64,000 nucleotides of DNA from Methanoculleus sp. 7T (GCF_023195915.1 NZ_JALPRP010000001.1:1178001-1242000); one strand, 5' to 3'; counted from the first letter of the stretch, positions 1 through 64,000 are shown. Notes: a model not told the origin generated them from the sequence alone. A program made the numbers and translations.

Positions 1-602
1 TTGCTCTCTTCTCCGCCTACACCCAGGCGGTCAACCTCGAGGTCATCGACATCGCCGTCCCGAACGTCTTCATCGGCCTCCTGATCGGTGCGATGCTTCC
101 CTTCCTCTTCTGCTCCATCACGATGATGGCTGTGGGGAAGGCCGCCTACAGCATCGTCCACGAGGTCCGCCGCCAGTTCAAGGAGATCCCCGGCCTCATG
201 GAGGGGAAGGCCGACCCCGACTACGCCTCCTGCATCGCCATCTCCACACACTCGGCGCTGCGTGAGATGATCGTGCCCGGCATCCTTGCCGTCGCCGCAC
301 CGCTTACCGTAGGGTTCGTCCTCGGCACCGAAGCGCTCGGCGGCCTGCTCGTCGGCTCGCTCGCATCCGGGTTCCTCCTCGCCGTCACGATGGCAAACGC
401 CGGCGGAGCCTGGGACAACGCAAAGAAGTTTGTCGAGATGGGCCACCTCGGCGGGAAGGGCTCGGATGCCCACAAGGCGACGGTCGTCGGCGACACCGTG
501 GGCGACCCCTTCAAGGACACGTCGGGCCCGTCCCTGAACATTCTCTTGAAACTGATGTCCATGGTCGCGCTGGTCTTTGCCCCGCTGATCCTGGTCATCT
601 AA
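1..602 (+). CDS. hppA: membrane-bound pyrophosphatase, C-terminal part
   Basis: This is the 3' end of an ion-pumping membrane pyrophosphatase, which couples PPi hydrolysis to H+ or Na+ transport. The frame is already open at the window edge, so the start lies upstream; the first internal Met is at 93. The signature segment [15 protein letters not shown], encoded near 489-533, is diagnostic for the family, as is the preceding DNAKKFVE motif; a last hydrophobic helix follows and ends at 602. The residue that separates K+-dependent from K+-independent enzymes is not in the visible part, so subtype and ion cannot be judged. A T-run directly after the stop looks like the terminator. Confidence 0.95.
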
Positions 603-608
603 TCTCAC

Positions 609-615
609 TTTTTTT
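609..615 (+). terminator. T-run terminator after hppA
   Basis: Seven T residues begin seven bases after the hppA stop codon. Oligo-T on the non-template strand is the usual archaeal intrinsic termination signal. Confidence 0.55.
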
Positions 616-724
616 CGCCTCGTATCCGCCGGGCGGCGATGCTTCCCCGAGGGTCCATACCTTCATCCCGGTGCGCAGATAACCAGATAGTGTGCATTCT
701 AAAGTCGGGTAGGTGACAAAACGG

Positions 725-1666
725 ATGTTCCGCATATACCGCACGGCTGAAGCGGCCCCAACGCCACAGACAGAGGAAGTCGGGCAGTTCGAGCCCGGGT
801 CGTGGGTCTGCATGATCAACCCCACCGCAGACGAGATCAGGGAGGTCGCGGAGAGGCTCTCCGTCCCGGGGGACTACCTTCGGGCGGCGCTCGACGAGGA
901 GGAGCGGCCGCGGACCGAGAGCGAGGACGGCGTCACCCTGATCGTCATCGATATCCCGATGCCCTATCCTGAGCAGACGATCCTCTACACGACGATGCCG
1001 CTTGGGATCATCGTCACCCCCGACACCATCGTCACCGTCTGCCTCCGCGAGAACGCAATCATCCAGGACTTCATGAACGGTCGGGTGAAGTCGTTCTACA
1101 CCTTCAAGAAGACCCGGTTCGTGCTGCAGATCCTCTTCCGGAATGCGTCCTACTTCCTCCAGTACCTGCGCCAGATCGAGCGGATATCCGACCGGATCGG
1201 GGCCGAACTGAACCAAGCGATGCGGAACCGGGAACTGATTCAGTTGATGAACCTAAAAAAGAGCCTGGTCTACTTCTCGACGTCGCTCCGGAGCAACCAG
1301 ATCGTCCTCGACAAGACCTTGACGTTCCAGCCGCTCCGGATGTACGCGGACGACACCGATCTCCTCGAAGACGTCATCATCGAGAACAAGCAGGCGATCG
1401 AGATGGCGAACACCTACTCGACGATCCTCACCGAGACGATGGACGCCTTCGCCTCGATCATATCGAACAACTTCAACAACATCTTAAAACTCCTCACCTC
1501 GATAACCATCATCCTCGCGATCCCCACGATGATCGCAAGTTTCCTCGGGATGAACGTTCCGGTCCCCCTGCAGGACAACCCGAACGGGTTCGTCATCATC
1601 ATCATCCTCTCCCTGATCGTCTCCTCGCTCCTCGCTGTGGCCATCAACCGGAAAGGATGGCTGTAG
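725..1666 (+). CDS. corA: CorA-type divalent cation transporter
   Basis: CorA-family Mg2+/Co2+ channel protein of 313 residues, close to the usual size. A long acidic, helix-rich cytoplasmic region is followed by two C-terminal membrane helices; the pore signature GMN sits at residues 275-277 at the end of the first helix, and the short basic tail NRKGW is typical. I start at ATG 725 because GGTGA lies at a good distance before it; a GTG at 713 would add four residues but has no separate ribosome site. It is a single gene between hppA and the acs regulatory region. Substrate (Mg2+, Co2+ or Ni2+) cannot be told from sequence. Confidence 0.93.
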   Translation: MFRIYRTAEAAPTPQTEEVGQFEPGSWVCMINPTADEIREVAERLSVPGDYLRAALDEEERPRTESEDGVTLIVIDIPMPYPEQTILYTTMPLGIIVTPDTIVTVCLRENAIIQDFMNGRVKSFYTFKKTRFVLQILFRNASYFLQYLRQIERISDRIGAELNQAMRNRELIQLMNLKKSLVYFSTSLRSNQIVLDKTLTFQPLRMYADDTDLLEDVIIENKQAIEMANTYSTILTETMDAFASIISNNFNNILKLLTSITIILAIPTMIASFLGMNVPVPLQDNPNGFVIIIILSLIVSSLLAVAINRKGWL

Positions 1667-2043
1667 AGCCGGCGGGTTCCCGGGCCGGAAGACAGGAACA
1701 GAGCAATCGCCCTAAGACCGCGTGAACGCCGCCCGCCTTCGCATCCTCGCGCGGGCTAAAGATTGAGCGCCTGTCGCTTTACTCCCCAAAATACTCCGCT
1801 TCTGTCAGGCCTTCAGGCGGGCATCCGGCTCTCTCCCACCTCGGCCGACCACAACGTTTATCATTACATTATACATTATTGATCATGATAAATTATACAT
1901 GATAGATCGTGACAAATAAAGGGCGGCCATACGGGAGGGGCACCGAGAGAGGTCGCGCTCCCGGACGGCAGCACGGCCGCAGGCGCTTGTGCGCAGTATC
2001 GGCCGAGCAGACCGAGGATGATCAACCAAGGAGATGAGGGAGT
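1667..2043. other. intergenic region with acs promoter and leader
   Basis: No gene seen. It contains an AT-rich block at about 1850-1920 with two 24-bp direct repeats, then about 120 bp of GC-rich untranslated leader ending in the acs ribosome site AAGGAGATGAGG. Confidence 0.7.
1871..1918 (+). promoter_or_regulatory. tandem 24-bp direct repeats, candidate acs operator
   Basis: Two adjacent 24-bp units (1871-1894 and 1895-1918) match at 19 of 24 positions. Each carries ATACAT followed by GATCRTGA, and the first contains the palindrome ATCATGAT. The block is AT-rich in a GC-rich genome and holds TATA-like sequence, so it is probably the promoter and regulator site of acs. Confidence 0.5.
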
Positions 2044-3933
2044 ATGACAGGAACGTTTGCCGTTAAACTGGAAGAGAAGCGCTACCTTCCCGATCCCCGG
2101 TTCAAGGCGGCCGCTTGGACGCCCGATTACACTCGGGCGTACCGGGAGTTCATGCACGACCCGGACGCCTTCTGGGACCGGGTCGCACGAGAACTGGTCT
2201 GGTTCGAGCCTTGGGACCGGGTCAGGGAGTGGAACTACCCGTACGCGAGATGGTTCGTCAACGGGAAACTCAACATCACCTACAACTGCCTGGACCGCCA
2301 CGTCGCCGGCGACCGGAGGGATAAGCCGGCGCTCATCTGGCACGGTGAGAGAGGAGAGGAGCTGAGGCTCACCTACGATGGCCTCTACCGCGAGGTGATG
2401 CGGTTTGCAAACGGCCTTTTGCGCCTCGGCATCGGGAAGGGCGACCGGGTCTGCATCTACATGCCGCTCGTCCCGGAGCAGGTCGTCGCGATGCTCGCCT
2501 GCGCCCGTATCGGGGCCGTCCACTCGGTCGTCTTCGGCGGGTTCGGGCCGGACGCGCTTGCGATGCGGATCAACGACGCGGAGGCAAAGGTCCTCGTCAC
2601 CGCAGACGTCGCTTACCGGCGGGGAAAGGCCGTCCCGCTCCGGGCTATCGCGAACGAGGCGCTCGCCCACGCACCCTGCGTCGAGAAGGTCGTCGTCCTC
2701 AGGCGCGAGGTTCCGGCCGCCGACCTTGACCCCGCCCGGGAGGTCGACTACGCCGACCTCTGCCGAGAGGCGGCACCGGAATGCCCTGCGGAGACGATGG
2801 ATGCTGAGGACCCGCTCTTCATCCTCTACACGAGCGGCTCGACCGGAACCCCGAAAGGCATCGTCCATACCTGCGGGGGCTACATGGTCGGGACGTATTA
2901 TACCGCCCGCCACGACTTCGACATCAAGGAGACCGACGTCTTCTGGTGCACCGCCGACCCCGGCTGGATCACCGGCCACAGTTATGTCGTCTACGGCCCG
3001 CTCGCGGTCGGAACGACCGTCGTCATCGCCGAAGGGACGCCCGACTACCCTGACCCGGGCGCCTACTGGCGGCTGGTCCAGGACCTCGGGGTGACGATCT
3101 TTTACACCGCTCCGACCGCAATTCGGATGTTCATGCGCTACGGCGACGAGTGGCCGGCGAAGTACGACCTCTCCTCGCTCCGAGTGCTCGGCTCCGTCGG
3201 CGAACCCCTCAACCCCGAGGCGTTCGAGTGGTACTACCACCATATCGGCGGAGGCCATTGCCCGATCGTGGATACCTGGTGGCAGACCGAGACCGGGATG
3301 CACGTCATCACCACGATGATCGGAGAAGCGATGAAGCCGGGGTTTGCCGGAAAGCCCATCCCGGGCGCCGTCGTGGATGTGGTCGACCGGGCAGGGAAGC
3401 CGGTTCCCCCCGGCACCGGCGGATTTCTGGTTATCAGGGAGCCCTGGCCAGCCATGCTTCGGGCGGTCTACCGGAACGATGAACGCTACCGCACCTACTG
3501 GGAGACCATCCCGGGGTGCTACACGGCAGGGGACCTCGCAGTCAGGGACGAGGAGGGCTACATCATGATCCTCGGGCGGGCCGACGACCTGATTATCGTC
3601 TCCGGGCACAACATCGGCACCGCGGAGGTCGAGAGCGCGCTCGTCTCACACGACGCGGTGGCGGAGGCGGCCGTCATCGGAAAGCCCGATCCCCTGAAGG
3701 GGAACGTCATCAAGGCCTTCGTCATCCTCCGCGTGGGGGTAAGCCCCGGCGACAGCCTCTCCGCCGAACTCGCCCGCCACGTCCGAAGCAGCCTCGGGCC
3801 CGTCGCGGTGCCGGCCGAGATCGAGTACGTGGACCGGCTCCCGAAGACCCGGAGCGGCAAGATCATGCGCCGGGTCTTGAAAGCCCGGGAGCTCGGCATG
3901 GATCCCGGGGACATCTCCACCCTGGAGGAGTAA
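2044..3933 (+). CDS. acs: acetyl-CoA synthetase, AMP-forming
   Basis: Acetyl-CoA synthetase activates acetate with ATP and CoA to give acetyl-CoA, AMP and PPi. The 629-residue length and motif order fit the ACS subfamily of the acyl-adenylate enzymes: phosphate-binding loop YTSGSTGTPKG at 262-272, WWQTETG at 412-418, and PKTRSGKIMRR at 600-610 with catalytic Lys606, the lysine that is acetylated in bacterial homologues. The ATG has a strong ribosome site. Members of this order need acetate as carbon source, so an assimilatory role is expected (inference). An MFS carrier follows after 22 bp and is probably co-transcribed. A related short-chain acyl-CoA synthetase cannot be excluded. Confidence 0.93.
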   Translation: MTGTFAVKLEEKRYLPDPRFKAAAWTPDYTRAYREFMHDPDAFWDRVARELVWFEPWDRVREWNYPYARWFVNGKLNITYNCLDRHVAGDRRDKPALIWHGERGEELRLTYDGLYREVMRFANGLLRLGIGKGDRVCIYMPLVPEQVVAMLACARIGAVHSVVFGGFGPDALAMRINDAEAKVLVTADVAYRRGKAVPLRAIANEALAHAPCVEKVVVLRREVPAADLDPAREVDYADLCREAAPECPAETMDAEDPLFILYTSGSTGTPKGIVHTCGGYMVGTYYTARHDFDIKETDVFWCTADPGWITGHSYVVYGPLAVGTTVVIAEGTPDYPDPGAYWRLVQDLGVTIFYTAPTAIRMFMRYGDEWPAKYDLSSLRVLGSVGEPLNPEAFEWYYHHIGGGHCPIVDTWWQTETGMHVITTMIGEAMKPGFAGKPIPGAVVDVVDRAGKPVPPGTGGFLVIREPWPAMLRAVYRNDERYRTYWETIPGCYTAGDLAVRDEEGYIMILGRADDLIIVSGHNIGTAEVESALVSHDAVAEAAVIGKPDPLKGNVIKAFVILRVGVSPGDSLSAELARHVRSSLGPVAVPAEIEYVDRLPKTRSGKIMRRVLKARELGMDPGDISTLEE

Positions 3934-3955
3934 TTCTCTCGTTGAGGGTGGATAC

Positions 3956-5236
3956 ATGCCTAACGCGCCGAAGGTCCTCGGCATGCCCGCGGAGAGGGGA
4001 AGGTGGGGGCTCGTAGCCCTCGGGCTCCTCATCAACCTCTGCCTCGGGAGCATCTACTCTTGGAGCGTCTTCGTGACGCCGCTTGCGGCTCACTTCACCG
4101 CGACGCTCGGCAGGGAGGTGACGGCGGGGGAGGTGCTCCTCCCGTTCTCGGTCTTCCTCGCCTTCTTCGCCGTTGCGATGCCGCTCTCCGGGAAATACAT
4201 CGAACGCTACGGTCCGCGAGCGATGACGATCGTGGGCGGGCTCCTCACCGGCCTCGGGTGGCTCCTCGCCTCGACGGCGACGTCCATCCAGATGCTCTAC
4301 ATCGTCTACGGGGTCATCGGGGGGCTCGGGGTCGGGATCGCCTACGGGGCGCCGGTCGCCGTGGCGGCCCGGTGGTTCCCGGACCGGCGGGGGCTCGCAG
4401 TCGGGCTTACCCTGCTCGGGTTCGGGTTCTCGGCGTTTTTCACCGCCAACGCCGCGGGAGCCCTGATCGCCGCATACGGGGTGATGGCGACCTTCGGGAT
4501 ATTCGGGGCCGTCTTCATCGTCGTGCTGGCGCTCTCGGCCCTGCCGCTCCGGTTCCCGCCGGAAGGCTGGCGGCCTGAGGGATGGAGGCCGCCCGCGCCG
4601 GGCACGGGGACCGTACCCGCCTGCGAGTGCGATCGAAAGGCGATGCTCCGAACCGGGACCTTCTACGGGCTCTTCGCCTGCTACTTCATCGGCTGCCTCG
4701 CGGGACTCGCCGCGATCTCGATCGCAAAGCCGGTCGGGACCGAGGTCGCCGGGGTCGATGCCGGGCTCGCGACGCTCCTCGTCGGGCTCTTCGCCGTCTT
4801 CAACGGGCTGGGAAGACCGGTGTTCGGCAGCCTCGCCGACCGGATCACCCCTCGCACCACGGCGATGCTGACGTTCGCCCTGATCGCGGCCGCTTCAGTC
4901 CTGATCTGGCTCGTCCCGGGAGTCCCCGCCTACATCCTCTCGTTCGCGGTCCTCTGGGGGTGTCTCGGAGGGTGGCTCGCCATCGCACCGACGGCGACGG
5001 CGGCCTACTTCGGGACGTGCGACTATCCGCGGTGCTACGGGGTCGTCTTCCTCGCCTACGGCGCCGGCGCAATCGCCGGGCCGCAACTCGCAGGGTTCGT
5101 CAGGACGGCGACCGGGACCTACCTCGGGGTCTTCCCCGCGGTGGCGGCCCTTGCCGTTGTGGGGTTCGCCGTCGCCTGGCTCCTGCTACGGCCGGTAAGA
5201 ACAGATGAGGACCGAAGGCTTACGCCTTCTCGGTGA
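3956..5236 (+). CDS. MFS transporter, oxalate/formate antiporter (OFA) type
   Basis: A 426-residue polytopic protein with about 12 membrane helices and the MFS halves separated by a cytoplasmic loop near residues 205-225. The opening segment NLCLGSIYSWSVF and the loop motif LADRITPR resemble the OFA (oxalate/formate antiporter) branch, whose members carry small carboxylates. It starts 22 bp after acs with ribosome site GAGGGTGG, which suggests uptake or exchange of acetate or a similar monocarboxylate; this is inferred from context only. Its 3' end overlaps the convergent RNase III-domain gene by 17 bp. Confidence 0.85.
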   Translation: MPNAPKVLGMPAERGRWGLVALGLLINLCLGSIYSWSVFVTPLAAHFTATLGREVTAGEVLLPFSVFLAFFAVAMPLSGKYIERYGPRAMTIVGGLLTGLGWLLASTATSIQMLYIVYGVIGGLGVGIAYGAPVAVAARWFPDRRGLAVGLTLLGFGFSAFFTANAAGALIAAYGVMATFGIFGAVFIVVLALSALPLRFPPEGWRPEGWRPPAPGTGTVPACECDRKAMLRTGTFYGLFACYFIGCLAGLAAISIAKPVGTEVAGVDAGLATLLVGLFAVFNGLGRPVFGSLADRITPRTTAMLTFALIAAASVLIWLVPGVPAYILSFAVLWGCLGGWLAIAPTATAAYFGTCDYPRCYGVVFLAYGAGAIAGPQLAGFVRTATGTYLGVFPAVAALAVVGFAVAWLLLRPVRTDEDRRLTPSR

Positions 5237-5696
5237 GCCCGAGCCGCCGGAGCACGCCTGCGGCCGCATCCATACCGCCGTCCAGGTAGACGGCGCCGAT
5301 GAGCGCCTCCATGCACTCGGCAAGGACCCGGCCGGATGTCCAGACCGTCTGGGCGGCCTCGCCCTTTCCCCAACGGACGTAGTCGGCGAGGTCGAGGCCC
5401 TCCGCGAGCCCGCGAAGCCGGGTCATGTTCACCAGGTTCATCTTCCGGTTGCTGATCGCGCCTTTATCGTGCGCCCCCCGCGCGACCACCGCTTCCACGA
5501 CCACCACGTTGATGACCGCATCGCCGAGGGTCGCGAGGGCGTCCATGTGGTCCTCGGGAGGGAGGCCCGCCTCCAGAGTGTAGGCGAGGCGGGTGAGGGC
5601 ACGCTCGAGGAGCGAGCGGTCCCGGAAGGTGTAGCCGACCCGCTCCTCGACCTCGGCCGGGTTCCGGCGGCCGGCGCCGGCGTCGCTGTTCTTCAT
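5220..5696 (-). CDS. stand-alone ribonuclease III-domain protein
   Basis: A 158-residue protein consisting of little more than an RNase III domain, with no double-stranded RNA-binding domain. The signature region reads LATLGDAV at residues 54-61 and the second metal-site region AECMEALIGAVYLDGG at 126-141. Against the classic ERLEFLGDAVL signature the invariant Asp (Asp59) and last Glu (Glu130) remain, the second-region Asp is Glu127, but the metal-binding Glu of LEF is Ala55. Activity may therefore be lost or altered. RNase III is uncommon in archaea. A cyclophilin gene lies 13 bp upstream on the same strand and may be co-transcribed. Confidence 0.8.
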   Translation of the reverse strand: MKNSDAGAGRRNPAEVEERVGYTFRDRSLLERALTRLAYTLEAGLPPEDHMDALATLGDAVINVVVVEAVVARGAHDKGAISNRKMNLVNMTRLRGLAEGLDLADYVRWGKGEAAQTVWTSGRVLAECMEALIGAVYLDGGMDAAAGVLRRLGLTEKA

Positions 5697-5709
5697 GGAC
5701 AGAGCGGCG

Positions 5710-6204
5710 TTACTCCACGACTTCCGCCTTCTCGATCCGGACCGCGACCTTCGGCTTGTCGGCGGAGTTCGTCTTCACCTTCCCGATCTTGTCGACGACG
5801 TCCATCCCCTCCACCACCTCGCCGAAGACCGGGTGGGCGCTCGGCGTCCGGGGGTCGTCCCAGTCGAGGTAGGTGTTGTCCACCAGGTTGATGAAGAACT
5901 GGCTGCCGCCGGTGTTCGGGCGGCCGGTGTTCGCCATGGCGATCGTGCCCCGGCGGTTCGAGCGGCCCTTCACGAACTCGTCGGTGATGGTGTAGCCGGG
6001 TCCGCCCGTCCCGGTGCCGGTCGGGTCGCCGCCCTGGATCATGAACCGGTCGATGACCCGGTGGAAGATCGTGCCGTCGTAGAACCCAGATTTGACCAGT
6101 TTTTCAAAGTTTCCTGCGGTCACCGGCATATCATCGTAGAGGCGAATCGTGATGTCGCCCATGGTCGTGTGGAGCACGACCAACGTTGCGTTCTTGTCTG
6201 CCAT
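5710..6204 (-). CDS. cyclophilin-type peptidyl-prolyl cis-trans isomerase
   Basis: A small cytoplasmic cyclophilin of 164 residues that catalyses proline isomerisation during protein folding. Family motifs are visible in order: FHRVIDRFMIQGGDPTGTG with the catalytic Arg, NTGGSQFFI, and PVFGEVVEGMDVVDKI. I start at the ATG at 6204, where GGAG lies nine bases upstream and the homologous fold begins; the frame is open to 6264 but the extra residues do not look like a cyclophilin. No signal peptide is present. It precedes the RNase III-domain gene on the same strand. Confidence 0.94.
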   Translation of the reverse strand: MADKNATLVVLHTTMGDITIRLYDDMPVTAGNFEKLVKSGFYDGTIFHRVIDRFMIQGGDPTGTGTGGPGYTITDEFVKGRSNRRGTIAMANTGRPNTGGSQFFINLVDNTYLDWDDPRTPSAHPVFGEVVEGMDVVDKIGKVKTNSADKPKVAVRIEKAEVVE

Positions 6205-6235
6205 AAGAAAAATCTCCGTAAGGTATTGTCTATCG

Positions 6236-6250
6236 TTGCTACTTATAGTG
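6236..6250 (-). promoter_or_regulatory. TATA-type promoter of the cyclophilin gene
   Basis: Read on the minus strand, CACTATAAGTAG gives a good archaeal TATA element centred about 40 bases before the cyclophilin start codon, leaving room for a short leader with the GGAG ribosome site. Confidence 0.45.
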
Positions 6251-6547
6251 CGTGACGCAGGCATCCCCGGTGCGGGGGGCGCCGAGATCTCCCTATGTTT
6301 GTCTTCGAACCCCTGACCGGAGCGCCACGGAGGGGAAAAGGCGGGGAAACGCCGGTATCCGCGGCGATTCCGTTCAAGGTCGTTTGAGGTTAACCAAATG
6401 ATCTAAACACAAATAAGAAGTAAAATGTTATTAGTCCGAACGTGTACGTAGTATCATGTATCCTGGAGCGAACCTGCCGTCGATCACTCATTATCCGGGC
6501 CGGCCCGTGCCCACATCAGCCCTTCCCCTCACCGGAGGCTTTGCCTG

Positions 6548-7240
6548 ATGAGCGACCAGACACCGGTCTTCATCATCACCGGTGAGCAAGGACAGTGCAA
6601 GACGACGTTCCTGCACCTGGTTCTCGGGCTCACCGTCGGGCTGAACGTCCGGGTCAGGGGCGTGCTCGCTCCCGGCCATGTGCGGAACGGCCGGAGATCA
6701 GGATTTACCCTCGTCGACCTTGCCACCGGCGAGCACGAGGAACTCTGTTCGATCGATCCCGATCTCAGGTGCGAGGTCCACGGTCGATTTTACTTCCGGT
6801 CCGAAGGGCTCGCCTTCGGCCGCAGGGCGCTCGCGCCGCCGGACCCCAGAGAGACCGATCTGGTCGTCATCGACGAGGTAGGGAGGTTCGAACTCCAGGG
6901 CGCGGTCTGGGCCGACCAGATCGACCGACTGCTCGCGCTCCCGCACCCCCCGATGATCTGGACCGTTCGGCGCCGGCTTCTCGATACGGTCATCCAACGC
7001 TGGACGATTGGGAACCCCATCGTGGTGGACGTCAGGAACGCCAGTGTGATGGCGACGGCAAGCGACGTGATGGACGCCGTCTGGGAGTGGCGGGAGGCGC
7101 AGGCGGTCTCCGTGGTTCCGGTGCCTCCGCTCCCCCAAAGCCGCATCACAGGCGATCCCCCGCTGCTCGCGGATGCGGCCGCCGGAGTTTCTCCGAGCGC
7201 CCCGGCGATCCTCCGGAGACGTTACGGCCCGGAAGGGTGA
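6548..7240 (+). CDS. THEP1-like nucleotide-binding protein with altered P-loop
   Basis: A 230-residue protein resembling the THEP1/DUF265 nucleoside-triphosphatases. The P-loop is GEQGQCKTT at residues 12-20, where Cys17 replaces the usual Gly before the lysine. The Walker B region VVIDEVGRFEL (about 106-116) is the characteristic THEP1 motif. About 45 C-terminal residues, rich in Pro and Ala, extend beyond the domain. GGAGG nine bases before the ATG fixes the start. It stands alone between the cyclophilin and the metal-uptake operon; a regulatory or cofactor-linked NTPase role is possible but unproven. Whether it still hydrolyses NTP is uncertain. Confidence 0.7.
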   Translation: MSDQTPVFIITGEQGQCKTTFLHLVLGLTVGLNVRVRGVLAPGHVRNGRRSGFTLVDLATGEHEELCSIDPDLRCEVHGRFYFRSEGLAFGRRALAPPDPRETDLVVIDEVGRFELQGAVWADQIDRLLALPHPPMIWTVRRRLLDTVIQRWTIGNPIVVDVRNASVMATASDVMDAVWEWREAQAVSVVPVPPLPQSRITGDPPLLADAAAGVSPSAPAILRRRYGPEG

Positions 7241-7322
7241 GGAAGACCCGGATCTCCGCCCAGTTCAAAATAACAAAACAATAACGGCAACGGGCGCTGC
7301 CTCTGAAGGCCGCCCGCGCTCC

Positions 7323-7329
7323 TTTTTTT
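7323..7329 (+). terminator. T-run terminator after the THEP1-like gene
   Basis: Seven T residues follow a GC-rich segment able to pair (GGGCG with CGCCC). This is a typical stop signal for the gene ending at 7240. Confidence 0.5.
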
Positions 7330-7503
7330 CCCGCTTTTAATCAACATACGAGCACGGGGAGAGGATCCGGAGACTGGGTCCGACACCGGGCACACCGGTC
7401 TTGTATCGATGGTCGGAGGCGACATCAGGGGCCCTACTGATGGGTCCTCCGTCACCGCCGAGGCGGGAACCGGACTTTTAACCAAACCCTTTTATTGCGG
7501 AAG

Positions 7504-7527
7504 TAAATGTTATATCGTTTACATTAA
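7504..7527 (+). promoter_or_regulatory. inverted repeat in the metal-uptake promoter
   Basis: TAAATGT (7504-7510) and ACATTAA (7521-7527) form a dyad with one mismatch around a 10-bp centre containing TATATCG. It lies 44 bp before the permease start and overlaps the likely TATA box. A metal-responsive repressor of the DtxR type is a reasonable candidate ligand (inference). Confidence 0.4.
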
Positions 7528-7570
7528 CACAAAATTAAATAAAAGTAATATCAAGATCAGGTATGGATTG

Positions 7571-8764
7571 GTGCGCCGGATGACCTGTGGGAAAGAACCG
7601 ACCGTGGAGGCCGGGCAGAAGCCCGAGAAGAACGCTGTGATCGGTCCCCCGTGGGTTACCCCCCGTCGAGGCACGTCGGTTCACGAGGCCGTTCTCCGGT
7701 TCATCCCGGCAGGAAAGGCGATCTACCTCCTCCCGATCGTCCTCTTCCTCTTCTCCCTCTTCTTCGGGAGATATATGATGGACCCGGTGGAGACCCTCAG
7801 GATTCTCGTCGTCGGGTCGGCGAACGCACTCCTCGACGGTGCGTCGTCCCTGCTCTCGACCCTCTCCGGTCATCAGGTTCTCCTCCCCTCCTTCGAGCAG
7901 ACCTGGAGCGCATCGGAAGAGACGGTCGTCTTCCGGATCAGGCTTCCGCGGGTGATAGCGGCGATGCTCGTCGGAGGGGGGCTCGCCCTCGCCGGGGCCT
8001 CGTTCCAGGGCCTCTTCCGAAACCCCCTCGTCTCGCCCGACATCCTCGGCGTGGCCGCCGGCGCGGGGTTCGGGGCGGCGCTCGGTATCCTCCTCTCCGG
8101 CAACCCCTGGGTCATCCAGGTCTCCGCATTCATCTTCGGGATCGTCGCGGTCGCCGTCACCTACGGGATCAGCCGCATCTACAAAAACACCTCGACCCTC
8201 GTCCTCGTCCTCGCAGGGATCATCGTCGGATCCCTCTTCTCCGCCCTCCTCTCCCTCGCCAAATACGTCGCCGACCCCTACGACACCCTGCCCGCGATCG
8301 TCTTCTGGCTGATGGGGAGCCTCTCTGCGGTCACAAACGCCGACATCATCGCGGTCGCTCCCCCGATCCTCCTCGGGGGCCTCTGCCTCTTCCTCATCAG
8401 GTGGCGGATCAACCTCCTCTCGGTCGGCGAAGAGGAGGCGCAGGCGCTCGGGCTGGACACCAGGAGGATGACCGTGGCGATCATCGTCGCCTCGACCGTC
8501 GTCACCGCCTCTGCGGTCTGTATCAGCGGGATCGTCGGCTGGGTGGGCCTCGTCGTTCCCCACATAGGGAGGATGCTCGTCGGCCCGGATTTCCGGAGAC
8601 TCATCCCCGCCTCGGCCCTTCTCGGAGCCTCGTTCCTTCTCGTCGTCGACGATATCGCAAGAACCCTGACCGCAACCGAGATCCCTCTCGGCATCCTGAC
8701 GGCGCTCATCGGCGCGCCGTTCTTCGCATACCTCTTAACCCAAAAGAAGGTCGGCTGGACATGA
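7571..8764 (+). CDS. FecCD/BtuC-type ABC transporter permease
   Basis: Integral membrane permease for iron-chelate or corrinoid uptake. About ten membrane helices begin near residue 45 after a hydrophilic N-terminal extension. Family hallmarks include LPRVIAAMLVGGGLALAGA, the loop FQGLFRNPLVSPDILGVAAG, and a C-terminal GLVVPHIGRMLVGPD that contacts the ATPase. I choose GTG 7571 because ATCAGG lies eight bases upstream; ATG 7580 is also possible. The frame is open back to 7409 but that part is promoter-like. It overlaps the ATPase gene by ATGA, so the two are translationally coupled. Substrate is not decidable from sequence. Confidence 0.9.
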   Translation: MRRMTCGKEPTVEAGQKPEKNAVIGPPWVTPRRGTSVHEAVLRFIPAGKAIYLLPIVLFLFSLFFGRYMMDPVETLRILVVGSANALLDGASSLLSTLSGHQVLLPSFEQTWSASEETVVFRIRLPRVIAAMLVGGGLALAGASFQGLFRNPLVSPDILGVAAGAGFGAALGILLSGNPWVIQVSAFIFGIVAVAVTYGISRIYKNTSTLVLVLAGIIVGSLFSALLSLAKYVADPYDTLPAIVFWLMGSLSAVTNADIIAVAPPILLGGLCLFLIRWRINLLSVGEEEAQALGLDTRRMTVAIIVASTVVTASAVCISGIVGWVGLVVPHIGRMLVGPDFRRLIPASALLGASFLLVVDDIARTLTATEIPLGILTALIGAPFFAYLLTQKKVGWT

Positions 8765-9564
8765 TTCTCAACGTCAACAACGCCTCGTTCTCATACGACG
8801 GCATCAGAAAGCAATTTGAAGATATCTCCTTCTCTCTCCGGAGAGGGGAGGTGCTCTCCCTCCTCGGGAGGAACGGCACGGGAAAATCGACCCTGATCAA
8901 GTGCATCCTAAACATCCTCACGCCCCAGAGCGGGAGGGTGGATATCAACGGGCGCCGGGTCACCGATATGCGGCCCGAGGAGGTCGCACGGGAGGTCGGC
9001 TACGTCCCCCAGGTCCACCATGCCGTCTTCCCGTTTACCGCGCTCGACTTCGTCCTCATGGGGAGAGCCCCTCACATCTCGACTTTCTCGGTCCCGAAAG
9101 AGGAGGACTACGAGAAGGCGGAGGAGGCGTTTGCGCGGATCGGAATCGCACATCTCCGCGAGAAGTGCATCTCCGAGATGTCGGGCGGGGAGTCGCAGAT
9201 GGTGATGATCGCCCGCGCCCTCGCACAAGAGCCGTCGCTGCTCATCCTCGACGAACCGACGTCGCACCTTGATATCGGCAACCAGATGAAGGTGGTCGCG
9301 ACGATCGACCGGCTCGCCGCCGACGGGATCGCCATCCTGATGAGCACCCACTTCCCGGACCACGGGTTTCTGGTCTCGCATACGGTCGCCATCCTCCAGA
9401 ACGGCCGGTTGATTGCGCAGGGGCCGGCCGAGGACGTCATCACGAAGGAGAACCTGCACGAGGCCTACGGGGTCGATGTCTGCGTCCGCTACGTCGAAGA
9501 GGCGGAGCGGATGGTCTGCATCCCGATAAGCCCGTGCGGCTGCCGCGGCAGGGGGGAGGCATGA
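8761..9564 (+). CDS. ABC transporter ATP-binding protein, FepC/BtuD type
   Basis: The ATPase of the uptake system, 267 residues. Walker A is GRNGTGKST at 36-44, the ABC signature is MSGGES at 140-145, Walker B with the switch is LLILDEPTSHLD at 160-171, and the Q-loop lies at YVPQV near 81-85. The start ATG overlaps the permease stop codon and the end overlaps the following lipoprotein gene by ATGA. An unusual C-terminal tail contains CGCRGRG, perhaps a metal or redox site, though it could be functionally neutral. It should act at the cytoplasmic face with the preceding permease. Confidence 0.93.
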   Translation: MILNVNNASFSYDGIRKQFEDISFSLRRGEVLSLLGRNGTGKSTLIKCILNILTPQSGRVDINGRRVTDMRPEEVAREVGYVPQVHHAVFPFTALDFVLMGRAPHISTFSVPKEEDYEKAEEAFARIGIAHLREKCISEMSGGESQMVMIARALAQEPSLLILDEPTSHLDIGNQMKVVATIDRLAADGIAILMSTHFPDHGFLVSHTVAILQNGRLIAQGPAEDVITKENLHEAYGVDVCVRYVEEAERMVCIPISPCGCRGRGEA

Positions 9565-10622
9565 CGGCTCCGAGACGTCTCGCTGTGGTCGCCCTCTGCA
9601 TCGCCGCCCTCCTCCTCGCATCGGCGGGTTGCATCGCCGCGGAGCCGTCCGGAACTCGGACGGTGACGGATGCGACCGGTGCGGAGGTCGTGCTCCCGCA
9701 GGAAGTGAACAGGATTGTCTCTATCGACCCGATGGCCTCCCATATCATCCTCATGCTCGGCGGCGGGGACAGGCTTGTCGGCGCGACGTTCGGGCCTGCG
9801 AACCGGACCGTGGTGGATGAGATCTGCAGGAAGGTCTCCGGAATCCCCGCGCCCGGAAGCCCGAAAGGGTCGAACATCGAGGAGATCGTGCGGCTCGCCC
9901 CCGACCTCGTCGTCGCACGGGGGTCCTCGGCCAAAGAGGCCGGCCAGATCGCCGATGCGGGGATACCGGTCATCATGATCGAGACCGAGTCGCCTGAGGA
10001 CTTCCTCTCCGCCGTCGGGATCATCGGGGCGGCCATCGGCGCGGAGGAGCGGGCGGCTGATTACGTCGCGTGCTACCGGGAGACCGAGGAGCGCCTCCGG
10101 GCAGCCCATGCTGCCGCGCTGCAGAAGAACGTATACCTCGCAGGGTCCGGGATCCTCAAAACCGCCGGCGCCGGCTGGTACTCGGACGCCCTTCTCGCAT
10201 CCGGAGGGTGCAGGAACGTGGCGCACAACGAGATCTCGGGCGGGTGGAGAGAGGTCTCGCCCGAGCAGGTCTGTGCCTGGAACCCGGATATGATCATCCT
10301 GACGCCCTACTGTCAGGACGAGACGGCGTCCATACGGAACTCCTCCACTCTCGGCCACCTCGATGCCGTCAAGAACGGAGAGATCTACCGCATGCCCCGC
10401 TACATCGCCGCATGGGATATGCCCGTCCCCGAGAGCATCCTCGGTATGCTCTGGATAGGCTCCGTCTCAGCTCCCGACGGGGCCGGGATCGATATGCACG
10501 ACGAGGTGCAGGAGTTCTACGCCCGGTGGTATGAGGCTGACCTCGACGATGCGACGATAGAGGCCATCCTCACGGAGGAGAGCATCCTCCCGACGGAGAA
10601 GACCGCTGCAAAGGAAGAGTAG
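9561..10622 (+). CDS. substrate-binding lipoprotein of the ABC uptake system
   Basis: A 353-residue FepB/BtuF-like receptor. A hydrophobic signal segment ends in the lipobox LLASAGC, making Cys24 the likely lipid-anchored residue. The mature part begins with the family phrase RTVTDATGAEVVLP and continues with two-lobe receptor sequence, including RLAPDLVVARG and a C-terminal PESILGMLWIG segment. ATG 9561 has the strong ribosome site GGGGGGAGG and overlaps the ATPase stop codon. The protein should capture an iron chelate, corrinoid or other metal complex outside the membrane and hand it to the permease. The radical SAM fusion gene follows after 4 bp. Confidence 0.92.
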   Translation: MTAPRRLAVVALCIAALLLASAGCIAAEPSGTRTVTDATGAEVVLPQEVNRIVSIDPMASHIILMLGGGDRLVGATFGPANRTVVDEICRKVSGIPAPGSPKGSNIEEIVRLAPDLVVARGSSAKEAGQIADAGIPVIMIETESPEDFLSAVGIIGAAIGAEERAADYVACYRETEERLRAAHAAALQKNVYLAGSGILKTAGAGWYSDALLASGGCRNVAHNEISGGWREVSPEQVCAWNPDMIILTPYCQDETASIRNSSTLGHLDAVKNGEIYRMPRYIAAWDMPVPESILGMLWIGSVSAPDGAGIDMHDEVQEFYARWYEADLDDATIEAILTEESILPTEKTAAKEE

Positions 10623-10626
10623 CGGG

Positions 10627-12345
10627 ATGCCCATCTCCGACTGCCGCTTCTGCGCACACCGTTGCCGGATCCCTGAGGGAGAGCGCGGCAGGTGCGGCAT
10701 GTACCGCGGCGCCGGAGGGGCGGTCGTCGAGGTCTTCCCCGACTCCTACCTTGCACGCTACCCGACCGCCGTAGAGACGGTCCCCTTCCTCCACTTCTGG
10801 CCGGGATACACCTTCTACGCCGTCTCATCGGTCGGGTGCAACCTCGCCTGCCCCGGGTGCGTCTCAGCAATCGTTGCCGCCGACCCCCGCACCCTCGCCG
10901 GGGCGCTCGTGCGCCTGCCGCCGGCTGAGGTGGTCCGCGAAGCGGAGGCGGCAGGGTGCCGGGGAATCCTCTTCTGCATCAACGAACCCGCAGTATCCCT
11001 GCCGACCGCCCTCCGCCTTGCTGAAGCGGCGCACGACGCCGGACTGCTCTTCGGATGCTCGACAAACGGGTATCTAGGAGACGACGCTCTCTGCGCCCTT
11101 GCATCCGCCGTCGACTGCGTCAACGTGGGGCTGAAAGGAGCGACCGATGCGTGTTACCGCGAGTGCGGCGCCGCCTCGGCCGGGCCGGCCTACCTGGCCG
11201 TGTCGCACTGTTACGATGCCGGAGTCCACGTGGAGGTCTCGGCGGTCTACGTGCGGGGCCGTGAGACCGAGGTCCTCTCGGCCGCAGAGAAGGTCTCCGC
11301 CGTGGATACCGGCATCCCCTTCCAGATCATGCGATTTATGCCCTTCTCGGGAGGAAGGCAAGAGAAGGAGCCTACGGCATGCGAGGCCGAAGACCTTGCG
11401 GAGAGAGTCTCTTCCGTCCTCGACCATGTCTACCTCTTCAACACCCCGGGGACTGACCGGCTCTCCACACGATGCCCGGTCTGCGGGCGCACCCTCATCG
11501 GGCGGGCCTTCAACGGGCCGATGGGGGCAAGAGACACCTGGGCACACCGAGGAGAGAGATGCGAGTGCGGGGCTCGGGTGCCGATATCCGGTAAGATAAC
11601 TGCAGAACGGCGGCCTGAGCCGAGATACGCCGGAGGATACCGGCCGACGCGCGGGCTTGAACTCATCCGGAGCATGCTCGCGGCGGCGGGCGTCACCGAC
11701 CGGGCGGTGCAGGGCAGGGTCCTCGCCGCCGAACTCGCAGGTGGAGGGCTCTCGACGCTCCACGAGCGGATAGCCACGCCGCGAGGGTTCTGCTCGGCCC
11801 TCAGGTCGTATGCGGCCGCCGGCGGAAGGCCGGATGAGGGCGAACGCCTCTCCTCGGGCCTCCTTGCGATCGCCTCCGGGATCAGGGATAAGACCGTCGG
11901 CATGGGACGGCCCCGGGTCTATCTGGCGCTCGGCCACCCCTTGGCGCCTCTCTTTGCCGATAAGCCGGAGATATCGCTCATCAGTTCCGCCGGCGGCTAC
12001 CCGGTGAACCGCAACCTCGGCCGGAACGATGGGGATGCGCGGCCGGTCACGGCCCGGGAGGTCGAGGCGTTGCGGCCTGATGTCGTCTTCTATCAAGCGG
12101 TCGCCCCGATCGATACCGAGACCTTTGCTAGGGCCTGCCTCAATCTCGGGGTGCTTGCGGAAGCTGTCGAGCGGGGTGCCGTGCACCGGTTCCCAACCGG
12201 CAAAAAGACGGGGTGCCTCGGGTGGGCGGCATCGATCGCGGCCGTGGCCGGCCTCCTCCATCCCGGGGCGGGGATACCCAGCCCGGAGGAGGTCGAGGAA
12301 GAGGTGCTCTCGTGCGTCCGTGCGGTGGGCGGGGAGATCCTCTGA
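10627..12345 (+). CDS. radical SAM protein fused to a receptor-like C-terminal domain
   Basis: A 572-residue cytoplasmic protein without signal peptide. The N-terminus has a Cys cluster (C6, C9, C13, C23) like PflA-related COG1180 activases. The radical SAM core carries CNLACPGC with C71, C75 and C78 for the 4Fe-4S cluster. A zinc-ribbon-like set follows at C283, C286, C312 and C314. From about residue 428 the sequence resembles the C-terminal lobe of FepB/BtuF receptors (GRPRVYLALGHPLAPLF). It sits 4 bp behind the uptake genes and has a convergent paralogue at 12359-14095. Chemical handling of the imported metal or cofactor is a hypothesis; the true reaction is unknown. Confidence 0.85.
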   Translation: MPISDCRFCAHRCRIPEGERGRCGMYRGAGGAVVEVFPDSYLARYPTAVETVPFLHFWPGYTFYAVSSVGCNLACPGCVSAIVAADPRTLAGALVRLPPAEVVREAEAAGCRGILFCINEPAVSLPTALRLAEAAHDAGLLFGCSTNGYLGDDALCALASAVDCVNVGLKGATDACYRECGAASAGPAYLAVSHCYDAGVHVEVSAVYVRGRETEVLSAAEKVSAVDTGIPFQIMRFMPFSGGRQEKEPTACEAEDLAERVSSVLDHVYLFNTPGTDRLSTRCPVCGRTLIGRAFNGPMGARDTWAHRGERCECGARVPISGKITAERRPEPRYAGGYRPTRGLELIRSMLAAAGVTDRAVQGRVLAAELAGGGLSTLHERIATPRGFCSALRSYAAAGGRPDEGERLSSGLLAIASGIRDKTVGMGRPRVYLALGHPLAPLFADKPEISLISSAGGYPVNRNLGRNDGDARPVTAREVEALRPDVVFYQAVAPIDTETFARACLNLGVLAEAVERGAVHRFPTGKKTGCLGWAASIAAVAGLLHPGAGIPSPEEVEEEVLSCVRAVGGEIL

Positions 12346-12358
12346 CTGGGCCGGCCGC

Positions 12359-14095
12359 CTACGGTCGGTAGAACGACCGGTTTCCAGTGGCTCCGGCCGC
12401 GCCGGTCCCGTAAAACGTCCGGTAGAACCTGTCTTGTTCTTCGGCGAGGTCGAATGCGACGCACTCCGGGTGGAGGACGCCGGCGATGGCGGAGAGGCCG
12501 AGAACCCAGCGGGGGTTGCCGAAGTCCCAGCCCGGCGGCATGGTGTAGACCCGGCCGTGCTCGACGGCGTCGGCAAAGAGCCCCATCCTCCGGCATGCCG
12601 CAAGGTAATCAGAAGCGGGTGCGGAGAGGAACCCGGATATGAAGATGTACTCGGGGTTGAACGCGGCGAACTCTTCCGGCGTTATATTGACACCCGGCTT
12701 TCCGGCCCGGGCGATCCCGCGGTTGACGGGGTCGCCGCCGGCCGCCTCCACGAGGTCCATCTCGAACCGCTCGGCGTTCAGGGCGAAGAGCGGCGTCCCC
12801 ATCGAGTAGTAGACCCGGGGCCGGCGGCAGCCCTCAACCGCCGACGAGACCGCCGCCACCCGGTCGCGGATATAGGCGGCGAGTCTCTCCGCCGCCTCGG
12901 GGCGGCCCGCACGTTCTCCGAGTTCTCGGACAAGCTCGAGGTAACCGTCGATCCTCTGGATCTTCCCGTGGAGGTCTCTGATATAGTCGTCCCTGATGAC
13001 CCCGGCCCAGATACGGGCGAGGTCGGCGTCGGACTCAACGCCGAGGCAGACGAGGACGGCATGGACCATCTCAAGCGCCCGAGTGAACCGGTAGCCGCCC
13101 ATCATCCCGGGCTCGCAGTAGGGCGTCTCTCCGATACTCCCGGCCACGGGGAGCGCAAAACCGCAGGAGCACCGGGCGTCCGGCGGGATGGCGATCGTCC
13201 GCGCCCCCATCGGCCCGAAGAACTCCCGCCGGACGACCGTCTTCCCGCAGGACGGGCACGCCGTGTTGAGGTATTCCGTCCCGGGCGAGTTGAAGAGGTA
13301 GACGTAGCGGAGCGTCCGGCGCAGTTCGTCGCAGATCCGCTCAGACTCCGCAATCGTCGGCTCCATCTCGGGCGGCTCGTCGCCGAACGGTATGAACCGC
13401 ATGACGAGGAACGGAATATCGGGGGATATCTCCGCAATCCGAGCGGCCGCGGCGCGGATCTCGTCGTCGGAGCCTCGGGCGTGGATGCAGGAGACCTCGA
13501 CATGGACGCCTGCTTCGCGGAGGGTCTTTACCGTCCGGAAAGCCGGGTCCGCCGAGACCGCCCCGCACGCCCGGTAGCGTGCATCGGACGCCCCTTTCAG
13601 CCCGATGTTTGCGAAGTCGACGGCTGATGCAACGTCACGGAGAGCCTCTTCGGTATAGTAGCCGTTCGTCGCGCACCCAACGAGGAGACCGGCATCGTGC
13701 GCCGCACTGGCCACCCGGAGGAAGGTCTGGTGCATGGCGGTCGGGTCGTTGAGGCAGAACGCAATCCCTCGGCACCCCTCCTCCCTGGCGCGCCCGACCA
13801 GGGTGTCGGGCGGGATATGCCTGAGGGCCCCGGAGACGGCCTCGGCGTGGTGGGCGACCGTCTCGGATATGCACCCGCCGCAGGAGAAGGTGCACCCGAT
13901 GCCGCTTACCTGCAGGAACGTCTCCCTGGGATAGTAGTGGCACATCGGCAGCGTCTCGATGGATATCGGCATGGCAGCGATATAACGGTCTGGGAACCGC
14001 TCGACGACCGTCCCGTCTCTGTTCGTGTACATTCTGCACCGCCCGGTCCCCCCGGGAGGGATGGTGCAACGGTTCTCGCAGATAGAACACCGCAT
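12359..14095 (-). CDS. second radical SAM/receptor-like fusion protein
   Basis: A 578-residue paralogue of the convergent gene ending 13 bp away, with the same layout: N-terminal Cys set C3, C6, C10, C20; radical SAM motif CTFSCGGC (C68, C72, C75); zinc-ribbon-like C280, C283, C309, C311; then a receptor-like lobe from about residue 425 with RPRVYYSMGTPLFAL and a closing WVLGLSAIAGVLHPE. No signal peptide is seen. The start at 14095 follows the methyltransferase stop by two bases; the frame is open much further upstream, but that overlaps the methyltransferase gene in another frame. Tight spacing argues for one operon of receptor, methyltransferase and this enzyme. Confidence 0.85.
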   Translation of the reverse strand: MRCSICENRCTIPPGGTGRCRMYTNRDGTVVERFPDRYIAAMPISIETLPMCHYYPRETFLQVSGIGCTFSCGGCISETVAHHAEAVSGALRHIPPDTLVGRAREEGCRGIAFCLNDPTAMHQTFLRVASAAHDAGLLVGCATNGYYTEEALRDVASAVDFANIGLKGASDARYRACGAVSADPAFRTVKTLREAGVHVEVSCIHARGSDDEIRAAAARIAEISPDIPFLVMRFIPFGDEPPEMEPTIAESERICDELRRTLRYVYLFNSPGTEYLNTACPSCGKTVVRREFFGPMGARTIAIPPDARCSCGFALPVAGSIGETPYCEPGMMGGYRFTRALEMVHAVLVCLGVESDADLARIWAGVIRDDYIRDLHGKIQRIDGYLELVRELGERAGRPEAAERLAAYIRDRVAAVSSAVEGCRRPRVYYSMGTPLFALNAERFEMDLVEAAGGDPVNRGIARAGKPGVNITPEEFAAFNPEYIFISGFLSAPASDYLAACRRMGLFADAVEHGRVYTMPPGWDFGNPRWVLGLSAIAGVLHPECVAFDLAEEQDRFYRTFYGTGAAGATGNRSFYRP

Positions 14096-14097
14096 GC

Positions 14098-14745
14098 CTA
14101 CCGCCCCCGATCGATCATGGCCCAGAGCCCTGAGTCGTCGCTGATGATCCGGTGGCGAAGGCCGAGGTCCGCGAGGACGCCCGCGACCCGTTCCCGGTTG
14201 CCGGGGCCGAGGTTCCTGTCCCGGAAGCTCTTCCAATCCGGGTTCTCCTTCGTCATCGCGACCTGCACTGCGTCCCGGAGTTCGGCGGTCCCGAACCCGC
14301 CCCCGACGTAGGCCCTCCCCCCGGGCGCGAGAACCCGGTGAATCTCTGAGAATGCCCGGGAGAGGTCCTCCCAGAAGAAAACCGACCCGCGGCTGACCGC
14401 GAGGTCGACGGAACCCGCGGGGAGCGGGATCTCGTGGACGTCGCCGGCAAGAGGCGAGACGCGGTCCGAGAGCCCGGCTTCCCGGGCGTTCTCTTCGGCG
14501 ACGGCAAGCATATCCGGGGACGAGTCGAGGAGCGTTACGGTAAGGTCGCTCGCCCGCGCAAGCGCGATCCCGAGCGACCCTGGGCCGCTGCCGACGTCGA
14601 GGCACCGCCCGCGGGAGATCCCGCATCGATCAAGGATCTGCCCCGCGAGCACCGGGTAGACCGGGGCGAAGACCGTCTTTGCGATCCGGTCCATGTGCTC
14701 CGCCCCTTCGCGGTCGAACCTGCCTGGTGTGTAGTTCATGCTCAT
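14098..14745 (-). CDS. class I SAM-dependent methyltransferase
   Basis: A 215-residue methyltransferase of the ubiE/COQ5-like type. The SAM-binding motif I is LDVGSGPGSLG at 49-59; further motifs are VTLLDSSPDMLAVA, AGDVHEIPLPAGSVDLAVSR and RVLAPGGRAYVGGG. The substrate cannot be read from the sequence. It lies between a lipoprotein receptor gene (gap 7 bp) and the second radical SAM fusion (gap 2 bp), so it probably methylates a small molecule made or imported by this operon. The start is the ATG at 14745 preceded by GAAGG; ATG 14739 would be two codons shorter. Confidence 0.88.
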   Translation of the reverse strand: MSMNYTPGRFDREGAEHMDRIAKTVFAPVYPVLAGQILDRCGISRGRCLDVGSGPGSLGIALARASDLTVTLLDSSPDMLAVAEENAREAGLSDRVSPLAGDVHEIPLPAGSVDLAVSRGSVFFWEDLSRAFSEIHRVLAPGGRAYVGGGFGTAELRDAVQVAMTKENPDWKSFRDRNLGPGNRERVAGVLADLGLRHRIISDDSGLWAMIDRGR

Positions 14746-14752
14746 CAGGCCT

Positions 14753-15835
14753 TCAGGGATTCAGGAGGTCCCGGATCTGGTCGTCGGAGAGCGATACGTG
14801 GATGAAGGTCTCGTGGTATTCCCTGACGAGGGATTCGAGGTCCATGTCGCTGAAGAGGTCGGGATAGAGAACCTTGGCGGTCCAGGGGATCCCGATGATC
14901 CGGTTGATTCCCGGCGGACGGTCGAACCAGAAGAACGCAGTCCGCGGGATGAGGTAGACCCGGCCAGTCTTCACGGCGGTGATCTCCTGCCAGAGCGGGT
15001 CGGTCCGGACCGTGGCGTAAAACCCGGGGTCCGCGGCCAGGATAACGTCCGGGTCCCAGAGGATGATCTGCTCCATCGAGACCTCGGTCATCCCTATCCC
15101 GGGCGTGATCGGGCATTCAGCGACGTTTCTCCCACCGCAGAGGTCGATGAGGTCGGCGTGGGACGAGCCGGAGGGATCGGTCGTGAGCCCTTTCGGGCCC
15201 TCGGCGTAGTAGACCCCCACGCGTTCGCCGTCGGGAATCGAGGCCACCCGCTCCGTCACCGTACCGAGCACGCCCTCATAGAAGGCGATCATCGCTTCGG
15301 CCTGCTTCTCCTCTCCAAGGAGTTCGCCCATGAACCTGATGGGCGCCGAGTATCCGGTGGCGTTGACGGTATCCTCAACGGCGACGACCGGGATGGAACC
15401 CATCTTCTGCTGCCGCTCTGTGACCGAGGCAAGCGCCGCCCCGCCGTCGGTGGTGTAGCCTTCGACGACGATGTCGGGGTGCATCGATATGAAGTTCTCG
15501 TAGTTGCCGGTCTCTTTTCCGAACCAGCCGCCGACGACCGGGAGCGCCATATACCGCTCGGGGGTGTAGCCCTTCTCGGGCGGGAAGTTCCAGCCCGCGA
15601 GCCGGTCGGGCGCGACCATGTAGACGAGCATCGTCGACGGCGGCGAGGTGCAGAGGATGCTCTTGATCTCAGACGGGACGACGACGGTCCGGCCCGCCAT
15701 ATCGGTGATGGTACGGTTCTCGGCCGGGGCAGGCGTATCTTGGGTGGCTATGCAGGCGGCGGAGGCGCAGAGGAGCACTCCGAAGATGCCGAGCACGATA
15801 AGCAGAAGATGACAATGTCTTGTAATAATTACCAC
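14753..15835 (-). CDS. second substrate-binding lipoprotein (FepB/BtuF type)
   Basis: A 360-residue receptor lipoprotein with signal segment and lipobox LLCASAAC (Cys28). The mature part starts with NRTITDMAGRTVVVP, as in iron-chelate and corrinoid receptors, and contains the lobe phrases MHPDIVVEG and GINRIIGIPWTAKVLYP. It starts with GTG at 15835, with CGGAGAAGA upstream; no better in-frame ATG is visible. It is the first gene of the minus-strand operon and has no permease or ATPase beside it, so it may share the transporter encoded at 7571-9564 (inference). An AT-rich promoter lies at about 15910-15960. Confidence 0.9.
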   Translation of the reverse strand: MVIITRHCHLLLIVLGIFGVLLCASAACIATQDTPAPAENRTITDMAGRTVVVPSEIKSILCTSPPSTMLVYMVAPDRLAGWNFPPEKGYTPERYMALPVVGGWFGKETGNYENFISMHPDIVVEGYTTDGGAALASVTERQQKMGSIPVVAVEDTVNATGYSAPIRFMGELLGEEKQAEAMIAFYEGVLGTVTERVASIPDGERVGVYYAEGPKGLTTDPSGSSHADLIDLCGGRNVAECPITPGIGMTEVSMEQIILWDPDVILAADPGFYATVRTDPLWQEITAVKTGRVYLIPRTAFFWFDRPPGINRIIGIPWTAKVLYPDLFSDMDLESLVREYHETFIHVSLSDDQIRDLLNP

Positions 15836-16096
15836 ATCCGTTCGGTCTTCTCCGAGATGCTCCGGAGGAGGAGGCGTCGGAGGTTTATGATACCGTATTT
15901 TGGGAGGTGGAGGTTATTTAAAATATTCATTTAACTTTTAGATAATGTTAACTGAAATATATTGAGGCCCGCCGCCCTGACCCGGGGCGTGCGTATGCCG
16001 TCCGGTTTATCGGGAAACCTCCGGCCGCATAACCCCGGCTACCGGTTCACTATGGGGAGGGGCAAAACCGGCCACGGTGAGTCAGAAGCCCGATAC
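15836..16096. promoter_or_regulatory. promoter region of the minus-strand receptor operon
   Basis: The AT-rich part at 15910-15962 contains TATA-like sequence (minus-strand ATATTTTAAATAA) and two GTTAA elements about 17 bp apart. The long leader up to 15835 is purine/pyrimidine-biased. No gene is seen here. Confidence 0.45.
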
Positions 16097-16459
16097 TCAC
16101 TTCCCCTCGCCCCGGAGAGCCGCGAGCACGGCCTCCGCGAGCCTCTCGATCTCGTCGAACCGCGGTTCCGCCGTACCGTCTTTTACAATCCCGCATTCGG
16201 TCGCAACGACGTGCAGGTCCGGTTCGACCCCGATCTCCCGGAGTCTTCGGAGCGCACAGGCATCGCCGCAGCCGTCCAGCGCAAGGACGCGACCTGCATA
16301 GCGTGCCGCCTCTTCGAGCGAGGCCGGCGGGCGGTTTGCCGGGAGCGAGGTCTCCACAAGCTCCGGGAAGCGCTGCAGGACCACCATGCCCGCCCGAGCG
16401 GTCAGTTTCCCGGTCTTCGAGAGGCCGGAACAGGTGATGAGGGTGACGGGCTCCGTCAC
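16097..16459 (-). CDS. DGC-domain putative zinc-binding protein
   Basis: A 120-residue protein with the DGC-domain layout: Cys10 in an N-terminal TCSG motif, LDGCGDAC at 61-68, and a later ATECGIVK. Members are small, presumed metal-binding cytoplasmic proteins often found near arsenic or metal-resistance genes. It is the last gene of the cluster and starts 4 bp after the DUF2703 gene. Its molecular role is unknown; a thiol-based metal or metalloid chaperone is one possibility. Confidence 0.75.
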   Translation of the reverse strand: MTEPVTLITCSGLSKTGKLTARAGMVVLQRFPELVETSLPANRPPASLEEAARYAGRVLALDGCGDACALRRLREIGVEPDLHVVATECGIVKDGTAEPRFDEIERLAEAVLAALRGEGK

Positions 16460-16463
16460 GGCC

Positions 16464-16856
16464 TCACTCCATCTCGAGCGCCTTCATAGCCGCCCGGCCT
16501 ATCAGGTCCGGCGGGATCGCCTCGTACTCCTCGCCGTTGTAGCGAAGCGCCCGGCACTCCGTCTCCTCCCCGCAGGTGTCGCAGGAGCAGGAGCAGCAGG
16601 GCGTGTTGACCACTTCAATACCTTCAAGGAGCTCCTCGATCGGCACCCCGTTGAAGAGGAGGCTGTTTGACTCCGCGACCGCGTCATCTGGGAGAACCGT
16701 CTCGACCATCCGCACGCTGACCCCCTCCATCTCGAGGAGCATGCCGATCTCCGCGAGAACGGCCTTAAGCGTCAGCCCGGTCTCCTCGCACCGTTCGCAG
16801 GTATGCTCAATGTCTTTTCCGATGTGCTTCCATTCGATGACGAGTTCCTTCTTCAT
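16464..16856 (-). CDS. DUF2703 Cys-rich protein
   Basis: A 130-residue protein of the DUF2703 type: it opens with KELVIEWKHIG, carries HTCERCEETG near residues 18-27, and has a dense Cys segment TPCCSCSCDTCGEETEC in the C-terminal half. The fold is probably thioredoxin-like with extra metal-binding cysteines. I use the ATG at 16856, preceded by GAGAGATGAT; a start at 16871 would overlap the ACR3 stop. It follows ACR3 directly, which supports a function in arsenic or thiol-metal handling (inference from context). Confidence 0.75.
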   Translation of the reverse strand: MKKELVIEWKHIGKDIEHTCERCEETGLTLKAVLAEIGMLLEMEGVSVRMVETVLPDDAVAESNSLLFNGVPIEELLEGIEVVNTPCCSCSCDTCGEETECRALRYNGEEYEAIPPDLIGRAAMKALEME

Positions 16857-16860
16857 AGTA

Positions 16861-17955
16861 TCATCTCTCATGGGATCCGACGGGACATCTTCCTGTCGCC
16901 TCTCCTCCGTACCATCGGTCCCGGATCAGGAGCGCCACGTTCACGAGCGATAACAGCACCGGCACCTCGATCAGCGGGCCGATGACGGTGGCAAACGCCA
17001 CCCCGGAGCCGATCCCGAAGACCCCTATGGCGACGGCGATGGCGAGTTCGAAGTTGTTGCTTGCCGCTGTAAAGGAGAGCGCCGTTGCCCGGCCGTAGTC
17101 GACCCCGAGCCTCCACGACATCCGGAACGAGATGAAGAACATCGCGAGGAAGTAGATCGTGAGCGGGACGGCGACCTGCACGACGTCGAGGGGCAGCGCG
17201 ACGATATTCCCGCCCTGGGTCGAGAACATCACGACGATGGTAAAGAGCAGGGCGATGAGCGTGATCGGCGATATCTTCGGAATGAACTGCTCGTGGTACC
17301 ACGCCTTCGACCTCACCCGGAGGAGCGCAAACCTGGTGACGAACCCGGCGATGAACGGGATGCCGAGGTAGACGAAGACCGTCGCGGCGACGCCCGAGAT
17401 CGTGATCGGCACCTCCGTCCCGGTCCCGATCCCGAGAAGCGGCGGGAGGACGGTGATGAAGATGTAGGCGTAGAGGGCGTAGAAGAGCACCTGGAAGACG
17501 GAGTTCAGGCCCACGATGGCGGCGCAGTAGTCGCAGTCGCCGCAGGCAAGGTCGTTCCAGACGAGCACCATCGCGATGCACCGGGCGAGACCTACGAGAA
17601 TAAGGCCATACATAAACTCCGGCCGGCCTGCAAGGAAGACCGCCGCAAGGAGGAACATCAGCACCGGGCCGACGACCCAGTTCTGTACGACGGCAAGGCC
17701 GAGTACTCTCCTATCCCGGAAAACCCGCCCGAGTTCCTCGTAGCGGACCTTCGCAAGCGGCGGGTACATCATCAGGATCAGCCCGATGGCGATGGGAATC
17801 GATGTGGTCCCGACCGCAAACCCCGTGATCGCCGCCGGGACCGCAGGAACGAAGTAGCCGACGGCGACGCCGGCAACCATGGCAAGGACGATCCAGGGGG
17901 TCAGGTAGCGGTCGAGGAACGAGAGCCGAGGATGAGCATGACCGATAGTACCCAT
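16861..17955 (-). CDS. acr3: ACR3-family arsenite efflux permease
   Basis: A 364-residue membrane protein with about ten helices. The hallmark ACR3 segment around the essential cysteine is present ([18 protein letters not shown]), as are [15 protein letters not shown] and the helix [19 protein letters not shown]3 proteins export arsenite, probably driven by the membrane potential. The gene lies 6 bp after a small Cys-tailed protein and just before the DUF2703 gene. No arsenate reductase or ArsR is visible in the window, so the regulator and any reductase must be encoded elsewhere or replaced by the small Cys-rich proteins. Confidence 0.92.
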
Positions 17956-17961
17956 CGCCGG

Positions 17962-18261
17962 TCACCACCCCTGGCAGCCGCATCCCCCGGAATGCCGGTC
18001 CCACCCGTCGGCCCGGAACTCTCCCACGAGCGCGGCGGTGTACAGCGCCTCCGCGCCCGGCGGGATGTAGTTATGCTCCCGCACCCGCCGCACCAACTCC
18101 TCACCGAGAGCAGCATCGTCCCAGATACCCATGGCGGCGACCTCCGCAAAGACCGCATCGAGCATCGTAAAGCCGATTACGGTCCCGCCGACATTGACCC
18201 GTCGGACCTGCCGTAGTGCATCTGCGGCACAACAGGGTTTGTTCTTTCGTTTCTCTTCCAT
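17962..18261 (-). CDS. small protein with Cys-rich tail, arsenic-type cluster
   Basis: A 99-residue soluble protein that I do not recognise. It has CC near residue 9 (KPCCAAD), a central helix-rich region including GIWDDAALGEELVRRV and NYIPPG, and the tail HSGGCGCQGW. The ATG at 18261 has an excellent ribosome site GAGGTGA; a GTG at 18270 would overlap that site. It lies between the ArsP-like permease (24 bp) and ACR3 (6 bp) genes. The Cys pairs suggest metal or metalloid binding, perhaps delivery to one of the two permeases; this is inference from composition and position. Confidence 0.72.
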   Translation of the reverse strand: MEEKRKNKPCCAADALRQVRRVNVGGTVIGFTMLDAVFAEVAAMGIWDDAALGEELVRRVREHNYIPPGAEALYTAALVGEFRADGWDRHSGGCGCQGW

Positions 18262-18285
18262 TTCGTTCACCTCACGGCGGGCAGG

Positions 18286-19191
18286 TCAGGCCACGCTGAG
18301 CACCTGGAACACTACCCCGGCAAGGACGGCGACCGTGAGGATCGTCACCACAAATGCAGCGACGAGCCTTCGCTCGAAGATCGCGGCAAGAAGTGTCACC
18401 TCGGGGATGCTTGCTCCCGCGCCGCCGATGATCAGAGCCATGACCGCCCCGATACTCATCCCCTTCTCAAGGAGGACGGCACTAATCGGGATGAGCGTCT
18501 CCGCCCGGATGTACATCGGCACCCCGATCACCGCCGCCACAGGAATGGCGAGCGGGTTACCCGGCCCCGCAAGGGAGACGATCAGGTCTCCGGGAACGAA
18601 CCCGTAGATGAGCGCCCCGATGCCCGCACCGAGGAGGAGGTAGGGGAAGACCTGCCGGAAGAGGCTGACGGCGAAGGAGAACGCCCTGCGGATACGGGTG
18701 CCGTGGCCTGCGGCACAGTCGCAGGGCTCCGGGCGTCCTTCGACCATCACGTCCTTGACGTAGCGCTCGTAACCGAGCCGCCCAAGGAGAACTCCGATAC
18801 CGACGGAGGCCGCAAAAGTGACGGCGGCGTAGACGGCGGTCGGCACGACCCCGATGAGCGCGACGAGGAGGGCGAGGATCACCGGGTTTAAGAGCGGGGA
18901 GGCGAACAGAAACGACATGCAGACCCCGAAGGGAACCCCGACATCAAGGAGCCCGAGCAGGATGGGGACGGTCGAACAGGAGCAGAACGGGGTGAGCGCC
19001 CCGAACCCGGCCCCGATGACGTTCCCGACGCCCTGCCGCCTCCCGGAAAGCACGCGGCGTATCCGCTCTTCGGGGATGTAGGCCTGAAGCAGCCCGACGA
19101 GGAACGTGATCCCGACAAAGAGCAGGATCAGTTCCCCGGCGATCACGACGAAGAACTGCCCGGCGGTGGCGAGTGTTGCCGGAAGGTCCAT
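18286..19191 (-). CDS. ArsP/YraQ-type permease (PF03773-like)
   Basis: A 301-residue permease of about eight to ten helices. The signature FGALTPFCSCSTVPILLGLL in the first half and the mirrored PMYIRAETLIPISAVLLEKG in the second half are typical of the ArsP_1/UPF0718 family, some members of which export organoarsenicals. The central loop has PCDCAAGHG. GGGAGAGA precedes the ATG at 19191. In this cluster an organic arsenical or other thiol-reactive substrate is plausible, but related permeases without arsenic function exist. A 48-residue Cys-rich gene starts just upstream. Confidence 0.85.
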   Translation of the reverse strand: MDLPATLATAGQFFVVIAGELILLFVGITFLVGLLQAYIPEERIRRVLSGRRQGVGNVIGAGFGALTPFCSCSTVPILLGLLDVGVPFGVCMSFLFASPLLNPVILALLVALIGVVPTAVYAAVTFAASVGIGVLLGRLGYERYVKDVMVEGRPEPCDCAAGHGTRIRRAFSFAVSLFRQVFPYLLLGAGIGALIYGFVPGDLIVSLAGPGNPLAIPVAAVIGVPMYIRAETLIPISAVLLEKGMSIGAVMALIIGGAGASIPEVTLLAAIFERRLVAAFVVTILTVAVLAGVVFQVLSVA

Positions 19192-19214
19192 CAGGTCTCT
19201 CCCGCGTCGGCGGT

Positions 19215-19361
19215 TTACTCGTCCCCTGCTTCAGGCTCTTCCTTCTTCCCCTTCGGGACGATCCGCGTGCCGCAACAGCCGCAGCCGCAGTCTGAGGAGA
19301 AGAGTTTCTTTATCCTTGAACCGATGCATCCTTCGTCTTTCTTGTCATTTCCACATGCCAT
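19215..19361 (-). CDS. 48-residue Cys-rich protein heading the arsenic-type cluster
   Basis: A short frame below usual ORF cut-offs encodes 48 residues from ATG 19361 to TAA 19215. It starts MACGNDKKDEGC and contains the motif SDCGCGCCGTRI, giving seven cysteines, with a charged Lys/Glu tail. It lies 23 bp upstream of the ArsP-like gene on the same strand and 38 bp downstream of the palindromic operator-like site. Gene order, direction and Cys content make it a believable first gene of the operon. Function unknown; a metallothionein-like buffer or metallochaperone is possible. Confidence 0.65.
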   Translation of the reverse strand: MACGNDKKDEGCIGSRIKKLFSSDCGCGCCGTRIVPKGKKEEPEAGDE

Positions 19362-19398
19362 AGTCAATCACATCCGCTCCGGCCGGCGGCCGGAGTGT

Positions 19399-19414
19399 TT
19401 CAATATAGTTTGAA
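19399..19414 (-). promoter_or_regulatory. TTCAA-N6-TTGAA palindrome, candidate ArsR-type operator
   Basis: Perfect 5-bp arms TTCAA and TTGAA flank the 6-bp centre TATAGT. Read on the minus strand the centre is ACTATA, so the palindrome overlaps the likely TATA box, 38 bp before the first gene of the arsenic-type cluster. The architecture resembles ArsR/SmtB-family operators. Confidence 0.5.
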
Positions 19415-19459
19415 CTAGCGTTGGCGATGCATGGGTATGAAGATTTCCACTTCAGAAGG

Positions 19460-19705
19460 AATTGAATCGATCGGGTGTGACCTATGGAGCGACCTATGCC
19501 TAAAGCGCCCGTGGCAAGTTTTCGACGAGCACGCGAGGTTTAGCCCGGGCAAAGAGCGCAGGAAGAACCGGGTCGCCTGCCGGCCGACCCGGCGGTAATC
19601 AGAAAGGCCGAAACCTTCGAAGTGCAAGTGAAACGAGTGTGAACCTCGGAGGGAGGAGAGAAGGCTTCCTCAACGCCCTCCTGCTTGTGCAACCGATGTT
19701 CTCTA
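19460..19705 (+). ncRNA. structured noncoding element, possible RNA or intron fragment
   Basis: This stretch shows many pairing options: an 8-bp hairpin CCGGGTCG/CGACCCGG (19568-19592), GGAGGG/CCCTCC near 19647-19682, and long-range matches CGAGGTT/AACCTCG and GCGACC/GGTCGC. GACCTATG occurs twice near 19480-19500. The opening GTGTGACC and phrases such as GTGAAACGAGTGTGAACC recall the 5' domains of group II introns, but I see no domain V and no reverse transcriptase. It could be an intron remnant or another RNA; strand is a guess. Confidence 0.3.
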
Positions 19706-19725
19706 CGGATAAGAGGCTCCCGGAC

Positions 19726-20304
19726 TTATACCCCGAGCCCCGCTAAGAACATCCGGTGCAGGCGCAAGTCTCCCCCGAGCTCCGGGTGGAAGGCAAACGC
19801 CATATGCCGGCCGCTCCTCACCGCCACAATCCCCTCCGGGGTGCGGGCGAGCACCTCGACACCGGGACCGACATCCGTCGCCACGGGAGCCCTGATGAAG
19901 ACCGCCCGGAACGGCTCGGAGAGACCCTGCACTTCTAGAAGCGCCTCGCGAGAGTCGACCTGCCGCCCGAAGGCATTCCGCGCCACGTGCATCGGAATGA
20001 GGTTCAAGGTCCGCACCCGGGGGTCGTCCACCCGGTCCGCCGTAAGGACCATTCCGGCACAGGTGGCGAAGACCCCGCCCTCGAACTCCGCGAGCGGCTC
20101 ATAGAGCCGGTTCTTCCCGATCAGCCGGGATATCGTCGTCGACTCGCCGCCCGGTATTGCGACGGCGTCGAGGTCCGCGAGGTCCTCGGCGCGCCGGACC
20201 GGCACGACCAAAGAGCCCGGCCGGTCCGCGAGCGCATCGCGGAATGCCGCGATATGCTCGCCGACGTCGCCCTGAAGCGCGAGAACGCCGACCTTAACGC
20301 CCAC
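19726..20304 (-). CDS. pdxT: pyridoxal 5'-phosphate synthase glutaminase subunit
   Basis: PdxT releases ammonia from glutamine and channels it to PdxS for de novo PLP synthesis. The 192-residue length fits. Catalytic residues are clear: Cys82 in FATCAGM, and His173 and Glu175 in [12 protein letters not shown] at 52-55 forms the oxyanion strand region. The start overlaps the end of pdxS by 11 bp, which indicates translational coupling. It is the last gene of a six-gene operon that begins at purA. Confidence 0.96.
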
Positions 20305-21190
20305 GGGTCTGCAACACCTCTTCCTCGCGGAGCATGTGGATATCGAGGCCCTTCATCGCCTCCCCAAGACCCTTGCTCACCTCGGCGATGACCTTCGGCT
20401 CATCGTAGTGGTTCACCGCCTCCACGATCGCCCGGGCGGTCGCCTCGGGGTTGGCGGACTTGAAGATCCCCGACCCGACGAAGACCCCGTCGGCCCCAAG
20501 CTGCATCATCAGGGCCGCGTCCGCGGGCGTCGCGATGCCGCCGGCCGAGAAGTTCACCACGGGGAGGCGGCCGCGCTGTGCGCACTCGATGACGAGCTCC
20601 GCCGGCGCCTCGATATCGCGGGCCCGGTCGATGAGCTCCTGGCCGGAGAGACCCTGCAAGCTCCGGATCTCGCCCATGATCGCCCGCATGTGGCGGACCG
20701 CTTCCACGACGTTGCCGGTGCCGGCCTCGCCTTTCGTCCGGATCATCGCCGCACCCTCGTTGATGCGGCGCAGGGCTTCCCCGAGGTTGCGGGCGCCGCA
20801 GACGAACGGGACTGAAAACCGGGTCTTATCGATATGGAACTGCTCGTCCGCCGGGGTCAGGACCTCGCTCTCGTCGACCATATCCACACCGAGCGCTTCC
20901 AGGATCTGCGCCTCGACAAAGTGGCCGATCCTCGCCTTTCCCATCACCGGGATGGAGACCGCATCGATGATCTCGACGATCTTCTGTGGGTCGGCCATGC
21001 GGGCTACGCCGCCGGCAGCTCTGATATCGGCAGGTACTCTCTCAAGCGCCATGATGGCGACGGCACCAGCCTCCTCGGCGAGCTGCGCCTGCTCTGCGTT
21101 GACTACGTCCATAATGACGCCGCCTTTCTGCATCGACGCAAAGCCGCGCTTGATCAGCTCGGTGCCAAATCTCAGTTCCTCGAGTTTCAT
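20294..21190 (-). CDS. pdxS: pyridoxal 5'-phosphate synthase lyase subunit
   Basis: PdxS builds PLP from ribose 5-phosphate, glyceraldehyde 3-phosphate and ammonia. The 298-residue protein is highly conserved: [10 protein letters not shown] with Asp28, the Schiff-base lysine Lys85 in VMGKARIGH, and the phosphate-binding [13 protein letters not shown] and [11 protein letters not shown]. The ATG at 21190 matches the usual N-terminus [16 protein letters not shown] and has AGGA upstream; the nine extra codons up to 21217 are discarded. It lies 5 bp after cbiB. Confidence 0.97.
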
Positions 21191-21195
21191 TATTC

Positions 21196-22116
21196 CTATG
21201 TATAGCTCATGGACCACAATAAAAATAGTGCGGCGATCTCAAGGATAGCAAAGATGATCGTCGCCGCCCTGACCGCACGGACCACCTCGGCGCCCGCATC
21301 CGCAAGGGTCCGCTCCGGACATCCGATCGTGTAGACCCCCGGTTTCTCGAGCCCGACCCCGACGCCGCCGGCGATGACGGCCATGGGTATCCCGCCGTTG
21401 AACCCGGGACGCTTCTTCGCATCCCGGCGGAGCGCCGCGTAGGCCGGAGCGAACCGGCCTTTCGCCGCAAAGTAGGCGAGCAGGAGAAGGCCGGTGACCC
21501 GGGCCGGGATGAAATTTAAGACGTCGTCGGCGCGTGCCGGGAACCACCCGATGCGGAGCCGCTCGTCCCGGTAGCCGAGCATCGCGTCCATGGTATTGAC
21601 CGCCCGAAAGACCGCGGCCCCGGCGAGGCCGAAGACCCCGAAGTAGAAGAGCGGGGAGATGATGCTGTCGACAAGGTTCTCGGTCATCGACTCGTAGGCG
21701 GCCGAGAGGACATGCTCGCGCTCAAGGTGCCCCGTATCCCGGCTCACCATCATCCCGACCCGGGCGCGGCCCGCATCGATGCCGCCGTCCTCGAGCGCCC
21801 GCACCACTGCCGCGGTATGCTCCTCAAGCGCCCGCCAGGCGAGGCAGGTCTTGAGGAGGAAGGGCGCGAGGAGGAGGTAGAGATACCAAGGAGCGGCGAA
21901 CTGGACCAGGGCGAAGGGCGCGGCAAAGATGGCCACGGTGGCGACGGTTCCCGCAACGCCGGCCAGCCGCTGGATCCGAACCGGGTAACGGTCCGGAACC
22001 CCCCACCACCCGATGAACCGGCCGAGGACCGCCACCGGATGATACCGGGATTGGGGGTCCCCGACCAGGCGGTCGATCAGCAGCGACGCGGCGACTACGA
22101 CCGCTGCCGCAACCAT
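21196..22116 (-). CDS. cbiB: adenosylcobinamide-phosphate synthase CbiB
   Basis: CbiB attaches the aminopropanol side chain during corrinoid synthesis, in the membrane. The 306-residue protein has the typical opening [24 protein letters not shown], then several membrane helices, and the conserved [23 protein letters not shown] region (kept here as position near residues 125-150) and [12 protein letters not shown]. The start at 22116 overlaps the preceding membrane-protein gene by 22 bp. Methanogens need corrinoids for methyl transfer, so this is a core gene. It is unrelated in position to the uptake locus at 7.5-15.9 kb. Confidence 0.94.
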
Positions 22117-22619
22117 GTAATGATGACCCCGAGCAGCAGCGCCGCGAACGCAGCGGCGTTTAAGAGATCGACGCGGTAGGTCAGCCAAAACCCGTAGAGC
22201 ACCACTGCGACGGCGCCGAGGGTGAGAGCCGGAATATAGGGCCGCCACCGGAACGAGAGCCCCGGGGGGGGCGCCGGCGGGGTGGCCTCGACCGGTTCGG
22301 GATCAGGAGTCGCCCGCTCCCTGACCACGACCCTGAATTTCGCCCTTCGTGCGCCGTACCCGGAGATGACCTCCACGGAAAAGACCCCGGGGTAGGCGTT
22401 CTCCCGGATGGGGATGTAAAACATCTCATCCCCGTTCACGTAGAGGTTCTCGTGGAAGAAGTCGGTGAAGATCGCGGAGTCGGTTGAGGCGAGGGTGATG
22501 TGGAGCGGCAGGCCGTGGTTGACGATACGGAGGGCAAGGTCGCTCCCCGGCGCTGCCTCTACCTCCCCCGGAACCTCGATGGAGTTGATCCCCCGACGGT
22601 TGAGGTGAATCTCCGACAT
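22095..22619 (-). CDS. conserved membrane-anchored protein of unknown function
   Basis: A 174-residue protein I cannot assign with confidence. The N-terminal 100 residues look like a beta-rich domain (SIEVPGEVEAAPGSDLALRI, then NLYVNGDEMFYIPIRENAYPG), followed by a Pro-rich linker near 118-132 and two membrane helices at the C-terminus. The domain resembles cupredoxin-like or Ig-like extracytoplasmic modules, but I see no metal-ligand set. It lies between the Trm112-like gene and cbiB and overlaps cbiB by 22 bp. Start chosen at ATG 22619 just after the Trm112-like stop codon. Confidence 0.75.
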   Translation of the reverse strand: MSEIHLNRRGINSIEVPGEVEAAPGSDLALRIVNHGLPLHITLASTDSAIFTDFFHENLYVNGDEMFYIPIRENAYPGVFSVEVISGYGARRAKFRVVVRERATPDPEPVEATPPAPPPGLSFRWRPYIPALTLGAVAVVLYGFWLTYRVDLLNAAAFAALLLGVIITWLRQRS

Positions 22620-22627
22620 CGACCCGG

Positions 22628-22813
22628 TCAGTCCTCGCAGGCGTTCTGCGGGAGGAGGTTCGGGATGCCCTCGACGATGGGATAGTCGACGCGGCACGCC
22701 TCGCACCGAAGGGTCCCCTCCAGCACCTCCTCATCGTTCTCTTCGGCAGCGGTCAGCAGGAGGTCCCCCTTGCAGACCGGGCAGCAGAGGATCTTCATGA
22801 GGTCCCGTCTCAT
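22628..22813 (-). CDS. Trm112-like zinc-ribbon protein
   Basis: A 61-residue protein with two Cys pairs (CCPVC near the start and RCEAC in the middle) and the ending [12 protein letters not shown], typical of Trm112/YcaR-like proteins. In archaea and eukaryotes Trm112 is an activating partner of several tRNA, rRNA and protein methyltransferases. ATG 22813 overlaps the purA stop codon (ATGA); ATG 22798 is a possible shorter start. A link with the Tsr3 gene or other modification enzymes in the window is not shown by the sequence. Confidence 0.8.
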
Positions 22814-23820
22814 AGCTCGCCCCGAAGATCGATGATCTGGGACATCTCGGGGCCCGTCGAGATCAGGGTGACGGGCTTGCCGATGTCCTTCTCGGCCCGC
22901 GCGATGAAGTCCTTTGCTTTCTTGGTCAGCTGGTCGTACTCCGTCGCGCCGAAACAGGCAGAGTCGATCCGGTCGATCCCGGTGATCGCCGCCTGGGTGC
23001 ACCCGTTGATCATCGCCGAGTAGCGGGCCATCTTCCCGTCCCATGTGCCGATACGGCGCTGGCGATGGGTGACGGTCCCGAACTCCTCGATACCAAGTTC
23101 ATGCGACTGTTCCGCCGACATCTCGGTGGAGAAGGGGCCCTCGCCGACCCGGGTCGGATAGGCCTTGAAGACGACGATGACGTCGTCGATCCTGGTCGGA
23201 CCGACGCCGTTGTCGGCGGCGATCTGCGAGGCGGACGTATCTTTGCTCGTCACGTAGGGGTAGGTCCCGAAGTAGAGCGATATCCCGAAGCCCTGGGTCC
23301 CCTCGAGGAGCACCACGCTATCCTCATCTAGGGCGCGGTTGATGTCCTCGGCGACATCGGTGATGAAATCAGCCAGTTCCGGAACGTCTTTCGCCTGCCG
23401 GGAAGTCCGGAGCACGCGGTCGGCGTTTGCCGGGCCGCACCCGGTCCCCGTGCTCCCGATCTTCTTCCTCAGGTGCTCGCTCCCCCTATCCCGAGCGATA
23501 TGCTCCTCCTCGATGACACCGCACCGTCCGTCGATAAAGGTCCTGTCGCGGACGCCGAGCAGGTCGATCTCATGCAAGAAGACCCGCGGATCGACGAGCA
23601 CCCCGCTCCCTATCATGAGGGACGCCTCAGGGTAGACGAAACCCGAAGGCACCATCCGGACACCGTACTCTTTCTCCCCGATACAGACGGTGTGTCCGGC
23701 GTTCGGACCGACGCCGCCCCGCGATATGATGGATGGTCTGTCCTGGTGAGCGATGTGGGCTACGATTTTTCCTTTTCCCTCGTCACCGAAGAACCCGCCG
23801 ACGATAATAGTACAACTCAT
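22810..23820 (-). CDS. purA: adenylosuccinate synthetase, short archaeal form
   Basis: PurA joins IMP and aspartate using GTP, the first step to AMP. At 336 residues it is the short archaeal form. The GTP-binding segment FGDEGKGK is at 11-18, followed by [10 protein letters not shown], the IMP-site region [13 protein letters not shown], and [20 protein letters not shown] (at the 20-residue limit). ATG 23820 is the natural start; the 14 codons up to 23862 are leader. A TATA-like GTTTATCATC about 33 bases upstream fits an mRNA with almost no leader. It heads the operon purA, trm112-like, membrane protein, cbiB, pdxS, pdxT. Confidence 0.95.
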
Positions 23821-23903
23821 TGTTCTATCAAGTAGGATGGAGCGATACTTGATGATAAACATTACAATGTGACCCCACTGCAGCGGTTGTTCCGCTTAAA
23901 GGC

Positions 23904-23993
23904 ATCCCGGTTCCGGCGGGTTCCACACCGCCCATCGCACGCCGCTCCGCGCCCCGGGCAAGGGGCGGAGAGGCCCGCCGGGACCGGGATGCC
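23904..23993. repeat. long imperfect inverted repeat
   Basis: CATCCCGGTTCCGGCGGG near 23907-23924 can pair with CCCGCCGGGACCGGGATG near 23976-23993, separated by about 50 bp. It lies between purA and the first ORB pair and could form a cruciform or a stable RNA stem. Confidence 0.5.
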
Positions 23994-24140
23994 CTCCCGG
24001 CCGGCACGGAAGAACGGGCGGTCGTACCCTCCTTTCTCACCGTTACATGCGTATATTCCAATTCCCCACGGAATGGGGCCATTGTATATCAACCTTTGCG
24101 GCAGCCGGATCTTCTCCAGCCTGATCGCAACATGGGTCTG

Positions 24141-24163
24141 AACCCCTTCATTTCCAGTGGAAA
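24141..24163 (-). other. origin recognition box-like site ORB-1
   Basis: On the minus strand TTTCCACTGGAAATGAAGGG, followed by GTT, matches the archaeal Orc1/Cdc6 recognition element: a short dyad with GGAAA followed by a G-run. It points left and is the mate of the plus-strand site at 24357. Confidence 0.7.
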
Positions 24164-24356
24164 CTTCGTCTCATGGATATTCCAGACCGCCACGTTGAGT
24201 TTTCTCCGAAGCGGCGGGACGATCTGTCACTTAATTTTTCTTATCGGAGCGCGGAGCCGAACCCGACGATCTGCCCGGCATTTCCGGGACGGGATGTGCA
24301 CTCCTGAAGTGGGCGCGACCGGATCTCCACCGGCTAAAATCCCCGAATAAATCCAC

Positions 24357-24381
24357 ATCTCCAGTGGAAATAAAGGGGTTC
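24357..24381 (+). other. origin recognition box-like site ORB-2
   Basis: TCTCCAGTGGAAATAAAGGG, then GTT, on the plus strand. It carries the ORB core with its G-run and lies in opposite orientation to ORB-1, 193 bp away. A pair of outward-facing boxes is the usual layout at archaeal origins. Confidence 0.7.
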
Positions 24382-24442
24382 TCCGCCCGTCATTCCACTG
24401 TCGGACACCAAACTATCGATTGCTCAGGCAGGGAATCCATAT

Positions 24443-24448
24443 AAAAAA
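24443..24448 (-). terminator. T-run terminator after the aminotransferase gene
   Basis: Read on the minus strand this is a run of six T residues, about 37 bp after the aminotransferase stop codon, in an AT-rich segment. Confidence 0.4.
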
Positions 24449-24484
24449 GTTCTGATTTTCTTCTTGGGATATATAGGGATATTT

Positions 24485-25645
24485 TTATTTTATTGAATCT
24501 AGGAAGGCCCCCATCCGTACCAACGCTTCTTTGAGATCGTCCCGCGAGACCGCGTAGGCGCACCGCACATGCCCGGCGCCGGACGGCCCGAGGACGCTCC
24601 CGGGGACAACCGCCACGTGCTGCTCGCGGAGGAGCGACTCTGCAAACTCGGTATCGGTCATGCCGGTACTCTCCACCGAGGGGAAGGCATAGAACGCACC
24701 CTTCGGGAGGTGGCAGGTAAGACCGAGTTTGTTCAGCCCGTCGACGAAGAGGTTCCGCCGGAGCCGGTACTCGCGGACCATGGCGTCCTTCTCGGCTTCC
24801 CCGATCCGGAGCGCCTCGTACGCCGCAACCTGCCCCATGACGGGGGCACAGAGCGCGACGTACTGGTGGATCTTCAAGGCCGCAGCCGTGATCTCGGGCG
24901 GGGCGCAGAGGTAGCCGATCCGCCACCCGGTCATGGCGAAGGCCTTTGAGAACCCGTTTAAGGTGATCGTTCGGTCGCGGAGCTCGGGGATCGCCGCCGG
25001 CGCGAAGTGGTCGCCGTCGTAGGTGAGTTCGGCGTAGACCTCGTCGCTGATGAGGAGGAGGTCGTGGTCGATCAGGAGGTCGGCGACGGCGCGCCAGTCC
25101 GCCTCCTGCATCACCCCGCCGGTGGGGTTGTTCGGGAAGTTTGCTATCAGGGCTTTCGTCCGCGGGGTTATGCTCTCTGCGAGCGCATCGGCCGTCAGCC
25201 GGAACTCGTCCTCAGCCCGGCAGGGGACGGTCACCGGGACGCCGCCGGCAAGGGAGACACAGGGTGTGTAGGAGACATACGAGGGCTCCGCCACCAGCAC
25301 CTCGTCGCCCGGGTCCACGACGGCCCGGATAGCGATATCTGCCGCCTCCGAGACGCCGCAGGTCACGATGATCTCCTCATCGGTGCTGTAGCGGATCCCG
25401 AACCTGCCGTCAAGGTAGCGGCTGATGGCGCGCCTGAGTTGGGGCGTCCCCTTGTTCGAGGTGTAAGCGGTCGACCCTTGCTCGATGGAGTAGATGGACG
25501 CCTCGCAGACGCACCATGGGGTCACGAAGTCCGGTTCGCCGACACCCAAAGATATGACGTCCTCCATCGTCTGGGCGATATCGAAGAACCTTCGAATGCC
25601 GGAGGGGGGTATGGCGCGGGCCCGTGCCGAGACGAAGTCCCTCAA
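24485..25645 (-). CDS. class I/II PLP-dependent aminotransferase
   Basis: A 386-residue fold-type I aminotransferase of the aspartate/aromatic family. Visible landmarks are NPTG at 173-176, DEVY at 201-204, the PLP-binding Lys234 in NGFSKAFAMTGWRIGY, and a substrate-carboxylate Arg in the C-terminal domain (GHVRCAYAVSRDDL). Exact substrate is unknown; aspartate, alanine or aromatic amino acids are all possible. The start codon is TTG at 25645, supported by the strong site GAGGTGAGGTG just upstream. It lies 11 bp after the Lrp-type regulator and in the same operon as orc1/cdc6. Confidence 0.92.
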   Translation of the reverse strand: MRDFVSARARAIPPSGIRRFFDIAQTMEDVISLGVGEPDFVTPWCVCEASIYSIEQGSTAYTSNKGTPQLRRAISRYLDGRFGIRYSTDEEIIVTCGVSEAADIAIRAVVDPGDEVLVAEPSYVSYTPCVSLAGGVPVTVPCRAEDEFRLTADALAESITPRTKALIANFPNNPTGGVMQEADWRAVADLLIDHDLLLISDEVYAELTYDGDHFAPAAIPELRDRTITLNGFSKAFAMTGWRIGYLCAPPEITAAALKIHQYVALCAPVMGQVAAYEALRIGEAEKDAMVREYRLRRNLFVDGLNKLGLTCHLPKGAFYAFPSVESTGMTDTEFAESLLREQHVAVVPGSVLGPSGAGHVRCAYAVSRDDLKEALVRMGAFLDSIK

Positions 25646-25656
25646 CGCACCTCACC

Positions 25657-26148
25657 TCAGAATGAATACGGGAGACGCTCGACCTCTCCGCGCTCGGCGA
25701 AGACGGTGCCGTTCTCCTTGTAGGTCTTCATGATGATGTGCGTCGCCGTCTCCCGGATCCGGTCCATGGGAGCGATCTGCTCGGATACGAACCTGGCGAT
25801 CTCGTTCATGCTCGGCCCGACCACCAGCAGCTGAAGGTCGTAAGCGCCGGTCATCAGCCGGAGCGACCGGACCTGCGGGAACCGGGCGATCCGCTCCGCG
25901 ATCCTGTCGTAGCCGAAGTCCCGCTCGGGCGAGACTTTGAGCTCGATCACCGCGGCGACGTTGCCGTTCCCCACCCGTTCCCAGTCGACGACGGCCGCGT
26001 AGCGACGGATCGCGCCGGCCTCTTCCAGCCTGCCGATCCGGTCTCTCGCATCCTGTTCACTCAGTTCGGCCATCACCGCGAGGTCGCTCACCGGGGTGCG
26101 GCAGTTCTCCTCCAGCAGTTGGAGAAGGGTATAGTCCTTTTCGTCCAT
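25657..26148 (-). CDS. Lrp/AsnC-family transcriptional regulator
   Basis: A 163-residue Lrp-type protein with N-terminal winged helix (LLQLLEENCRTPVSDLAVMA, residues 8-27, then the recognition helix) and C-terminal RAM ligand-binding domain (FPQVRSLRLMTGAYDLQLLV). Such proteins sense amino acids and form octamers. The adjacent aminotransferase gene is the obvious candidate target. The start is ATG 26148 with AGGTGAT upstream, 4 bp after the end of orc1/cdc6, so replication initiator and regulator share an operon. Confidence 0.92.
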   Translation of the reverse strand: MDEKDYTLLQLLEENCRTPVSDLAVMAELSEQDARDRIGRLEEAGAIRRYAAVVDWERVGNGNVAAVIELKVSPERDFGYDRIAERIARFPQVRSLRLMTGAYDLQLLVVGPSMNEIARFVSEQIAPMDRIRETATHIIMKTYKENGTVFAERGEVERLPYSF

Positions 26149-26152
26149 GATA

Positions 26153-27436
26153 TCACCTGAACATTGCTCTCAAACGGTTGATGTCGAGTTCTTTGAGTCT
26201 CTGGTCGTCGAGCCTTGGGTCCCGCGTGACGACCTCTTCGATCTTGCTTGTCGTTGCGTCGAACCACATCTCCTTCGTCCGGCCGTAGCGGCCGCGGGAG
26301 ACGACTCGGGTGTTGATGACGCCGAGCATGTTGAGTTCGGAGATGAGGTCCGTGATCCGGCGGTGCGTCAGGACGTCGAGGTCGATGATCCGGGCGATCT
26401 CCCGGTAGACTACCGTGACCTCGCCGCTCGTGAAGATGCGCTTGCCCATCTGCTCAAGGATCAGCATCGCATAGAGGACCGCCTTGCTCTGGGTCGGGAG
26501 GGTGGAGACGCACTCCACCATGCTGTCGGTCTCGATCTTCTCCTGGGCCATCCTGACGTGCTTCTCACCCACGCCCGAGGCATTCTCGCGGTCCGCAAGC
26601 TCCCCCGAGACCCGGAGGAGGTCGAGCGCTCGCCTGGCATCGCCGTGTTCCTGTGCCGCAAGCGCCGCACAGAGCGGGATGACGGTTTCGTCGAGCGCCC
26701 CCTCGACAAACGCCATCTCCGCCCTCTGCTGGAGGATATCGCAGAGTTGCGGGGCGTTGTAGGGGGGGAAGACGATCTCCTCCTCCGAGAGCGAAGAGAG
26801 AACCCGAGGGTCCAGAAAATCAGTGAACCGAAGATCGTTTGAGATCCCGATGATACTTACTTTCGCGAACTTGAGGTCGGAGTTGATCCGGGTGAGGTTG
26901 TAGAGGGTGTCGTCGCCGCTCTTCTTGACGAGTTTGTCGATCTCGTCGAGGATGATCACCATGACCCCTCCGTTGCTCTCGAGTTGGTTCTTGAGTTCCA
27001 TGTAGACCTGATCGGTCGGCCACCCGGTCATCGGGATGTGGTTCCGGGTGCTGTCGCTCGGGTGTCGATCGGCATCGTCGAGACAGTTGGCGATCTGGGC
27101 GAGGACCCGATACTGGGTGTCGATCACTTCGCAGTTGAGGTGGACGATCTTGCACTTCGTCCCGGCGAGCGCGCTGGCGTTCTCGAGTTCCGTACCGACG
27201 TATCGAACCGAGGCAGTCTTTCCGGTCCCGGTCTTGCCGTAGATGAGGATGTTTGACGGCGTCTCTTTTGTGAGCGCGGGCGCGAGGATGGATGCGAGCT
27301 CATCAATCTGCGGCTTCCGGTGAGGGAGAATGTGGGGACGATAACTGTGGCGCAGCACTTCCCTGTTCTTAAATATACGTCTATTGGTCAGGTATTTCTT
27401 GAATAGGCCCATTGGGTTGCTTTTATCGTCCGACAT
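26153..27436 (-). CDS. cdc6: Orc1/Cdc6 replication initiator
   Basis: A 427-residue Orc1/Cdc6 protein that binds origin recognition boxes and loads the MCM helicase. The AAA+ domain has Walker A GKTGTGKT at 67-74, Walker B IILDEIDKL at 161-169 and sensor 1 near SIIGISNDLRF. The C-terminal third is a winged helix (EIARIIDLDVLTHRRITDLI) that contacts DNA. The start has GGTGA five bases upstream. ORB-like sites occur just upstream of the gene (27511, 27632 and 28275) and on its other side (24141, 24357), which is the standard arrangement of initiator beside its own origin. Confidence 0.96.
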   Translation of the reverse strand: MSDDKSNPMGLFKKYLTNRRIFKNREVLRHSYRPHILPHRKPQIDELASILAPALTKETPSNILIYGKTGTGKTASVRYVGTELENASALAGTKCKIVHLNCEVIDTQYRVLAQIANCLDDADRHPSDSTRNHIPMTGWPTDQVYMELKNQLESNGGVMVIILDEIDKLVKKSGDDTLYNLTRINSDLKFAKVSIIGISNDLRFTDFLDPRVLSSLSEEEIVFPPYNAPQLCDILQQRAEMAFVEGALDETVIPLCAALAAQEHGDARRALDLLRVSGELADRENASGVGEKHVRMAQEKIETDSMVECVSTLPTQSKAVLYAMLILEQMGKRIFTSGEVTVVYREIARIIDLDVLTHRRITDLISELNMLGVINTRVVSRGRYGRTKEMWFDATTSKIEEVVTRDPRLDDQRLKELDINRLRAMFR

Positions 27437-27510
27437 GATGTCACCGGTGGGGGTTGCCAGGACAGGAGATTTTCGTGTCGTGAACCCTTAATAGGATCGT
27501 TCTCACGGTA

Positions 27511-27536
27511 GATAACCCCTTCGTTTCCAGTGGAAC
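27511..27536 (-). other. origin recognition box-like site ORB-3
   Basis: On the minus strand GTTCCACTGGAAACGAAGGG followed by GTT. It is a near-perfect ORB with dyad and G-run, 75 bp upstream of the cdc6 start codon and pointing toward the gene. Confidence 0.75.
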
Positions 27537-27631
27537 ATAAGAGAGGACACTTGCCGGAAGAATGTCGATGGATGGGTCCGGATGACGGTGATATGGCGGA
27601 GGATACCGAGAGGATGATCGTGGGATCGCCC

Positions 27632-27656
27632 CGACCCCCTTGTTTCCAGTGGAGGG
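27632..27656 (-). other. origin recognition box-like site ORB-4
   Basis: On the minus strand CTCCACTGGAAACAAGGGGG, then TCGG. It has the same orientation as ORB-3 about 120 bp away and borders the AT-rich segment that follows. Confidence 0.75.
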
Positions 27657-27659
27657 TGA

Positions 27660-27860
27660 TGATGATACAGGCGTGTATCATTCAATCAAAAGTGATGATG
27701 ATAGTCATGTGTACCTCTGCAACTCAAGATATAAAGTTTTATCGTAAAAGTACAGAGTACGGAGAAGAGATGGAAAAACAGAAGAAACGAGCAGAAAAGC
27801 AGGAAGCAACGACAAAAAATAGAAAGCCAGGACAAAATATGAAGGGAACGATGGTAGAAG
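27660..27860. other. AT-rich segment, candidate origin unwinding element
   Basis: This stretch is clearly AT-richer than its surroundings, with ATATAAAG and several A-runs. It is bordered by ORB-4 on the left and, further right, by ORB-5 in opposite orientation. Easily melted DNA between inverted ORBs is expected at an archaeal origin. The start of a doubtful small gene lies inside it. Confidence 0.45.
27662..27681. repeat. 20-bp perfect dyad beside ORB-4
   Basis: ATGATACA and TGTATCAT flank GGCG, giving a perfect 8-bp inverted repeat. It starts six bases after ORB-4 at the edge of the AT-rich DNA, so it may be a second binding site in the origin. Confidence 0.5.
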
Positions 27861-28081
27861 TTGGAAGTGCGAGGGTACGGAGGAGCAGTTTAGAGAAAAC
27901 CATAGTGCGATCAGCCGGACCGATCAACCGTTTTGAGGTGAGCGTGGTACATGGGGCGGTCATCAGTGAGGAACCCGATCGATCCTTTGATGCTGAGCTG
28001 TTCGGTTGTCGGGTGAGAACTGGTTGTTCCCGTGTCGGATCGGATCTACCGGCAAGAGAAAACTCAAGTCGACACCCATAA
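27770..28081 (+). CDS. doubtful 103-residue basic protein inside the origin region
   Basis: An ATG at 27770 with ribosome-like GGAGAAG directly upstream and a TATA-like AAGATATAAAG about 42 bases before it opens a 103-codon frame. The first 25 residues are very rich in Lys, Glu and Gln (MEKQKKRAEKQEATTKNRK); the rest has no recognisable domain. Codon third positions lack the GC bias of the neighbours, so the frame is either recently acquired or not a gene. The location between ORB-4 and ORB-5 favours caution. Confidence 0.28.
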   Translation: MEKQKKRAEKQEATTKNRKPGQNMKGTMVEVGSARVRRSSLEKTIVRSAGPINRFEVSVVHGAVISEEPDRSFDAELFGCRVRTGCSRVGSDLPARENSSRHP

Positions 28082-28224
28082 ACTCTTGCTTATTTGCATA
28101 TTTCTCGATTTCCGGCAGTCTTAGAACTTCCTGACTCCCTTTGAGGCTGGAATGGTCACCATGGGACTCCTCTCCTCCGGGCGGACCTGCACCGGACGAT
28201 TGCGCCGTCTTGATGGAACCGTCG

Positions 28225-28275
28225 CAACCCCGATGGGACCATCTGAACCGCTACAACCCCTGTAGGACCATCCGA
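28225..28275 (+). repeat. 29-bp-period imperfect tandem repeat beside ORB-5
   Basis: Two units beginning CAACCCC at 28225 and 28254 share CAACCCC followed by GGACCATC and GA. A third, weaker copy (GATGGAACCGTCG) precedes them. The array ends at ORB-5. Confidence 0.45.
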
Positions 28276-28299
28276 GTTCCACTCGAAACGAAGGGGTCG
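28275..28299 (+). other. origin recognition box-like site ORB-5
   Basis: AGTTCCACTCGAAACGAAGG, then GGTCG, on the plus strand. The core has one change in the dyad (TCG for TGG) but keeps GAAACGAAGGGG. It faces away from ORB-3 and ORB-4, closing the cluster upstream of cdc6. Confidence 0.6.
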
Positions 28300-28369
28300 G
28301 GGATTGAACTCGCCCGCTCAAGAGATAGAAAGAAGTAAAATACGCGGTACAAGGGTACTGGAAGATCCT

Positions 28370-28867
28370 ATGGAGAGTAACCATCTTAAACCCCTTACCG
28401 TGACCGGCGCCGTCGTTACCGTCTCTTCCAGCCGGAAACCCGAGACCGATGCCAGCGGAAAGACACTCATCGACCTCCTTTCCGCAGCCGATATCGAGGT
28501 GACCCACTACGCCGTGATCCCAGACGACATGGAGCGGATCCGGTCCGAGGTCTACGTAGCGCTTTCGCGTGCAAACTGTATCATCTTCACCGGAGGCACC
28601 GGGCTCACCCCCGACGACTGCACCATCGAGGCGGTCGCGCCGCTGCTCGAGAAAAAGATCGACGGGTTCGGGGAACTCTTCCGTCTGAAGAGTTACGAGG
28701 AGATCGGGACCGCCGCGATCCTCTCGCGGGCGATCGCCGGTATCGTCGGCGGCCGGGCGGTCTTCTGCATCCCGGGCTCCACAAAGGCGGTCGCGCTCGC
28801 CGCCCGGGAGATCATCATCCCCGAGATCAGGCACATCCTCACCCACGCGTCGTCGGGTCAGCGGTAG
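28370..28867 (+). CDS. moaB: MoaB/MogA-type molybdopterin biosynthesis protein
   Basis: A 165-residue protein of the MoaB/MogA fold, which adenylates molybdopterin before metal insertion. The signature FTGGTGLTPDDCTIEA is present, with preceding AVVTVSSSRKPETDASG and the later RAVFCIPGSTKAV. Methanogens need this for Mo- or W-formylmethanofuran dehydrogenase and formate dehydrogenase. ATG 28370 has GGAAGAT upstream and matches family N-termini. The 3' end overlaps the convergent cgi121 gene by 10 bp. The gene starts 70 bp after ORB-5. Confidence 0.92.
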   Translation: MESNHLKPLTVTGAVVTVSSSRKPETDASGKTLIDLLSAADIEVTHYAVIPDDMERIRSEVYVALSRANCIIFTGGTGLTPDDCTIEAVAPLLEKKIDGFGELFRLKSYEEIGTAAILSRAIAGIVGGRAVFCIPGSTKAVALAAREIIIPEIRHILTHASSGQR

Positions 28868-29373
28868 ACGTCGAGGAGCGCCACCCGTTCGAGCACCAAG
28901 TCGCGGAACCGCGCCTCCCCGACGACTGCGACCTCTTCGGCCGTGATCCCGAAGAGGTCGGCGAGGCGCTTCCGTTTCTCCGGGCCGATCTCCTCCCAAT
29001 TCCCGTCGGCAAACGTCACGAGACGTGCAAGGCAGTCCCGGACGCCCGACGCCGGCGGACAGACGGCGATGTAGGTCCGGTTCTCTCCGGGGTGGATCCC
29101 GAAGGACGCGGCCACCTGGCACTGCCTCGAACCGGCGGCGTAGAGGAGCGCCTCCATCTCGATCGAGTTTGCTATCGGCTCGCCGCCGGTCCACGACCGC
29201 CAGGCGTGCCGGAGCGCGGCCTTCACGTGCTCGTGCCCTGCCAGGCGGTCGGCGTCGAAGAGGATAATATGCGTCTTGCACTCGTCGGCGATCGCGCGGA
29301 TCTTATTTAGGAACCTGATATTCTCATCGACCGTGAAGACCGCCTGGTAGATGTCGCATGCTGGTTCTGCCAT
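28858..29373 (-). CDS. cgi121: KEOPS complex subunit Cgi121
   Basis: A 171-residue protein resembling Cgi121/TPRKB, the KEOPS subunit that binds the tRNA CCA end during t6A synthesis. The typical segment EALLYAAGSRQCQVAASFGI (residues about 82-101) and the following GENRTYIAVCP are visible. ATG 29373 lies 7 bp after hel308, and this pairing with Hel308 is conserved in euryarchaea. The frame is open upstream inside hel308 but in another frame, so the short form is right. The other KEOPS genes are not in the window. Confidence 0.85.
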   Translation of the reverse strand: MAEPACDIYQAVFTVDENIRFLNKIRAIADECKTHIILFDADRLAGHEHVKAALRHAWRSWTGGEPIANSIEMEALLYAAGSRQCQVAASFGIHPGENRTYIAVCPPASGVRDCLARLVTFADGNWEEIGPEKRKRLADLFGITAEEVAVVGEARFRDLVLERVALLDVYR

Positions 29374-29380
29374 TTTTTGT

Positions 29381-31519
29381 TCACCCGAACCGGGAGAGGG
29401 TCGACTGCTCTTCGCCGACCTCCTTGATCTCGTCGCGCGCCCCGTCGAGCTGCTCGAATATCTGGGCGGCGATCCCCTGCCCGAGGACCCTCCCGACCTT
29501 CTCGGGCCCGGCCGCGCGGAGCGCCTCGATCGACCCGAGGTTGTTGTTGAAGAGCCGGCGCGCCCTGACGCGCCCGATCCCGCGGAGCCTGATGAGCGGC
29601 AGGAGTTCCTTCTTGATGCCGTGCTTGGTCCGGAGTTCCATCTCCTCGATCGGCCCGGCAAGATGCGGGGCAAAGAGCCCGGCGAGTTGCCGGCTCGCGT
29701 GGACCAGCCAGGCGACGCTCTCCACCATCCCGTAGACGTCGCCGGGGCCGACGTTGTAGCGCTCGCAGATCACGTCCTCGCCAACCTCGTCCGCCCAGTC
29801 GGCGAGGAGGAGCGCGGTCTTGAGGCTCCGGTCGAACCCCTCCCCCGCGTCCCAAGGGATCTCCATCCAGAGGTCGTCCCGGTGGTCGGCGAGGAACCGG
29901 TCGAGGACGTAGATATCGTCCCTCCGGACAAAGAGCGTCGGCATATCGGGCGTCGAGCAGAGGAGGTGCAGGAGGCCGATGTCGGTGTACTCCTTCCTGC
30001 CGGTCATCGCCGTCACGATCACCTCGGCGCTCCGGGGGTCGATGTAGAGCCGGGAGACGAGCGACCCGTACTCGGTGGGCTCGAGCCACTCCCCCACCTC
30101 GGTGATCATCTCGGCTTCCCGCAGGAACTCAAGCACCCGGTAGACCGCCCGTTTCATCGCGGCCGGGCTCTCGCCCCGGTAGGCGTAGAACGTCCCGTCC
30201 ATGAACCCCAGAACCTCGTCGCGTTCCCGGGCGAACCCGGTGGCGACGAGCGAGAGGATGTGAGTGCAGAGGACCGCCTCGTTCGCGCACTGGCTCCTGA
30301 CGTCCTCGGCCGGCGCCTCGATGTAGCAGTCGAAGAGTTCGTCGACCATCTCCTCGGACTTCGCGATCAGGACGGCCTCGCCGTAGGGGTCGAGGTGCGG
30401 CCGCCCGGCCCGCCCGGCCATCTGGCGGTACTCTCGGACCGGGATCGGCACCATCCCCTCCCCGGCGTTGAACCGGAGGTAGTCGCGGACGATCACCCGT
30501 CGGGCAGGGAGGTTTAAGCCGGCGGCGAGCGTCGGGGTGGATGCTATCGCCTTGATATGCCCTTCCCTGAACCCCGCTTCAACGATCTGGCGTTCCTCCC
30601 GCGCGAGACCAGCGTGGTGGAACGCGGCCCCTTGGGCCACGCAGGCGGCAAGCGTCCTCCCCATATCGGTCTCCGCCTTTGAGCGCAGTCTGTCGGCGTA
30701 GCCTGCGAGGGTCGGGTTTGCGAGTTTCAGCCCCGACGCCGCGCGTTTTGCAAACGCTTCGGCGTTCTTCCGGGAACTGACGAAGACCAGGCACTGCCCT
30801 CCTTCATTCACCGTGTCGAGGACGAGGTCTAGGTCCTCGTACTTGCTCCGGCGCTCGACCTCCCGGTTGCCGTCAGCGAACTGAATGCCGCTCTGGAAGA
30901 AGACCCCTTCCCGGAGGTCGACCGGCCGCCAGTCGCTCTCGACCAGTTCGGCATCCAGCCACCCTGCCAGGTCCTCGGGGTTGCCGATGGTGGCGGAGAG
31001 GGCGATGATCTGCATACCCGGGTTTTTGTGCCTGAGCTTCGCGATGACCATCTCGAGGGTCGCTCCCCGGGAGGGGTCGTCGATCAGGTGAACCTCATCG
31101 AGGACGAGCAGGGTGATCTCGGAAAGCCACGGCGTCCGGTTCCGCAGGAGCGAGTCCACTTTCTCGCTCGTCGCCACGATGATGTCGTTTCTCCCGAGGT
31201 AGTCGTCCCTTCGATCGAAGTCGCCGGTGGCGATACCGACGCGGAGGCCCTTCTCCGAGAACTCCTCGAACTTCTCGCTCGCGAGCGCCCGCAGCGGGAC
31301 GATGTAGAGACACTTGCCTCCCTTCCCAACCTGATGGTGCATCGCCATCTCGGCGACGAGGGTCTTGCCGCTCGCCGTCGGGATCGCGATGAGGAGATTC
31401 TTCCCGTAAAAAAGCCCTGCTTCGACGCAGGCTGCCTGCGGCGGGTAGAGTTCCGTGATCCCGCGCTCTGCATACTGGTGAGCCAGTTCCGGCGGGATGG
31501 GCAGGCCGGCTATCTCCAT
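29381..31519 (-). CDS. hel308: Hel308 superfamily 2 DNA helicase
   Basis: A 712-residue Hel308/Hjm 3'-5' DNA helicase that acts at stalled replication forks. Motif I is AIPTASGKT at 45-53, motif [16 protein letters not shown] near 137-150, motif [22 protein letters not shown] near 364-383. The ratchet domain and a C-terminal helix-hairpin-helix ([18 protein letters not shown]) follow. Length and order match the family. It starts at ATG 31519; an ORB-like site lies immediately upstream. Downstream cgi121 is 7 bp away. Confidence 0.96.
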
Positions 31520-31520
31520 G

Positions 31521-31546
31521 TATACCCCTTCATTTCCACTGCAAAC
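31521..31546 (-). other. origin recognition box-like site ORB-6 upstream of hel308
   Basis: On the minus strand TTTGCAGTGGAAATGAAGGG then GTATA. The right half (AGTGGAAATGAAGGGG) matches ORB-1 exactly while the left arm is changed. It ends 2 bp before the hel308 start codon, so occupancy could affect hel308 expression. Confidence 0.55.
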
Positions 31547-31601
31547 TGCATATCGTGTCTATTGTTATGGTCATGGATGGGGCGGGCACGCCCCCGCCGC
31601 A

Positions 31602-32156
31602 TCATGAGTAGTATTCCAGCATCTCGCGTTTTGCTTCCTTCTTCTTCCGATCGAGGAACGCATAGACATTTTCGTGAGGCACGCCCTGGATCAGCATCTC
31701 CACTGCTTTCCTTGCAGTCTCGCTCTGCTCCGGGAGTCCGATGATCGCGACGGTCTTTCCATGGACCGAGATCTCCGTGTTGGTCATATCCTCGATCTGG
31801 GCGCGGGACGTCCCTCCTTTGCCGATGATCCGGCCCCGAAGCCGTTCGAGGTGCCGGGCCGTGTCCGAGAGGTCGGTGAGGTCGATCACGTCGAGCATCA
31901 TATCCTCATCCTCAAGGAGGCGGTATGCACGCTCCGGCGAGAACCCGCGGTTGATCGCCTGAACGACGCTCATCGCCGTCATGACGGCGACGGGGTCCTC
32001 TCCCTCGATCGTCACCGTCCCCTCCTCGCTGTCGATCTGGAGGGCTATCCCGATCTTCTCTTCGATCTCGCGTTTTGTGGATCCGCTCTTGCCGATGAGT
32101 ACGCCGATCCTGGCTGCTGTAACTTTCATCTCCTGTCTGGTCATGATTGCATCCAT
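31602..32156 (-). CDS. KH-domain RNA-binding protein, Dim2/Pno1 type
   Basis: A 184-residue protein with two KH domains: the first has IGVLIGKSGSTKREIEE, the second RGRIIGKGGTSRAQIEDMTN, each with the GxxG loop. This layout fits archaeal relatives of Dim2/Pno1/Krr1, used in maturation of the small-subunit rRNA 3' end. The neighbour rio1, 10 bp upstream, is also a small-subunit assembly factor. Start is uncertain: ATG 32156 is the longest, ATG 32144 has better spacing to GGGAG. Confidence 0.9.
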   Translation of the reverse strand: MDAIMTRQEMKVTAARIGVLIGKSGSTKREIEEKIGIALQIDSEEGTVTIEGEDPVAVMTAMSVVQAINRGFSPERAYRLLEDEDMMLDVIDLTDLSDTARHLERLRGRIIGKGGTSRAQIEDMTNTEISVHGKTVAIIGLPEQSETARKAVEMLIQGVPHENVYAFLDRKKKEAKREMLEYYS

Positions 32157-32166
32157 CTCCCGGAGT

Positions 32167-32943
32167 TCAGGGTCCCCGGCGTCCGGTGCCGGTTATTGCT
32201 TCGACGATCTCCTTCTCGTCCAGAACATCGCAGTATCGGGAGAAATACCTATTGAGGTTCCGTATGTCCCGGATCAGAAACGCGGGCGCCCGCGGATGAT
32301 CCAGGGTGACCGCCTGGCCCATATCGATCAGGTATGGTTTCTCGTGATAGAGGATATTGTATTCGGAGAGGTCGGCATGGATCAGGCGCGCCTCCCGGTA
32401 GAGCCGTTCCACGTAATCGAGGACCTGCCGGTATACGGCCCCGTAATCTTCGATCTCGGCATTGCGGAGTTGGGGGTACGGCGCCTCCCCACACCCGAGG
32501 AACTCCATCAGGAGGATGTTCCGGTCGAACGCGAGGGGCTCGGGGACCGGGATTCCCGCATCGTGCGCTCGGGCGAGGTTGCTGTACTCTTTCTTCGTCC
32601 AAGCAAAGACGATGCCCTTGCGCGACCCCCGGACGTTTGCGAACCGGCGGTCCCCTGCGAGGTACTCGGTCATCGCCTTGAAGTTCGCGGTCCGAATGCG
32701 GTAGATCTTGATGGCGATCCCCCGCCCGTCATGCTCGCCGTAGAAGACGTTCGCTTCTTTCCCGGTGCTGATCGGACCGCCGATGACTGAGATGAGTTTC
32801 TTGTGGACCAACTTGTAGAGCGCGATGAGGGTGACCTCGTCGAAGACGTCGGACCGTACCTTCAGCGCATCAGCGTCTTTTATCCTGACGCCCATCGCCT
32901 CGATCTCGCGGTCGAACCGCTCATGCTCTTCTTCGCGGCCCAC
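32167..32943 (-). CDS. rio1: RIO1-type serine protein kinase
   Basis: A 258-residue atypical kinase of the RIO1 class. The flexible ATP loop STGKEANVFYG, the catalytic loop LIHADLSEYNILYH with Asp and Asn, and the metal-binding LIDMGQAVTLDHP are all present. RIO kinases drive late 40S or archaeal 30S subunit assembly. It lies between tyrS (gap 7 bp) and the KH protein gene (gap 10 bp), so these three translation-related genes form an operon. ATG 32943 is taken as the start. Confidence 0.95.
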   Translation of the reverse strand: MGREEEHERFDREIEAMGVRIKDADALKVRSDVFDEVTLIALYKLVHKKLISVIGGPISTGKEANVFYGEHDGRGIAIKIYRIRTANFKAMTEYLAGDRRFANVRGSRKGIVFAWTKKEYSNLARAHDAGIPVPEPLAFDRNILLMEFLGCGEAPYPQLRNAEIEDYGAVYRQVLDYVERLYREARLIHADLSEYNILYHEKPYLIDMGQAVTLDHPRAPAFLIRDIRNLNRYFSRYCDVLDEKEIVEAITGTGRRGP

Positions 32944-32950
32944 GGCCGGA

Positions 32951-33898
32951 TCACCTACTGCAGACGTAGTCGTGTACGGGGGTGAGGATATCGATGAGGT
33001 GGTCGGCTGCCGCCGATTTCAGGTCCAAGGGGTGAATCTCGCCGGCGGCGTAGGCCCGCTCGAGGTCTTCGTAGGCGGTGAACTCCCGGTCCCCGCCGAA
33101 CTTTGCAGGCCGGCGGATGGTGACCGTCCCGGTCCTGGGGAAGACGTGGTGCTGCAGGATCTGGAGCACCGGGTTGTTCTCAACCTCCGGCGGACAGAAC
33201 GCCTTCTTCATCTTCTGCTTGATCTCCTCCTCCGACTCGGCGACCGATATGACGTTTCCTGCCGACGACGACATCTTCTTCCCATCGAGGCCGCTGATGA
33301 TCGGCGTGTGGATGCAGACCGGCGCCGGATACCCGATTGAGGGGAGGTGTTCCCGCGCGAGCATGTGAATCTTTCGCTGGTCGATACCGCCGAGGGCGGC
33401 GTCCACGCCGAGGGTGACGATGTCGACCATCTGCATGATCGGATAGACCATCTGGGAGACCGTGGGGTTCTCCATCTGCCGGCCGACCTCGTCCATGCTC
33501 CTTCTCGCTCGGTTGAGGGTGATCGCCTGGGAGAGTTTCAGGACGTTGAGTTCATACTCCGGTGTGAGCTGCACGTCCGACCCGAGGACGTATTTTGCGC
33601 CGGTAAGCCCGAGCCCCTCGAAGCAGCGCCGGTTGTACTCGGCGATCTCCCGGATCTCCTCCATGGTCCCTTTGCGGTTCAGGAATGCGTGGAGGTCGGC
33701 TATGAGCACGGTCACCTCAAACCCTGCTTTCTGCAGGTCCATCAACTTGTTCACCGTCACCATGTGGCCGAGGTGGATCTCCCCGCTCGGTTCGTAGCCG
33801 GTGTAGACCCGCTTGACCGGGCGGTCGATGAGCGCACGCAGTTCCGGATCAGTGATAACCTCTACGGTATTCCGTGTCACCAGTTCGTAAGGATCCAT
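32951..33898 (-). CDS. tyrS: tyrosyl-tRNA synthetase
   Basis: A 315-residue class I synthetase of the short archaeal type. The HIGH-like motif is IHLGHM in GYEPSGEIHLGHM (near 35-47) and the KMSKS-like motif is KKMSSS in SGLDGKKMSSSAGN (near 203-216). The archaeal signature KYVLGSDVQL and MQMVDIVTLGVD are in place. It charges tRNA-Tyr in the cytoplasm. It is the first gene of the tyrS-rio1-KH group; an AT-rich segment just upstream (33940-33990) holds the promoter. Confidence 0.96.
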   Translation of the reverse strand: MDPYELVTRNTVEVITDPELRALIDRPVKRVYTGYEPSGEIHLGHMVTVNKLMDLQKAGFEVTVLIADLHAFLNRKGTMEEIREIAEYNRRCFEGLGLTGAKYVLGSDVQLTPEYELNVLKLSQAITLNRARRSMDEVGRQMENPTVSQMVYPIMQMVDIVTLGVDAALGGIDQRKIHMLAREHLPSIGYPAPVCIHTPIISGLDGKKMSSSAGNVISVAESEEEIKQKMKKAFCPPEVENNPVLQILQHHVFPRTGTVTIRRPAKFGGDREFTAYEDLERAYAAGEIHPLDLKSAAADHLIDILTPVHDYVCSR

Positions 33899-34172
33899 TA
33901 AAAATAGTGGGTTTTCCGGAGAGTTAATGGTTCTTCTAGGTGTGTCGGCTGCATACGCTTTCGTACCCTATCGACAGAGTATTTATATTGTCCCGCCTAC
34001 GGTCCCTCACGCGAAGCCGCGGAAGTTCGCGTGATTGCTGGTGAGGTTATTCCAAAGCATCTTTGCCGGGAGGGGGCACCCCCTCCCGGTCCCTCCCCAC
34101 ATGGCGATACCGAGGTTAAAGCCGTTCCCGGGAGCTTGAGTAGTGGGTGACACGTTACGGGGTTGGGAGATG
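33899..34172. other. intergenic region with an 11-bp GC-rich hairpin
   Basis: No gene seen. CCGGGAGGGGG (34066-34076) and CCCCCTCCCGG (34079-34089) form a perfect inverted repeat; the surrounding sequence (GAGGTTATTCCAAAGCATCT before it, GGCGATACCGAGG after it) resembles parts of the repeat-rich DNA at 35.2-35.5 kb. It marks the left edge of the AT-richer island. Confidence 0.55.
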
Positions 34173-35012
34173 TTAGAATTTAACTGCTGTATGCTCATTC
34201 AACGCCATATCATGATACAAAGTTCCTATGAGAATGCCAACACTCGTAAGGCTACAACGTTGAATGCGTCCTTCCCATATCTTCTGGAACTGTGGGTACC
34301 AAGGTTGCCTTTTAAAAGTATCCGTTTTTGTGAAGAATCTTTCATTCGCAAAGGGTCTGTTTATGGTTGCAGTAAGATCAATACCACCAATAAGAGCCCT
34401 GTTTATTGTAATACATGAGAGGGCTTCTAAATGCATGAGATCTAGACCACTCATCTGGTCGAGCCCTTGTAATAGCGTATCGAGAGCACTCCACCATGCC
34501 AATAGCACAGCATCATACTCATTTTGGTTTGGAAACTGTGGAGGGTTTTTGAGTCCTGGTATATAAAACACCCGAGCCATGACACCGAGAGTCTGAATTT
34601 GCCTCGTTGACAGCGACCCGATGACATCACAAGCAGCTGAACCAATCAAAGCGATATTATCCTCCGGCTCGGCAGTAAGGCGTTGAGCAATGAGTTCGGT
34701 CAATAGTGCGTGTCTGGTTTCGTTGTCGGTTGCTGCCGCAGAAATAAGGGCTTTTTGTATCAGGAGCGCTGTGCCGGGATGATCCAGCGCTTCATCGATT
34801 AGGGATTTCGCGGATGGATACTCCTTTTCCAGTCTTTCAACACGCTGTGCGAGGCGATCTAGGTAATTCTGAGCGTTTTCCTGTGCTTTGGCTTGTACTT
34901 TTGGACTGTGAGGGCGGTATTTTTCCACCAACCAGTCACAGCCTCTTTTAGCACACTCAGAAATACAATTCCCTGCGGCTCCTGCTAGTATCGCCGGCAC
35001 TAACTCCATCAT
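34173..35012 (-). CDS. unknown protein in an AT-richer island
   Basis: A 279-residue protein with no domain I can name. It begins with a weakly hydrophobic segment (ELVPAILAGAAGNCISECAK), then a helical, coiled-coil-like region (near 40-75, with AQRVERLEKEYPSAKSLIDE), then a mixed region with ALLAWW-like hydrophobic patches. Base composition and third-codon positions are much less GC-rich than in neighbours, and repeat-rich noncoding DNA lies on both sides. This suggests horizontal acquisition. A defence-related role is possible because such orphan genes often are, but nothing in the sequence proves it. Confidence 0.7.
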   Translation of the reverse strand: MMELVPAILAGAAGNCISECAKRGCDWLVEKYRPHSPKVQAKAQENAQNYLDRLAQRVERLEKEYPSAKSLIDEALDHPGTALLIQKALISAAATDNETRHALLTELIAQRLTAEPEDNIALIGSAACDVIGSLSTRQIQTLGVMARVFYIPGLKNPPQFPNQNEYDAVLLAWWSALDTLLQGLDQMSGLDLMHLEALSCITINRALIGGIDLTATINRPFANERFFTKTDTFKRQPWYPQFQKIWEGRIQRCSLTSVGILIGTLYHDMALNEHTAVKF

Positions 35013-35168
35013 ACAAACTCCATTCGTTCTCCCCGCTTTATTAAAATTCCGTTAAATTAAGGCAGTGGATTACGATTAATTAAAATTTTGGCTCTGTTGA
35101 ATCCCTACATGTTGGCTCTCGATAATCGCACTCATGGGGCACGGCTTTCCACCGGATATCTCCATGAC

Positions 35169-35223
35169 TGCCCCCGCCCCTCAGGGGCGGGGGAGGAGCG
35201 CGAAGCGCGGGTGGGGTGGGGTT
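35169..35223 (+). repeat. dispersed repeat copy A
   Basis: A perfect 10-bp stem CCCCCGCCCC/GGGGCGGGGG with loop TCA is followed by AGGAGCGCGAAGCGCGGG and a GGGGTGGGG tail. The same order of parts recurs at 35820 and 56328. Confidence 0.75.
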
Positions 35224-35299
35224 GATACATGTAGAACTTTGTGGGTTCGAGACAGGGGAGGGGGATGCTCCCCCCTCCCCGTCAGCCCCACCCCCAATG

Positions 35300-35322
35300 G
35301 CGATAGCCACCACGGTCCACTG
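35300..35322 (+). repeat. conserved block associated with repeat copy A
   Basis: GCGATAGCCACCACGGTCCA, then CTG, matches the block at 56424-56446 at 22 of 23 bases. In both places it lies about 100 bp to the right of the hairpin repeat. Confidence 0.7.
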
Positions 35323-35482
35323 TAGGGAGACATGCCAAGGGAAAAGGCCGATCCCGGGGACAAGCCAGGTCCAGCACCGCCCTCATCGGGGCAGGGAAAG
35401 ACCTGAACTGGGTTTCAACAAAGCCAAAATATTGATAGCTCTGAGGTTGTCCCAGTACGCCTCTGCTGGGAGGGGGCACCCC

Positions 35483-35690
35483 TTCGAAGACCAAAGGTCT
35501 TCTCGAACTCCTCCCCTTTCGGGGAGTCGTTTCTCGCACCTTTAGTGCTCATGCATCCGCCGTTCCGCCGGAAGCACTCGAAACTCTTCGAGTTTCTCAA
35601 GCTCCCTATCGTCGCACCTCCCGACCCTCCCCCGAGTTGCGATAAGCGACGTTCCTGCCGGAACGTCGCTCGAGCACCGAAGGTGCGAAT
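35483..35690. repeat. array of short tight-loop hairpins
   Basis: Successive inverted repeats: GAAGACC/GGTCTTC (35486-35502), CTCCCC/GGGGAG (35511-35526), GCAC/GTGC (35536-35548), GAAACTC/GAGTTTC (35580-35596), AGCGACGTTCC/GGAACGTCGCT (35645-35670) and GCACC/GGTGC (35674-35686). Loops are three to five bases. Linkers often contain CTCG or TCGAA. Confidence 0.65.
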
Positions 35691-35819
35691 CCAGTGTGAA
35701 GCCGTTTCATCAATTCGATGCCGTATAATGTCGATTCCTCCGAAAATCTGTGTAAGGGTGCTCTACATCAGGTGGATCTTCGATCGCCGAACACTTTTGG
35801 GACGACTTCATGATCGGAC

Positions 35820-35872
35820 TGCCCGCCCCCAAGAGGGGGCGGGAGGAGCGCGAAGCGCGGGCGGGAGGGGGA
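35820..35872 (+). repeat. dispersed repeat copy B
   Basis: A 9-bp stem CCCGCCCCC/GGGGGCGGG with loop AAGA is followed by AGGAGCGCGAAGCGCGGG and a GGGAGGGGG tail. It matches copies A and C in structure, with the stem sequence changed in a compensating way. Confidence 0.75.
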
Positions 35873-35960
35873 GTCCCAGACCTCCCGGTGCTTGAGGGTT
35901 GCCGCCCTCAGGAAAATTGTTTTGCGAAGGAGAGTGCCCTCTCCTCCCCAGCCCGGCGGT

Positions 35961-36986
35961 TCACTTGATGGCGACGAGGCCGAGCGCTTCGTTGGTCATC
36001 CGGATGGACTCTTCGGGGTCCTTCACCGTCCCCATCAGGGCACGAATGCAGTCGATGTTCTCCGGGATGACGTCGGCCTCCTGGTGGATGGCCTGGAAGC
36101 AGTAGAACTCTTTTCCGTTCAGGACCGAGACCGACTCCTCAAAGACGCCGTTCTCCCAGAGATCGGTCCTCGGCCGGCCGAGGTCCTGGGTGTACTCACG
36201 GAGCTGGGCGTTGCTCTTGATCCCGGTGGCCTTGCGGACGATCCCGATGCGGCTGTGGTTCTCAAAGACCTTCAGCACCTCGTCCCGGGTGGTCTCGCGT
36301 TTTAGATCCATCTGTATCGAGTGCATGTGCATAAACGTCGTCGGGACGATCATCGCGAGGGTGACGATGTTGATGTGCGGGAGGACGGTCTGGACGTCGG
36401 GGCCGTGGTGGCTCGGGATGGAGGCCGGGTTGAGGACGATGGCATCGATTGGTCCACGTTTGACGTCGTCGGGGTCCGCTCCGCGCCGGACCATCACCGC
36501 CCTGACCCGCTCGACGCCGAAGGCCTGGTCCATGGCGTGGATGAGCCGGACGAGCCCGGTGCTGTTGCACGAGACGACCCTGGCGAACTGGTGCCCCTCG
36601 GCCTCCTTATAGTTCGCGTGGGCGTTGAAGGAGAACCCGGCGACCTCGTGCTCCTCGCCGCCCTGGAAGATCGCCTTTTTGCCGAGGCGCTCATAGATCA
36701 GTCTGTTCTTCTCTCCAACGCCGCCCGGGGTGGCGTCCACGACGATGTCGGCCGCTTTCAGCATCGTCTCGACGTCGCCTGCAACCTCAAGCCCGGCCTT
36801 CTCGAACGCCGGTTTCTTCGAGAGGTCGGCGATGTAGAGGGGATACCCGTGCTTTCTCGCGACGTAGGCCTCGGCGGAGACGCTCGTCTTTGAGACCCCG
36901 ATGACTTCCATGTCGGGCTGTGCGGCGACCGCATCGGCGACCCGTTTGCCGATGGTGCCGTAGCCGTTGATTGCGACTTTGATCAT
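35961..36986 (-). CDS. gap: type II (archaeal) glyceraldehyde-3-phosphate dehydrogenase
   Basis: A 341-residue archaeal phosphorylating GAPDH, mainly used for gluconeogenesis in methanogens. The dinucleotide fold opens with VAINGYGTIGKRVADAV, and the catalytic Cys140 is in VVSCNSTGLVR. The HMHSIQMDLK segment and the C-terminal ENIDCIRALMG are typical of the archaeal branch. The start is ATG 36986; seven extra codons upstream are not used. A TATA element 26 bases before the ATG predicts a nearly leaderless mRNA. It stands alone, beside the repeat-rich island. Confidence 0.96.
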   Translation of the reverse strand: MIKVAINGYGTIGKRVADAVAAQPDMEVIGVSKTSVSAEAYVARKHGYPLYIADLSKKPAFEKAGLEVAGDVETMLKAADIVVDATPGGVGEKNRLIYERLGKKAIFQGGEEHEVAGFSFNAHANYKEAEGHQFARVVSCNSTGLVRLIHAMDQAFGVERVRAVMVRRGADPDDVKRGPIDAIVLNPASIPSHHGPDVQTVLPHINIVTLAMIVPTTFMHMHSIQMDLKRETTRDEVLKVFENHSRIGIVRKATGIKSNAQLREYTQDLGRPRTDLWENGVFEESVSVLNGKEFYCFQAIHQEADVIPENIDCIRALMGTVKDPEESIRMTNEALGLVAIK

Positions 36987-37005
36987 GCATGATGGAATAC
37001 AGAAC

Positions 37006-37018
37006 AAAAATTAATAAA
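37006..37018 (-). promoter_or_regulatory. TATA-type promoter of gap
   Basis: Minus-strand TTTATTAATTTTT is centred about 26 bases before the gap start codon, which places transcription start at or next to the ATG. Confidence 0.6.
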
Positions 37019-37245
37019 GGTTGCTGATTTGTAAATAGGGGCGCTATTACGTGTTCTTACTGCAAATAACCGGTCTAGGATGTTCATAATTTTAATCAGG
37101 CGGCGCATCTCCGATAAAAGCGATCTCAAGATATAAACGAAGCCGGTTTCTATATGCTCCGCAAGGTCGGCGAAGTCCTCCCCCTCCGCTCCCCGAGCGC
37201 CGCGGCAGGGCTTATATCGGGCGGAGGCCATGAGCATACATACCC

Positions 37246-37815
37246 ATGGATACGCAACCCGTCCTTGTAACCGACCGCCTGCTCCTGCGGCCGTTCGACG
37301 TTGCCGACGCTCCCGTCGTGCAGCGGCTTTGCGGAGACTACGCCGTTGCCGCGACGACTCTTCTTCCCTACCCCTACCCGGACGGCCTCGCCGAGGTATG
37401 GATCGCCTCCCTCAGCGAGGGGATCGAGCGCGGCGAGGCCGCGGCCTTCGCCGTCACGGTTCCCCCGGAAGGCAACCTGATCGGCGGCGTCCGCCTGCAG
37501 ATCGACAGGGTCCACGCCCGCGGCGAGCTCGGGTTCTGGGTGGGGAGGCCCTGCTGGGGCCGCGGATACGCCACCGAAGCGGTCGGCGCAGTGATCGAGT
37601 ACGGGTTCTCGGTCCTTGGGCTGCACCGGGTCTATGCCGTCCATTTCTCCCGGAACCCGGCCTCGGGCCGGGTGATGGAGAAGTGCGGGATGCTCCGCGA
37701 AGGCCGTTTCAGAGAGCATGTCAGAAAGTGGGGCGTCTATGAGGATGTCGATGTCTGGGGGATCATCCGGGAGCCGGCCTTTCGCACCGGAACGCGTATC
37801 CCCTCGCCGTTGTGA
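37246..37815 (+). CDS. GNAT acetyltransferase, RimJ/RimL type (first of a tandem pair)
   Basis: A 189-residue acetyltransferase of the RimJ/RimL branch. It starts with the family phrase LVTDRLLLRPFDVADA, has the acetyl-CoA loop GYATEAVGAVIEYGF around residues 107-121, and ends with HFSRNPASGRVMEKCGMLRE. The likely substrates are protein N-termini or small amines, not identifiable here. A close paralogue follows after 11 bp. A TATA-like GCTTATATCGG lies about 35 bases before the ATG at 37246. Confidence 0.9.
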   Translation: MDTQPVLVTDRLLLRPFDVADAPVVQRLCGDYAVAATTLLPYPYPDGLAEVWIASLSEGIERGEAAAFAVTVPPEGNLIGGVRLQIDRVHARGELGFWVGRPCWGRGYATEAVGAVIEYGFSVLGLHRVYAVHFSRNPASGRVMEKCGMLREGRFREHVRKWGVYEDVDVWGIIREPAFRTGTRIPSPL

Positions 37816-37826
37816 AGGGCGCCCCT

Positions 37827-38414
37827 ATGACCGGACAGCCTATCCTCGTCACCGACCGCCTGCTTCTGCGGCCGTTCGACCTTGCGGATGCTTCCGACGT
37901 GCAGCGGCTCGCCGGCGACTACGAGGTCGCGTCCTCCGACCTCGGCATACCTTACCCCTACCCCGACGGGGCGGCGGAGGCCTGGATCGCCACCCTCCGG
38001 CCCGGGTTCGAGAAGGGTGTGCACGCCGTCTACGCGGTTACGCTCCTCGGCGAGCGGAACCTCGTGGGCGCGGCCGGCCTCGTGGAGGTCAACCGCCGTC
38101 ACGGGCGGGCGGAGCTCGGCTACTGGGTGGGGAGGCCTTACTGGGGCCGCGGATACGCCACCGAGGCCGCCCGGGCGGTGATCGAGTACGGATTCTTCGT
38201 GATGGGGCTGCACCGAGTTTACGCCATGCACTTCTCCCGGAACCCTGCCTCGGGCCGGGTGATGGAGAAGTGCGGAATGGTGCATGAAGCGCATCTCCGG
38301 GAGCACGACCGAAAGTTCGGCGTTTTTGAGGATGTCGAGGTCCGGGGGGTCCTCCGGGACGAATGGCGGCAGCGGTGCACGGAGCCGGCGATCCGGGAAT
38401 GCCGGGTACGTTGA
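37827..38414 (+). CDS. GNAT acetyltransferase, RimJ/RimL type (second of a tandem pair)
   Basis: A 195-residue paralogue of the preceding gene, with the same opening LVTDRLLLRPFDLADA and nearly the same segments WGRGYATEAARAVIEYGFF and HFSRNPASGRVMEKCGM. Differences concentrate in residues 25-60 and in the last 30, where substrate specificity usually resides. ATG 37827 has AAGGG upstream; a GTG at 37812 overlapping the previous stop codon is a possible alternative. The pair is clearly a tandem duplication. Confidence 0.9.
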   Translation: MTGQPILVTDRLLLRPFDLADASDVQRLAGDYEVASSDLGIPYPYPDGAAEAWIATLRPGFEKGVHAVYAVTLLGERNLVGAAGLVEVNRRHGRAELGYWVGRPYWGRGYATEAARAVIEYGFFVMGLHRVYAMHFSRNPASGRVMEKCGMVHEAHLREHDRKFGVFEDVEVRGVLRDEWRQRCTEPAIRECRVR

Positions 38415-38709
38415 ACCGAGCGGTTCAATGATAGAACCCCTGCTGTACGGGGAATATATCACTCGCCAGGCCGACGGAGTAATGGGGAATGTGAATGGGG
38501 TTCGCCCCCCACTCTGTCATTGACCCCGCCGGAGGCGTCCATCCGTGCCCTGATTTCCTCCACCGGACAGATAGCCGGATGACGACTGCCTGCGGCGTGA
38601 GTGCGGTTTTGTGTCTTACCTTCTGACGGAGATAGTATACCCCGAGGGTGCGCCCTCGTAAGCGGTCCCGACGAGGGCTTCTCTAGGTACTACCGCCGCG
38701 CGAAGTTCG

Positions 38710-38991
38710 TCAGCCCCGGGCCTTCCGCTCCGCCCAGTAGGCTTCCGCTTCTTCTTCCATCTCCTCGAGCCGGTCGTAGTAGTCGGGGAACTCGTTGAGG
38801 TGCGCAAGGGCTATCTTCGCCGTCAGGAGGAGGTCGTCGTCGGTGACGTTCGTCTTCGGATCGTGGAGGCCGTGCTCGAGCTCCACGACCATACCGCGCC
38901 GGAACTGCTCGACGTCGAACTCCTTCCAGGCGATGCCGAGCTGCTCGCCCATCGCCTTTGCTTCTCCGGGGGTTACATGCGTTCGTACCAT
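38710..38991 (-). CDS. DUF5661 family protein
   Basis: A 93-residue acidic, helix-rich protein matching the DUF5661 pattern: TPGEAKAMGEQLGIAWKEFD, then FRRGMVVELEHGLHDPKTNV and TAKIALAHLNEFPDYYDRLE. The family has no known function and is found in archaea and bacteria, often as single genes. It is transcribed toward the tandem GNAT genes. No signal peptide or metal motif is seen. Confidence 0.8.
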   Translation of the reverse strand: MVRTHVTPGEAKAMGEQLGIAWKEFDVEQFRRGMVVELEHGLHDPKTNVTDDDLLLTAKIALAHLNEFPDYYDRLEEMEEEAEAYWAERKARG

Positions 38992-39107
38992 GCGTTTCTC
39001 CTCATCGAGTGAGATGGGTGTCGGGGCATATGAGCCTGACGGCCCCCTCGAGTGCGGGCGATCCGAAACCCCCTTCTCCCCCGGAAGAGCACCTCACTCT
39101 AGGAAGT

Positions 39108-39491
39108 ATGGCGGAATCTCTCAACCTCCCCGGAGTTGGGGCGGGCATCCCGGTGCGGGATGCGAAGAACCCGATCTTTGCGGCTGGCCTCTCCCTCCTC
39201 TTCCCGGGGCTCGGGCAGGTCTACAACGGGCAGACGGGGAAGGGCATCCTGGTGCTCCTTGGGGTACTCGCGGGACTTCTCGTGATGCTCATCCCGGGAG
39301 TTGCCGTCTGGCTCTTTGGCGTCTACGACGCTTATGCCACGGCACGGCGGATGAACACGGGGACTATCTCTTTCCGGGAGATGCGCTGGATCTCGGTCGT
39401 CCTCTTCATGATCGTCTGGACGATCGGGGTGCTTGTATTTCTCGCGCTCCTTGCGTTTGCGGCGTTTGCGGCCTTCACCGCGGCGCTGTAA
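39108..39491 (+). CDS. TM2-like small membrane protein
   Basis: A 127-residue membrane protein with three to four hydrophobic segments. LSLLFPGLGQVYNGQTGKG at about residues 27-45 is the TM2-type signature, and GVYDAYATARRMN follows the second helix. ATG 39108 has AGGA upstream; ATG 39030 would add 26 Pro-rich residues and cannot be excluded. Function unknown; such proteins usually associate with membrane complexes. A protein with a similar PGLGQ...NG...KG pattern is encoded at 47003-47488. Confidence 0.8.
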   Translation: MAESLNLPGVGAGIPVRDAKNPIFAAGLSLLFPGLGQVYNGQTGKGILVLLGVLAGLLVMLIPGVAVWLFGVYDAYATARRMNTGTISFREMRWISVVLFMIVWTIGVLVFLALLAFAAFAAFTAAL

Positions 39492-39578
39492 GACGGAAGC
39501 CCATAACCCGGGGGTTTGAGCGCCGGGACCGTACGTCCCCGCAACTCTTATCCTCCCTCACCACCTCCACCCCCGGTC

Positions 39579-39791
39579 ATGCAGCGCCAGGCCGTCGAGT
39601 CCACGAACATCAAATCGGTCGGCTACGACCCGGAAGATGAGGTTCTGGAGATCGAGTTCCATAGCGGCGGGGTCTACCAGTATCTCGGAGTCCCGCCCGC
39701 CGTCTACGAAGGGATTCTTGCGGCCCGGTCGAAGGGCCGGTACTTCGGGGAGTTCGTCAGACTGCGCTACCCCTACGAGAAGGTCAGGTGA
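39579..39791 (+). CDS. KTSC-domain protein (first of a pair)
   Basis: A 70-residue protein formed by a KTSC domain: STNIKSVGYDPEDEVLEIEF, then GGVYQYLGVPPAVYEGILAA and GRYFGEFVRLRYP. The domain is small, of unknown function, and in larger proteins is linked to nucleic-acid enzymes. ATG 39579 begins right after a Pro-rich untranslated stretch. A second, diverged KTSC gene follows after 55 bp. Confidence 0.8.
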   Translation: MQRQAVESTNIKSVGYDPEDEVLEIEFHSGGVYQYLGVPPAVYEGILAARSKGRYFGEFVRLRYPYEKVR

Positions 39792-39846
39792 CGGACCCAC
39801 TCCCCGGCCGCAACCGCTATCATCACCCCCGATCACATCGGCCCGT

Positions 39847-40083
39847 ATGTCTCGACAGTCGGCCGGACCCACCGGCATCAAGTCCCTCGGATACGACCCG
39901 ATCACGAAGGCACTGCTCGTCACGTGCGAGAGCGGAGACGCCTACCGCTACACCGGCGTCGGAATGGAGGTCTACGAGAGTCTCCTCGCGGCCCCCGACC
40001 GGGGGCAGTTCGTCCGCGAGTCAATCGAGGGCAAGTATCCTCGGAAGAAGTATCCCTGCATGGCGGTGGGAGAGGACGTCTGA
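39847..40083 (+). CDS. KTSC-domain protein (second of a pair)
   Basis: A 78-residue KTSC protein: GPTGIKSLGYDPITKALLVT, then GDAYRYTGVGMEVYESLLAA and GQFVRESIEGKYPRKKYPC. It aligns along its length with the neighbouring KTSC protein but keeps only about one third identity, so the duplication is old or the pair came from different sources. The start codon ATG at 39847 is the first that fits the domain. Confidence 0.78.
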   Translation: MSRQSAGPTGIKSLGYDPITKALLVTCESGDAYRYTGVGMEVYESLLAAPDRGQFVRESIEGKYPRKKYPCMAVGEDV

Positions 40084-40369
40084 CCCGGAGCCCGCATCCT
40101 CCCTGCCCGGGATCGCCCGCAAGGCGGCGCGTTGCGGTTAACTTCCGGCCCTCGGGCCCCACTCGCGAGCGACGAGGTTTAGGGACGCCGAATCCCGGAT
40201 CCGGTCCGGCAGGGTCGCCTCTCTCGGTGGCGGCGGCCGGGGGTCGGGAAAAGGCCGCCCGGATGTATGCATCGTCTCCGGCCGGGTTTCCGGCCGGAGG
40301 CGTAGGTTTATGCCCGTTGTCCGCGTAGTTCGAGAAGAGAAGCACCTGCCATCGAAAGGAGTGACCCAG

Positions 40370-41323
40370 ATGACGACCGTGATTGCCGTTGACCTCGGCG
40401 GGACCAATCTCCGCACCGCCTTGATCGATTCCGACGCGACCGTTCTAGCCTATACTGCCACTAGGACCCCGACCAGGGGGCCTTCGGGGCAGGTGATCAC
40501 CGACGCGATCATCGCCCGGATCGAGGCCCTCCTTGCGTCGCCGCAAGGAAGGGAGGTCGCCGGGGATATCGCCGTTATCGGCGTCGGATCGGCCGGCCCG
40601 CTCGATCTCGGCCGCGGGTGGGTCACAAACTCCCCAAACATCGCCTTCCCGGTCGTGGAGATCACCGAACCGCTCCGCGAGCGGTTCGGGCTCCCGGTCG
40701 CCCTGATCAACGATGCCCGGGCAGGTGTCCTCGGCGAGCGGTGGGCGGGCGCGGCGCGCGACTCCGAGAACGTCGTCTATGTCACCCTCTCCACCGGCAT
40801 CGGCGGCGGCGCGGTGGTGAACGGCCGCCTCTTGCTCGGGGTGAGCGGGAACGCCGGGGAAGTCGGGCACCTCTCCGTCGATACCCACTACAACCTCACC
40901 TGCGGGTGCGGGCTCATCGGCCACTGGGAGGGCTACGCCTCGGCAAAGTATGTCCCCCAGTTCTTTGCGGCATGGCGGGAGGAGGCCGATATCCGGCGGG
41001 TAGCCTTCGACGCAACCTCAGCCCGGAAGATCTTCGAGGCGGCCCGGGCTGAGGACCCGGTCGCCCTCGCGTTCATGGAGGCGCTTGGGCAGGTGAACGC
41101 CCGCGGGGTCTCAAACATCATCGTCGCCTATAACCCCGACGTGATCGTGCTCGACGGGCCGCTCGCCCAATTTCACGGGGATATCGTGATCCGGCACATG
41201 GAGCCGTACATCGACCGCTACCTCACCCTCCCGAGGATCGTCGTCTCCGGCCTCGCGGGAAGGGCGCCGCTCCTCGGTGCGGCGTTCTACGCACTGGATA
41301 CGCAACAGGAGGGAAGCGAATGA
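40370..41323 (+). CDS. ROK-family sugar kinase
   Basis: A 317-residue ROK protein, probably a glucokinase or related sugar kinase. Motifs: ATP site DLGGTNLRTALID at 8-20, substrate-site LINDARAGVLGERW, phosphate 2 motif STGIGGGAVVNG, and the region of the ROK zinc site, TCGCGLIGHWEGYAS. In that site the usual third Cys is His, so zinc binding may be altered. ATG 40370 has a strong AGGAGTGA site. It overlaps the phosphatase gene by ATGA. An alpha-glucan phosphorylase gene lies 2 kb downstream, giving a carbohydrate context. Confidence 0.9.
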   Translation: MTTVIAVDLGGTNLRTALIDSDATVLAYTATRTPTRGPSGQVITDAIIARIEALLASPQGREVAGDIAVIGVGSAGPLDLGRGWVTNSPNIAFPVVEITEPLRERFGLPVALINDARAGVLGERWAGAARDSENVVYVTLSTGIGGGAVVNGRLLLGVSGNAGEVGHLSVDTHYNLTCGCGLIGHWEGYASAKYVPQFFAAWREEADIRRVAFDATSARKIFEAARAEDPVALAFMEALGQVNARGVSNIIVAYNPDVIVLDGPLAQFHGDIVIRHMEPYIDRYLTLPRIVVSGLAGRAPLLGAAFYALDTQQEGSE

Positions 41324-41829
41324 TCGAGATCTACCCGAACCTCTACATCGGGACGCAGGAAGACTACGAGCTTGCGGTAGAGGCCCACGAGACCTGGTGC
41401 GTGGTGCACGCCTGCCGGAGCCCCTACCACTGTCTCGCCGTCACCTTCTCACCCATCGGCACGGTGCCCGAGGATCATCCCGAACGCCTGGTCGCACGGC
41501 GGGGGAACCGGCTGATGCTCAACCTGATCGACTCGAGGGACCCCGCCGACGTCCCGAAAGAGGCCGTCGATGCGGCCCTCCTCTTCATTCACGGGTGCCT
41601 CGCGAAGGGCCGACCGGTGCTGGTCCACTGCGGCTTCGGCATCTCCCGGTCCGCCGCGATCGGACTCCTCTACCTTGCGGCATACACCGATGCCCTGCCG
41701 ACCGGGAGCCTTGCCGAAGCCGAGGCGGCTTACCGCCGGATATACCCGCCTTATCGGCCGGGCCGAGGCATTCGGGGATTCCTTGAAGCGCACTGGGAGG
41801 AGTACGCGAGGAGACGGGTGCCGGCATGA
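41320..41829 (+). CDS. dual-specificity-type protein phosphatase
   Basis: A 169-residue Cys-based phosphatase. The P-loop HCGFGISRS places the catalytic Cys at 104 and Arg at 110, and the likely general-acid Asp is in LIDSRD at 69-74. The small size and YPNLYIGTQEDYE opening resemble archaeal dual-specificity phosphatases. It is translationally coupled to the ROK kinase gene upstream and the IMPACT-family gene downstream (ATGA at both joints). Whether it acts on a protein, a sugar phosphate or RNA is open. Confidence 0.9.
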   Translation: MIEIYPNLYIGTQEDYELAVEAHETWCVVHACRSPYHCLAVTFSPIGTVPEDHPERLVARRGNRLMLNLIDSRDPADVPKEAVDAALLFIHGCLAKGRPVLVHCGFGISRSAAIGLLYLAAYTDALPTGSLAEAEAAYRRIYPPYRPGRGIRGFLEAHWEEYARRRVPA

Positions 41830-42224
41830 CCGCAGAGCCCCTCGGCGCCGTGAGACTCGAGGTCCGGCGGTCCCGGTTCTATGCCCACCTCTACCGGGTC
41901 GGGGGGCCCGGGGATCTCGCAGAGGTTCTCTCCGGACACCGGAAGGCCTATCGGAACGCCGCCCACCACTGCGCCGCCCTCAGGTGCGGCGCAAGCGAGG
42001 AGTTTCGCAACGACGGCGAGGTCGGCCGGCCGGGGAGGGTGCTCATCGAGGTGCTGCGGAGACACGCCCTCGATAGCCACGCGCTGGTCGTCTCTCGGGT
42101 CTTCGGCGGGATCCTCCTCGGCCCCGGGAATGTCGCCCGGGCGTTCCGCGACGCTGGCGAGGGCGCGGTTCGCGAAGCGGAGGCTACCGGGGGACTGGGG
42201 CCTGCTGCCGGCCATAGAGAGTGA
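41826..42224 (+). CDS. IMPACT/YigZ-family protein
   Basis: A 132-residue protein of the UPF0029/IMPACT N-terminal type: RSRFYAHLYRV at the start, AAHHCAALRCG and FRNDGEVGRPGRVLIEVLRR in the middle, and VVSRVFGGILLGPGNVARAF in place of the classic RYFGGxxLGxGGL. In eukaryotes IMPACT modulates the Gcn2 pathway; bacterial YigZ has no settled role. It is the last gene of the ROK-phosphatase-IMPACT operon. The typical C-terminal extension of YigZ is absent. Confidence 0.85.
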   Translation: MTAEPLGAVRLEVRRSRFYAHLYRVGGPGDLAEVLSGHRKAYRNAAHHCAALRCGASEEFRNDGEVGRPGRVLIEVLRRHALDSHALVVSRVFGGILLGPGNVARAFRDAGEGAVREAEATGGLGPAAGHRE

Positions 42225-42294
42225 CCTTGGAAAGGATCGGCGCTCGTGGGAAGAGCGGGAGCCATCAAGAGGCAGCAGCGCTTACCTTGATTAG

Positions 42295-43479
42295 ATGGCA
42301 ACAACACGTTCAGGCCGCCGGCTCTCGATAGCGCTCTGCGTTACGGTGCTTGCGGCGTTCATCGTCGTTCTCCCGGCCGGCGCCCTCGCGCAGCCGCCGA
42401 GTGAGGCGTGGTGCCGGGCCGACGCCGACCGCGGCGTCGTCTTCCACTCGGTCTGGCCGACATCGGACGGCGGGTGCATCCTCGGCGGGTCGGGAGCGGA
42501 TGGCCCGCTCCTTGAGAAAACCGACGCTCGCGGCGGTGCCGTATGGACACGGGCGCTCGGCAACGGTGTTCGCGGGGAGATGATCCTTTTCGTCCAGCAG
42601 ATGCCCGACGGCGGCTACATCGCCTTCTCAAGCGCGCAGCGCCTGACCCGGACAGATGCCGAAGCGAACCCTCTCTGGGAGTACGTCCTCCCGGCCGGGA
42701 AGACGGCAAGGTCCCTTAGGGGCACGGCCGACGGTGGATGCGTCCTTGCCGGAGAGGGAGGCGGGGCCTTCCTTCTCCGTGTTGCACCCGGCGGGAGCGA
42801 GGCCTGGAACCGGACCTTCGGCGCGGATGCGCTCAGGTCGGTGCAACCGCTCTCTCGGGGTGGTTACGTCGCCGCCGGAGCCTCCGGGGGCCTCCCTCTC
42901 CTTATCGAGGTCGGCGCCGACGGAGAGGTGCTCCGGAGGGAGGTCTATGAGGGGCCCGGCAACGGAACCTTCACCGCCGTACAGCCCGCCGGAGAGGGGT
43001 ACATCCTGACGTTCGTTCCCGCCGCAGAACTCGCCGGGCTCTGGTCGGACGGCAGCCTGCGCCCCTCCCTGGTCAGGACCGACGCCGAGGGCGAAGTCCT
43101 CTGGCAGCGGCCGGTTGCAGGGGATACCGACCTTCTGCGCTATGTCATGCCGGACCCCTCCGGCGGCTACGTGGTCCTCGCGTCTGGGGCCGGCACGATG
43201 CCGGGCACCGGGCGGTCCTTCCTGATCGGGACCGATGCCGAGGGGCGCGAAGCGTGGACGCAGGCGTTCGACGACACCGTGATAACCTCTCTGCACCTGA
43301 CCGACGACGGCGGGTGCATCATGACCGGCATCAGGCAGGCATCCGACGGCGCCGAGGCCGGCGTGGTGATCCGGCTCGGCGCTGCGCCCGCGGCACCCGC
43401 ATCGACGCCGGGGTTCGGGGCCGTTGTCGCGCTTGCCGCCCTCCCCGCCGCTCTTGCCCTTGTGTGGAGACGGCGATAA
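42295..43479 (+). CDS. secreted beta-propeller-like protein with PGF-CTERM sorting signal
   Basis: A 394-residue exported protein. Residues 1-32 form a signal peptide ending near GALAQPP. The body consists of repeated units with the phrase T-DGG-C/Y-I/V-L (TSDGGCILGG, MPDGGYIAF, TADGGCVLAG, TDDGGCIMTG), the pattern of WD-like or PQQ-like propeller blades. The C-terminus STPGFGAVVALAALPAALAL plus RRR is a PGF-CTERM signal for archaeosortase processing and lipid anchoring. Ligand unknown. A T-run follows the stop. Confidence 0.85.
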   Translation: MATTRSGRRLSIALCVTVLAAFIVVLPAGALAQPPSEAWCRADADRGVVFHSVWPTSDGGCILGGSGADGPLLEKTDARGGAVWTRALGNGVRGEMILFVQQMPDGGYIAFSSAQRLTRTDAEANPLWEYVLPAGKTARSLRGTADGGCVLAGEGGGAFLLRVAPGGSEAWNRTFGADALRSVQPLSRGGYVAAGASGGLPLLIEVGADGEVLRREVYEGPGNGTFTAVQPAGEGYILTFVPAAELAGLWSDGSLRPSLVRTDAEGEVLWQRPVAGDTDLLRYVMPDPSGGYVVLASGAGTMPGTGRSFLIGTDAEGREAWTQAFDDTVITSLHLTDDGGCIMTGIRQASDGAEAGVVIRLGAAPAAPASTPGFGAVVALAALPAALALVWRRR

Positions 43480-43482
43480 CTC

Positions 43483-43488
43483 TTTTTT
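43483..43488 (+). terminator. T-run terminator after the PGF-CTERM gene
   Basis: Six T residues occur four bases after the stop codon of the surface-protein gene. Confidence 0.5.
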
Positions 43489-43627
43489 CGGCTCGGCCCG
43501 GCGTGGGGCGCCGGATATCTTGAGTGTTCCTCCCCTGCGGGAACGGCCGGCCCCCGCCATCCCCGCGTGACAGAAGCACTTATCACATGTGAGGGGCAAT
43601 GCCAGTCCATCCCTGGCAGTGGTCACG

Positions 43628-45847
43628 ATGAAGACAGAGATACCCTATGATCGGTTCGCCCACGTCCCGGAGCGGATCTTCGGCCTGGTTGACCTCGCCT
43701 ACAACCTCTGGTGGAGTTGGCACTCATCGGCGACGGTGCTCTTCAAACAGCTGAACCGGGCGGAGTGGAAGCTGAGCCGCCACAACCCGGTCAAGATGCT
43801 GCTGGAGACCCCGCCGCGATTCTTTGAGCGGGCGGCAAAGAACCCGGAGTACCTCCGCCGCTACGACATCATCATGTTCAGGTTCCGGCAGTACATGGAG
43901 CCGACGACGAGCTGGTTTACGGAGCATTATCCCGGGCGGATGCCGCTGACGATCGCCTACTTCTCCAGCGAGTTCGGGCTGCACCACTCGCTCCCGTTCT
44001 ATGCGGGAGGGCTCGGCATCCTTGCGGGCGACCATATCAAAGCGGCGGGCGACCTTGGTCTCCCGATGGTCGCCGTCGGGTTCATGTACGCGGAAGGCTA
44101 CCTCCACCAGCACATGGAGGGGACCGGGTGGCAGAAGAACGTCGCTGAGATCCTGGACCGCGACGCTGCGCCGGTTCTCCGGGTGCTCGATGACGACGGC
44201 AAGCAGCTCGTGGTGCAGGTTCCCCTGATCGACCCGCCGATCTACGTCGCGGTCTGGAAGGTGCAGGTAGGGCGTGTCCCGCTCTACCTCCTCGATACCC
44301 ACATAGACGAGAACCTTCCCGAGAACCGGAGCATCTCCCACCGTCTCTACTTAAAAGAGCTCGAGTGCCGGCTCAGGCAGGAACTGGTGCTCGGCATCGG
44401 CGGGAGGAAGGTCCTTCACACGCTCGGCGTGGATTACTCGGCGATGCACCTAAACGAGGGCCACTCGGCGTTCGCCCTCCTCGAGCGGCTCCGGGAGCGC
44501 CTCGTGGCCGGGATGTCCCCTGAGGAGGCGCACGAGAGGATCAGGGGCACATCGGTCTTCACCACCCACACCCCGGTCCCCGCCGCCCACGACGTATTCC
44601 CCGAAGACCTGATGGCGAAGTACTTCCGCAATTACTGCCCGTCGCTGGGGCTTGACTGGGACGAGTTCATGGCGCTCGGAGAGGACCCGCATAACCCCGG
44701 CGCCGGTTTCAATATGACCGCTTTTGCGCTCCGTATGAGCCTCTTCCACAACGGCGTCTCGCAGAGGCACGGCGAGGTCGCCCGCGAGATGTGGCAGCCC
44801 CTCTGGCCGGACCTCACCCCCGAGGAGGTGCCGATCGACGCCATCACCAACGGCGTCCATATGCCGACCTGGCTGAACCACCGGATCGAGGCGCTCTTCG
44901 ACCGCTACCTAGACCCGGTCTACCCAAACTGGCGGGTGGACTACGATAACCCGATCGTCTGGGAGGTGATCGACGAGATCCCGGACGACGAACTCTGGGG
45001 CGAGCACCAGTGGCTGAAGATGAAACTCTTTGCCAGGCTTCGGGAACGCAAGCGCCTTAAATGGGCCGGGCACCGGGAAGAGCCCGCAAACCTTGCCGCC
45101 GAAGGATTGATGCTCGATACGTCGGCGCTGACGATCGGGTTTGCCCGCAGGTTTGCTGAGTACAAGCGAGCAGACCTCATATTCGAGGACCTGAACCGGC
45201 TCGATGGAATCGTGAACAACCGCTGGAGACCGGTGCAGTTCATCTTCGCCGGGAAAGCCCACCCGGCCGATGAGAAGGGCAAGCGTATCCTCCAGAAGAT
45301 CTATCAGTACTCCCAGGACCCCAGGTTCGGGGGCCGGATAGCCTTCATTGAGGACTACGACGAGCAGCTTGCACGTTACATGGTCCACGGCGTGGACGTC
45401 TGGATGAACACACCCGTCCCGCTCATGGAAGCGAGCGGCACGAGCGGTATGAAGGCGGGAATGAACGGGGTGCTGAACCTCTCGGTTCTCGACGGCTGGT
45501 GGATCGAGGGTTACAACGGTAGGAACGGCTGGGCGTTCGAAGGTCACACCCCCTACGAGGGGAACAACCGAGCGGACGCGAACACGCTCTACGACCTCAT
45601 CGAGAACGAGATTGCCCCGCTCTACTACTCGCGGACGATGGATAACGTCTCGCACAAGTGGGTCCGGATGATGAAGGAGTCGATAAAGAGCATCGCGCCG
45701 CAGTACTGCTCTCTCCGGATGCTCAAGGAGTACATCACGAACTACTACCCCTCGGTCTGCATGTATGCGGCCGAGCCGGGAAGGCCGATGGCCGGCACTC
45801 AGGAGGTCTGCCCCCTGGAACCAGGTTCCGGCAGGTTCAAAGGGTAA
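43628..45847 (+). CDS. glgP: alpha-glucan (glycogen) phosphorylase
   Basis: A 739-residue GT35-type phosphorylase of the shorter archaeal/bacterial subfamily, releasing glucose 1-phosphate from glycogen or maltodextrin. Key features: AYFSSEFGLHHSLPFYAGGL near 117-136, HLNEGHSAFALLERL, TTHTPVPAAHDVFP, and the PLP region EASGTSGMKAGMNG with Lys609. ATG 43628 fits the family N-terminus; thirteen codons upstream are ignored. With type II GAPDH and the ROK kinase this suggests glycogen storage, common in methanogens. Confidence 0.95.
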   Translation: MKTEIPYDRFAHVPERIFGLVDLAYNLWWSWHSSATVLFKQLNRAEWKLSRHNPVKMLLETPPRFFERAAKNPEYLRRYDIIMFRFRQYMEPTTSWFTEHYPGRMPLTIAYFSSEFGLHHSLPFYAGGLGILAGDHIKAAGDLGLPMVAVGFMYAEGYLHQHMEGTGWQKNVAEILDRDAAPVLRVLDDDGKQLVVQVPLIDPPIYVAVWKVQVGRVPLYLLDTHIDENLPENRSISHRLYLKELECRLRQELVLGIGGRKVLHTLGVDYSAMHLNEGHSAFALLERLRERLVAGMSPEEAHERIRGTSVFTTHTPVPAAHDVFPEDLMAKYFRNYCPSLGLDWDEFMALGEDPHNPGAGFNMTAFALRMSLFHNGVSQRHGEVAREMWQPLWPDLTPEEVPIDAITNGVHMPTWLNHRIEALFDRYLDPVYPNWRVDYDNPIVWEVIDEIPDDELWGEHQWLKMKLFARLRERKRLKWAGHREEPANLAAEGLMLDTSALTIGFARRFAEYKRADLIFEDLNRLDGIVNNRWRPVQFIFAGKAHPADEKGKRILQKIYQYSQDPRFGGRIAFIEDYDEQLARYMVHGVDVWMNTPVPLMEASGTSGMKAGMNGVLNLSVLDGWWIEGYNGRNGWAFEGHTPYEGNNRADANTLYDLIENEIAPLYYSRTMDNVSHKWVRMMKESIKSIAPQYCSLRMLKEYITNYYPSVCMYAAEPGRPMAGTQEVCPLEPGSGRFKG

Positions 45848-45883
45848 CGAGAAGTTATATACGGACGTATGCTGCCCCGTCCG

Positions 45884-46093
45884 ATGACGATCCGGCCCGA
45901 AGGGGATTATCCGGCGGTCTACGACCTGAACCGGCGTGCCTTTTCGCGCGAATGGGGTCTCTCGGCACCCTTTCCGGTCCCGGGCGAGGCGTTCACGGTG
46001 CTTGAACTCCGGCAAGGCTCTCTCGAAGGTTTTGGTGGGGCCGTCGCCTACCTATCGGCGCTCGGGCTCTGCAGAGGGAACCCGGAAGAATGA
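45884..46093 (+). pseudogene. internally deleted GNAT acetyltransferase remnant
   Basis: The 69-residue frame joins an N-terminal GNAT piece (MTIRPEGDYPAVYDLNRRAF) straight to a C-terminal piece (APFPVPGEAFTVLELRQGSL) of the same type of acetyltransferase. In intact YhbS-like proteins some 90-100 residues with the acetyl-CoA site separate these two parts, so the core is missing in frame. The reading frame stays open and overlaps the next gene by ATGA, so it may still be translated. It is best regarded as a remnant. Confidence 0.65.
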
Positions 46094-46998
46094 CAGAAGA
46101 TCGAATCTCCGGGTGGCGGCGCATCGTCCCGGCAGCGGTGCTCTCTCTCGTGATCGCGGTCATGCTCGGGGCGGCGCTCGCCGTCGGCACGGGGGTGACC
46201 CCGGGGTCCCCGCCGCTTGTGCCGGCCGCTCTGCTCCTCCTCTTTACGATCGGCGTCGTCGCCGGGATCCTCGGTGGGCTGATCGGCGTCGGTGGGTCGA
46301 CGATCCTGCTCCCGATCATGTACTTCTACCTCGGGTTCCCGGAGCCCGTCGCCATAGGGACGGGGCTCTTCGTCGTCATATTCACCTCGCTCTCCGGCGC
46401 CTGGGGGCACCTGGTGCGGGGGAACCTTGACCGGCGGGTGGCGATCTGGATCGCCGCCGGAGGCCTTATCGGGGTTCTCATCGGGTCCTGGCTCTTCTCT
46501 TTCCTCGTCGGCCGCACCCGCCTGCTCGGCCTCGTCCTGGGGCTGGCCTTCCTCGCCCCATCTATAAGCATGATCCGCGAGGGGCTCAGGCCCGGAGCCG
46601 GGCCTGAGCCCGAGTGCATCGGGGGTAAGCCCCCCGAGCACCTCATCTTCGGCACCGGGGTCGGCATCCTGACCGGGATTACCGGGCTCGGCGGCGGATA
46701 CGCCCTCGTCCCGGGGCTGCTCTACATCTTCGGCGCCCCGGTCTGCGTCACGATGGGGACGTCGCTTGCGTCCATGATCCCGATGGCGATTGTGGGTGGC
46801 GGGATCAAACTCGCGGAGGGATACGTCGCCGTCGGGGCGGGGCTGGTCCTCGCGGCCGGGTCGATCGCCGGCGCGCAGGTGGGAGCCGCGACGATTCGGC
46901 GTTTCCGGCCGGCGACCCTGAAGTTCATCTTCGGCCTCTACTTCCTCTACGCCGCAGTCCGGTTCATCGCCGAGTTCTTCGGAATCGGTCTGCCGTAA
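46090..46998 (+). CDS. TauE/SafE-family membrane permease
   Basis: A 302-residue membrane protein with about eight helices in two homologous halves. GGLIGVGGSTILLPIMYF in the first half and GITGLGGGYALVPGLLYIF in the second are the paired family motifs. The family (sulfite exporter TauE/SafE, DUF81) moves sulfur-containing or other small anions. The start overlaps the stop of the GNAT remnant. Substrate cannot be assigned. Confidence 0.9.
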   Translation: MTEDRISGWRRIVPAAVLSLVIAVMLGAALAVGTGVTPGSPPLVPAALLLLFTIGVVAGILGGLIGVGGSTILLPIMYFYLGFPEPVAIGTGLFVVIFTSLSGAWGHLVRGNLDRRVAIWIAAGGLIGVLIGSWLFSFLVGRTRLLGLVLGLAFLAPSISMIREGLRPGAGPEPECIGGKPPEHLIFGTGVGILTGITGLGGGYALVPGLLYIFGAPVCVTMGTSLASMIPMAIVGGGIKLAEGYVAVGAGLVLAAGSIAGAQVGAATIRRFRPATLKFIFGLYFLYAAVRFIAEFFGIGLP

Positions 46999-47002
46999 CG
47001 GG

Positions 47003-47488
47003 TCAGGCGAGGAGCACGAACGCTATGGCGAAGGCGAGCCCGGCAAAGACCGCGACCGCGGCCGACGACGTGGGAGCATACGCCTTCTTTCCGTCGTTCA
47101 TGAACTGCGCAGAAATAAAGGCGTCTCGGACCCCAAGGAGCCAGACAACGGATGCGGCCGCCACGGCGAGGGGTGAAGAGAGCGCCGGACCGGAGACGAC
47201 GAGGGCGGCGATGAAGACGCCTTTCCAGAGTTCACCGTTTAAGGCTTGTCCGAGACCTGGGATGACGGCCGAAGAGAGCGCAGCGACGGAGGGGTGCTTC
47301 CTCTGGTCGTCGCCGGTGAGGGCCGCTCCGATCCGGGGAGCGGCGGCGATTGCGAGGAGTCCTGCGGCCGCCCAGGCGGCTGCTTCACCGAGGGGGCGAA
47401 CGAGTGCGGTGGCGGCGGCGAGCGGGGCGAGCACCGCAAGGGCGAGGAGGAGCACGAAGGTGCCGGTCGAGATCTGGCGTCCGTTCAT
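47003..47488 (-). CDS. small membrane protein with PGLGQ motif
   Basis: A 161-residue membrane protein of four to five helices. Central VIPGLGQALNGELWKGVFIA resembles the TM2-type pattern, and VRDAFISAQFMNDGKKAY follows. I do not know a function. It is convergent with the TauE gene, whose stop is 4 bp away. The protein at 39108-39491 shares the PGLGQ...NG...KG layout, so the genome may use several of these as membrane scaffolds. Confidence 0.78.
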   Translation of the reverse strand: MNGRQISTGTFVLLLALAVLAPLAAATALVRPLGEAAAWAAAGLLAIAAAPRIGAALTGDDQRKHPSVAALSSAVIPGLGQALNGELWKGVFIAALVVSGPALSSPLAVAAASVVWLLGVRDAFISAQFMNDGKKAYAPTSSAAVAVFAGLAFAIAFVLLA

Positions 47489-47607
47489 ACGGCAAATCCT
47501 ATACTAAACTATTCCGGAATATATCCTCCCCCGAACGAAACAGTTAACGTTTTTTAACGGCGCGGAGCAAACATCTCTACCAAAGACCCTGTGTCTGGGG
47601 TTCCGTC

Positions 47608-48567
47608 ATGGAGTGGAAGGACGTTTTCCCTGTTCTTGCGGGCGGGCTCGTGATCCTCGTCGTTGCCCTGATAGTGAAACCTGCGCTTCTCGGGGGGCCG
47701 ATCGGCCTTGGAGCCCCCACCCCGGCGCCGGTCCCGGCGCCGCCCGGTTATGTTCCCCCCACATCGGCGCCGGCGACGACGCCCTTCCCGGAGGACGGTC
47801 AGGCGTACACCCAAAACTTCCGCTGGACGTCTATCGACGGCGGCGTCCATACGACAGAGGTCAGGGTTCCGGAGGCGCTCTTCCTCGAGCACCGGGAGAC
47901 ATCACGATTTGCCGACCCGCTTGCCTGGGGACGATACGCCCTCGCCGAGGAGGACCGGCCGGTCCTCGAGGACCTCGCCCGCGGGATCGCGCCGCCCACC
48001 CAGAACCCGGAGGAGGAGTACTTCCGGCTGATGAACGTCGTCTTCTTCGTCCAGCAGATCCCGTACGAGTACGACAACCGCACTCAATCTTATACCGAAG
48101 GGGTCCTTCCCCGCTATGCCCGGCATGTGGGAGACGACGTCGAATACCCCAAATATCCCGCCGAGATGCTCGTCGACGGGAAGGGGGACTGCGAGGATTC
48201 CGCGATCCTGATGGCGGGGCTCCTCGATGCCCTTGGGTATGATACGGTGCTGCTCTCGTACTCGGATCACATGGCCCTCGGCATCAGGATGGATGAGTTC
48301 AACCCCTACTACGCGAAGTACACGCCGAAGTACTTCGCGTACGAGGGAAAGCACTACTACTACGTGGAGGGGACAAATTATTACGGCGGAAATATCTCGG
48401 TCGACTCCCTGGTGCGCCAGGGAAGGCCGTTCCCCATCGGGAATACTCAAGACGGATCGATTCAGAGCGTGAAGTCCGAGACGCCGAAGATCATCCCGCT
48501 CCGCTACATCCCTGCTCCTGCCGAGCACCGCATCCGCCCGGCCCGCCTGCCGGCAGGGGGAGCGTGA
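47608..48567 (+). CDS. membrane-anchored transglutaminase-like protein
   Basis: A 319-residue protein with an N-terminal anchor helix (residues 7-24), a Pro/Ala/Thr-rich stalk up to about residue 60, and an extracytoplasmic transglutaminase-like domain. The catalytic Cys lies in GKGDCEDSAILMAGLLDALG; His follows in YSDHMALGI. An Ala/Pro-rich tail ends the protein. Such domains act as proteases or peptide transferases outside the cell; the exact reaction is unknown. The next gene begins at its stop codon, suggesting a two-gene unit. Confidence 0.85.
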   Translation: MEWKDVFPVLAGGLVILVVALIVKPALLGGPIGLGAPTPAPVPAPPGYVPPTSAPATTPFPEDGQAYTQNFRWTSIDGGVHTTEVRVPEALFLEHRETSRFADPLAWGRYALAEEDRPVLEDLARGIAPPTQNPEEEYFRLMNVVFFVQQIPYEYDNRTQSYTEGVLPRYARHVGDDVEYPKYPAEMLVDGKGDCEDSAILMAGLLDALGYDTVLLSYSDHMALGIRMDEFNPYYAKYTPKYFAYEGKHYYYVEGTNYYGGNISVDSLVRQGRPFPIGNTQDGSIQSVKSETPKIIPLRYIPAPAEHRIRPARLPAGGA

Positions 48568-48572
48568 GGGTC

Positions 48573-49154
48573 ATGGACCTGAAGGCCGGCCTGAAACTCC
48601 CGAAGATCAAGATCGACCGAAAGGATGCGCTTGTCGCCGTCACGGCGGCGGTCGCCGTGATATCGATTCTCCTCTGCGGATGGACAATATTTATCGATTA
48701 CACCGAGACGAGCCGGGTTGCGGCGTTCGGCAACCATGTGGCGGCATCCGAGGCCGACCTCTTCCTCCTCTCCGACGATATCGCCGTTCATATGCGATCG
48801 CATCCGGACCACCCGTCGATCGCCGAATGCGATGCCTATATGCAAGAACTTGCGGCCCTTGCGGACCGCGGCAGGGCGGTCACGGCCTACCACCGGCAGG
48901 TCATCGCCGCAGATGAGGTTCCGGAGGCGTATACCGCGGCGCAGTCCGCCTACACCCGGGCACTCGACCACCTGAACCGCGCGTTCTCGCTCTGGTCGTC
49001 GGCCGCGGCCGCCTATGACGCGAAGGCATACTCGGCCGCAAAAGAGAACCTCGCCGGGGCCGACCGGGCATGGAGGGACTACGTCGCCGCGATCGGCGAT
49101 TACGACCGGGAACTCAGGATCGCAGAAGAAGGGGGAGAAGCTCCGCCCGCCTAG
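48573..49154 (+). CDS. single-pass membrane protein with helical outer domain
   Basis: A 193-residue protein of unknown function: a short cytoplasmic basic start (KLPKIKIDRKD), one membrane helix near residues 20-44, then an all-helical Ala-rich outer domain with acidic and aromatic heptad-like spacing. I use ATG 48573 with GGGGGAG ten bases upstream; a GTG at 48564 overlaps the stop of the transglutaminase-like gene. Coupling with that gene suggests the two proteins work together at the cell surface. The 3' end overlaps the convergent lipoprotein gene by 4 bp. Confidence 0.75.
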   Translation: MDLKAGLKLPKIKIDRKDALVAVTAAVAVISILLCGWTIFIDYTETSRVAAFGNHVAASEADLFLLSDDIAVHMRSHPDHPSIAECDAYMQELAALADRGRAVTAYHRQVIAADEVPEAYTAAQSAYTRALDHLNRAFSLWSSAAAAYDAKAYSAAKENLAGADRAWRDYVAAIGDYDRELRIAEEGGEAPPA

Positions 49155-49792
49155 ACGAGGTACTTCTCAGGGACACCGATGGTGACGTTGAACGACTTGA
49201 GCGACTCCGATCGGATGACGAAGAAGAAGTCGCCGTACCCCTCTCGGATGACGAACATCTCCTCTTGTTCTTTCGACTCGTCTTCGGAATGGAGGATATC
49301 GGATCGCGAGTATCGGATCTCCTTGACGACCCGGTTCGGATCATCTGGTTTCCGGATCTCCATCGCAAACCAAGGGTAGTCGTTCATCGGCGTTGCGCTC
49401 ACGTTCAGAGACCAGTACGGGTAGGGAATATGGTAGACCTCGGTGGCGAGAACGTGGGGAGGGTAGTCGGCGTTCACTGTCGCGTACTCCACTATCTTCT
49501 CGGATACCCGGAGGTCGTTTGGCGGTTTCGAGAGCGTCGTCATGGGCGTCGGGGTCGGGAGATGGTAAGTCTGCGGGTCGACGAACTCGATGCTCTGCGG
49601 CGTCTTGTTCGCCCGGGGAGGTGCAGCCGGCGTGGGCGCCGGCAGACCTGCCCCTACCGCCTGTGCCTGCGTCACCGCAGGTGTCGGGGCGGGTGAGATT
49701 GTTTGTGCGCCGCCGTCCTCGGACGTCGTGCACCCACCGGCGGTGACGACCGCCGTAAGGAGGATCAGGAGCAGGATATGGCGCCCTTGCAT
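49151..49792 (-). CDS. lipoprotein of unknown function
   Basis: A 213-residue exported lipoprotein: hydrophobic signal and lipobox VVTAGGC with Cys21. A Pro/Ala/Thr-rich spacer (residues 30-80) is followed by a beta-rich domain with YHIPYPYWSLNVSATPM and WFAMEIRKPDDPNRVVKEIR, which looks like a cupredoxin- or Ig-like sandwich. No family is recognised. It is convergent with the transglutaminase-like pair, suggesting a cell-envelope neighbourhood. Confidence 0.8.
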   Translation of the reverse strand: MQGRHILLLILLTAVVTAGGCTTSEDGGAQTISPAPTPAVTQAQAVGAGLPAPTPAAPPRANKTPQSIEFVDPQTYHLPTPTPMTTLSKPPNDLRVSEKIVEYATVNADYPPHVLATEVYHIPYPYWSLNVSATPMNDYPWFAMEIRKPDDPNRVVKEIRYSRSDILHSEDESKEQEEMFVIREGYGDFFFVIRSESLKSFNVTIGVPEKYLV

Positions 49793-49854
49793 AGTATTCT
49801 CTTTCTGAAGAACCCTATTAGTAGTTACTCATCGCTGTCGGGGCGGCAGCGGTC

Positions 49855-49860
49855 AAAAAA
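49855..49860 (-). terminator. T-run terminator after the HEAT-repeat gene
   Basis: Six T residues on the minus strand, 22 bp after the stop codon of the HEAT-repeat gene. Confidence 0.45.
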
Positions 49861-49882
49861 GGTATCTTGGGTAGGGGGCGTC

Positions 49883-50383
49883 TCACGTTCCCTCGTAGGC
49901 CTCCATGGCGAGCCCCTCGAACCCCTTGCCCAGCAGGTTGAATACGCCCTCGACCTCGGCGATGCCGACCGGATCGCCCAGTTTCAGCAGGGCCGCCGCG
50001 GTCAGGGCCCGGCAGCACTCGGACCGGCCGCCCCGGAGTTCGGCGACCAGCGGGTCGACCGCCCGCGGATCGCCGATCTCGGCGAGCGCCCAGACTGCCG
50101 GGTTCATGACCGCCTCGTCTGCGGTTTGCACGACCTCGATGAGCGGTTCCACCGCGTCTTTGCCGACCCGGGCGAGCGCCATCGCCACGACCCAGCGTGC
50201 ATCGCTGTCGGCGGCGGCCAAGGCCTCCACCAGCGAATCGACCGCCGGAGCCCCGATCGCCCCGAGGGCGCCGACCGCCTGCATGCTGGTGTAGGTGTCG
50301 CTGTTGAGCATGGCGTGCATGAGTTCCCGGACCTCTGCAACGCCCTTCTCTTCTGCCTCCCTCTTCTGTATGATCTTCTGCAT
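49883..50383 (-). CDS. HEAT-repeat protein
   Basis: A 166-residue protein of about four HEAT/PBS-lyase-type repeats, for example SMQAVGALGAIGAPAVDSLV, then WVVAMALARVGKDAVEPLIE and NPAVWALAEIGDPRAVDPLV. Such repeats form protein-binding solenoids. The start at 50383 has the perfect ribosome site AAGGAGGTGAGG; the long open frame upstream is not coding. A smaller relative is encoded at 62757-63071. No catalytic residue is visible; an adaptor role is likely. Confidence 0.88.
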   Translation of the reverse strand: MQKIIQKREAEEKGVAEVRELMHAMLNSDTYTSMQAVGALGAIGAPAVDSLVEALAAADSDARWVVAMALARVGKDAVEPLIEVVQTADEAVMNPAVWALAEIGDPRAVDPLVAELRGGRSECCRALTAAALLKLGDPVGIAEVEGVFNLLGKGFEGLAMEAYEGT

Positions 50384-50552
50384 CTCCTCACCTCCTTTAC
50401 AGAAGCGGGATATCCCGGAGGTAAAATAAGCCTTTACGAACCAGAACCGCCGTGCAGTACCGCTGTACGGCACTGCCTGGCATAGCCTTTTATACTCCGG
50501 GGCGGTGGGCGGGATGCCCGGAAATCTCCTGTTACCGGAGTAAAGGCCAATT

Positions 50553-52490
50553 TCACAGAAATATCGGCTTCGGCACGCCCACCTTCGGTGCCCGGCTTCT
50601 GGACCGCTCATCCGTCATCCTCCCCAGAGTCACCGCCGCCATCATGCCGAGCACCCTGCCGTCTCTGCCGACGATCGGGGTCCCGAGGAGGTCCGCCCGG
50701 AACGTCCTGCCGTCACTTGCGAGACCCGTCAGCTCGCCGTGCCAGATCCTCCCGTCAAGAACCATCCTGACCACGTTTCCGACCTCATCCGGGCGTTCCC
50801 AGAACCGGGTGAACGGCGACCCCCGCACCTCCTCCGCGGTTGGATAGCCCCAGAGGGTCAGGTAGGCCGGGTTCGCGTAGGTCACCACACCTCCCGGGTC
50901 CAGCAGCGCGACAGCCCGCCCGGTTGAGGCTATCGCCCGGTCTTTGATGAGGAGTTCCTGCTCCCGCCGCCGCAGGTCGGCGATATCTGCGACGAGGAGG
51001 CGGTAGGCCCGCGCCTCCTCGGTGACGTCTTCGCAGGTGACGTACTCTGTCCCGTCGGGGAGCGTGACGGCGCGGGAGAGGATGACCTTCTTTGACCCGT
51101 CCCGGCACCTGACCGTAAATGTCCGGGGCCTGACCTGGCCCGGGACCGACCGCTCAAGGTCCGACCGCCAGGCCCTGAGGGCTTCCTGCCGGTCGTCGTC
51201 GTTCGCGAAGATCAGCCGGATCCATTCGGCGGCTGTGGTTGTACGGTCAGGCTCGGAGCCGAAGACCTCTACGAACTTCCGGTTGACGTAGACGAACCGT
51301 CTGTCACGGCTAATGAGCGCGACCGCGAATGGAGACGAATCGAGCATGCCCCGAAACTGCTCCTCGTTTCGGCGGAGCTGTTCAGCGGTCTGCCGCCGGG
51401 CAAGGGCGATGGATACCTGACGGACGAACGACTCGATCGTCTCCCGGTTCTCAACCCCCCTCCCGGGAGGAAGGAAGATACCTGCAATTCCGAAGAGGTG
51501 ATCCCGCCAGACCAGTCCCGTGATGCAGATCCTCACGATATCAAACCGTTCGAGGATCGCCTCGCAGATCTCTTCCGGGATCGCCCGGAAGCAGAGGTCA
51601 TAGAACGACCACGAGGAAGGCTCCGGGCGGAGGACAAACTCCTGGAGACCGCGCAGCGAGAGGGGGGTCTGGTGATAGGGGGCGTCGAAGATGCGGGCGG
51701 CCGGGACAACCAGGCCGACGGGGTCCCGCCCAAGGAGTTCCGTGAGCCCCTCCCGGAACCCCTCACCCGCGACCGCCCGGATGGCGAACCGATGTTCGGC
51801 CTCGTTGTAAGAGAGGATGTAGGCGCACGCTCCCGGAACGAGTTCCAGCAGTCGGTCGGCGGTGTAGCCGTAGATGTCGTCCACCGGCGGCAGGTCGACG
51901 AGGTCCATTGCGGTCCGGGCAAGGAACATCGTGTTCCGGATATACCGTTTCCGCTCGGTGATGTCCTCAAGCACGAGCGTGCACCCCCTCTCCCCATCCT
52001 CAAACGTCGTCGGGATCACCTGCATCTGGTAGAAGGATTCGCTACTGCTATCCCCCTGGTAGCAGACGTCGGTGACCACCTGCTCCCGCTCAAGATCTTC
52101 GATGGCGGCGAGGGCGTCGGGGGTGGAGACGACCGGGAGTGCTGCATCGCGGAGGTTCCGTCCCACGAGTTCCTCTTTTCTGCGTCCGAATCGCCTGAGG
52201 CACTGGTCGTTCGCCTGGACGATCGTGAGGTTGGCGTCGAGAACCAGGATAAGGTTCTTCGTGAAACAGAGGAACGCCGAGAGGGGCACCCGCTGCGCGA
52301 TAGAATAGACCTTTGCGTTGCCGACGAGCCGGGACTCGACCTGGCCCGCCGCCTGCATCACCTCGAGGTGCTTCGAGACCGAGTTCCGGTTTGCCTTGAG
52401 GGCCTTCGCGATCTCCGTGATCGTCATGCCCTTCGGCCGGAACTTGAGGGTCCGCAGGATTCTCCCTGGGATATCGTGCTCCGGCTGCAT
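50553..52490 (-). CDS. HTH-PAS-GAF-PAS-PAS sensory regulator
   Basis: A 645-residue cytoplasmic protein: winged-helix DNA-binding domain (residues 10-68, TITEIAKALKANRNSVSKHL), PAS (about 75-185), GAF-like domain (about 195-380), and two more PAS domains (about 385-505 and 515-630). There is no histidine kinase or receiver domain, so it should sense and bind DNA in one polypeptide. The N-terminal HTH and the linker YSIAQRVPLSAFL are shared with the protein at 57082-58788, which indicates a paralogous family. Ligands and targets are unknown. Confidence 0.88.
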   Translation of the reverse strand: MQPEHDIPGRILRTLKFRPKGMTITEIAKALKANRNSVSKHLEVMQAAGQVESRLVGNAKVYSIAQRVPLSAFLCFTKNLILVLDANLTIVQANDQCLRRFGRRKEELVGRNLRDAALPVVSTPDALAAIEDLEREQVVTDVCYQGDSSSESFYQMQVIPTTFEDGERGCTLVLEDITERKRYIRNTMFLARTAMDLVDLPPVDDIYGYTADRLLELVPGACAYILSYNEAEHRFAIRAVAGEGFREGLTELLGRDPVGLVVPAARIFDAPYHQTPLSLRGLQEFVLRPEPSSWSFYDLCFRAIPEEICEAILERFDIVRICITGLVWRDHLFGIAGIFLPPGRGVENRETIESFVRQVSIALARRQTAEQLRRNEEQFRGMLDSSPFAVALISRDRRFVYVNRKFVEVFGSEPDRTTTAAEWIRLIFANDDDRQEALRAWRSDLERSVPGQVRPRTFTVRCRDGSKKVILSRAVTLPDGTEYVTCEDVTEEARAYRLLVADIADLRRREQELLIKDRAIASTGRAVALLDPGGVVTYANPAYLTLWGYPTAEEVRGSPFTRFWERPDEVGNVVRMVLDGRIWHGELTGLASDGRTFRADLLGTPIVGRDGRVLGMMAAVTLGRMTDERSRSRAPKVGVPKPIFL

Positions 52491-52716
52491 ACCTTGGCAA
52501 GGACTACTCCGTCAGGATATATAATACCTGTTCTCTCTCCTGCAGGCCCGAGTCCGCCCGCAGCAGAAAGTCGCTCCCCTCGGAGTGCGGTGATCCGGAA
52601 GCCCTCGGATACGTATTGGGGGCCTTTGCACCGACGGTAAGCGGGTTTATGGGTCGGGTGAGAGATGATCTACGTACGACCGCGGCTCCCGCGCCCGGCC
52701 GTGAGGACCATCAACC

Positions 52717-53454
52717 ATGGAGGAGAACGAACTCGTCAGCATATCGCAGGGGACGCTTACGATCATGAACCCGACCACCCCGGAGAAGGTGATTGCCGCC
52801 GGGCGGGCGGCAGGGCTCCGGGAGGGGTCGCGCGTCGTCGAGACCGGGTGTGGGAACGGCACGATCCTCTCGCTCTGGGGGCGTGAGTATGGGATATCCG
52901 GCATCGGAATCGAGGCCAGGGAGGATGCCTGCAGGCGGGCCACGGAGATGCTCCGGGATGCGGGGCTCGACGGCCGGATCACGGTCCGGTGCATGGACGC
53001 TCGGGAGTACGTCCCCGACGAGCCGTTCGACTGCGCCGCATCGATCGGGGCGTCTCACATCAGGGGCGGGTTTGAGGCGACGCTCGACGCTCTCCTCGGC
53101 CTCGTTCATGACGAGGGAACCATCGTCATCGGCGACCGCTACTGGCGGTCCGACCGCACCCCGCCTGAGTTCGCCCGCGAGTGGCCCGACGTCAGGACCG
53201 AGTACGAGATCCTCGGCGCCGTGCGGGAGGTCGGGCTCGACGTCGCCGCCGTCGTCCGGTCGGACGGGAACGACTGGGACCGCTACGAGTCGGGGATCTG
53301 GCAGGCGGTTCTCTCGTGGCTTGGCGACCACCCCGACCATCCCGACCGCGACTTCATGGTCGCCTATCTCCACCGCCTCCAGGATGAGTACTTCGGCTAC
53401 GGACGCGAGCATATGGGCTGGGCTATGTACGTCCTGGTGCCCGGGTTCTGGTGA
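52717..53454 (+). CDS. class I SAM-dependent methyltransferase
   Basis: A 245-residue methyltransferase with motif I VVETGCGNGTILSLWG (residues 40-55), then the acidic end of strand 2 in GIGIEAREDACRRA and the catalytic region DCAASIGASHIRGGFE. The C-terminal part is rich in Asp, His and Trp (WLGDHPDHPDRDF, then FGYGREHMGWAMYVLVPGFW). The substrate is unknown; small-molecule methylation is likely. GTGAGGA precedes the ATG. It is transcribed with the DUF72 gene 45 bp downstream. Confidence 0.85.
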   Translation: MEENELVSISQGTLTIMNPTTPEKVIAAGRAAGLREGSRVVETGCGNGTILSLWGREYGISGIGIEAREDACRRATEMLRDAGLDGRITVRCMDAREYVPDEPFDCAASIGASHIRGGFEATLDALLGLVHDEGTIVIGDRYWRSDRTPPEFAREWPDVRTEYEILGAVREVGLDVAAVVRSDGNDWDRYESGIWQAVLSWLGDHPDHPDRDFMVAYLHRLQDEYFGYGREHMGWAMYVLVPGFW

Positions 53455-53499
53455 GCGGTCGGAAAACCTTATCCCCCGCCCGCCCGAGAGGCTCCCGGC

Positions 53500-54192
53500 A
53501 TGGAGGTTCATGTCGGCACGAGCGGGTGGGCGTATGCATGGAACCGCGGGGGCAGCCTCGCTTGGTTCGTGGAGCATTCCGGCCTCGACGCCGTCGAGTT
53601 GAACACGAGTTTTTACAGGTTCCCGTCGGAGAAGGCGGTCCTGTCGTGGGCGGCCGCCGGGTCGAGTCTGCGGTGGAGCGTCAAGGTAAACCGGTCGATT
53701 ACCCACCGGCACAGGTTCAACGAGAATGCGGTAGCCGTCTGGGAGCGGTTCCGCGAGAGGTTTCTCCCCCTCGACAACCTCGTCGACTTCTATCTCTTCC
53801 AGGCCCCGCCGGCGTTCGGAGACGTCGACCGCATCCTGACGTTTGCAGAGACGATCGGGCTCGGAGGGCGGTGTGCGGTGGAGATCCGGAACCCTGCGGT
53901 GCTCGGCGACGACGAGGCGTGCCGGCGACTGCAGGAAGCGGTTCTTCTCGTCTCGGTCGATTCCCCTGACTTTTGGGCGCGGATATTTCCGGGCGATACC
54001 GTGTACCTCCGGATGCACGGGCGGAAGGACTGGTACCGGCACGACTATACGGACGAAGAACTCGCGGAGATCAGGGATAAGATCACTGACGTCGGCCCGC
54101 AACGGGCGTATATCTTCTTCAACAACGACCACGCCATGCTTGAGGATGCCGGAGCGATGATGCGTCTCTTCGGGCGTAGGCCGGACGGCTGA
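53500..54192 (+). CDS. DUF72 family TIM-barrel protein
   Basis: A 230-residue DUF72 (YecE-like) protein: opening VHVGTSGWAYAWNRG, DAVELNTSFYRFPSEKAV, SVKVNRSITHRHRF and the C-terminal YIFFNNDHA. The fold is a TIM barrel, related in shape to sugar isomerases and endonuclease IV, but the biochemical activity is not established. GAGAGG precedes the ATG. It is probably in one transcript with the preceding methyltransferase. Confidence 0.88.
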   Translation: MEVHVGTSGWAYAWNRGGSLAWFVEHSGLDAVELNTSFYRFPSEKAVLSWAAAGSSLRWSVKVNRSITHRHRFNENAVAVWERFRERFLPLDNLVDFYLFQAPPAFGDVDRILTFAETIGLGGRCAVEIRNPAVLGDDEACRRLQEAVLLVSVDSPDFWARIFPGDTVYLRMHGRKDWYRHDYTDEELAEIRDKITDVGPQRAYIFFNNDHAMLEDAGAMMRLFGRRPDG

Positions 54193-54628
54193 ACGAGGTT
54201 TGAGGGGCTGTTTCCGCTTTATCACATCAGACTTTGGTCTGCTTCTTTGGCCGCTGTAACTGAGCAACGCCTCCTCCGAGGAAGGCCGTTCTTTCAAATG
54301 CTTTTTGGCGAATTGAGGCGAAAATATGGATTGATGGCCGATACGAAATAGAATCGTATAAATATCGCATGCATCATCTAATAATCTGGGGAACTATTAC
54401 CCCGGTGACATGAGAGAACTGTGGACGCGAGCGGAGCACCTCCCTGTGGGATATGCTCGGACTCGTTCGTCGCGTGCGACGTTCGGCACGTTTGGGCGGT
54501 CGGGTGGGCATCCACCCCCTGCACCCCCTTAGACGCCGGTACGCTCTCTTTTCCACTCCGAGAAGCACCGTTCCGGGGTTCTTCGTCTATGGAACGGAGC
54601 GGGGCGCGAAGCCCTTGCGATGGTCCCA
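54193..54628. other. intergenic region with an orphan dyad and TATA-like sequence
   Basis: No gene is supported. The centre (54300-54400) is AT-rich, with the inverted repeat ATACGA/TCGTAT at 54341-54359 running into TATAAATATCG. To the right is GC-rich sequence without start or domain features. Confidence 0.55.
54341..54359 (+). promoter_or_regulatory. ATACGA-N7-TCGTAT dyad overlapping a TATA-like element
   Basis: Perfect 6-bp arms around AATAGAA; the right arm continues into TATAAATATCG. It looks like a regulated promoter, yet no plus-strand gene follows before 55156. Confidence 0.4.
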
Positions 54629-55120
54629 TCACATATAGAGCGCTTGGATAGCGACGACCTCGCTGCTGTCCCGGGCCTGCGCATAGTCCTCGAGGGGGTT
54701 GCAGTTCACCTCCAAGAACCGCAAGCCCCACCTGAACGGGGCAAGAATCGCCCGGGCCTGCTCTTTCTCTCCAAGGATGTAGAGCGTCGCGGCTATCGCT
54801 TCCACCGACGTCAGCCGGAACGGCCTGCCGAAGTTCACCGGGTTCGCTGCCACAAGGTACGGGAGCGCCCGGCGGTTGCGCCACGAGGCGACGGCCCCGG
54901 TGTCGAGCACCTCCCAGGAGCAGTCGAGCGCCGTTATCGAGGGGAGGTGCCGGTCGGCCGGGGAGACCGCCTGTTCCGCGGTCGGGTCGAGGAGGAGGGT
55001 CGAACGAGGGATCCTTCTTATGGAGGTGACGATGGTGACGAGGCCGCGCTGTGCCAGTTTCTTCATCGTGCACTTCCGAGGGTCGCAGGTGTTGTCCCGA
55101 TAGGCGTAGGGCGGTATCAT
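54629..55120 (-). CDS. tsr3: rRNA aminocarboxypropyltransferase Tsr3
   Basis: A 163-residue Tsr3/DUF367 protein. It transfers the acp group from SAM to a modified base of small-subunit rRNA. Hallmarks: NTCDPRKCTMKKLAQ near the start, LLLDPTAEQAVSPADR, the SAM-site phrase ALDCSWEVLD, and RALPYLVAANPVNFGRPFRL. Length and order match the archaeal form. It is divergent from the gene at 55156. Together with the KH protein and RIO1 at 31.6-32.9 kb it belongs to small-subunit maturation. Confidence 0.94.
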   Translation of the reverse strand: MIPPYAYRDNTCDPRKCTMKKLAQRGLVTIVTSIRRIPRSTLLLDPTAEQAVSPADRHLPSITALDCSWEVLDTGAVASWRNRRALPYLVAANPVNFGRPFRLTSVEAIAATLYILGEKEQARAILAPFRWGLRFLEVNCNPLEDYAQARDSSEVVAIQALYM

Positions 55121-55155
55121 CTACCTTGTTATGGTACGCAACCCAGGTACTATCA

Positions 55156-56022
55156 ATGTACGTGCTCGCCGCTCCCTGCATCGAGAATCCCGCGTGCCGC
55201 GCCCGGGGGATAACGACGGACGAGGATATCCGCCTCTTCAACCGGGCCGCGGAGCGCTGCCGCCGCTTCTCTGTCGAGATGGTCCCGCTCCCCTGCCCTG
55301 AGACGGCCTACCTCGGGGCCGACCGGCCGCCGGGCTCGTTCCTCGACCGCTTGGCGACGCCCGAGTTTGCGGCGCTCCTCGACCGGTTCGAGGAGGAGGT
55401 CCGCGCCGCGATCAGGGAGCGGGGGGAGCCGCCGCTTGCGATCATCGGGGTGGACTCATCCCCTGCCTGCGGGGTGAACACCACCTACTATTCGTCCGAG
55501 AAACGGCCCGGGCGCGGAGCGTTCCTCGCCCGGTTCCCGGATATCCCGTGCATCGACGTGAAGGACTTCGCCCGGTACCGCATCTACCTCGCCGCCCCGC
55601 TTTTCTCGGAGGCGGAGCAGGCCTACAACCTGGCGCTCCACGACCTCCTTGAGCGGCACCTCTTCGACGTCTACCTTCCCCAAGATGTGGGAGACACGAG
55701 CCATACCCGGTGCCGGGAGGAGCACCGGGCCATCTTTGCGCAGCACCTCCAAGCGCTCCGGGACGTCGATACCGTGGTCGCTGTCATCGACGGAGCGGAC
55801 GCGGACTCCGGGACGTCCTGGGAGATGGGCTATGCGTATGCCCTCGGCAAACGGGTGGTCGCGCTCAGGACCGATTTCCGGATGGCCGGGCACCACGAGC
55901 GGGTCAACCTGATGCTTGAGGAGTCTGCGACGGTGGTCACGGCAAAGGAGGACCTCCCCCGGGCGCTCGGGACGCTGCTTGAGGGACGGGAGAGGGATCC
56001 CGACAGGTGTAGCAGGGGATAA
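55156..56022 (+). CDS. fusion of a TudS-like desulfidase domain and a deoxyribosyltransferase-like domain
   Basis: A 288-residue two-domain protein. The N-terminal ~140 residues resemble the DUF523/TudS-related family: APCIENPAC (Cys8, Cys13), PLPCPETAYLG, and AIIGVDSSPACGVNTTYY, three Cys sites that could hold a 4Fe-4S cluster. The C-terminal ~140 residues resemble nucleoside 2-deoxyribosyltransferases: IYLAAPLFSEAEQAYN and SGTSWEMGYAYALGKRVVAL with the catalytic Glu. This suggests salvage or detoxification of thiolated bases or nucleosides (inference). ATG 55156 is close to the divergent tsr3 start; ribosome site is weak, so a short leader is likely. Confidence 0.78.
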   Translation: MYVLAAPCIENPACRARGITTDEDIRLFNRAAERCRRFSVEMVPLPCPETAYLGADRPPGSFLDRLATPEFAALLDRFEEEVRAAIRERGEPPLAIIGVDSSPACGVNTTYYSSEKRPGRGAFLARFPDIPCIDVKDFARYRIYLAAPLFSEAEQAYNLALHDLLERHLFDVYLPQDVGDTSHTRCREEHRAIFAQHLQALRDVDTVVAVIDGADADSGTSWEMGYAYALGKRVVALRTDFRMAGHHERVNLMLEESATVVTAKEDLPRALGTLLEGRERDPDRCSRG

Positions 56023-56327
56023 CCCTGCCCGGGGTCTTGGGGATCTTTTGAGGTTTTTGGGGCTTCCTGCTCCTGTTCTGCGGGGTTGCAAACCCTATTC
56101 CGGACTCTAAAAACACTCCGCAGACCGATTGTGCGCCCGGGTCCAGGCACCTCTCTACTCACGGCGTCTGGGCCGCAAACCGGAGGGAAAAAAAATCCGG
56201 GCATCGGGAGGCTTGAGTGGGACACCGCCCCCCAAGAGGGGGTGTTTCGCATGAAATTCGCGGTTACACTGGAGACCGAGTCCTGTTCATCGTGCCCCCG
56301 GGCACGCATCGCTTATCGCCACGCACT

Positions 56328-56380
56328 GCCCCCGCCCCGGGGCGAGTGAGGAGCGCGAAGCGCGGGAGGGGTGGGGGTTA
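56328..56380 (+). repeat. dispersed repeat copy C
   Basis: CCCCCGCCCC/GGGGCG stem, then GAGTGAGGAGCGCGAAGCGC, GGG and a GGGGTGGGGG tail. It shares the hairpin and the core GGAGCGCGAAGCGCGGG with copies A and B, 21 kb away. Confidence 0.72.
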
Positions 56381-56423
56381 CAGAGAGCATTATCTTTCGT
56401 GGGGCAGGTTTTTTCTCTCCAGT

Positions 56424-56446
56424 GCGATAGCCGCCACGGTCCACTG
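56424..56446 (+). repeat. conserved block associated with repeat copy C
   Basis: GCGATAGCCGCCACGGTCCA then CTG; one base differs from the block at 35300-35322. Confidence 0.7.
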
Positions 56447-57018
56447 CACGGGCAAAGCCTAAAAGATCACCCAGTCTGGTCTATCCGGCCCGCCCGCGCT
56501 CGTACCGGTTCGCATAACAGAACGTTCCTGACACTCTGTTCATCGCATGCTCGGCACGGACCCGAGGAGTTACCGCCTTGGAGCGTACCTGCCGGTCTCC
56601 TGACCGCCGCGCTAACCACCAAGATCGATCCTTGCAAAATGCAAAAAAATGAGGTGTATTGTTGGGTGTGTGATAACCACACGGTGCCTGTGGCATCCCG
56701 GAGCGGTTGTGCCGTCCGCCCCGGGCATTCCGTCCCACCGTGCCGGTATGGAGGATTTAGAGAGGTGTGCCTGAATGTGTTCGCGCCGAGTCGCTCCCGG
56801 CACGAACGTCAACCTTGACGTTGGTGCAATGTGCGTGGTGAATGTGATTGTTCACCGTCCCCAGCCGAATCCATGCCGGTCCGGACCAATAGTGCCCATA
56901 TGGCCCGGATAGCAGTTGAGATTCCCCGCTCTCTGACTGGCTTTGGGGATCATGAGTTGATCGATATTACATATATAGTTTTCTCTCAATGCCTTGCATT
57001 GTAGTGTGGCATAGCGTT

Positions 57019-57039
57019 GTGCACCAACGGTGTGCACCA
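57019..57039 (+). promoter_or_regulatory. direct repeats GTGCACCA upstream of the HTH-PAS gene
   Basis: Two copies of GTGCACCA (57019-57026 and 57032-57039), each with a palindromic GTGCAC core, lie just before the TATA-like ACACTATATCC at 57046-57056. The 13-bp spacing suggests a regulator binding site, possibly autoregulatory. Confidence 0.45.
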
Positions 57040-57081
57040 CTGCAAAACACTATATCCCCAGGCGCGAAACTCTGTTCGCAC

Positions 57082-58788
57082 ATGGATCCCAATACCGATG
57101 CACTCTCTCCCCTGCTTAAGGCATTAAAAGAGCACCCGCGAGGTATGTCGGTCTCCGATCTTGCCGCCGCCGTCGGAGTGAACCGGAACACTGTCTCCCG
57201 GTACCTCGATGTCCTCCTCGTATCGGGCCAGGTGGAGATGGAGACCTACGGAAAGGCCAAGGTCTTCTATCTCTCCCAGCGGATCCCCATCTCGGCCATG
57301 CTCAACTTCTCGTCGGATCTGGTGCTGATGCTCGACCGCGATCGCAGAATCGTCCAGGCGAACGATGCGGTCTGTGCGTTTGCAGGTGCGAAGCGGGACG
57401 ATATCATAGGGAACCGTATCGAAGAGTCGCCGCTCGCCGCGTTCGACCACCCCCTGATACGGAGCCGGATCACCGATGCGCTCAACGGCAGCGAGGTCGC
57501 GGAGGAACTCCGGTTCCTGCGGCGCGACGAGGAGCTCTTCTTCAGGATCAAGTTCCTTCCCACCGTTTTTAACGACGGGACGCCGGGGGTCACCATTATC
57601 CTCGAAGATATCACCGAGGGGCGGCGGGCGGAGGAGGCCCTGCGCGAGAGCGAGGCGCTCTTCAGGAGCCTTGTCGAGAACATCAACGACCTTATCCTGA
57701 ACGTGGACGAGACCTGCACGTTCACCTACGTCAGTCCGAAGAGCCGGGAAATCCTGGGGTATTCCCCCGAGGAGATGCTCGGAAAGACTCCCTGCGACTT
57801 CATGGCCCCCGAGAAGGCGGAACGCGTCAGGGTGCAGTTCGGGGCGCTTTTTGCCGACCCAAAGCCCAAGGCGCTCTTCGAATGGACGATGATCCACCAA
57901 AGCGGGAGCCCCGTCACCCTTGAGGTGAGCGGGACGCCGATCTACGACATGATCGGCGACTTCACCGGCTACCGGGTGGTCTGCCGCGACGTCACCGAAC
58001 GGGTCCGCGCCGTAAAACGGGTGGCCCAGTGGAAGTCGTTCCTCTACTCGGTCGTCAACAACGTCCCGAGCATGGTCTTCGTCCGTGAGGTGGAGGGGAA
58101 CACGTTCGTCTTCTCGAACCGGGCCGCCGAGGCCTTCCTTGGGATGACGAAGGAAGAGATGGCGGGGAAGCACGCCGCCGACCTCTTCCCGCCCGAGATG
58201 GCGACGTTCTTCGCCGACGGCGACCGGGAGATGCTGGAGCGGTCGGCCGTCCAGGAGCAGCGCGCCCGCCTGCCGACCGGCAGAACCCTCTACATGAAGA
58301 AGATCCCGATCTTCAACTCCCGGGGCATGCTGAAGTACATGCTCGGGATCGCCGAGGATGTCACCGACCGCGCCGCTGCCGAAGACCTCCTGGTCGCCGA
58401 GCGGGACCGGGCGCAGGGATATCTGAATGCGGCCGGCGTGATGATCGCGGTGATTGAAGCGGACGGCACCATCGCTATGGTAAACCGGAGGGGATGCGAG
58501 ATTCTGGGGTATGCCGAGGTAGATCTCGTCGGAAAGAGTTGGTTTGCAACGGTCGTCCCGGAACACCTCCGCGACCGGCTCGCCCAGAACTTCGCCCGCC
58601 TGGCTGCCGGAGGAGCCGAACCGCCTTCCTACGAAGAGAGCCCGGTCGTCACCAGGGACGGCAGAGAGCGGCCGATCCTCTGGCACAACGCTCTCCTGCG
58701 CGACACCGACGGAAAGGTCGTGGCGATGGTGAGTTCCGGAGAGGAGATCGCGGAGAACCCGGATAGTGCTGCCGACGCAGGATCCTGA
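57082..58788 (+). CDS. HTH protein with multiple PAS domains
   Basis: A 568-residue cytoplasmic protein. A winged-helix domain at 8-65 (SVSDLAAAVGVNRNTVSRYL) is followed by four PAS domains at about 70-185, 190-310, 320-440 and 450-555; several have the PAC ending (VTIILEDITEGRR, GYRVVCRDVTERVR). There is no kinase module. HTH and first PAS linker (YLSQRIPISAML) closely match the protein at 50553-52490. The start ATG is just downstream of the promoter, so the mRNA is nearly leaderless. Confidence 0.88.
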   Translation: MDPNTDALSPLLKALKEHPRGMSVSDLAAAVGVNRNTVSRYLDVLLVSGQVEMETYGKAKVFYLSQRIPISAMLNFSSDLVLMLDRDRRIVQANDAVCAFAGAKRDDIIGNRIEESPLAAFDHPLIRSRITDALNGSEVAEELRFLRRDEELFFRIKFLPTVFNDGTPGVTIILEDITEGRRAEEALRESEALFRSLVENINDLILNVDETCTFTYVSPKSREILGYSPEEMLGKTPCDFMAPEKAERVRVQFGALFADPKPKALFEWTMIHQSGSPVTLEVSGTPIYDMIGDFTGYRVVCRDVTERVRAVKRVAQWKSFLYSVVNNVPSMVFVREVEGNTFVFSNRAAEAFLGMTKEEMAGKHAADLFPPEMATFFADGDREMLERSAVQEQRARLPTGRTLYMKKIPIFNSRGMLKYMLGIAEDVTDRAAAEDLLVAERDRAQGYLNAAGVMIAVIEADGTIAMVNRRGCEILGYAEVDLVGKSWFATVVPEHLRDRLAQNFARLAAGGAEPPSYEESPVVTRDGRERPILWHNALLRDTDGKVVAMVSSGEEIAENPDSAADAGS

Positions 58789-58840
58789 AAAAATCGGCCG
58801 TATCCGCGTTCTCCTCCCTCTCCGTGCGATTTTCAACGTC

Positions 58841-58853
58841 ACTACTTAAATAC
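58841..58853 (+). promoter_or_regulatory. TATA-type promoter of lemA
   Basis: ACTACTTAAATAC is a good archaeal TATA element about 40 bases before the lemA start codon. Confidence 0.5.
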
Positions 58854-58887
58854 GCCCTACGGCACATACAGTATATGGTGACAACCT

Positions 58888-59454
58888 GTGGTGGACATTC
58901 TCTCCCTCGTCCTCATCGTCGTCGTGGTGCTGATCGTAATAGGCATCGCGGCGGCGTTCATCGGTATCTATAACCGGTTCTTCTCCCTCAAAAACTCTGC
59001 CGAGGCGACGCTCGGGCAGGTGAAGGTCGCGATGAAGAAGCGGTTGGACATGATCGAGCAGCTCCTCGGCGCGGTGAAGAGTTACGCGGCCTTCGAGAAG
59101 GAGACCTTGACCGGAGTGACTGAGATGCGGGCCCGTATCGGCAGCGCCGGCCCCGGCGACTTAAACGACCTCGAACGCGAATCCCGGTCGGTCCTCGGAC
59201 GGCTTCTTGCCGTCGCCGAGAACTATCCCGACCTCAAGACCTCCCGGACTGTGCAGGACCTGATGGGGGCGGTCAAGGGCGTCGAGGACGAGATCGCCCG
59301 GCAGCGCTACACCTACAACAACATCGCCCAGCAGTACAACACCATGACCGATACGATCCCCTCGAACATTATCGCCGGCGCCATGGGCTTTACGAAACTG
59401 CAGTATCTGGAGTTCGGCGAGGAGATCGAGCGGGTCCCGACGATATCGTTCTGA
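58888..59454 (+). CDS. lemA: LemA family protein
   Basis: A 188-residue protein with an N-terminal membrane helix (residues 5-28) and a long antiparallel helical bundle: [20 protein letters not shown], then [20 protein letters not shown] and [17 protein letters not shown]. LemA proteins are of unknown biochemical function and often pair with a large DUF2207 or TPM-type membrane partner, as here. The GTG at 58888 follows GGTGA by five bases. The DUF2207 gene starts 6 bp downstream. Confidence 0.93.
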
Positions 59455-59460
59455 TGAACC

Positions 59461-61284
59461 ATGCGCGTGACTGAACGGCAGCAGATCCTCATCCTTGTTG
59501 CCATCACCCTCCTCGTCGGGGTGCTGGCGGTCGCCGGAGCGGCCGCTCTTCCCGGCCTCTTTCGCGGGAACCTGGATGTCCAGAACTACGACGCCGTCTT
59601 CTTCGAGAATGGGACCCTTATCGAGCGATACACCTACGATGTCCGGTCGGCAGGGGAGTACCGGATGCTCTATCGCTACTGGAACACACCGCTCACCTTC
59701 GGGGCCGTCGACCGGCCGCATATCGAATTTCTCGGGATGACCGCTCCGCCGGGGACCGTCGGCTATGTCAAGGACTCCTGGGGCGAGGTGCGGACGGCCT
59801 CCGGGGCCGCGACCCCTTCGGACATTGCGACGATCCGGAGCCTTGCGTTCGATAACGAAGTGGGCCTCTTCAAGTCCGGCTACTTCGCTCCGGGCACCTA
59901 CACGGTGGAGTACCGCTACCGGGTCCGGCCGCCGGTCGAGTACGATAACCAATGGGCGCACCTGAACCTGAAACTCGTGGACGAGCACGTTCCCTACCGG
60001 AACCTGCGCATCACGCTCCCGTTCGCCGGGGTTATCGAGGAGGTCTACACGCATCCCCCGACCCTCGAGATCGAGCGGACGGCCGAGGCCGTCGTCATAA
60101 CGGGGAGCGCCCCGCAGGACGACGCGCTGAACGTCGAATTGGTCCTCGACCCCGGGTTCACGCAGAACGTCGGCGGGTTCCCGAGTTACGTCCCCGACGT
60201 GCGGCAGAAGACGGCCGACGCCAACCGCTGGCCTCCCATCTTCTACGGGGCGGCGAGCGTCCTTTACGGCCTCGCGATCATCCTCGTGCTTGCGACGCCG
60301 TTCATCCTCCTCGGCGTCTACCTCCGTTACGGCAGAGAGAAACAGTTTACGGTGCCGGAGTACCTGAGTTTCACGCCGAACACCGATCTGAAACCCTGGC
60401 AGGTAAACCTCCTCTTCAAGGGCGACGCCCTCGAGTTCGACGAAGACGGGTTCTACGCGACGGTGCTCGACCTTCACCGCCAGGGGAAGATCGTGGTGAC
60501 CGAGAAACCGGAAGGAGGGGTCACGGTCAGGATCGTCTCGGGGGAGTCCTCCGACCCCTACGAGCAGCGGGTGCTCACCTTCCTTGCGAACGTCGCCGAC
60601 GACCACGTCGTGGATACCGCCGACCTTAAGACGTTCGCCGAGACCGCCCGGCGGAGCCCGGGCTACCAGCACCGGATCCTGCAGTATCAGCAATCGCTTA
60701 CCGCCCTGACCCGGAACGTGGACACAACCATTGCCCGGCGGTATGTCAGGGACGGCAGGGAACTCATCCTCCCGCTCCTCTTCCTCGGCGCCATTCCCTG
60801 CGGGCTTTCTATCCTGACGTTCATCCTCGCGCCGGGTGCGGCCTACCTCCTGGTCCCGGCCGGTATCCTCTCCTTCATCGTCGCGGTCCAGGTCGGGATT
60901 GCGGCCCTCTTCCCCTCGACGCTCTTTGGGGTCTGGAAGGGCGACCACTACAAGGAGAAGCTGGAATGGGACGCGTTCGCCTACTTCCTCTCCGACCTTG
61001 CTCTGATCCGGCAGTACTCCCCGGCCGACCTCTCGATGTGGGGGGAGTGGCTGGTCTACGGGACCGCGCTCGGCCTCGGGGACAAGGTCGAGCAGGCGAT
61101 GAAGAACCTAAACATCAGCCTCCCGGACATCGGGATGCCGCTCTACTCGAACATGCCGGTGATCTTTGCCCCCATCGTCCTCTACTCCCCGCCGTCTTCA
61201 GGCGGCGGCAGCGGAGGGTTCGGCGGCGGTGGATCCTTCGGCGGTGGCGGGGGTTTCGGCGGCGGCGGTGTCGGGGGAAGATAA
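59461..61284 (+). CDS. DUF2207 membrane protein with Gly-rich tail
   Basis: A 607-residue membrane protein. After an N-terminal helix, a long outer domain (residues 30-240, with NYDAVFFENGTLIERYTYDV) leads to a second helix near 262-285, a cytoplasmic domain, and two or three more helices at 430-480. The tail is a Gly-rich run (residues 580-605, repeated GGGxFGGGG). Such tails are typical of LemA partners. Its role is unknown; linked to envelope maintenance only by association. Confidence 0.92.
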   Translation: MRVTERQQILILVAITLLVGVLAVAGAAALPGLFRGNLDVQNYDAVFFENGTLIERYTYDVRSAGEYRMLYRYWNTPLTFGAVDRPHIEFLGMTAPPGTVGYVKDSWGEVRTASGAATPSDIATIRSLAFDNEVGLFKSGYFAPGTYTVEYRYRVRPPVEYDNQWAHLNLKLVDEHVPYRNLRITLPFAGVIEEVYTHPPTLEIERTAEAVVITGSAPQDDALNVELVLDPGFTQNVGGFPSYVPDVRQKTADANRWPPIFYGAASVLYGLAIILVLATPFILLGVYLRYGREKQFTVPEYLSFTPNTDLKPWQVNLLFKGDALEFDEDGFYATVLDLHRQGKIVVTEKPEGGVTVRIVSGESSDPYEQRVLTFLANVADDHVVDTADLKTFAETARRSPGYQHRILQYQQSLTALTRNVDTTIARRYVRDGRELILPLLFLGAIPCGLSILTFILAPGAAYLLVPAGILSFIVAVQVGIAALFPSTLFGVWKGDHYKEKLEWDAFAYFLSDLALIRQYSPADLSMWGEWLVYGTALGLGDKVEQAMKNLNISLPDIGMPLYSNMPVIFAPIVLYSPPSSGGGSGGFGGGGSFGGGGGFGGGGVGGR

Positions 61285-61466
61285 TAACTTCTTTTTGACC
61301 GCTTTTCCCTCTTCTCCGTGAGGGGTTGCGATCTCTCTAGGGCAGGGTTCGGGGAAAAACCCGGATCCGGTTTCCGGTCCGCCGGCAAACCGGGCCTCAT
61401 CAAGGCATAGGTCCGGATTATTTCGTAGTTAAAGCAATCTACTTACCTCCGGCGGAGGAATACTTC

Positions 61467-62654
61467 GTGTTGATACCTATGACGGGATATCCGAACTACC
61501 TGGTCATCGTCCTCGCTCTCTTCGGAGCGGTCGTCGCATGCGGGTGCATGGCTGCCGGAGGGGAGGACGGTCCCATCGACCGTGTCTCCGGCAACGGCAC
61601 GGTCACCTACGTCGACCTCGAGGGCGGGTTCTACGGCATCGCCGCCGACGACGGTAAGCGCTACCTTCCCACCGACCTCCCGGCAGAGTACCGGCAGGAC
61701 GGCCTCCGGGTCACGTTCAGCGCCGATATCGCGCGCGAAACGGCGAACATCCAGCAGTGGGGGACGCCGGTCGATATCGTCGCAATCGAGATGGGCGATA
61801 ACCGCCGGACGGTCGCTACGAACGGCACGGTCACCTACATCGACCTTGAAGGCGGTTTCTACGGCATCACCGCTGAAGACGGCATGAACTACCGTCCTAC
61901 GAACCTCCCCGATGAGTACCGGATCGACGGTCTTCGGGTGCAGTTCAGTGCTGATGTGGAAGAAGACGTTGCAGGGTTCCAGATGTGGGGAACCCCGGTG
62001 ACGATCCGAACTATCGAACCCCTCGGCGGCGTCCGGCTCGTCTCCGGCAACGGCACGGTCACCTATGTCGACCTCGAAGGCGGGTTCTACGGCATCGTCG
62101 CCGACGACGGAGAACACTACCTCCCGCTCGGCCTGAGCGAGGCATGGCTGGTCGACGGCATGAACGTGACGTTTGTCGCCCGGGAGAAGGAGGGCGTCAT
62201 GACCATCCAGCAGTGGGGAGCTCCGGTCGAGGTCCTTGCCATCGATAAGGCAGGAAACGCAACGTTCGTCGCTGCGAACGGGACGGTCACGTATGTCGAC
62301 CTCGAGGGCGGGTTCTACGGCATCGTCGCCGACGACGGTGAGCGCTATCTCCCGCTCGGGCTTGAGGAGCGCTACCGCGTCGACGGGATGCAGATCACGT
62401 TCGCCGGGAAGGTCGCACGCGACACCGTCACCATCCAGCAGTGGGGAACCCCGGTTGAGGTCGTCGCTGTCCCGTGGGCCTGCTCCCGGTGCGGCGGCAG
62501 CGTCGGCATGGCCGACCCGGCCGCGGTCTGGTGCATAGAGCAGGGCCACACCTACGAGACCCGGAAGAACCCCGACGGCAGCGAGTACGGTGTCTGCATC
62601 TTCGAGAACGGCACCGAGGTCGATGCGTGGGACTACTACCGGCAGACCCACTAA
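61467..62654 (+). CDS. lipoprotein with four tandem repeats and a C-terminal DUF333 domain
   Basis: A 395-residue exported protein. A signal segment with possible lipobox VVACGC (near residues 23-28) precedes four ~75-residue units, each starting NGTVTYVDLEGGFYGI and ending in a variant of IQQWGTPVEVVAI. The C-terminal ~50 residues match DUF333 (GMADPAAVWCIEQGHTYETR, then YGVCIFENGTEVDAWDYY). The GTG at 61467 has GGAGG eight bases upstream; ATG 61479 is too far from it. Repeats are also similar at DNA level. Probably a ligand-binding or inhibitor surface protein. Confidence 0.85.
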   Translation: MLIPMTGYPNYLVIVLALFGAVVACGCMAAGGEDGPIDRVSGNGTVTYVDLEGGFYGIAADDGKRYLPTDLPAEYRQDGLRVTFSADIARETANIQQWGTPVDIVAIEMGDNRRTVATNGTVTYIDLEGGFYGITAEDGMNYRPTNLPDEYRIDGLRVQFSADVEEDVAGFQMWGTPVTIRTIEPLGGVRLVSGNGTVTYVDLEGGFYGIVADDGEHYLPLGLSEAWLVDGMNVTFVAREKEGVMTIQQWGAPVEVLAIDKAGNATFVAANGTVTYVDLEGGFYGIVADDGERYLPLGLEERYRVDGMQITFAGKVARDTVTIQQWGTPVEVVAVPWACSRCGGSVGMADPAAVWCIEQGHTYETRKNPDGSEYGVCIFENGTEVDAWDYYRQTH

Positions 62655-62756
62655 CACTCTTTTCCCGGAAGGCCGCGGCCGCGCCGTAAAACCGATCAGT
62701 TTTCCCGTCGGTGCGTCCAAGAGCAGTATAGGCATCAACCGTGCCGAGGTTTGAGG

Positions 62757-63071
62757 ATGAAGAACAACACCATCAACGACCTGATCGAGGTTCTCCGAGA
62801 CGGGGAGAGCGCCGACCGGATGGCGGCCGCCGAGACCCTCGCTGCCCTCGGTTCGGCCGCCCTCCCGGCACTTTCCAACGCGCTCGGTGACGCCGACCCC
62901 CGCCTCCGGATGTGGGCCGCCTACACCCTCGGGATGGGTGGGGACGTAAAATCGGTCCCGGCGCTCACCCGGGCGCTCGACGACGGCGATCCCGGGGTGG
63001 CGCGGTGGGCGGCCGCCGCCCTCCGCCGGATCCGGGACGCGGCCGGGGGCTGCGGCTGCCGGTTCTGCTAG
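62757..63071 (+). CDS. small HEAT-repeat protein with Cys tail
   Basis: A 104-residue protein with about three HEAT/PBS-lyase-type units: RMAAAETLAALGSAALPALS, LRMWAAYTLGMGGDVKSVPA and VARWAAAALRRIRDAAG. It ends GGCGCRFC, a three-Cys tail that could bind a metal or form a disulfide. ATG 62757 follows GAGGT by six bases. It is related in repeat type to the protein at 49883-50383 but much shorter. Role unknown; protein-protein contact is likely. Confidence 0.85.
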   Translation: MKNNTINDLIEVLRDGESADRMAAAETLAALGSAALPALSNALGDADPRLRMWAAYTLGMGGDVKSVPALTRALDDGDPGVARWAAAALRRIRDAAGGCGCRFC

Positions 63072-63078
63072 CGCCTCC

Positions 63079-64000
63079 TCACCGGCGTCTGCCGATGAGG
63101 AAGACGGCGATGCCGAGCGCCCCTATGGCTGCCCAGGCCGGGAGCGGCGCCGCGGTCGGCGTGGGGGTTGCCGGGACCGTCGTTGCGGTCACTGCCGGCG
63201 TGGCCGTCTCCGTCGCCGGTGCGGTGGTGGGCAGGGTCGTCGGGGCTGCTGTCGTCGGCGGCGTGGTTACCGTCGGCATGGGCGTTGCGGTCGCGGCAGG
63301 TGTCGGCGTCCCGGTCTCGACCCCGACACGTTTCCCGACCGTGAACGTCACCGGCTCGGAGTCGGGAGCGTAGGCGTCGAACGTTGCAGGCTCTCTCCAC
63401 TCGGCCCGGACGGTGTAGGTCCCCACCTCACGGAGGCCGGAGAGCGCGATCGCGCCCGGCCTGCCGGGGTCGTCGGTGTAGAACTGGGTCGAACTCACGT
63501 TGAGCCCGGCGAGGTTCAGCCCCCCGATGACCGTGCTCTCTGCGCCGCCCGGATGGGTGACCACGATGTCTATCGTCGCCGGGTAGACGCCGTTTGCGGT
63601 GTAGAAGGCCCCGACATCGGGAGACGCTATCTTAAACGCGATCCTGGTGTTCTCCGAGACGGAAAGCCCTGCCAAGGGTTCGTTGTGGTAGGGGTTTGCG
63701 AGCACCACATCGAGGAATATCTTCGGCTCCCGGATCATCACCGGCTTTGTCGTGCCGTCCTCCGGGCTGAAGGCGTAGTAGGTCCCGTACTCCCCGCCGA
63801 CGAGCAGGTCCTGCACCTCAAAGTCGGTGTCGTCGGCGACCGGGATATTCTTTATGAGCGATTTGTCGGGGTTGTCGTCCTGGTACCTCTGGAGCGCCGT
63901 GATGGAGTTATTCGTGGTCGCGTTGCGGAGCTGCGTGAGGTTGAGCCCCTCTTCGTAGACGAAGATCGTATCGTAGGGCTGGATATCGCTGATGGTCGGG
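63079..64000 (-). CDS. DUF3821-type surface protein, C-terminal part
   Basis: The minus-strand frame stays open to the window edge, so the N-terminus is missing. The visible part of about 306 residues includes DTIFVYEEGLNLTQLRNATT, the DUF3821-like beginning, Ig-like middle strands (EWREPATFDAYAPDSEPVTF), then a long Thr/Pro/Ala stalk and a C-terminal membrane helix (AWAAIGALGIAVFLIGRRR). DUF3821 proteins are abundant surface proteins in Methanomicrobiales. Function unknown. Confidence 0.85.
   Translation of the reverse strand, partial: PTISDIQPYDTIFVYEEGLNLTQLRNATTNNSITALQRYQDDNPDKSLIKNIPVADDTDFEVQDLLVGGEYGTYYAFSPEDGTTKPVMIREPKIFLDVVLANPYHNEPLAGLSVSENTRIAFKIASPDVGAFYTANGVYPATIDIVVTHPGGAESTVIGGLNLAGLNVSSTQFYTDDPGRPGAIALSGLREVGTYTVRAEWREPATFDAYAPDSEPVTFTVGKRVGVETGTPTPAATATPMPTVTTPPTTAAPTTLPTTAPATETATPAVTATTVPATPTPTAAPLPAWAAIGALGIAVFLIGRRR

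Follow-up and report, generated by a model that had tools for sequence, protein, structure and literature searches.

In receptors of the PF01497 family, the ligand is held between two lobes. Such a receptor is combined with a type II (BtuCD-like) importer in the MolBC-A system of Haemophilus influenzae (HI1470-1472), and the same combination is found in the module considered here. According to the available part of the report on MolBC-A (PMC4031551), MolA is the molybdate/tungstate receptor of the importer, whose substrate is the bare oxyanion, transported with low affinity; unlike in the present module, no radical SAM (rSAM) enzyme joined to half a receptor, no methyltransferase and no NTPase is described with it there. 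The importer family is also shared with BtuCDF, but bacterial homologues of the module carry Moco (molybdenum-cofactor) riboswitches and not the cobalamin riboswitch. Among enzyme families, the best match of the rSAM part is the AmmeMemoRadiSam enzyme (TIGR04337), from which the proteins described below differ by an added receptor C-lobe. A further point of comparison is the Moco-riboswitch regulon of Regulski et al. (2008, PMC2408646), whose control element also occurs in the homologues from Syntrophomonadia and Desulfosporosinus. The accessible portion of that article covers molybdenum/tungsten (Mo/W) transport, cofactor synthesis and enzymes, and does not name the module. The transport part resembles MolBC-A, and the rSAM/half-receptor enzyme with its partners is the new part. 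No description of the module was found in the open-access library searched, and it may have been treated in work published elsewhere.

The module was analyzed in a 64,000-nucleotide stretch of Methanoculleus sp. 7T DNA, referred to as the window, which belongs to a genome of 2.6 Mb. Two convergent operons occupy positions 7571–15835. The plus-strand operon contains the FecCD-type importer permease (7580–8764 from an ATG, or from 7571 with a GTG; PF01032, E=1.4e-87), the importer ATPase (8761–9564; PF00005, E=1.6e-35) and receptor lipoprotein A (9561–10622; PF01497, E=1.7e-21), the latter two each overlapping the preceding gene by an ATGA. The signal sequence of receptor A contains LLLASAGC. 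After a gap of 4 bp follows rSAM1 (10627–12345), a type B fusion of a radical SAM protein and a receptor C-lobe. On the minus strand, receptor lipoprotein B (14753–15835; PF01497, E=8.5e-23) is separated by 7 bp from a class I SAM-dependent methyltransferase (14098–14745; Methyltransf_11, E=7.4e-22), which is followed by rSAM2 (12359–14095), a fusion of type A. The 3′ ends of rSAM1 and rSAM2 lie 13 bp apart. A permease of the FecCD type, a PF01497 receptor and an ATPase, the components of a MolBC-A-type importer, are all present. These seven genes, with their order and strands, had been named in an earlier sequence-only reading, and the coordinates and Pfam families bear out the whole set, as well as its description of tight packing; neighboring genes overlap or are only a few bases apart. 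One gene that belongs to the set was absent from that list, namely the NTPase_1 P-loop NTPase (6548–7240, plus strand; PF03266, E=9e-19). It lies just upstream of FecCD, is retained beside that gene throughout the genus and adjoins it in nine of the surveyed loci (L037, L039, L040, L055, L058, L063, L068, L070 and L072), and a member of its family directly precedes a type-B rSAM fusion in L168/L169. At two related loci, L038 and L055, no receptor corresponding to receptor A was found between the ATPase and rSAM1.

The fusion proteins consist of two parts. Residues 1–330 form the radical SAM part with a PFL-activase-like core. Its CxxxCxxC motif reads CNLACPGC in rSAM1, which also matches PF04055 (Radical_SAM, E=1.8e-11), and CTFSCGGC in rSAM2; together with the PFL-activase fold match, these features place the proteins in the radical SAM superfamily. 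The motif cysteines (C70, C74, C77) are invariant in an alignment of 12 diverse sequences, as are C5, C8, C12 and C22 before the motif and C282, C285, C311 and C313 after it. TIGR04337 matches the two rSAM proteins at 96.3 and 110.4 bits, neither reaching its curated cut-off of 220 bits. The second part, residues ~360–570 of rSAM2, matches only the C-terminal half of a receptor: it covers PF01497 profile positions 93–233 only, and hhalign places it on positions 158–353 of the 359 of a receptor template, the N-lobe being absent. The AlphaFold2 model of rSAM2, of high overall confidence (pLDDT 87.7, pTM 0.88), was matched by Foldseek to the PFL-activase 3c8f and the receptor 4hn9 (~190 aligned columns), and the matches of the lobe comprise 4hn9, MolA, CeuE and BtuF. 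A loop of the WD..P type, known from the C-lobe of the receptors, is retained in the half-lobe, and the lobe of rSAM2 contains GWDFG-PRW. No signal peptide is found in the fusion proteins, whose sequence opens straight into the Cys-rich rSAM part, and they are not two-lobe PF01497 receptors with an export signal peptide. As none is seen, the fusion should be a cytosolic enzyme that carries half a receptor.

All fusions fall into a single clade (100/99) in the tree built from 87 rSAM domains, and the few "unfused" rows inside it are split or truncated genes. Two ordinary AmmeMemo-like rows fall outside the clade. The fusion arose once, and the sister of its clade is an unfused rSAM likewise located beside FecCD genes. 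The unfused system includes a 390-aa partner, modeled at a mean pLDDT of 68, with no significant Pfam match and no fold match at E≤0.001. rSAM1 and rSAM2 are 42% identical, lie on different branches of the tree and are old paralogues; rSAM1 is missing from most loci of the same genus. The term "duplicated", applied to the two genes when only the sequence had been read, is misleading in view of this identity, the separate clades and the patchy presence of rSAM1, and a tandem duplication is ruled out by the tree.

Carriers of the fusion are found among Methanomicrobiales, Methanohalophilus, sulfate reducers and syntrophs. Within the order, 60 of the 61 genomes searched match the query in some way, many in the general rSAM part only, and full-length fusions occur in a large share of the 61. 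The scan of a genome collection added Methanohalophilus, Desulfobacula, Desulfobacter, Desulfosarcina, Solidesulfovibrio, Syntrophomonas, Desulfosporosinus and a Desulfurococcales MAG. The gene context within 10 kb was counted for 67 fusion loci that were non-redundant and had usable flanks. A methyltransferase adjoins the fusion in 45 of the 67, and at least one importer lies within 10 kb in 50 (FecCD at 39, ModB at 10, a Nik-type permease at 4). The remaining 17 fusions have no recognized importer within 10 kb, and some of them are bare pairs of methyltransferase and rSAM.

Several forms of the module can be distinguished. The minimal unit is importer, methyltransferase and rSAM, or methyltransferase and rSAM alone. 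A single-operon form, receptor-FecCD-ATPase-methyltransferase-fusion, is present in L050-L053 and L059-L061. The convergent layout seen in the window recurs in L037, L039-L041, L068, L070 and L072, in most cases lacking rSAM1 and receptor A. Fuller loci contain DUF364 and an O-methyltransferase (L092, L099, L101, L105); DUF364 genes, described as "heavy-metal chelation" genes (PMC2954201), are present at 16 of the 67 loci and count in favor of the Mo/W reading given below. A Nik-type transporter, an NTPase and a type-B fusion stand together in L168 and L169. The operons of Desulfobacter and Desulfosarcina include a TonB-dependent receptor, which lies inside the operon in L136 and L139. Chance falls far short of explaining the arrangement, since it is kept in different families and in more than one domain of life.

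An upstream element that is nearly absent elsewhere in the genome is common to the two convergent operons. This element of 23 bases reads TTTACATTAACACAAAATTAAAT at 7518–7540 on the plus strand and TTAACATTATCTAAAAGTTAAAT at 15929–15951 on the minus strand, before receptor B, and these two positions are the only matches of TTANCATTANCNNAAANTTAAAT with zero or one mismatch in the 2.6 Mb genome. Most of the 11 related genomes compared carry it at these two promoters as well. A candidate operator, the inverted repeat GTAAATGTTATATCGTTTAC (7503–7522, plus strand), precedes FecCD as the sole exact match in the genome, and its position is conserved in the FecCD upstream regions of the same genus. 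A third, weaker match of the promoter element, upstream of a tupA-like gene of the same genome, does not recur among the 11 relatives and was therefore left out as regulon evidence. The promoter element common to both operons and the conserved context support the proposal that uptake genes, rSAM fusion and methyltransferase are one conserved functional unit.

The link of the module to Mo/W is well supported, by four lines of evidence that differ in kind. It rests on relatives of the window, because the nearest ModB-type gene of its own genome lies ~170 kb from the module. The Moco riboswitch RF01055 (Rfam) stands directly upstream and on the same strand in 8 of 14 Syntrophomonadia loci, four with the fusion (L193, L194 (=L111), L195, L167 (=L113)) and four of the unfused sister system (L164, L202, L203, L204), and is absent from the other 6. 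The chance of a same-strand match within ~400 bases is estimated at ~0.1% per locus. Matches are limited to Bacillota, with none in the Desulfobacterota loci scanned, and the riboswitch evidence comes from bacterial homologues rather than from the archaeal window. An example of such control is found in Desulfosporosinus, where a Moco riboswitch heads a run from an XdhC-like gene to receptor-FecCD-ATPase-methyltransferase-NifDK/NifH-like-rSAM fusion. The third stem is present in both Moco riboswitches viewed. According to the accessible portion of Regulski et al. (2008, PMC2408646), this stem marks Mo rather than W, and S. wolfei has at least 15 Moco riboswitch RNAs.

The gene neighborhood provides further evidence; owing to the shared descent of the loci, its counts overstate independence. 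Of 53 rSAM loci, 14 have ModB within 10 kb, where 0.94 would be expected, and 21 of the 67 fusion loci have Mo/W markers nearby. In the same genomes, ModB is found within 10 kb of 4 of 23 rSAM-linked FecCD genes, compared with none of 114 unlinked ones (Fisher p=6e-4). The L196 operon includes MoeA. Genes for MoeA, ModABC and formylmethanofuran dehydrogenase stand beside L168/L169, FdhA is present in L123, and NifDK-like genes are present in L117 and L049. The receptors themselves resemble MolA. Receptor A matches MolA (3psa) at E=1.4e-24 and BtuF at 3.4e-9, and for receptor B, MolA (3psa, E=5.6e-20) is the best characterized PDB relative. In the PDB ranking of either receptor, MolA comes before BtuF and before receptors for haem and siderophores; 4pag, 4ovk and 4hn9, whose titles hold no experimentally named ligand, stand higher, so MolA is the closest among receptors of known ligand.

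With moderate confidence, the module can be read as serving Mo/W acquisition, in which the rSAM/half-receptor enzyme and the methyltransferase would act on the imported Mo/W complex. A more specific version is put forward tentatively: strict anaerobes may use the module as a Mo/W-chelator (molybdophore/tungstophore) system built around an rSAM enzyme that captured a receptor half to recognize and transform the imported complex. In the proposed mechanism, the FecCD-type ABC importer would take over from the receptor lipoproteins a Mo or W species that is most likely complexed by an organic chelator. The cytosolic fusion would then hold the receptor's ligand by its half-lobe, with the radical SAM barrel in place of the missing lobe, and modify it, while the adjacent methyltransferase would methylate it. 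As a result, the metal would be freed or passed to molybdopterin/tungstopterin assembly, and the P-loop NTPase may assist. The receptor's ligand is the most plausible substrate of the fusion because a receptor lobe with a WD..P-type loop is joined to the rSAM barrel. The presence of a TonB-dependent receptor in operons suggests that the cargo is bulky. Given the importer in the operon, the methyltransferase alongside and the TonB receptor in Gram-negative members, this ligand would most likely be a large complex of Mo or W that is altered after import. We infer a chelate, not a bare oxyanion, as the cargo, its binding by the half-lobe and a reaction that follows import. Chemical remodeling of the imported complex remains the best guess.

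The same genes could also work in the reverse direction. The fusion, the methyltransferase(s) and the DUF364 protein would then build a molybdophore/tungstophore that is exported and re-imported via FecCD, the half-lobe holding the product or an intermediate. The fuller loci, with MT2 in 17, DUF364 in 16 and a BchU-like OMT in 9 of 67, hold more enzymes than metal release needs, and TonB receptors in Gram-negatives fit as well; however, the core is without a recurring exporter or chelator-scaffold synthase, and the smallest unit is importer, methyltransferase and rSAM, or the latter two. Chelator synthesis is regarded as unlikely, although it keeps some weight.

MolA binds bare molybdate, and thus a chelate is not required. 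If bare molybdate, tungstate or thiomolybdate were imported, rSAM and methyltransferase would do a separate job, e.g., the maturation of Mo/W enzymes or metal choice. The relation of the receptors to MolA, the 17 fusions of 67 without a nearby importer, some reduced to methyltransferase and rSAM, and the quick formation of thiomolybdate in sulfidic methanogen media (PMC10390477) all speak for this reading, but the receptor lobe within the fusion ties the enzyme to the receptor's ligand, and the reading is held to be improbable. The import or recycling of pterin-bound metal (Moco/Tuco or breakdown products), with rSAM and methyltransferase acting on the pterin, is quite improbable too. The control by a Moco-sensing RNA, MoeA in the L196 operon and the XdhC-like gene of the Desulfosporosinus run would suit it; the receptors, in contrast, are like MolA and siderophore-type receptors, and plain Mo transporters are also under Moco riboswitches, as stated in the accessible portion of PMC2408646.

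The sequence-only reading had assumed uptake of an iron chelate or corrinoid, followed by remodeling. The uptake module stands, and its transporter is of the FecCD/BtuC family, but the assignment to iron or corrinoid is not supported and is very unlikely in the light of the Mo/W neighbors and Moco riboswitches. None of the bacterial fusion loci scanned with Rfam has a cobalamin riboswitch; Moco riboswitches are the only ones at the modules of these bacterial homologues, and the cobalamin riboswitch turned up at L151, which is another kind of FecCD cluster, with a short rSAM. The NCBIfam cut-offs for BtuC and BtuF are reached neither by the permease (238.7 vs 461 bits) nor by receptor A (47.6 vs 234 bits). 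An arsenic function, in which methyltransferase and rSAM would make or handle organoarsenicals with the ACR3, ArsP_1, DGC and DUF2703 genes that come next (16097–19191), was dropped as extremely unlikely, since these neighbors are seen around same-genus loci only and ArsM, the top NCBIfam match of the methyltransferase, scores 53.2 bits against a cut-off of 263. A tetrapyrrole function, raised by NifDK-like, BchU-like and DUF364 neighbors, was abandoned given the riboswitch and Mod evidence.

Methanogens, sulfate reducers and syntrophs rely on Mo/W enzymes, and the route by which they acquire these metals is little known. Sulfidic settings turn Mo/W into thio-species and minerals. Genes such as those of the module are easily taken for iron or B12 transport, and the Mo/W link corrects a likely mis-annotation. 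If the reading as a Mo/W acquisition system is true, it would provide named genes to test for Mo/W acquisition, and possibly a new metal-binding small molecule together with a new radical SAM reaction.

The neighbour of the module in the window is a run of arsenic-type genes on the minus strand (16097-19191), encoding a DGC domain, DUF2703, an ACR3 arsenite efflux protein, a 102-aa protein without a family match, and an ArsP_1 permease. Among the loci compared, such a run beside the module is confined to those of the same genus. In two Methanoculleus genomes, the gene of the radical SAM-receptor fusion rSAM2 occurs as two pieces, a radical SAM part and a half-receptor part (L055, 8690-10427; L063, 7332-9068). 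The break may reflect decay of the gene, an error in the sequencing, or a natural split. In L058, rSAM2 is apparently split as well, but undetermined bases are apparently present at that spot.

The Desulfosporosinus run (L117, also L166) encloses NifD-, NifK-, and NifH-like genes between the methyltransferase and the fusion (L117, 4193-7902), with an anf (Fe-only nitrogenase) cluster nearby. The unfused radical SAM and FecCD system is partnered, in bacteria and archaea, by a family of ~390-aa proteins (L108, 5300-6472; L164, 6363-7613; L204, 7517-8686). This family has a mean column identity of 57% (seven sequences), with neither a Pfam match nor a solved fold.

The cluster in L151 (2507-2708 and 4753-8400) combines a cobalamin riboswitch with a TonB receptor, a receptor, FecCD, an ATPase, and a short radical SAM protein of 239 aa; similar short radical SAM sets occur in L152-L155. 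The L151 cluster is probably B12-related and is separate from the fusion module, the likeness being superficial.

The window's own genome carries a Mo/W transporter island (L191, 1973-17081; G000:C1:1776000-1795900). Genes for WtpA, two tupA-like receptors, and one receptor of the ModA type lie there together with permease and ATPase genes, all inside 16 kb. In L168 (10483-18195) and L169 (12977-18894), the type-B fusion and the P-loop NTPase NTPase_1 stand together with a NikABCDE/Opp-like transporter, and modABC, two moeA, and formylmethanofuran dehydrogenase genes adjoin the set. This transporter is a second class of importer paired with the same enzyme.
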